From: Spirogloea muscicola
Taxonomy: Eukaryota; Streptophyta; Zygnematophyceae; Spirogloeales; Spirogloeaceae
Direction of reading: 5' to 3'
Length of the DNA stretch: 20,689 nt
Assembly (NCBI GenBank): GCA_009602725.1
Contig: WELB01000046.1
Location: forward strand, 601,088 to 621,776
Shown: piece by piece, positions 1 to 20,689 of the stretch
Layout of the letters: each line of letters opens with the position of its first letter
Numbering within the stretch: the first letter of the stretch is position 1
Notes under the pieces: model-generated
The model's input: only the letters and a program-made list of their open reading frames with translations
Told to the model about the DNA's origin: nothing
Database searches by the model: none
Position numbers and translations under genes: made by a program

Positions 1-602
1 CCTGCAGCGCTCCCAAGCGCTTGCTTTGCACCGCCGCGCTGGTCGCGCCCTTGCAGCAGCCTCTGGCTTGCGCAGCGGGGTTGCTCTTCCTCCCCTCAGC
101 TCATCTGACTTCTTACTGCTGACACGGGGGTATTGAGGGCGCCCTGTCTGCCTAGCCTTTGGCTCCGTCATGAACACCTGTATGCATCTGGCTGGCATTT
201 CACAGCCGATTCTTTCATATCAGCAGCCGCTTTCTCCTCGCTGCCCGCTACCCGGAGACTGGTCTCTGTAATCTGCGTCGGCTTTTTTACATGATTGAAT
301 AGCACCCAGTGGCCACCTGAGTTGCTGTTTGGCTCCACGCTTTGCCGGCCCCCAACAATTTGTACATTCTTTTCCTGGGCTGGTGAATTATAGCCATTCT
401 CTACTGGAAGAGCCTTCCTCCCTCCTCCGACTGCACCGCCTCAGGCCAAGGCCCCACCTCGCACCGGCCGCTCCAAGGCAGCAGCTGCAGGCAGAAAGTG
501 GCTGCTCATTTGCGTCTCACGCAGCTCTCTCGCCCCACTTGCTCGCAGGCACTTGTGCGCGCACCAGCTGCAGCTCGTCGGCCACTCGCTCACGCTGCAG
601 CA
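1..602 (+). mobile_element. LINE 3' end, tail type A (5' cut by window edge)
   Basis: The first 136 bases encode the last 44 residues of the LINE C-terminal domain (LQRSQALALHRRAGRAL..., ending LTRGY then TGA at 134-136). A 3' tail follows, with the hairpin core GGGCTGG...TAGCC near 376-396 and a segment around 437-560 that recurs at 5880-6010 and on the minus strand at 19975-20120. Comparison with the minus-strand copy suggests the tail runs to about 602 (CACGCTGCAGCAG). It therefore ends about 33 nt before the start codon of LOB-like copy 1. The 5' extent is unknown because the window begins inside the element. It is nearly identical to 5270-6012 but lacks 181 nt found there. It is non-autonomous debris. 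Confidence 0.75.
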
Positions 603-635
603 GCGTTCGCAGACCCCTGCGGGCCCTCCACCGCC

Positions 636-1287
636 ATGGCTGACCCTGACCCCACCGAACCAGGGCCAGCAAGCGGTCCGTCGAAGAAGCTTCCTCGGGG
701 CCGCCCATCCCCGACCAGGAAAGCTTGCTCCCACTGCCGCCTCAACGCGCACAAGTGCCCAGTTGATTGTCCGCTGACCGGCACAGATCACAAGCCTTTC
801 AGCGAGGCGACACTCGCGCGCTTCGAAGAGATCCAATCTTTTCTTGGCAGTGACCACACCCTCAAGCACTTGAGAAAGGCGGATACAGGCTGCAGACGCA
901 ACACGCTACTACAAAGGTGCCACTCTCGCTACTCAAGCTCCACTTCGCCTTTTCTGGCAGCTGGGGCACTTTTCAAAGACAAAGTCCTGCGCTTCGCAAT
1001 CACTAGATCTGCTTACGGACCTTCGTAAATGACTCCCGCCAGATCCAACCGTGTGTCACCCAACCCCATCGTCGCCCTCCCTTCCATTGCACCGGGGCCG
1101 CACTCCATACCTCCCCAGCCACTTTCCGCTCTTCCTAACTGGTGCCTCGCCACAAGCAACAGCAATCAATTTTGAAGCATGAAGCAATTCTTGTGGGTGC
1201 TGCAGTCTACACTCTTATGCGGAGCGCGAAAGGTACATTGAGGAGTTGCTGAACAAGATCCAAGCAGTTGAGGAAAAAATCAAGTAA
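636..1287 (+). CDS. LOB-domain-like protein, copy 1 (two exons visible)
   Basis: ATG at 636 sits in the context CCGCCATGG. Exon 1 (636-916) encodes 93 residues: a basic, proline-rich N-terminus with an RGRP motif, then C31-x2-C34-x6-C41-x3-C45 and PLTGTDHKPF, then a stretch aligning with the LBD GAS block (F-x2-I-x3-L-G...L-x2-L). A donor (ACAAAG|GTGCC) is followed by an acceptor (GTGCTGCAG) ending at 1205. Exon 2 from 1206 stays in frame and encodes SLHSYAERERYIEELL and a short coiled coil. LBD proteins have S-L-x-Y-E-A-x-A-R at the matching place. A second donor, GTAAGG, is at 1284; without splicing there the frame stops at TAA 1285-1287 (about 120 residues). Exon 2 is one base shorter than in copies 2 and 3, so the 3' end is uncertain. 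By homology it would be a nuclear DNA-binding regulator. Family call is moderate; the gene structure is supported by three paralogues. Confidence 0.68.
917..1205 (+). other. intron 1 of LOB-like copy 1
   Basis: The 289-nt interval is flanked by GT and AG. It joins phase 2 to the exon 2 frame. The corresponding 286-nt interval in copy 3 (18674-18389, minus) is recognisably the same sequence along most of its length, so the two genes were duplicated with their intron. A retained-intron reading would end at the TAA in 1026-1028. Confidence 0.65.
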
Positions 1288-2689
1288 GGAGGCAATACGT
1301 GCGACTCTGATCAGGACATGATTAAAACATGCCCTCTTCGCACTGCCACAGTAATGCGTGGTTTGTCAAATGGGCATGAAGCACATGTTTGACCTGGCGC
1401 CTCCTGCACTGCTTGGCAGAAGGCGATGATCTTGCTACCCAAAGCTGATTGCTCAGTTCGAGGACGAGGCTGGATCTGGACTTCTCAATTGCTTCAGCAC
1501 CAGGATGAGCCATGAGGCATAGAGCCAAGCTGTGGACTTAAAGCCAGGGACATGTTGTAATTGGACGTCAAAGAGTGCAGTGCCTTGACAAAGTCGACAT
1601 TGCACCCGACTTTGCGAGCAGCAAATGCTGGAATAATGTTGTAAGCCAGCTTAGAGAAGCTGCACTCATGTTGCCGGGATGATGCTCATGGAAGTGCGGA
1701 AAGTTCTCTCTGGCATGAGTTGCTGGTATTGTTGCCTTAAGTTGACTCTGGTCTTCAAAAGAAAACTTGCAGTGAGCCGGTGGACTTCCCCTTGCAACCT
1801 AGTGAAAGTAGCTAACCTGATGCACTAGCAGAAGCTGAATGGGCGCTTTTCGAGAAGCTGTTGGGATCATGCATGCGAAGCATGCCAATCCACCATTTTT
1901 TAGGGGTCTGGATTTCAGTGCTGCCGGTATGGGCAGCCAGCGCCGCACGCTTCCTAAATCGCTCAAGATGATGGGGCATGCAAGCTGACCAGCAAGGCAT
2001 CATGGCTGCCGCCCTGCCGACATCATCAGCTTCTCACAATGCTCGCTTACAGCAGAAATTTCGCGAGATTGAGAAGACATTGTCGACATTCTGTTGTTCT
2101 TCTTGCACTGCTGTCAACCATGACCATGCTTGCTAGAGCACGTGACGTTCTCCAAGCGCTTAATTACGTCATTAGCCAAGCAATTTACAGCCGAGATTGT
2201 ACTCCTCAAACCACGTCCTAACTTTTCAAGGATGATGTCATATGATTTGAGGAATACAATAAGACGACAGTGGATGTGTATGAACGAAGAGGCCTTTAGT
2301 TATCCACTGCGTGAGAGAGTTTACATAGCCGAGATTTCCGGCACGAGACAGGTATGTTGCACACATGACGTTGCAGCCCTGTGGCCGCAATCCTTTCGTC
2401 ATTCTTCCAGCCATCGCTTTCTCCTGATGGGTCCCATTTCTTGTTCCTTCCTTCAGTATGAGTGGGCAAGGACCAACTTGCGGCTGCTGACCAAGGGTCA
2501 TTGAGCTCCCAACCTGATGTAGCCACTTGCACAGCTGTGCAAGTTTTGGCGCCTTTCGGCCCTGTGGACATTCTCCGTACTTTCTGGGCTAGCCTCTTCC
2601 ACAGCTTCGCCCGCTTCAGGAGAGCCACTCTCGTTCGTGATGACTAGGCAAGGACCTATACTTACTGACTTACTTGGGTATTGCAGCGC
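1288..2689. other. No recognised gene; possible further exon of copy 1
   Basis: Reading frames here are short and match nothing I recognise. A possible acceptor (CTGCTTGGCAG) lies just before an ATG near 1427. The encoded M-I-L-L-P-K-A weakly recalls the third exon of copy 2 (M-L-L-S-S-K-E-A), but the frame soon diverges, so a degraded exon 3 is only a guess. The remainder is AT-richer than the exons and holds no LINE module until about 2690. Confidence 0.3.
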
Positions 2690-2768
2690 TTTTCGGCCCC
2701 TTTTGGCCCCTTCGGGCCTTCGTTAATTGTTTTCGGGCTGGCTTTCCCCAGCCCTTGCCCCCATTGAA
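2690..2768 (+). mobile_element. LINE 3' tail fragment with hairpin module
   Basis: Carries the tail motif order GGCCCC-TTCGGGCC-TTGTTTTCGGGCTGGC, with the stem arms GGGCTG (2735-2740) and CAGCCC (2749-2754), then TTGCCCCCATTG. It abuts the 3' end of the minus-strand copy that ends near 2770, so two elements meet tail to tail. Confidence 0.6.
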
Positions 2769-3070
2769 AATATCTCGTGTATTTGAAACAAACATAGGCC
2801 AATGGCCAAGTACAAGGCAAGCAAGCACATCTAAATATCTACATAACCTACAGCAGGCTGACCCGCTCAAAATCCACGGGTCAAAACATAAAGGTCGCTA
2901 ACCGATGCATGAATACTAGATGTCAGGTACGAAGCCCTTCTGTCACCAACTAGAGCTCGCCCAGCTTTCTGATGCAAGGCATTAGCCTGAGCTCGCTGCA
3001 AACAGGCCGAAACTCGACGTCGCAAGAACGACAAATATGCAGCTGGCAAGCCCATTTCAGCCGGAAACAC
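2769..3070 (-). mobile_element. LINE 3' end, tail type B, minus strand
   Basis: On the minus strand, 3070-2867 reads RRRVSACLQRAQANALHQ...AGRAL...SVSDLYVLTRGF then TGA, the C-terminal end of the LINE protein. A short tail follows, with GGCCA-TT-GGCC near 2799-2808, ending in a TTTCAAATACACG-like terminus near 2775. The same end occurs at 13160-12935 and 20689-20440, which defines a separate subfamily. It is 5'-truncated. Confidence 0.72.
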
Positions 3071-3239
3071 ATCTGCACGTCGTGTGTAGCCTAGATTGGC
3101 AATGTTTTGGAGGAGGGTGTGAAATCGAGGACCCAGACAGCCATAGATGTCGATTGCCGCTGGCAGGAGCTGGTCGCATCGAGGTTAGTCGGAGTAGTGC
3201 TGCATTGGGAGAGCCCACGTCTTCGTTTTCGTATTATGT

Positions 3240-3430
3240 AGCCTTGTTACTTTGCACTAGACGTTGCCTGAACAATGTATTGGCTTGAATTGGCCTCCCA
3301 TCATTTCATGCGCCCCGCGCGCCTTCTCTCTTTCGGCCCCTTTGGGCCTTGTCAAATCCTCTCGGGCTGGCTTTTCGCAGCCCTCGCTCCCTTCGGTTGA
3401 GCTTTTCCACAAATATAACAGCGCTTCCAT
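3240..3430 (+). mobile_element. LINE 3' tail fragment
   Basis: The tail contains TTTCGGCCCCTTTGGGCCTT and stem arms GGGCTG (3364-3369) and CAGCCC (3378-3383). Its first part, 3244-3335, is the reverse complement of 10742-10810 with few differences. Directly after it, at about 3420-3470, an opposite-orientation tail piece (GTGGCTGTGAGAGACCAGCC) abuts. No coding part of this copy is recognised. Confidence 0.6.
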
Positions 3431-3480
3431 TGTAAGCCAGTGGCTGTGAGAGACCAGCCCCGAAAAGAATTTCATGGGGC

Positions 3481-3500
3481 TTTAGGTTTAGGGTTTGGGG
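3481..3500 (+). repeat. short telomere-like tract (TTTAGG/TTTAGGG/TTTGGGG)
   Basis: Three near-copies of the plant/trebouxiophyte telomere unit TTTAGGG lie end to end. They sit immediately before LINE C-terminal coding sequence. Three imperfect units may arise by chance or mark an old junction. Confidence 0.4.
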
Positions 3501-3504
3501 CTCA

Positions 3505-3912
3505 AGTCTTCCGAATGCGCTCGGCCATCTCGTTGCAGCGGTCCCTTGCATTCGCGGTTCACTTGCGCGCAGGCCGAGCTTTGGCGGCGGCCTCCGGCTT
3601 CCGTCAGGGCGACGTCTTTCCGCCGGCTAGCTACTCAGACTTGCATCTCCTGACTAGAGGTTACTGAGCGTCTCCTGGCTGATGTCTTAGTCCTAGTCCT
3701 TCTTCTTCAGGCCCCTTTGTAGCTGCTCAATACTTGTAGGCCCCTTCGAACCTTTGTCAATTCTTCTCGGGCTGGCTTGTCGCAGCCCTTGCCCCCATTG
3801 AGAGTGCCACTTCTCTAGTCCTTCGCACTTCGGCTCCTTCAGACCTTGTCCATTCCTTTCAAAAATAAAGCACGGCCAGGAATGGGCTGGCCTCTCCCAG
3901 CCACCAGTCAAT
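3505..3912 (+). mobile_element. LINE 3' end, plus strand
   Basis: The frame from about 3511 encodes FRMRSAISLQRSLAFAVH... and ends ASYSDLHLLTRGY with TGA at 3665-3667. Only the last 52 or so residues survive. The tail holds the hairpin arms GGGCTG (3769-3774) and CAGCCC (3783-3788), then TTGCCCCCATTGAGAGTGCC. A related motif GGGCTGGCCTCTCCCAGCC lies near 3882-3902. Truncation falls just upstream of the conserved M-R-L motif. Confidence 0.75.
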
Positions 3913-3959
3913 CTGGCCGCGCTTTCTTCAGAAAAGCGCCAAGGACCTGACTCTCTACT

Positions 3960-4100
3960 TCAATCTGTCAATCCTTTGTCCATTGTTTGCCGGCTGGCTT
4001 TTTCCTCAGTGGGCGAGCCCTCTCTCTTTTTCACAGCCCTTGCCCCCAGTGGGAAAGCCACTTCTTCAGAGGACCCAAGCAGTCAATCTGCGTCACGCGG
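3960..4100 (+). mobile_element. LINE 3' tail fragment, plus strand
   Basis: Repeats the TTTGTCCATTGTTTGCCGGC... and CAGCCCTTGCCCCCAGTGGG blocks of other tails, with an inserted stretch that separates the two halves of the usual hairpin. It faces the minus-strand element beginning at about 4140. Confidence 0.5.
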
Positions 4101-4139
4101 TATGTTGGCCGGGAGGCGTGGTGAGCTTCTCCCGCCGGC

Positions 4140-4853
4140 CTCCCTCCTCAGAAGAAAGAGCTCGCCCATTGAGGATAGGGGCTGGAACAGCCAGCCCAAA
4201 AAAGAAAGAACAAAGCGCGAGAAGGCAAAACAGCACGCAAAGAAAGAAAGCAGCTACACATCACTCAGTAACCCCTGCTAAGCAGCCGCAAATCAGAGAG
4301 GCTAGGGTCCTGAAACTGGGTCCCCTGGCCAGAGCCAGAGGCAGCAGCAAGAGCCCTGCCGGCACGAAGGTGCAGCGCACGGGCCATCGACCGCTGCAGC
4401 GAGACGGCCAGGCGCATGCGATACAATTGCGCCAGCGACCCTGCTGCAGGGAAGTCTACAGGCTCCCCATTGAAGTGACGGGCGATGGTGTGGCGGGCGA
4501 GCTGGGTGAGCAGCTCGAGCCACCGAGCGCCCAGCGCCCCATGGGTGTCTATGGCCAACGGGAAGAACTTGTCAGCCGGCGAATGGTCAGCGTACTTGAT
4601 CTCCTTAGCGCGAGCGGCGCCGGCGACCGCATACCCAGCCTTGGTGGCACACTGGGCTGGGTGGGAGCGGTCGAAGGCGTCGGTGGTCACCACGTCCAGG
4701 AGAAGGCGTGGCCCGCCGGCCTGTGGGGTGGCCACCAGGTCTACGCGCCGGGCGTGGAGACCGTCGGCCCTCTCCTGGAGCGGCATGACGCCGGAGTGCT
4801 CCGCAGCCACCGAGAAGCCCGCCTCCGCCAGGATGCCATGCATCGCATCGCAT
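4140..4853 (-). mobile_element. LINE C-terminal endonuclease-like domain plus 3' tail, minus strand
   Basis: An open frame on 4843-4265 gives 192 residues. Its start is a 5' truncation, not a true initiation site. In order it shows M-P-L-Q-E-R-A-D-G-L-H, RRVDLVA (D35), LLLDVVTTD (second D at 50), a helical stretch, then YRMRLAVSLQRS, AGRAL and SRGY-TGA. R-x2-D followed by D after 14 residues matches the spacing of restriction-like endonuclease motifs in some LINEs, so nicking of the target DNA is the inferred role. Related C-termini occur in algal LINE proteins. The tail has arms GGGCTGG (4179-4185) and CCAGCCC (4191-4197). This is one of the two best-preserved endonuclease regions here and has no internal stop. 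Confidence 0.72.
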
Positions 4854-4990
4854 TGCTTTGTTTTCTTAGCGCTTCCTCTGGCCCCCTTCTCGAACTTTGT
4901 TCATTCTTTTTTGGGCTGGCTTTTCCAGCCCCTATCCTCAGTGGGAGAGCCCTTCCCGAGAAGGGGGCTAGGGCAAAGGGATAATAAAAG
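4854..4990 (+). mobile_element. LINE 3' tail fragment, plus strand
   Basis: Contains CCCCCTTCTCGAACTTTG, then stem arms GGGCTGG (4913-4919) and CCAGCCC (4925-4931), then CCTATCCTCAGTGGG. It lies against the truncated 5' end of the minus-strand copy at 4853, consistent with that copy having landed in or next to an older tail. Confidence 0.55.
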
Positions 4991-4994
4991 CAAG

Positions 4995-5100
4995 CACAAG
5001 AAGAATCAAAGCAGCTTCGTAGCACTCAAAAGAAAGAAAGAGCTCGCCCACTTAAGCCCTGCTGAGCAGCCGCAGATCAGGGATGCTAGGGTCCTCTTCC
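4995..5100 (-). mobile_element. LINE C-terminus remnant, minus strand
   Basis: The stretch 5055-5095 matches the stop-proximal coding end found at 4265-4315 and 9121-9180. The expected stop is altered (TTAAGCCCTGCTGAGC instead of GTAACCCCTGCTAAGC). The part at 4995-5050 matches the adjoining AAAGCAGCTTCGTAGCACTC tail. Very short and degraded. Confidence 0.5.
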
Positions 5101-5169
5101 GCCCCCTCCCTCCTTTTCTTTTCTCCTTCCCTCCCTCCCTTTGGTCCTCGTTACTTTCGCTGCTGGCCT

Positions 5170-6013
5170 CTCAAGCTGACCAGCGGCGCCGGGAGCAGGG
5201 TGCTGCCCTTCCCGGTGGCTCGGTGCCTTTGCGTCTGGTGTCCTGCTACCGTATGCGACTGTCTATGTCCCTGCAGCGCTCCCAAGCGCTTGCTTTGCAC
5301 CGCCGCGCTGGTCGCGCCCTTGCAGCAGCCTCTGGCTTGCGCAGCGGGGTTGCTCTTCCTCCCCTCAGCTCATCTGACTTCCTACTGCTGACACGGGGGT
5401 ATTGAGGGCGCCCTGTCTGCCTAGCCTTTGGCTCCGTCATGAACACCTGTATGCATCTGGCTGGCATTTCACAGCCGATTCTTTCATATCAGCAGCCGCT
5501 TTCTTTCTCTCTCCCGGCAGGGGGCAGCCGCGCGTGGCCCGCCCGCGCGCCTCCCTCCCGGCGTACCGCCCACCTCCCTCCTCCGACGCCGCGGCCGGCC
5601 GACCGGCCGGCCGCCTCCTCCCTCCTCCCCCTCCCCCCTCTCGGCAGGGATTGCCGCGAGCGAGCTGCCGCGGGACCTCCCTCCTCCTCGCTACCCGCTA
5701 CCCGGAGACTGGTCTCTCTAATCTGCGTCTGCTCTACATGATTGAATAGCACCCACTGGCCACCTGAGTTGCTGTTTGGCTCCACGCTTTTCCGGCCCCT
5801 GACAATATGTACATTCTTTTCCTGGGCTGGCCAATGATAGCCATGCTCTACTGGAAGAGCCTTCCCCCCTCCTCCGACTGCACCGCCTCAGGCCAAGACC
5901 CCACCTCGCACTGGCCGCTCCAAACCAGCAGCTACAGGCAGACATTGGCCGCTCATTTGCGTCTCACGCAGCTCTCTCGCCCCACTTGCTCGCATGCACT
6001 TGTGCGCGCACCT
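5170..6013 (+). mobile_element. LINE 3' end, tail type A, long version
   Basis: The frame ending at 5405 encodes YRMRLSMSLQRSQALALHRR...LTRGY-TGA; homology becomes clear at about 5246. From 5270 the sequence matches 1 onward almost base for base. It differs by 181 extra nt at 5505-5685, a pyrimidine-rich, CG-rich block. A related block is present in the minus-strand type A copy at 20440-20290, so loss from the copy at position 1 is likelier than gain here. The tail hairpin GGGCTGGCCAATGATAGCC is near 5826-5844. Similarity to other type A tails stops near 6013. Confidence 0.75.
5591..5614. repeat. 10-bp perfect inverted repeat (GCGGCCGGCC, 4-nt spacer GACC)
   Basis: Arms 5591-5600 and 5605-5614 are exact reverse complements. 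They lie in the 181-nt block missing from the copy at position 1. A strong hairpin of this kind could favour deletion during replication. Confidence 0.7.
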
Positions 6014-6646
6014 GTATGCAGGGAGCCCGGATTGTCTTACTTCACAGAAGCCGCCCTCAATATAGGTGAGATCATCGGGCTCTCCTAGACTCCTGTCGAC
6101 GCAGGACAATGTTGATCAGGCACACTGCTCTATTCCCGGGATCAGAGTAGTGTAGCAGCCCAGGTTGACCCAATACCAGTAGAAGTCAGTAAAGGACACT
6201 GCTTTAAGAAGGATTTTGTAAATGTCAGCACATGTGACACCTAGACAGTCTCTGATATGCCAAGTGGTTGAATGTCTTGCAGGTTGTGGGATGAGGACAA
6301 GCATCCGAAAGTATTGCCTACGCTGCCCTCCTCACATTGGCAATATGGGCAGCAATCTGTGACCACCGCTGAGACTCCCGAGCAGGACTGGGTTGACTTA
6401 TGAAAATTTGCCGCATCAGGGCCTCTGCCTGCATGATACCTTTGACAGACTAATTTTGGGAGCCGCACTAGAGCAGGGCTTACTTCACATCATTGCAAGC
6501 AATGTGATGTGCTTGTGCCATTCTGACGCCATATATATGACTAGCAAAGCAAAGGAGTGAGTGGCGGTTCACGTTGCAGACACAGCAGAGACATGTACAA
6601 CCTCTGCCTGCCAGTAGCTGTCGACGAAGATATTGCAAAGAATATA
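6014..6646. other. No recognised feature
   Basis: Between the LINE tail and the 3' end of the F-box/LRR gene I see no long frame, LINE module or RNA gene. Part of it may be the 3' UTR of the minus-strand gene. I see no clear TGTAA-type polyadenylation signal just past its stop. Confidence 0.4.
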
Positions 6647-8695
6647 TCAAATAGCAGTGTCATGATGGACGCAAAATTTGAAATAGTAATCATGAGCTAG
6701 ACCAAAGTCGGCCACACATCGCTCTTCAACCCTCTCCAGACGAGCTACTCTTGCTCGATGCAAAGTAATGTTTGCAACATCTCGCGGCAGCCGTTTGACC
6801 TTCGTATAAGAGAGGCCGGCCACATGCACATATGCTAGTTGGCTACAAGTGGCTAGGAGGTCGGCAATCATCCGGATGTAAAGACTCTTCTCGGGGAAAC
6901 GCCAGCAACAGCATATGCGCATAACCTGCAGGCTTGTGCATGGGCTCACCAAGCGTGAGATACTCTGATAAAGGTTTGACCCAAAGGCATATTGTGCAAT
7001 ATCCGGGCTGGACGTCATTGCCACCTCTGTAGGGCATGGAAATGCCTGTAATCTGTCCTCAGAGACCTCAGTGTCTCTCATGTAACCTGGCCATGCCTCC
7101 CCAGGCCTTGCAAAGGGCACCCTACCAAGGTCCAGGCTGCCAAGCTTACTGCAACCGGCAAGAATTGTCGTCTAGTCCGTGCCATGGTGCAGCTCAAAAA
7201 TATCAGCAGGTTGAAGTGCTGTTAGACCAGAGCACCAGCCGCCAAATCTCCAAAAACTATGCATAATTTCGTCTGGGCCCCAACAAGATTCAAAGTCGAG
7301 GGAACGGAGCGATTGAAGACTGGTAGGGAAGTACAAGTCCGTTCCAGTGAAGCCAATCCCCTCCATAGTGAGAGCCTCTATGTGAGGGGCTTTTGCCAAG
7401 AAGGCACCCAAATGCGAAGCTGTCACTGTCCACCATACCAACCTCAGCTTCAAAAGGGATGGAAGCTCGTTGCAAGCGACCAGCCACTGATCGAGGGCAC
7501 CACCTGAGCCAAGAATGTGAAGCTCTTGCAGCTGCCGGCAAGAGGCAGCTGAGTCCTTGAGAACAACAGTGTTGTCATCATCTGGGATGCGTATCACTAC
7601 TACCTGCAACCTCGAGAGTGCTGTAGCTAAGTCCGGCAGCAGCTCGTCGCAAATCCAGGGGATGAAGCTGAGAAGCCGCGTCAGTGAGCAGCATGATGAC
7701 ATTAGCGCCTCATAGGAGTACGTCGACAGCTCTGGACACTCTTGAAGGCGGACCTGCTGTAGCAGCGGGCAAGCGGAGGCTAGCGCAGCAATCCCGGCGT
7801 CCGTAATCTCGGTGTAGCCAGTCAAGAGGAGCGATCGTAACTGCGGCAAATTGTTGGCAATGTGTAGAACTCCTGCGTCTGTGAGAGTATACGGCCGCCA
7901 GTGGTAGCTGCTGCTGAGCTCCAGCTCCGTGAGACGCTTGCATGAAACTACGATACTTTGGATGTCCGCGTCTGCATAGGGCGTCATCAATCACATTGGT
8001 CCGTCAGACGCCCATCTTTTTACAAGAAGGGAAGGCCGATTTGCACTGCATCGACAGGGTATTGACCATCTAGATCAAGCATCTGGGTCAGGGCACGTAC
8101 TACAGAGTGCAGTAGCAGCTCACCAGAGTAGCCGCACTCCAACATGGAGAGGCTCTCCAGGGCCGTGAGCTGGGCAATGAGGGGGACCAGATTGGCCGGG
8201 GGGTAGTGGAGAACCAGCCCCCGCATGATCCGTGCATGGGGAACGAGAGCAGTTACACCGTCAATCAGCTGCTCTATTGGTACGTGGATGTGCTCTTCAG
8301 AGTTCACGTGCCGACACACGGACCGCAGGGTCACCCGCAGGTCTGAGAGTGCAGTGGCAGCCGTCAGCGAGCGGAAGTCGGGGAAAAGTGGACCCCGGCT
8401 TCCGCTCGCGGAGTAGCTGACGGTGAGGCGTAGCCGCGCGAGGCTCGGGAAGGCTGTGGCCAGCGCCGGGCCGAGCTCCCGCTTCTTGAGCACCGACGGC
8501 ACCTGCAAGTCCGCGCGCCGCGGCCTGCGCTGGCGCAGCGCCAGCTCGGTGACGGAGGCCTCGGACCAGGCGGCGCCAGGCGCGGCAGACGCGCGCGAGC
8601 GGGAGCCAGCCGGAGGCGCCGAGAGGGACGTGGGCGGTCGGCGCGGCGGCGCGGGCGAGGACCGCCGCCAGGCACTCGTCCGGCAGGCTGTTCAT
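6647..8695 (-). CDS. F-box / leucine-rich-repeat protein, interrupted gene model
   Basis: ATG at 8695 (CCGCCATGA) opens MNSLPDECLAAVL...LARVCRAWRRL, a typical F-box that would bind Skp1 in an SCF ubiquitin ligase. A single-base frame change near 8580 is needed to reach ELALRQRR...LATAFPSLARLRL, which runs to TAA at 8022-8020. A donor GTAAAA lies at 8023. The 52-nt intron ending CTATGCAG does not keep frame; a 68-nt one ending CCAAAG at 7956 does. LRRs continue (LTDAGVLHIANNLPQLRSLL, ITDAGIAALASACPLL, of the cysteine-containing FBXL/AMN1 kind). TAG at 7174-7172 interrupts the frame, yet the same frame resumes with AGCSKLGSLDLGRV and runs to TGA at 6649-6647. The LRRs would recognise a substrate, unknown here. 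It may be a pseudogene, or a working gene with sequence errors or an unseen intron. Confidence 0.6.
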
Positions 8696-8789
8696 GGCGG
8701 GCGGAGCGTCGAGACGAATGCGGCTGAGACGAGAGAGCGCCGGGGCGAGCGCTGGACCGGCTCTGGAAGAAAGATAGAAGAAAGAAGGA

Positions 8790-9185
8790 AGACTGTTACA
8801 GTACAGGGCGATGGCTGTGATTGGCCAGCCCCGAAAGAAGGGCGTCTCGGGTCGAGAGAGAAGGTCTCGCCCATTGAGGATAGAAGAAAGAAGTGGCTCT
8901 CCCAATGGGGGCAAGGGCTGTGAGAAGCCAGCCCGAAAAGAATTGACAAGGTTCGAAGGGGCCAAACTACGAGCTAAGCAGCGACTGCGGGGCCTGAAGA
9001 TTGAGGATAGGGGCTGGAGAAAGCCAGCCCAGAAAAGAATGAACAAAGGACGAGAAGGGGCCAGGGGAAGTACGAAGAACAACAAGCACTGAAAAGAAAC
9101 GAAGCAGCTACGAAGCACTCAGTAACCCCTGCTAAGCAACCTCAGGTCAGAGAGACTGGGTTCCTGGAAGCGGGTCCCCTAGCCA
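8790..9185 (-). mobile_element. LINE 3' end, minus strand (short coding remnant)
   Basis: Minus-strand 9180-9121 encodes the protein end with TTGCTTAGCAGGGGTTAC then TGA, matching the end at 4265. The tail then carries three hairpins: arms at 9011-9017/9024-9030, 8915-8920/8929-8934, and GGCTGTGATTGGCCAGCC near 8815-8832. The tail finishes about 100 nt upstream of the F-box gene start, so it may overlap that gene's promoter. Confidence 0.65.
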
Positions 9186-9440
9186 GAAAAGAAAGAGGAG
9201 CCGAAGAAAGGATCACACTACAAAACACTGCAGAACACAGAAACGATGCAGAGGAAAGCTCAGTACCCACGAGTGAGCAACATCAGGTCTGTGTAGCTCG
9301 CTGCAGGGAAAGAGGCACTCAGCCGAGACCCAGAGGCGGCGGCCATTGCACGGCCTGCGCGCGTGTGGACGGCGTGGGCAAGGGAGCGTTAAAGCGATAC
9401 GGCCAGGCGCATGCCAGAGCCAGAGCCAGAGGCAGAGCGC
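9186..9440 (-). mobile_element. LINE C-terminus with internal stop, minus strand
   Basis: From about 9420 the minus strand encodes M-R-L-A-V-S-L, then TAA (9391-9389) where other copies have the Gln of SLQRS. It continues in the same frame with RSLAHAVHTRAGRAM...ASYTDLMLLTRGY and TGA at 9262-9260. A CAA-to-TAA change explains the stop. The copy directly follows the RT fragment region and may be the 3' part of the same insertion. Confidence 0.65.
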
Positions 9441-9909
9441 GAGAGAGGGCGCGCGGTGCGACTAGAATTTGGGGTTGGCGTGCAGGCCGAGCCAGTACAA
9501 GACGTGGGCGGATTTTGAACCGGATCGGCTGGGCACTAACAACGGGGTCTGATGCAGCCGGTATCTGGAGACAAGGCGCGCGGTGTCCGTGACATTGAGG
9601 AGTCCCAGCCGACCCAGTGCAATGTTCAGCCACAGTGCCGACGCACAAGCAAGTGCAGACAGACGGCGCAGATGGAGAGCGCGATTGCGCATTACAGCGG
9701 CCTGCTTGAGCCTCTTCACCTTGTTCCCTTCAGACCCTGGCAGAGTGCTGACTTGGCCAGCCTGTTCTACTTTGCATTTTTAGCTTCGCACAACCTGGGT
9801 GAGGCTCCAGGCTGACCTTCTCCACTCAGCTGCTCTCTGCTGCTTGGCAGCAACCGGAGGTCAAGGCGCCTCGCCTCCAACAGGAAGCGTGGAATTAGCT
9901 TATTCACGG
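9441..9909 (-). mobile_element. probable LINE interior between RT and C-terminal domain
   Basis: Lies between the RT fragment and a LINE C-terminus on the same strand. The minus-strand frame 9719-9462 (RLKQAAVMRNRALHLRRL...) and the piece 10159-9767 are open but recognised only by position. An N at 9928 lies just upstream of where the RT frame ends. A single truncated, frame-broken LINE from 10538 to about 9186 is the simplest reading. Confidence 0.4.
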
Positions 9910-10538
9910 TCAAAAAGCCGAAAGAAGNCCCAGGTGAGCTGCTTGGGACAGGCGAGCCAGTGGACGGCACCCAAGGCCGCCTATGCTGGTAGGAAGGGTA
10001 CACTGGAGGATGGCAGCCGGCGTGGCGGACAAATTGGGATGGTCCACCAGGCCGTGAAGAGCCTGTTGGAGTCTGGAGTCCACGGTAGAGTAGATGGCGT
10101 TTAGTGCCGTGGTGGGGGGTACAGTCCGCAACAGGTAAGTGGGACGCTGGGCCACACACCGGGTGAGGATGGCCACCGCAAGCTGCGCATCCTGTAAGGA
10201 GGGGAGGGCCGGGAGGATCTGGAGATGGTTCTCAAGGGTGGACTCCACAACTTGCTCCACATGCGCAGCAGCCCCCAACGGGACTCCAAGCACCACCATG
10301 CCGAGTGGTGGGGTCTGGCACCCAGCCGGCAGCTTGATGGAGGGAGGGATGCCGGCTGGAGACCAGGCTGAACACTTTTCAGGCCGGATGTGGAGGCCGA
10401 GGATGTGAAGCTCGCGCTCCAACGTGCTGTAAGCGCTGGTGACTTCAGTTGGGGGTCCCGCAAGGGTGGTGTCGTCGGCGTAGCTTGGGATCAGGACAGC
10501 AGGGTGGGCCTCCGCCGTATTACGCAGCGAAGAGAGCC
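9910..10538 (-). pseudogene. LINE reverse transcriptase fragment (YADD motif)
   Basis: The minus-strand frame shows the RT catalytic motif SYADDTTLAG (YADD at 10482-10471), then LGLHIRPEKCSAWSP and VLGVPLG, the usual motifs C, D and E. A thumb-like stretch follows (HLQILPALPSLQDAQLAV...) ending TLPTSIGGLGCRPLARL. The N-terminal fingers and palm motifs A and B are missing: homology starts abruptly at about 10538, where a hairpin module of another tail begins. Residues in front of that point are translated tail sequence. The frame ends at 9910 just past an N at 9928. It is the only polymerase sequence in the window and cannot be active as it stands. Confidence 0.82.
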
Positions 10539-10890
10539 TATAGAGAAGAGTGGCTGGCAAAGCCAGCCCAGAAAGAATGGACAATATCCCAAGCCAAAGA
10601 AAGAGGTTTCTCAAAGCGAGGGGCGGGCCGCTGGTTAAAATCAGAAATGGCTCTCCCAAATGGGGGCAAGGGCTGTGAAAAGCCAGCCCGAAAAGAATTG
10701 ACAAAGGTTCGAAGGGGACAAATGACGGAGGAGCCTAAAAGAGAGAAGGCGCGCGGTGCGCATGAAATTAAAGCGAGGCCAATTCAAGCCATTACATTGT
10801 TCAGGCAAAGAGAGAACAAGAGAACGAAGCAATTCAGACCAGAAAAGACCAGAAAGTACGAGGGAATGTGGCGGTTGGAATAGAACGGGA
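10539..10890 (-). mobile_element. LINE 3' tail, minus strand
   Basis: Two hairpins: arms 10670-10675/10684-10689 and, further along the minus strand, 10552-10558/10562-10568 with a 3-base loop. The stretch 10742-10810 matches the reverse complement of 3244-3335. The tail ends where the RT fragment begins. Confidence 0.6.
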
Positions 10891-10934
10891 TTCATCATTT
10901 CTCTTTACTAAAGGGGGGATGTCTTCGTCCTAGT

Positions 10935-11060
10935 CCGAAGGCATGGACGGTAGTGTAGTTCTTTTTCGGCACCTCTTTCTTTGGCTTGGGATATTGTCCA
11001 TTCTTTTTGGGCTGGCTTTGCCAGCCACTCTTCTCTATGGGCGAGCACTTCCAGGGGGGA
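10935..11060 (+). mobile_element. LINE 3' tail, plus strand
   Basis: Shares GGCACCTCTTTCTTTGGCTT, a TTGTCCATTC block and the compact hairpin (GGGCTGGC at 11009-11016, TTT, GCCAGCC at 11020-11026) with the tail at 12350-12445. No coding part is seen. Confidence 0.55.
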
Positions 11061-11119
11061 TGGCAGCAATGAAGTAGGAAAAGAAATCGAGGGAATCTGG
11101 GCGGGCGCTAGATGACCGT

Positions 11120-12052
11120 CAGATCGAGGAAGTGGCTCTCCTAGATGAGAGCAAGGGCTGTCAGATCAAGAAAGAAGTGGTACTCCCAATGGGGGCAAGG
11201 GCTGCGAAAAGCCAGCCCAAAAGAATTGACAAAGGTTCGAAGGGGCCTAAGAGCGTTGAGCAGCTACAAAGGGGCCTGAGGATGCGAAGGGAAAAACAGG
11301 GGGAGGATGGATCACTCAGTAATTACGAGTGAGGAGCCTCTGATCCGACAGACTAGCTGCCGGGAAGCTATCACCCTGACGAAAGCCAGAGGCCGCAGCA
11401 AGAGCACGGCCAGCACGCAGATGCAGAGCGTGGGCCATGGACCGCTGGAGGGACACTGACAATTTCATCCGGTATACCTGAGCCCACGAGCCAGCTGCTT
11501 CAAAGTCAGCCGGCTCGCCGCGTCGGCGGGATACAGCACGCCGCGCGAGCCTGGCCAACAGGTCGAGCCACTGGGACCCGAGAGCCCCGTGCACGTCCAC
11601 TGCCAGGGTAATGAATTCATCTGCAGCCGGGTGGTCGGCGTGCTTGGACGCCTTGCTGCGAGCAGCCTTCGCCGCAGCATGGCCAGCCCGCGAGGCAGAG
11701 AGCCCCGGGTTGGAGCGGTCGACCACTTCGGTGGTGACCACGTCGGCGATGATGCGCGCGTCGCCGCCCGGCGTGGACGCCACCAGGTCGACTCGGCGCG
11801 TATGGATTCCGTCGGCCCTCTTGAGGATGGGCATGACGGAGGCGTTCTCCATTGCGACCGTGTAGCCAGCCTCCTGAAAGATGCCGAACATGGCATCGCG
11901 CAGAAGATCGTGAGCCGCTGTACGTTCACCTCCAGTGCCGACAGCAGCCGAGCACGGCCGCGCACGTCGCTGGCAGGCAGGAGCTGCAGCAAGGCCGTGA
12001 ACGACGCCGTGTCGACGGCCGCCATGTAGCGCGCCTGCGCCTGTGAGACCAT
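11120..12052 (-). mobile_element. LINE C-terminal endonuclease-like region plus 3' tail, minus strand
   Basis: The longest LINE coding stretch after the RT fragment. Minus-strand 12052 onward encodes SQAQARYMAAVDTASFTALL... up to EVNVQR. A one-base frame change near 11910 leads to AHDLLRDAMFGIFQEAGY. The frame then runs to 11316: HTRRVDLVAS (D35 of the 191-residue frame), IIADVVTTE (D50), a helical stretch, YRMKLSVSLQRS, AGRAL and LLTRNY-TGA. D35 and D50 spacing is the same as in the copy at 4140-4853. The tail has hairpin arms at 11199-11204/11213-11218 and a partial second module near 11130-11155. Its truncated 5' end lies 60 nt from the 5' end of a plus-strand copy. Confidence 0.72.
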
Positions 12053-12083
12053 GGTGTCAGATCCAGCAGATCCCGAGGCGGCA

Positions 12084-12480
12084 AGAGAGAAGGCGCGCGG
12101 TGCGCATGAAATTGGAAGGGGCGCTGCCCGGCTTCAACGCCGCCGGGTCGCTCGCCCACGTCTTTCGGATGCGCTTGGCGGTATCGTTCCAACGATCGCT
12201 TGCCCTCGCAGTCCACACGCGCGCCGGACGCGCTCTGGCCGCCGCCTCCGGGTCTCGGCGGAGCGCCTCCTTCCCCGCATCGAGCTATTCTGACCTGCTG
12301 TTGCTCACTCATGGGTATTGAGCTTCCCTAGTGCGTTGTTGTGTTTGGTAGAGTAGTCCTTCTTTGGCATCTCTTTCTTTGGCTTTGGACATTGTCTTTT
12401 TGGGCTGGCTTTGCCAGCCCCTCTTCTCTATGGGCGAGCCCTTTCATCTTGAAAGGGAGGCCAATTCTAGCCTTACAAGT
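12084..12480 (+). mobile_element. LINE 3' end, plus strand
   Basis: Encodes LPGFNAAGSLAHVFRMRL, SFQRSLALAVHTRAGRAL and SYSDLLLLTHGY with TGA at 12319-12321. The tail has the strongest hairpin in the window (GGGCTGGC 12402-12409, TTT, GCCAGCCC 12413-12420). The 29 nt at 12084-12112, just before the coding part, equal the 29 nt at 10742-10770, which belong to the tail of another copy in opposite sense. Confidence 0.72.
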
Positions 12481-12486
12481 GTCCTG

Positions 12487-12672
12487 TTATTTAAGTAATG
12501 AGCTGGCTAAGGGGGACACTAAATATCCCCGAGTAAGCACATGCATATCTGACAAGCTATGCTGAGGAGCCGAACCACCTCCAGGGAAGCAATTAGCCTG
12601 GGCTAATGCACGACCAGCACGCTGGTGAGTCGCGAGTGCTTGGGAGCGCTGCAGACTCAATAATAGCCTCAT
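12487..12672 (-). mobile_element. LINE C-terminus remnant, minus strand
   Basis: Reads MRLLLSLQRSQALATHQRAG..., then SLSDMHVLTRGY, but without the usual stop after the final Tyr. The frame goes on for 11 more residues. Upstream homology stops at the conserved M-R-L, a frequent truncation point here. Confidence 0.68.
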
Positions 12673-12699
12673 CCTATAACAACGAAGAGACCTTTCAGC

Positions 12700-12915
12700 T
12701 GACGTGGCCGGTCGACTTCGGCTGCGTGGTCCTTCGTCATTTCTTTTCGGGCTGGCTGTTCACAGCCCTTGCTCCCCTTGGAAGAGCCACCTTTTTTCTC
12801 TCTTTCTTGCCCACAAATGAGAACCTTTTCAATTTCAGGCAATGGCTGCGAGAGGCCAGCCCAGAAGAAAGGAACAGCTCTTCCATTGTAGGGCAACGGC
12901 TGTGAGAGGGTTACT
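12700..12915 (+). mobile_element. LINE 3' tail fragments (mixed orientation)
   Basis: A plus-oriented hairpin (GGGCTG 12749-12754, CAGCCC 12763-12768) is followed at 12838-12905 by minus-oriented pieces (AATGGCTGCGAGAGGCCAGCC; GGGCAACGGCTGTGAGAGG). No coding sequence is attached. Confidence 0.5.
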
Positions 12916-12934
12916 GCGTGCCTCTCCTTGAAGC

Positions 12935-13165
12935 AATTCCGTGTATTTGAAACAAAAGAAGGCCAAATGGCCTAGTACAAAGGCAAGCACATCTTCGACC
13001 TACATAAGCTACAGCAGATTGACCCGCTCATCAACCACGGGTCAACACATAAAGGTCGCTAATCGATGCCTGAATATTAGATGTCAGATACGAAGCCCTT
13101 CTACCACCAACTAGAGCTCGTCCAGCTTTCTGGTGCAAGGAATTAGCCTGAGCACGCTAACCTTG
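12935..13165 (-). mobile_element. LINE 3' end, tail type B, minus strand
   Basis: The minus strand encodes AQANSLHQKAGRALVGGRRA...SISDLYVLTRG, with TGA one codon earlier than in the other copies. The tail has GGCCA-TT-TGGCC and the TTTCAAATACACG end, as at 2770. Only about 45 residues remain. Confidence 0.7.
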
Positions 13166-13184
13166 AAGAAAGTACTGAGTGCCT

Positions 13185-13335
13185 CGTCGCCACCTGAGTC
13201 ACTGTGTGCCTTAGCTTGTTTTCTGGTCCATTACTATTTCCAGTACTATTTCATCCATTACTATTTTATTCATTATTCTGGGCTGGCCACTCACAGCCAT
13301 CGTCCTCTACTGGAAGCGTCTCTCTCTTCTTAAGG
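13185..13335 (+). mobile_element. LINE 3' tail type A fragment
   Basis: Contains CGCCACCTGAGTCACTGTG and GGGCTGGCCACTCACAGCC with CTCTACTGGAAG after it, as in the tails at 330-415 and 5757-5860. Between them is a run of imperfect CCATTACTATTT repeats (about 13228-13270). Confidence 0.6.
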
Positions 13336-14242
13336 AGGCAAATTGAGGTGATCTTTGAGGGGTCCGGCTTTGTCTGGTATCACACCGACATTTCACGACC
13401 AGCTTACCTGCTGGTGGGTACTCCCACAGGACTTAAAGATGATGAAGTAAGGCTATAGTCGGGTTTGCAAGCAGTGTATTGCAAGTATTGATATGCCCCT
13501 CACAAGGCTTCCCTCGTTGCGCTTCTCTTTCTAAGTGACTTAGCGGTGTGTAGTGATGGAGAGGGCAAGGTGGATAGCTTGCTTCTACTGATCTACTCAA
13601 AAGACAATGATGGGTCAGAACCTTATTCAGTCTGGTCACAGAGGGTTTAGGAGCGAATTCCTACATCGTGAAGCACCACATACACTACGCAGTGGAGTGC
13701 GTTGCCCGGAGGTGCCCGGAGGTAAGAAGCGGCAATTCCATCTCCCGGGCACAAGCCAGCAACTGCCCTCACAGTGAGCAGCATCGGACTACGTACAGAG
13801 AGCCGGCACCGAGCCACAGGTACCGGCAGCTGCAACGGGCTGCAGCAGCACGCACCAGCAGGGCTGATGCAACGAGGGCCTGCAGCAGCAGGCAGCAGCA
13901 AAGCTGCGCCCATTTCTTGGTGATTGCAGATTCCCACTTGTGGTTGTGCTTCTCCGAGCCGCCTTCCATCCAGGGTGCAGAAACTAAAAGCACAAATCAA
14001 CCACCATAGCAACCGAGAGTCAGCCACTCCTTGTACAAGGCTGATGCCCACTGCTTGGAGGGCTACAGCCTTCCTGACATGGAGTAGAGCTTGCCATCTG
14101 CGTGCATGCCTTTGTCTTTGCAACTCGCTGCCAATACATTATCTGAGACTCTACCTAGGCTGCACTTGTTGCGCTTGATGACTTGCTCATTGACATCAAT
14201 GATGTGGTTGTCAGCACCATTTTCTACCCACCTGTCATCGTT
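13336..14242. other. No firm feature; CAG/CTG-rich stretch at 13825-13905
   Basis: A minus-strand frame (14123-13647, 158 codons) and an overlapping plus-strand frame (13668-14009) are open, but neither has recognisable domains. Their composition reflects the CAG-rich stretch. Part of the region lies just past the stop of LOB-like copy 2 and probably holds its 3' UTR. Confidence 0.35.
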
Positions 14243-15011
14243 TTAGTCAAGTGGCGGCGGGATGTCCCATGCAGAGTCAATGACGACATCGAACTCCAGC
14301 AATAATGTCCACTCGGGATCTGCGTCAAGGTCAGGACATGAGCTTGACCAGGCATCTACTTCAAATTGTCTTGACCTCAATTTTGGATGTCTACGCATCC
14401 ATTCCAGCAGAATGTCCTGGTCCTGGTCCTTACCGCCTGGGACAACACCTACATCGTCGTTGAAAAGCTGTAGGCCGTCGAGGGATAAATATTGCAGTTC
14501 CGCTTCCTTGCTACTCAGTAGCATCTGCGACAAAGAATGAGAGTGTAAAGAATGAGATTGAGAAGCCCACCCCAGCAACGGGTAGGTCGTGCAGGTAGAC
14601 AGGCTGGTTTTTGACACAATCAAAGTTTTCTCCCTCTGGTAGACACAGCAAATATGCGTTGGCAGTTTGTGGTTGCTGTGTGTGTTGCGGGCTGCTTGCC
14701 AGCTTCAGCTAGTCCTTACTTACTTCCAGCTCGGCGACCTTGTGTGATATCATTTCCAGTAGCTCCTCAGAAGCTGCATCGTGATCATTTCGGTCTTCGT
14801 CCTTTTTCAAGAAGTGCTGTACCAAAAGGGAATGGAAGTATAGCCTGAAGCAAACAAGTGAGACAATCTTATTGAGATGCGTGGGGTTGCGGACGGGCCC
14901 TCAAGGCTCCGAAGAGGCTCTCGAACTATAGGATTGGAGGGAGTCAGTGGCGGTTGAGTGAAGGCAGGGAGGGGCGGTGGGCGGCGAGGAGAGCGAGAGA
15001 GCGCAAGCAAG

Positions 15012-15094
<83 letters not shown>

Positions 15095-15668
15095 NACAGA
15101 GACAGAGACAGAGACAGAGACAGAGACAGAGACAGAGACAGAGACAGAGACAGAGACAGAGACAGAGACAGAGACAGAGACAGAGACAGAGACAGAGACA
15201 GAGACAGAGACAGAGACAGAGACAGAGACAGAGACAGAGACAGAGACAGAAGCAGAGACTGAGACTGAGATAGAGACTGAGACAGAGAGACTGAGACTGA
15301 GAGAGGGCGGAAGAGAGAAAGGGCGAAGTAAAGGAGAGGGGGAGGACATACGTTTGCAGGAGGTGGTCGCGCTGCGCCTTCCCGACGCGCTTTAAGCGCT
15401 GCAGCACCTTGTCAGTGCCGTAGGTCTGGTGAATGACCGCGTACTCAGCCTGCTGCACCTGCGTCGAAGGCTTGAAGCTGGTTCCAGTAAACGGGCACGA
15501 CTCCGCGCACGGCTTCCTCGCCTTGCGGCACGAGGTGCACGAGAACCTCGTCGCGGGTGGCCGCGGAGCCTGCGGCAGTGCTGGCGGCTCCTCCGCCAGC
15601 ACTGGTTGCTCCTCCGCTGCTGGCTCTTGGTCGTCGTCAGGACGCCGGCGGCGCGGGCGGCGCGCCAT
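14243..15668 (-). CDS. LOB-domain-like protein, copy 2 (three exons)
   Basis: ATG at 15668 (CTGAGCATGGCG). Exons 15668-15352, 14844-14724 and 14524-14243 join in frame to about 239 residues. Residues 3-10 are arginine-rich, a possible nuclear signal. Then come C44-x2-C47-x6-C54-x3-C58, exactly the LBD C-block spacing, and PFTGTSFKP. The segment YAVIHQTYGTDKVLQRL aligns with the LBD GAS block (F-x-x-V-H-K-x-F-G-A-S-x-V). Intron 1 (GTATGT donor, TTGCTTCAG acceptor) and intron 2 (GTAAGT donor, GTCGCAG acceptor) look normal. Across exons 2 and 3, LLEMISHKVAELE plus MLLSSKEAELQYL makes one continuous predicted coiled coil, suggesting dimerisation. The C-terminus is acidic and Trp-containing (QDQDILLEW, DLDADPEW), which might activate transcription. 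It is the best copy in the window. A remote zinc-binding family other than LOB is the main alternative. Confidence 0.72.
14845..15351 (-). other. intron 1 of LOB-like copy 2
   Basis: The intron begins GTATGTCCTCC at 15351 and ends TTTGCTTCAG at 14845 (507 nt). Both sites fit the phase-2 junction seen in the two paralogues. It contains the microsatellites that make it longer than the 286-289 nt introns of copies 1 and 3. Confidence 0.65.
15015..15295. repeat. compound microsatellite (TG)n-N-(ACAGAG)n
   Basis: About 80 nt of pure TG/GT runs to 15094. An N follows at 15095, then a hexamer array (GACAGA) to about 15250, which decays to GAGACTGAGACT variants. Copy number is probably unreliable across the N. 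Seen from the gene it is a pyrimidine-rich CTGTCT array followed by CA repeats inside intron 1. Confidence 0.9.
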
Positions 15669-15766
15669 GCTCAGTGTTGGAGAAGCAACGGCGAGGGAAT
15701 GGGGGCGGCGAGCGAGGCCGCCGGCGCTATGCACTCCGTCGCTTTGGAGGACTGCACTCCACTGAC

Positions 15767-15780
15767 CCTTATATATTTGA
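15767..15780 (-). promoter_or_regulatory. TATA box of LOB-like copy 2
   Basis: The minus strand reads TCAAATATATAAGGG about 105 nt upstream of the ATG at 15668, a normal place for a TATA element with a short leader. A LINE module lies directly upstream (15790-15960), so upstream regulatory sequence may be partly element-derived. Confidence 0.5.
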
Positions 15781-15789
15781 AAGCAAGCG

Positions 15790-15965
15790 CGGCCACATTA
15801 ACTGGTGGCTGGGAGAGGCCAGCCAAAAGGAATGGAATATATTTTTCTGTAGCTACCATTGGGGCTGCCTCTACAGCCATGGCTTCTCTGAAGGCCCTTT
15901 CGTCTACTCTTTCTTGGCTGGGCTTCACAGCCCCCGCCTCCCTTGGCAAACGGCTCCATTATTTG
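15790..15965. mobile_element. LINE tail-like fragments
   Basis: Contains GGTGGCTGGGAGAGGCCAGCC (about 15803-15823, minus sense) and TGGCTGGGCTTCACAGCCCC near 15915-15935 (plus sense), resembling the tail hairpins but diverged. No coding sequence is attached. Confidence 0.4.
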
Positions 15966-16289
15966 CACCTCGGCTTCAGTATATGATTTGATACTTTCAC
16001 TGGACACAGAGGGGAGGGAGGGCCTCAGGGCCACCTGGCCCCGGGGGCGTCGGAGGAGGGAGGGGCAGGCGGGGAGGAGGGGGGTTGGGGAGGGGCGTCG
16101 TAGCGCCGTCCGATGCAGCCGATCCATTGCATGCCCTCCCGGAGTCGCCACGTGGCGTCATAGCAGGAGCTCGCCCAGCTGCGCCGGCGGCCTGCCTGGA
16201 CTTGATGGGTGGGTCCCTTTGCGCAGCGTCAGATGCAGATAAGTCAAGGTCACGACGATCGTCGGGGCTTCGCAGAAGGAGGTTGCCCG

Positions 16290-16640
16290 GACGTACGTCA
16301 GAAGAAAGTGCTCGCCCATAGAGAAGAGGGGCTGGCAAAGCCAGCCCAAAAAACTTAGACAATGTCCAAAGCCAAAGAAAGAGGTACCGAAATGGACTAC
16401 ACCACAAAAGGACTACACTCAGAACACTCGTCAGCCTCTGGTGCGCTCTGAAGAGGAAGTGGCTCTCTCAAATGGGGAAGGGCTGTGAACAGCCAGCCCG
16501 AAAAGATATGACAAGGTTTGAAGGGGCCAAAAGCCTTGGCTCAGAACTAGGGTAGGTGGAGGGGTGGGTAGATTAACTAAGTCGATGACGACGATTCAGG
16601 TGCCGCATATCCGATAGATCAGCAGCCGAGAAGAGATGGT
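16290..16640 (-). mobile_element. LINE 3' end, minus strand (degenerate coding end)
   Basis: Minus-strand codons above 16570 read A-D-L-S-D-M-R-H-L-N-R-R, a decayed match to SLSDMHVLTRGY. Two hairpins follow: GGGCTG/CAGCCC at 16480-16485/16494-16499 and the compact GGGCTGGC-AAA-GCCAGCCC at 16329-16347 (plus-strand sense). Order and spacing match the tail at 10890-10540. Confidence 0.6.
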
Positions 16641-18300
16641 TCTCTGAAGAGAAGATCGTTTCTTTCGTGCCATGAATGTATCCATGTCAAATCACCGTGC
16701 TGCAAAGCTGCGAAGATGGCGGTAGCAGGTGGGCATCATTGTCCACATCTCTGACCATCTACCTTGTTACGAGTCATAACGCGGTACTTTGAGCGGGCCC
16801 TTCCGCCTCGCGCTCTTGCCGCCTCTCTTGCAACACACTCTGAAGTGAGGTTCCACATCCATGCTGCAGCTGGAGGCAGTTGCCGCCTGCAGCCATTGGT
16901 CAGCGCATATAGTAAAGCTGAACGAGCTGCATCAGGATCATGCTCGACTGTCCTTCCACAAGCTGTGCCTCACCTGCGGGTGGATTGAAGTGGTCGACAT
17001 TGCACAGTGTCTGAGTGCTCATGACATTCTGAACAGTCCGCCTCCCGGGCTCTGAGTCCCAATCAACCAATCCGGGCTCTAAGCTCCAACCAACAGTCCC
17101 GCGTCAACGACCCGCAAAGGCCCGAATGGCCGTTGACAGTCTACCACCAATGGTCTACCCAAAAGTGGCTGAGATCCACTTTATGGTCTAGCGTAAATGT
17201 GTATAAGTATTTTCAAACTTCATCGCTAACAACCACTTACAGTCTACTAGTGGTCTTCAAGGCGGTCTTCTTCCGTCGCCATTTCACGCACCAGCACCAC
17301 ACTATCTCGCACCACGACTCTTGCTTGCGCGCTGCGCTGTGCACTTCGATAGTGCACAATTGCACTACTGAAGTTCTAGAGGCAGCAGACCAGCTTCCTC
17401 ACTCGTCCGCCTGGTGAGATTCCTAAGTTCTCCAAGAATCTGGCCGTCTTGCTGTGCCATTGAGAAATTCAGCGATGGGACATCATTACACTTATGAGGC
17501 GTTACCCGGGCTTGCATTGCATGCTTGTGCAAGCGACCCGACACGACGCACGACATTGTCTGCCCGCAGTCCCTTGGCCTTGCCATGTTCCTCGAGGCCA
17601 CAAGTTTTCTCTCATGTATAGCATTCCTTTTCTCGTTCTATGTTTACTTGCTGCCGATACACGGCCCTCTTGCAGAAACACTTTCCTTGCTGCACATGAT
17701 CATGCGTGCAAGATCAAGCGAAGGCTATCGCCCTCACCCCCCCCCCCTCCCCTAATTCACCCGTCTTTATTTCTCTGTGCCTCCTCATTGTTTCCCTTCT
17801 CTCTGCCTCTCTTCTTTCTGAGAAGGCTTGGGCGACATGACTAGGCCTCTGCTCGTCCTGCTACGATGCAAATACAAGTCGCACATTCTCTTGTCGGCTG
17901 TACCTATTCTGCCGGCCTCGTTCTGCTCGTGAGAAGGAGATTGCATTTCGGACAGATATCTTCAGTCCTAAGAATATTAATGGGTAAAACAAGCGAGGGT
18001 CATTCAGATGTTCATTTGCTTCATAAATGTAGTCCACTCAGTCAGGCATTCGAGCCCAGCCATCTAAGCGGTATTCAACTTCAAGCTGGCCCCTTCATCC
18101 TGTTTCACATACAATGCTATCAGGTCAATACTTGACTTCTGGTAAATATATTGGGTACTTTGCCAGCTGAAAGCATGCCTTGAAACAGGCTGAACCAGCA
18201 CGTGCTAGACAGAAGAGGAGGCAGACATTATCTCGATTGGGTGCTACATGAAAGACTAGGTTCATTTCCTCAGAATCAGTACTCGCTCGTGCTCCCTCGG
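16640..18300. other. No recognised gene; small imperfect tandem repeat at 17047-17100
   Basis: Frames are short (116 codons at most) and show no domain I recognise. CGGGCTCTGAGTCCCAATCA recurs about 28 nt on as CGGGCTCTAAGCTCCAACCA. A C-rich run sits at 17735-17755. No LINE module is seen. The part below 18310 adjoins LOB-like copy 3 and would hold its later exons if they exist. Confidence 0.35.
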
Positions 18301-18309
18301 CCTCCTTAC

Positions 18310-18957
18310 TTTAATTTCTTTCTCAATTGCTTCGATCTGCGTCAGCAACTCAATTGTGTGCTCAAGGCGCTCCCCGAGAAAGTATAGCCTGCAGCACCCA
18401 CAAGAATTGCTTCAGACTTTAGAATTGATTGCTGTTGGTTGTGGCGAGGCATCAATTAGGAAGAGCGAAAAGTGGCTGGGAAGGCATGGAGTGCAGCCCC
18501 GGTGCAATGGAAGGGAGGGCGACGAGTGGTTGGATGACACACGGTTGAATCTGGCGGGAGTCATTTACAAGGGTCCGTAAGCAGATCTATTGACTGCGAA
18601 GCGCAGGACTGTCTCTGAAAAGTGCCACAGCTGCCAGAATAGGCGAAGTGGAAAATGAGTGGCGAGAGTGGTACCTTTCTAATAGCGCGTTACGTTTGCA
18701 TCCTGTAGCATCTTCGGTCACCTTTTTCAAGAGCCTTCAAGATGCGTGTAACACCAAATTCAGTGCGCAAATTTCGCAACCGCGGATTGTCGGCGCGCTG
18801 AAGGGCTTGTAGACCGTGCCGGTCAACGGACATTTCTTGGTGCACGGCTTTTGGGTGAGACGACAGGCGGCGCAGGCCTTGGGGGTCGGGATGGGCGGCG
18901 CCGAGGACGCTTCTGTGGCCGACCGTCTGCTGGCTCATTAGGGCCAGGGTCAGCCAT
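18310..18957 (-). pseudogene. LOB-domain-like copy 3, frame-broken duplicate of copy 1
   Basis: ATG at 18957 (CCACCGCAATGGC) opens MADPGPNEPADGRPQKRPRR, like MADPDPTEPG of copy 1. One C is missing near 18889 compared with copy 1. In the next frame the C-block is intact: KACAACRLTQKPCTKKCPL, again C-x2-C-x6-C-x3-C, then TGTVYKPFSAPTIR. Another shift near 18781 leads to LRNLRTEFGVTRILKALEK (the GAS-like block), and a third near 18722 to TEDATGCKRNALLER. The intron (18674-18389) and exon 2 (18388-18310; ERLEHTIELLTQIEAIEKEI, with a GTAAGG donor) are well kept and in phase. Good splice sites beside three frame changes fit a young pseudogene, or indel errors in a draft sequence. Confidence 0.65.
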
Positions 18958-19004
18958 TGCGGTGGAGGGCTCGCAGGGATCTGCGGACGTTGCTTGTGAC
19001 AACT

Positions 19005-19176
19005 CTGCATCTAATCACACAGTTAGAGTCAGATTGTCCTGGTTTGGATTCGAGCATAGGGTGTTTTGGAGACAACCCTCATACAGGAGAACGCCAACGC
19101 ACATACGCGCACAGAGCGCAGCGGAAGTCTTAAACTGAGGCACCGCCCTAGGGCGGTGACTCTACCATAGACTTAC
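19005..19176 (-). other. predicted 5' UTR intron of LOB-like copy 3
   Basis: The donor CTCA|GTAAGT is at 19176 and the acceptor TTAGATGCAG ends at 19005, giving a 172-nt intron upstream of the ATG at 18957. It holds an 18-nt perfect palindrome. Predicted from splice motifs only. Confidence 0.4.
19141..19158. repeat. 18-bp perfect palindrome CACCGCCCTAGGGCGGTG
   Basis: Both halves are exact reverse complements with no spacer. It lies in the predicted leader intron of copy 3 and could be a dimer-binding site or a hairpin. Confidence 0.6.
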
Positions 19177-19345
19177 TGAGAGCCGGCGGGGCCCGCAGCG
19201 AGATGCTGCGGCGACAGGCTGGGCAGCAGGCGGCAGCGGAGCTGACTAGGCAGCAGCAGAGCCGTGGCGGCGGCGGCGGCAGCAGGCAGCAGCGGGGCTG
19301 GCTAGGCAGCAGCAGGGCTGTGTCTCTCTCGGCGTTGGTCGGACT
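19177..19345 (-). other. predicted non-coding leader exon with CTGCTGCC tandem repeat
   Basis: The minus strand between a TATA element and a strong GTAAGT donor contains no ATG. It includes two copies (19221-19263 and 19277-19320 in plus coordinates) of a CTGCTGCCTAG(C/T)CAGC(C/T)CC-containing unit separated by a CCG run. It would be the first exon of LOB-like copy 3. The open frame across it is probably not translated. Confidence 0.4.
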
Positions 19346-19367
19346 CCCGAGTCTGGCCAAGGCCTAC

Positions 19368-19376
19368 TACTTATAG
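19368..19376 (-). promoter_or_regulatory. TATA-like element upstream of LOB-like copy 3
   Basis: CTATAAGTAG on the minus strand, about 190 nt before the predicted leader-exon donor. Position and sequence fit a core promoter; support is by motif only. Confidence 0.35.
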
Positions 19377-19489
19377 CGGTTCTCCTGCCACCCCTCCCCT
19401 GAGGGTGTGACGAGGGTCGCCCCCAGGGCCCCCCCCCGGAGGGGCGGGCCTGACAAGGGGACACGATGAATGCACAGGGTCAGAGGCCT

Positions 19490-19790
19490 GTAGCACGTCC
19501 AAGGGACTAGCGCCAAGAGGCCGGCGCGCGAGTCCAAGAGACTCGTGCGCTGCACAGCGACTAACGCCAAGGAGGTGGCGCGCCAGGCCAAAAGCCTGGC
19601 ACACAGGACCGAGGGACTGTGGCCATGAGGACACAGGACCGAGGCCATGCGGCCATGTGGCCAAGGGAGCTGGCCAATCCGGCCAGCCCGCAGGGTACTG
19701 CTGAGGGAGATTGGTCCACGCGGCCAGCCTGCAGGGCGCTGGCCTGAGGGAGAGCGAGCCCACCCGGCCAGCCTGCAGGCGTGGTCCCGG
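19490..19790. repeat. GC-rich imperfect tandem repeats
   Basis: Three kinds of unit follow one another: GACTA(G/A)CGCCAAG... at about 19504 and 19560; GGACACAGGACCGAGG at 19599-19645 region (twice); and CGGCCAGCC(C/T)GCAGGG with CTGAGGGAGA at about 19680, 19720 and 19765 (period about 42 nt). Small hairpins lie within (GAGTCCAAGAGACTC, CCAGGCCAAAAGCCTGG). No coding call is made. Confidence 0.55.
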
Positions 19791-19828
19791 CATGCGCACG
19801 TGGTACACAGCCCGGGACCTCGAACCGG

Positions 19829-19936
19829 ACTTCGCTACACGGAGTGCAGCGAAGTTACCCGCACCGTTGGGGATCCAAACGGTAAATACGATACGCTCAT
19901 GTGAGGTTACCGGCACCGTTGGCACGCCCAAACGGT
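19829..19936. repeat. three inverted repeats, two of them in a tandem unit
   Basis: ACTTCGCT (19829-19836) and AGCGAAGT (19848-19855) form an 8-bp perfect stem with an 11-nt loop. Then GTTACCCGCACCGTTGGGG...CCAAACGGT (19854-19883) and GTTACCGGCACCGTTGG...CCAAACGGT (19906-19936) repeat the same unit, each with ACCGTT/AACGGT arms. Function unknown. Confidence 0.6.
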
Positions 19937-19939
19937 GGG

Positions 19940-20440
19940 AACGTTACACTGCTACAGCGTGACAGAGAGGCGACAGCTACAGCTGCTGCGTGCGCAAGTG
20001 CATGGAGCAAGTGGGGCGAGAGAGCTGCGTGAGACGCACATGAGCGGCCAGTGTCTGCCTGCAGCTGCTGTCATGGAGCGGCCAGTGCGAGGTGGGCCTT
20101 GGCCGGAGGCGGTGCAGTCGGAGGAGGGAGGAAGGCTCTGCCAGTAGAGGACGATGGCTGTGATTGCCAGCCCGGAATACAACAAACCATAATTTCCAAG
20201 GTGCCGGAGAAGCATAAATCACACAGCCGATCAAGTGCCACTGGTGCTCATTTGATCCTGTTGAGCGGACGCAGGTTAGAGAAACCAGTCTCCAAGTAGC
20301 GGGGAGCGAGGAGGAGGGAGGTCCCGCGGCAGCTCGCTCGCGGTTGCCCCTGCCGGGAGGGGGGAGGGGGGAGGAGGGAGGAGGCGGGCCGGCCGGTCGG
20401 AGCTCCGCGGGCGCTCGGAGGAGGAAAATGCGTGTGTATT
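19940..20440 (-). mobile_element. LINE 3' tail type A, minus strand
   Basis: Matches the tails at 220-602 and 5500-6012: the pyrimidine-rich block (20440-20290), GAGACTGGTTTCTCTAACCT, hairpin GGGCTGGCAATCACAGCC near 20172-20155, CTCTACTGGCAGAGCC and the CGTCTCACGCAGCTCTCTCG terminal section. It ends around CACGCTGTAGCAG near 19945. No coding part is left; it starts where the next element ends. Confidence 0.7.
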
Positions 20441-20689
20441 AAGAGATGGGGAGGCCATGTGTGGCCAAGTACAAAGGCAAGCACATTGGACAAATGTACG
20501 TCACCTGCTGCTAAGCTGACCCGCTCAGTAACCACGAGTCAGCACATAGAGGTCGCTAGCTGACGCTCGAACACTGGACGGCAATTGACTAGCTCTTGTG
20601 CCAGCAGCTAAGGCTCGACCAGCTTTCTGATGCAGAGCATACGCCTGAGCTCGTTGCAGACAGGTTGACACTCGACGTCGCAGAAATGA
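20441..20689 (-). mobile_element. LINE 3' end, tail type B, minus strand (cut by window edge)
   Basis: The minus strand from 20689 reads SFLRRRVSTCLQRAQAYALHQ, AGRALAAGTRASQ and ASDLYVLTRGY-TGA (stop near 20540). The tail has GGCCA-CACA-TGGCC near 20451-20466 and ends AATACACACGC. Compared with the copy at 3070 it keeps more of the consensus (ends GY rather than GF). It continues past the window. Confidence 0.72.

Follow-up and report, generated by a model that had tools for sequence, protein, structure and literature searches.

Group X, to which three loci of the window belong (the window being the whole stretch of 20,689 nucleotides analysed here), is with a probability of roughly 80% a divergent LOB-domain (LBD) group of a zygnematophyte streptophyte, most likely Spirogloea muscicola, that derives from Class I genes and was multiplied along with the genome. 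This reading is based on the LOB homology, the gene structure, the copies found and the rates of evolution. It gives an alga of the land plants' sister lineage three strongly diverged LOB groups (X, Y and Z) beside canonical Class I and Class II LBDs. Protein change is much faster in two of the three, and their similarly old copies serve as a built-in clock, which is of interest for the diversification and death of plant regulators. A claim that would have placed the origin of LBDs as early as the base of the green plants is dropped.

Three LOB-type loci in the window

Matches to the pattern C-x2-C-x6-C-x3-C at positions 726 (+), 15539 (-) and 18874 (-) mark three LOB-type loci, XA, XB and XC (Table 1), and a fourth match at 5230 (+) is followed downstream by nothing LOB-like. 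Simulated sequences (n=200) drawn from the neighbour frequencies of the window contained a mean of 0.045 and a maximum of 1 chance match per sequence. A GAS-like block accompanies the Cys block at all three loci (636+, 15668- and ~18957-), just as the sequence-only reading had described, with the frame of XC broken. Taken as a test for the LBD family, the Cys block is present in XA and XB, and in XC too, in a broken frame; its 4 Cys are invariant across the X models (n=5).

Table 1. Coordinates of the X loci, numbered along the window
Feature	Position	Strand	Content
XA exon 1	636..916	+	PRGRP, then Cys block and GAS-like block
XA exon 2 with stop	1206..1287	+	SLHSYAERERYIEELLNKIQAVEEKIK
XB exon 1	15352..15668	-	Arg-rich/acidic N-terminus, C-x2-C-x6-C-x3-C, PFTGTSFKP segment, GAS-like block; donor GTATGT, phase 2
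XB intron 1	14845..15351	-	contains (TCTCTG)n and (AC)n microsatellites
XB exon 2	14724..14844	-	LYFHSLL... segment; AG acceptor, GTAAGT donor, phase 0
XB exon 3 with stop	14243..14524	-	C-terminal region, acidic tail at end
XC exon 1, broken	18674..18957	-	frame 1 at the start, 0 in the Cys block, 2 in the GAS block, 0 at the exon-1 end
XC exon 2 remnant	18286..18390	-	RLYFLGERLEHTIELLTQIEAIEKEIK

The XB splice model (15668-15352, 14844-14724, 14524-14243) has GT-AG introns and 717 coding bases before the stop, and yields exactly the 239 residues that had been claimed for 14243..15668. Its last 34 residues comprise 9 D/E, 0 K/R and 12 hydrophobic residues; acidic activation tails resemble such a stretch. 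The splice model of XA has 2 exons and 120 residues, and the PRGRP upstream of its Cys block is presumably an AT-hook core or AT-hook-like. Within XB intron 1, (GT)n and (CAGAGA)n runs occupy window positions 15017-15246, and when they are read through, the open-frame profile search comes back empty.

Homology to the LOB domain

On sequence grounds, the LOB homology of group X is well supported. With the curated cut-off of PF03195 (24.2 bits) as the threshold for membership, spliced XB, for which that very search had been suggested, scores 40.4 bits (E 4.4e-10), and spliced XA 25.5 bits (19.8 bits unspliced, which is below the cut-off). Exon 1 of XB alone reaches 36.1 bits in the profile search of the genome, and its unspliced open frame, extending into the repeat-filled intron, matched no Pfam family. 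The LOB relationship proposed earlier is further upheld by a search of PDB sequences with an X-only profile, in which the top match is the wheat Ramosa2 LOB domain (5LY0), and by intron positions and phases, which are those of the Class I LBDs in the same genome. A structure comparison of X with the LOB fold gave a weak match, in a test whose positive control failed. Other Pfam families considered for X (PHY, ArsC, tRNA-synt_1b, LMSTEN, MerR_1 and DUF4211) all remained below their own cut-offs.

The Ramosa2 domain is described in the excerpted text of PMC10118128 as consisting of a zinc finger, a two-helix GAS motif, DPVYG and a zipper-like helix. X shares with Ramosa2 and Class I LBDs the spacing of the Cys block, the Gly of the GAS region and the Arg of the QRxD region, and with the Class I genes of its own genome the position and phase of intron 1. 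The Gly is invariant in 5 X models and in a 12-row alignment, and nearly so in a 16-row alignment, where Y on contig C259 has Ser; the block itself reads YGTDKV or LGSDHT instead of FGAS. Unlike Class I LBDs and Ramosa2, X has no FAPYFPP-type segment after the Cys block and carries PFTGTSFKP or PLTGTDHKP in its place, in agreement with the PxTGTxxKP noted before; in the same genome this segment is FAPFFP in C1b, and Class II is also without it (VLRPCL). DPVYG-like strings are found in none of the 5 X models, and for this reason X is named LOB-derived rather than a typical LBD; the corresponding strings are DPIRG, YPVCG and DPLRG in Y, DPVEG and YPVEG in Z, and EPIYG and NPVFG in canonical genes. 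The AT-hook-like or Arg-rich N-terminus of X and the acidic tail of XB also differ from Class I. With Class II LBDs (C112, C205) X has the Cys block and the LOB profile in common, whereas Class II genes have intron 1 after QRP, in phase 1, as well as NPVFG.

A zipper pattern in X is short or absent. The strict form, LX6LX3LX6L, occurs in neither open copy of the window (XA, XB) and is seen in the XA copies of C47 and C66, and the relaxed form (L/I/V/M) occurs, of the two open window copies, in XB only; this test is weak, as the canonical rows are also pattern-free but are modelled just to intron 2. The coiled coil of the sequence-only reading is short. The S-L-x-Y-E-A-x-A-R match which that reading gave for the copy at 636 survives only loosely and not exactly (XA exon 2 starts S-L-H-S-Y-A-E-R-E-R), and in XB the LYFHSLL... 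segment sits where canonical genes carry SLxYEAxARxxxPxYG.

Canonical and divergent LOB genes in the genome

The genome searched comprises 153 Mb in 471 contigs, and because only the best candidates are scored, all counts given here are lower bounds. Canonical LBDs, which are of land-plant type in both classes, were found for Class I on C188, C398, C16 (CAACRFLRRRC..DCAFAPFFP...FGVANTTKLL...SLIYEAQARVNEPIYGCVG) and C38, and for Class II (MSCNGCRVLRKGC...FFGRAG...SLLYEACGRT) on C112 and C205. The Class I genes (L040, L044/L045) apparently have an additional phase-0 intron within the Cys block (C-V-S|D-C, C-S-R|D-C), which is missing from X, Y and Z.

Among the best-scored candidates, group X is seen in one cluster on each of three related contigs, with exon-1 pieces numbering at least 3 on C46, at least 5 on C47 (at 615.4, 621.7, 621.9, 625.5 and 632 kb) and at least 2 on C66 (at 516.8 and 525.8 kb). 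The amplification claimed for this genome is accordingly local, and not genome-wide among these candidates. The collinear X region of the window (13173-15094) is 87% identical to C47 and 85% to C66. Group Y is located on at least C32, C122 and C259, and group Z on at least C5, C138, C54, C149 and C35. Two matches were left out as too weak: C3:1261418 (E 0.02) and C96:41214 (E 0.65, two stops). C149 has a second copy of the Z family (L038:117-345 (+)) with stops within the Cys block.

The LOB profile is covered from 1 to 97 of its 99 positions in Y (77.2 bits), from 1 to 87 in Z (44.6 bits) and, least of the three, from 1 to 66 in the X copies of the window (40.4 and 25.5 bits), so that by sequence Y, Z and the window X form a graded series away from typical LBDs. 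The divergent branch that had been claimed is supported. In the LOB tree, divergent rows are split from canonical ones with support of 83/81; long branches meet in this tree, which has no root and is weak (stars on 4 of 14 inner branches), and it does not show the early or parallel LOB lineage of the further claim. A scan of viral contigs with the X profile returned 56 stretches matching a pattern, none of which was confirmed. In the portions of the literature consulted, no published description of X, Y or Z was recognised; the TAPscan supplementary counts for S. muscicola may include them.

Selection and decay

Pairs of X copies have Ka/Ks values of 0.55-1.40, with no significant constraint, and two canonical pairs have values of 0.02-0.15 (Class II, 0.02); significance was computed for Ka below Ks only. 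Several X copies, XC among them, have broken frames. Compared with its partner on C66, XB is 84, 77 and 85% identical in its exons, which is no better than the noncoding sequence (81% in intron 2, 89% in the 3' flank), and the pooled Ka/Ks of the XB N-terminus is 1.13. These observations all favour the view that the X cluster is a relic, that is, a formerly working LBD group released from selection and now decaying, of which XB is just a still-open copy; we give this a chance a little short of even. Given the weak constraint since the copies split and the several broken copies, XB may be either functional or newly decaying. Group X as a whole probably consists of derived DNA-binding paralogues, in part decaying. 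The findings suggest that profile-based LBD counts in the zygnematophyte lineage mix constrained and decaying genes.

A reading in which X and Y are functional transcription factors subject to diversifying selection, for instance in mating, microbial or transposon conflict, with frames kept open while residues change fast, is rather unlikely. The 3 copies of Y do have no gaps across 199 codons at a Ka/Ks of 0.90-1.05, and a stop-free frame in all of them has a chance of 0.3-0.5% under neutral substitution (simulation); pooled Ka/Ks also reaches 2.0 in XA exon 2 and 1.7 in Y exon 2. This excess of Ka over Ks is, however, seen on few sites, and significance was calculated for the opposite direction alone. 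A broader version, again improbable to a similar degree, would make X, Y and Z separate fast-diversifying LOB families that lost plant-type motifs, keep frames open near the neutral rate and have a conflict- or mating-like role; if true, that role, in an alga closely related to land plants, would be unlike the one of the conserved developmental LBDs.

Possible origin and mode of action of group X

Under the preferred reading of X as a divergent group derived from Class I, its starting point would have been an LBD gene whose introns were of the Class I type; the FAPYFPP segment and DPVYG would then have been shed, a small cluster built, and the group later multiplied by whole-genome multiplication, in that presumed order. 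By analogy, its proteins may act in the manner of LBD transcription factors. If the Ramosa2 domain is a guide, the four-Cys block would bind zinc and contact DNA, and the GAS helices and the short helix after them could support dimerisation, the geometry of which the loss of DPVYG should alter. The AT-hook-like (XA) or Arg-rich (XB) N-terminus might add DNA affinity, and the acidic tail of XB might activate transcription.

Repeats around the loci

Because the window is repeat-rich and has a weak reverse-transcriptase match below cut-off (15.5 bits, inside 9910-10734 (-)), the Cys motif might be thought to come from a protein encoded by a transposon and dispersed together with the surrounding repeats. 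That reading is very improbable, as X is confined, among the best-scored candidates, to one cluster on each of C46, C47 and C66, and the remaining matches with clear LOB features are the distinct groups Y and Z.

A direct repeat of 235 bases (99.6% identity) lies at window positions 1-235 and 5270-5504, and the stretches adjoining it recur inverted near 20 kb. A tail like 'MRLAVSLQRS..A.H.RAGRALAAASG' recurs within repeats at 4265-4900 (-), 11316-12056 (-) and 12001-12321 (+), and also in L004 and L006; in several of these places 'SDL.LLTRGY' and a stop come next, and the tail may represent the 3' end of an ORF from a non-LTR retrotransposon. The open frame at 7172-7990 (-) matches PF24758, the FBD-associated F-box LRR family (37.5 bits, cut-off 27). 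An Rfam search of the window gave no matches.

Host lineage

The host appears to be a zygnematophyte, most likely Spirogloea muscicola. The sequence-only reading had supposed that it was possibly a chlorophyte alga, and RBCS, GRAS and the canonical Class I and Class II LBDs of the same genome contradict this. To judge from its matches, the RBCS of the genome is land-plant-like: its exon matches best a chain that bears the name 'small subunit 1A, chloroplastic' (120.7 bits), against 88 bits for 1gk8, which we take to be from Chlamydomonas. GRAS gave 92 exon matches in the genome; the rbcL family gave no matches in the assembly, and the 18S 5'-end pattern no exact ones. According to the excerpts of PMC11712027 and PMC11096116, GRAS and Class II LBD (LOB2) both go back to the ancestor that zygnematophytes share with land plants, whereas LOB1 is traced to that of Klebsormidiales and Phragmoplastophyta; the excerpted survey of PMC10003661 has LBD absent from five green algae. 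LBDs are therefore expected in a zygnematophyte host, and the streptophyte assignment, named beforehand as making the LOB genes less unusual, holds. A chlorophyte genome whose LBDs were either inherited from the ancestor of green plants or gained by horizontal transfer has nothing in its favour and is very improbable, the copy pattern also resembling the tripled genome of S. muscicola.

This tripling is reported in the excerpts of PMC7994812 and PMC11712027, and a genome of 174 Mb with an N50 of 566.4 kb in that of PMC11096116. RBCS (4 copies) and the canonical LBD groups (2 each) go against a threefold pattern, which is seen in X and Y (3 contigs each), in Z (3 close copies and 2 others), all among the best-scored candidates, and by eye in several GRAS sets.
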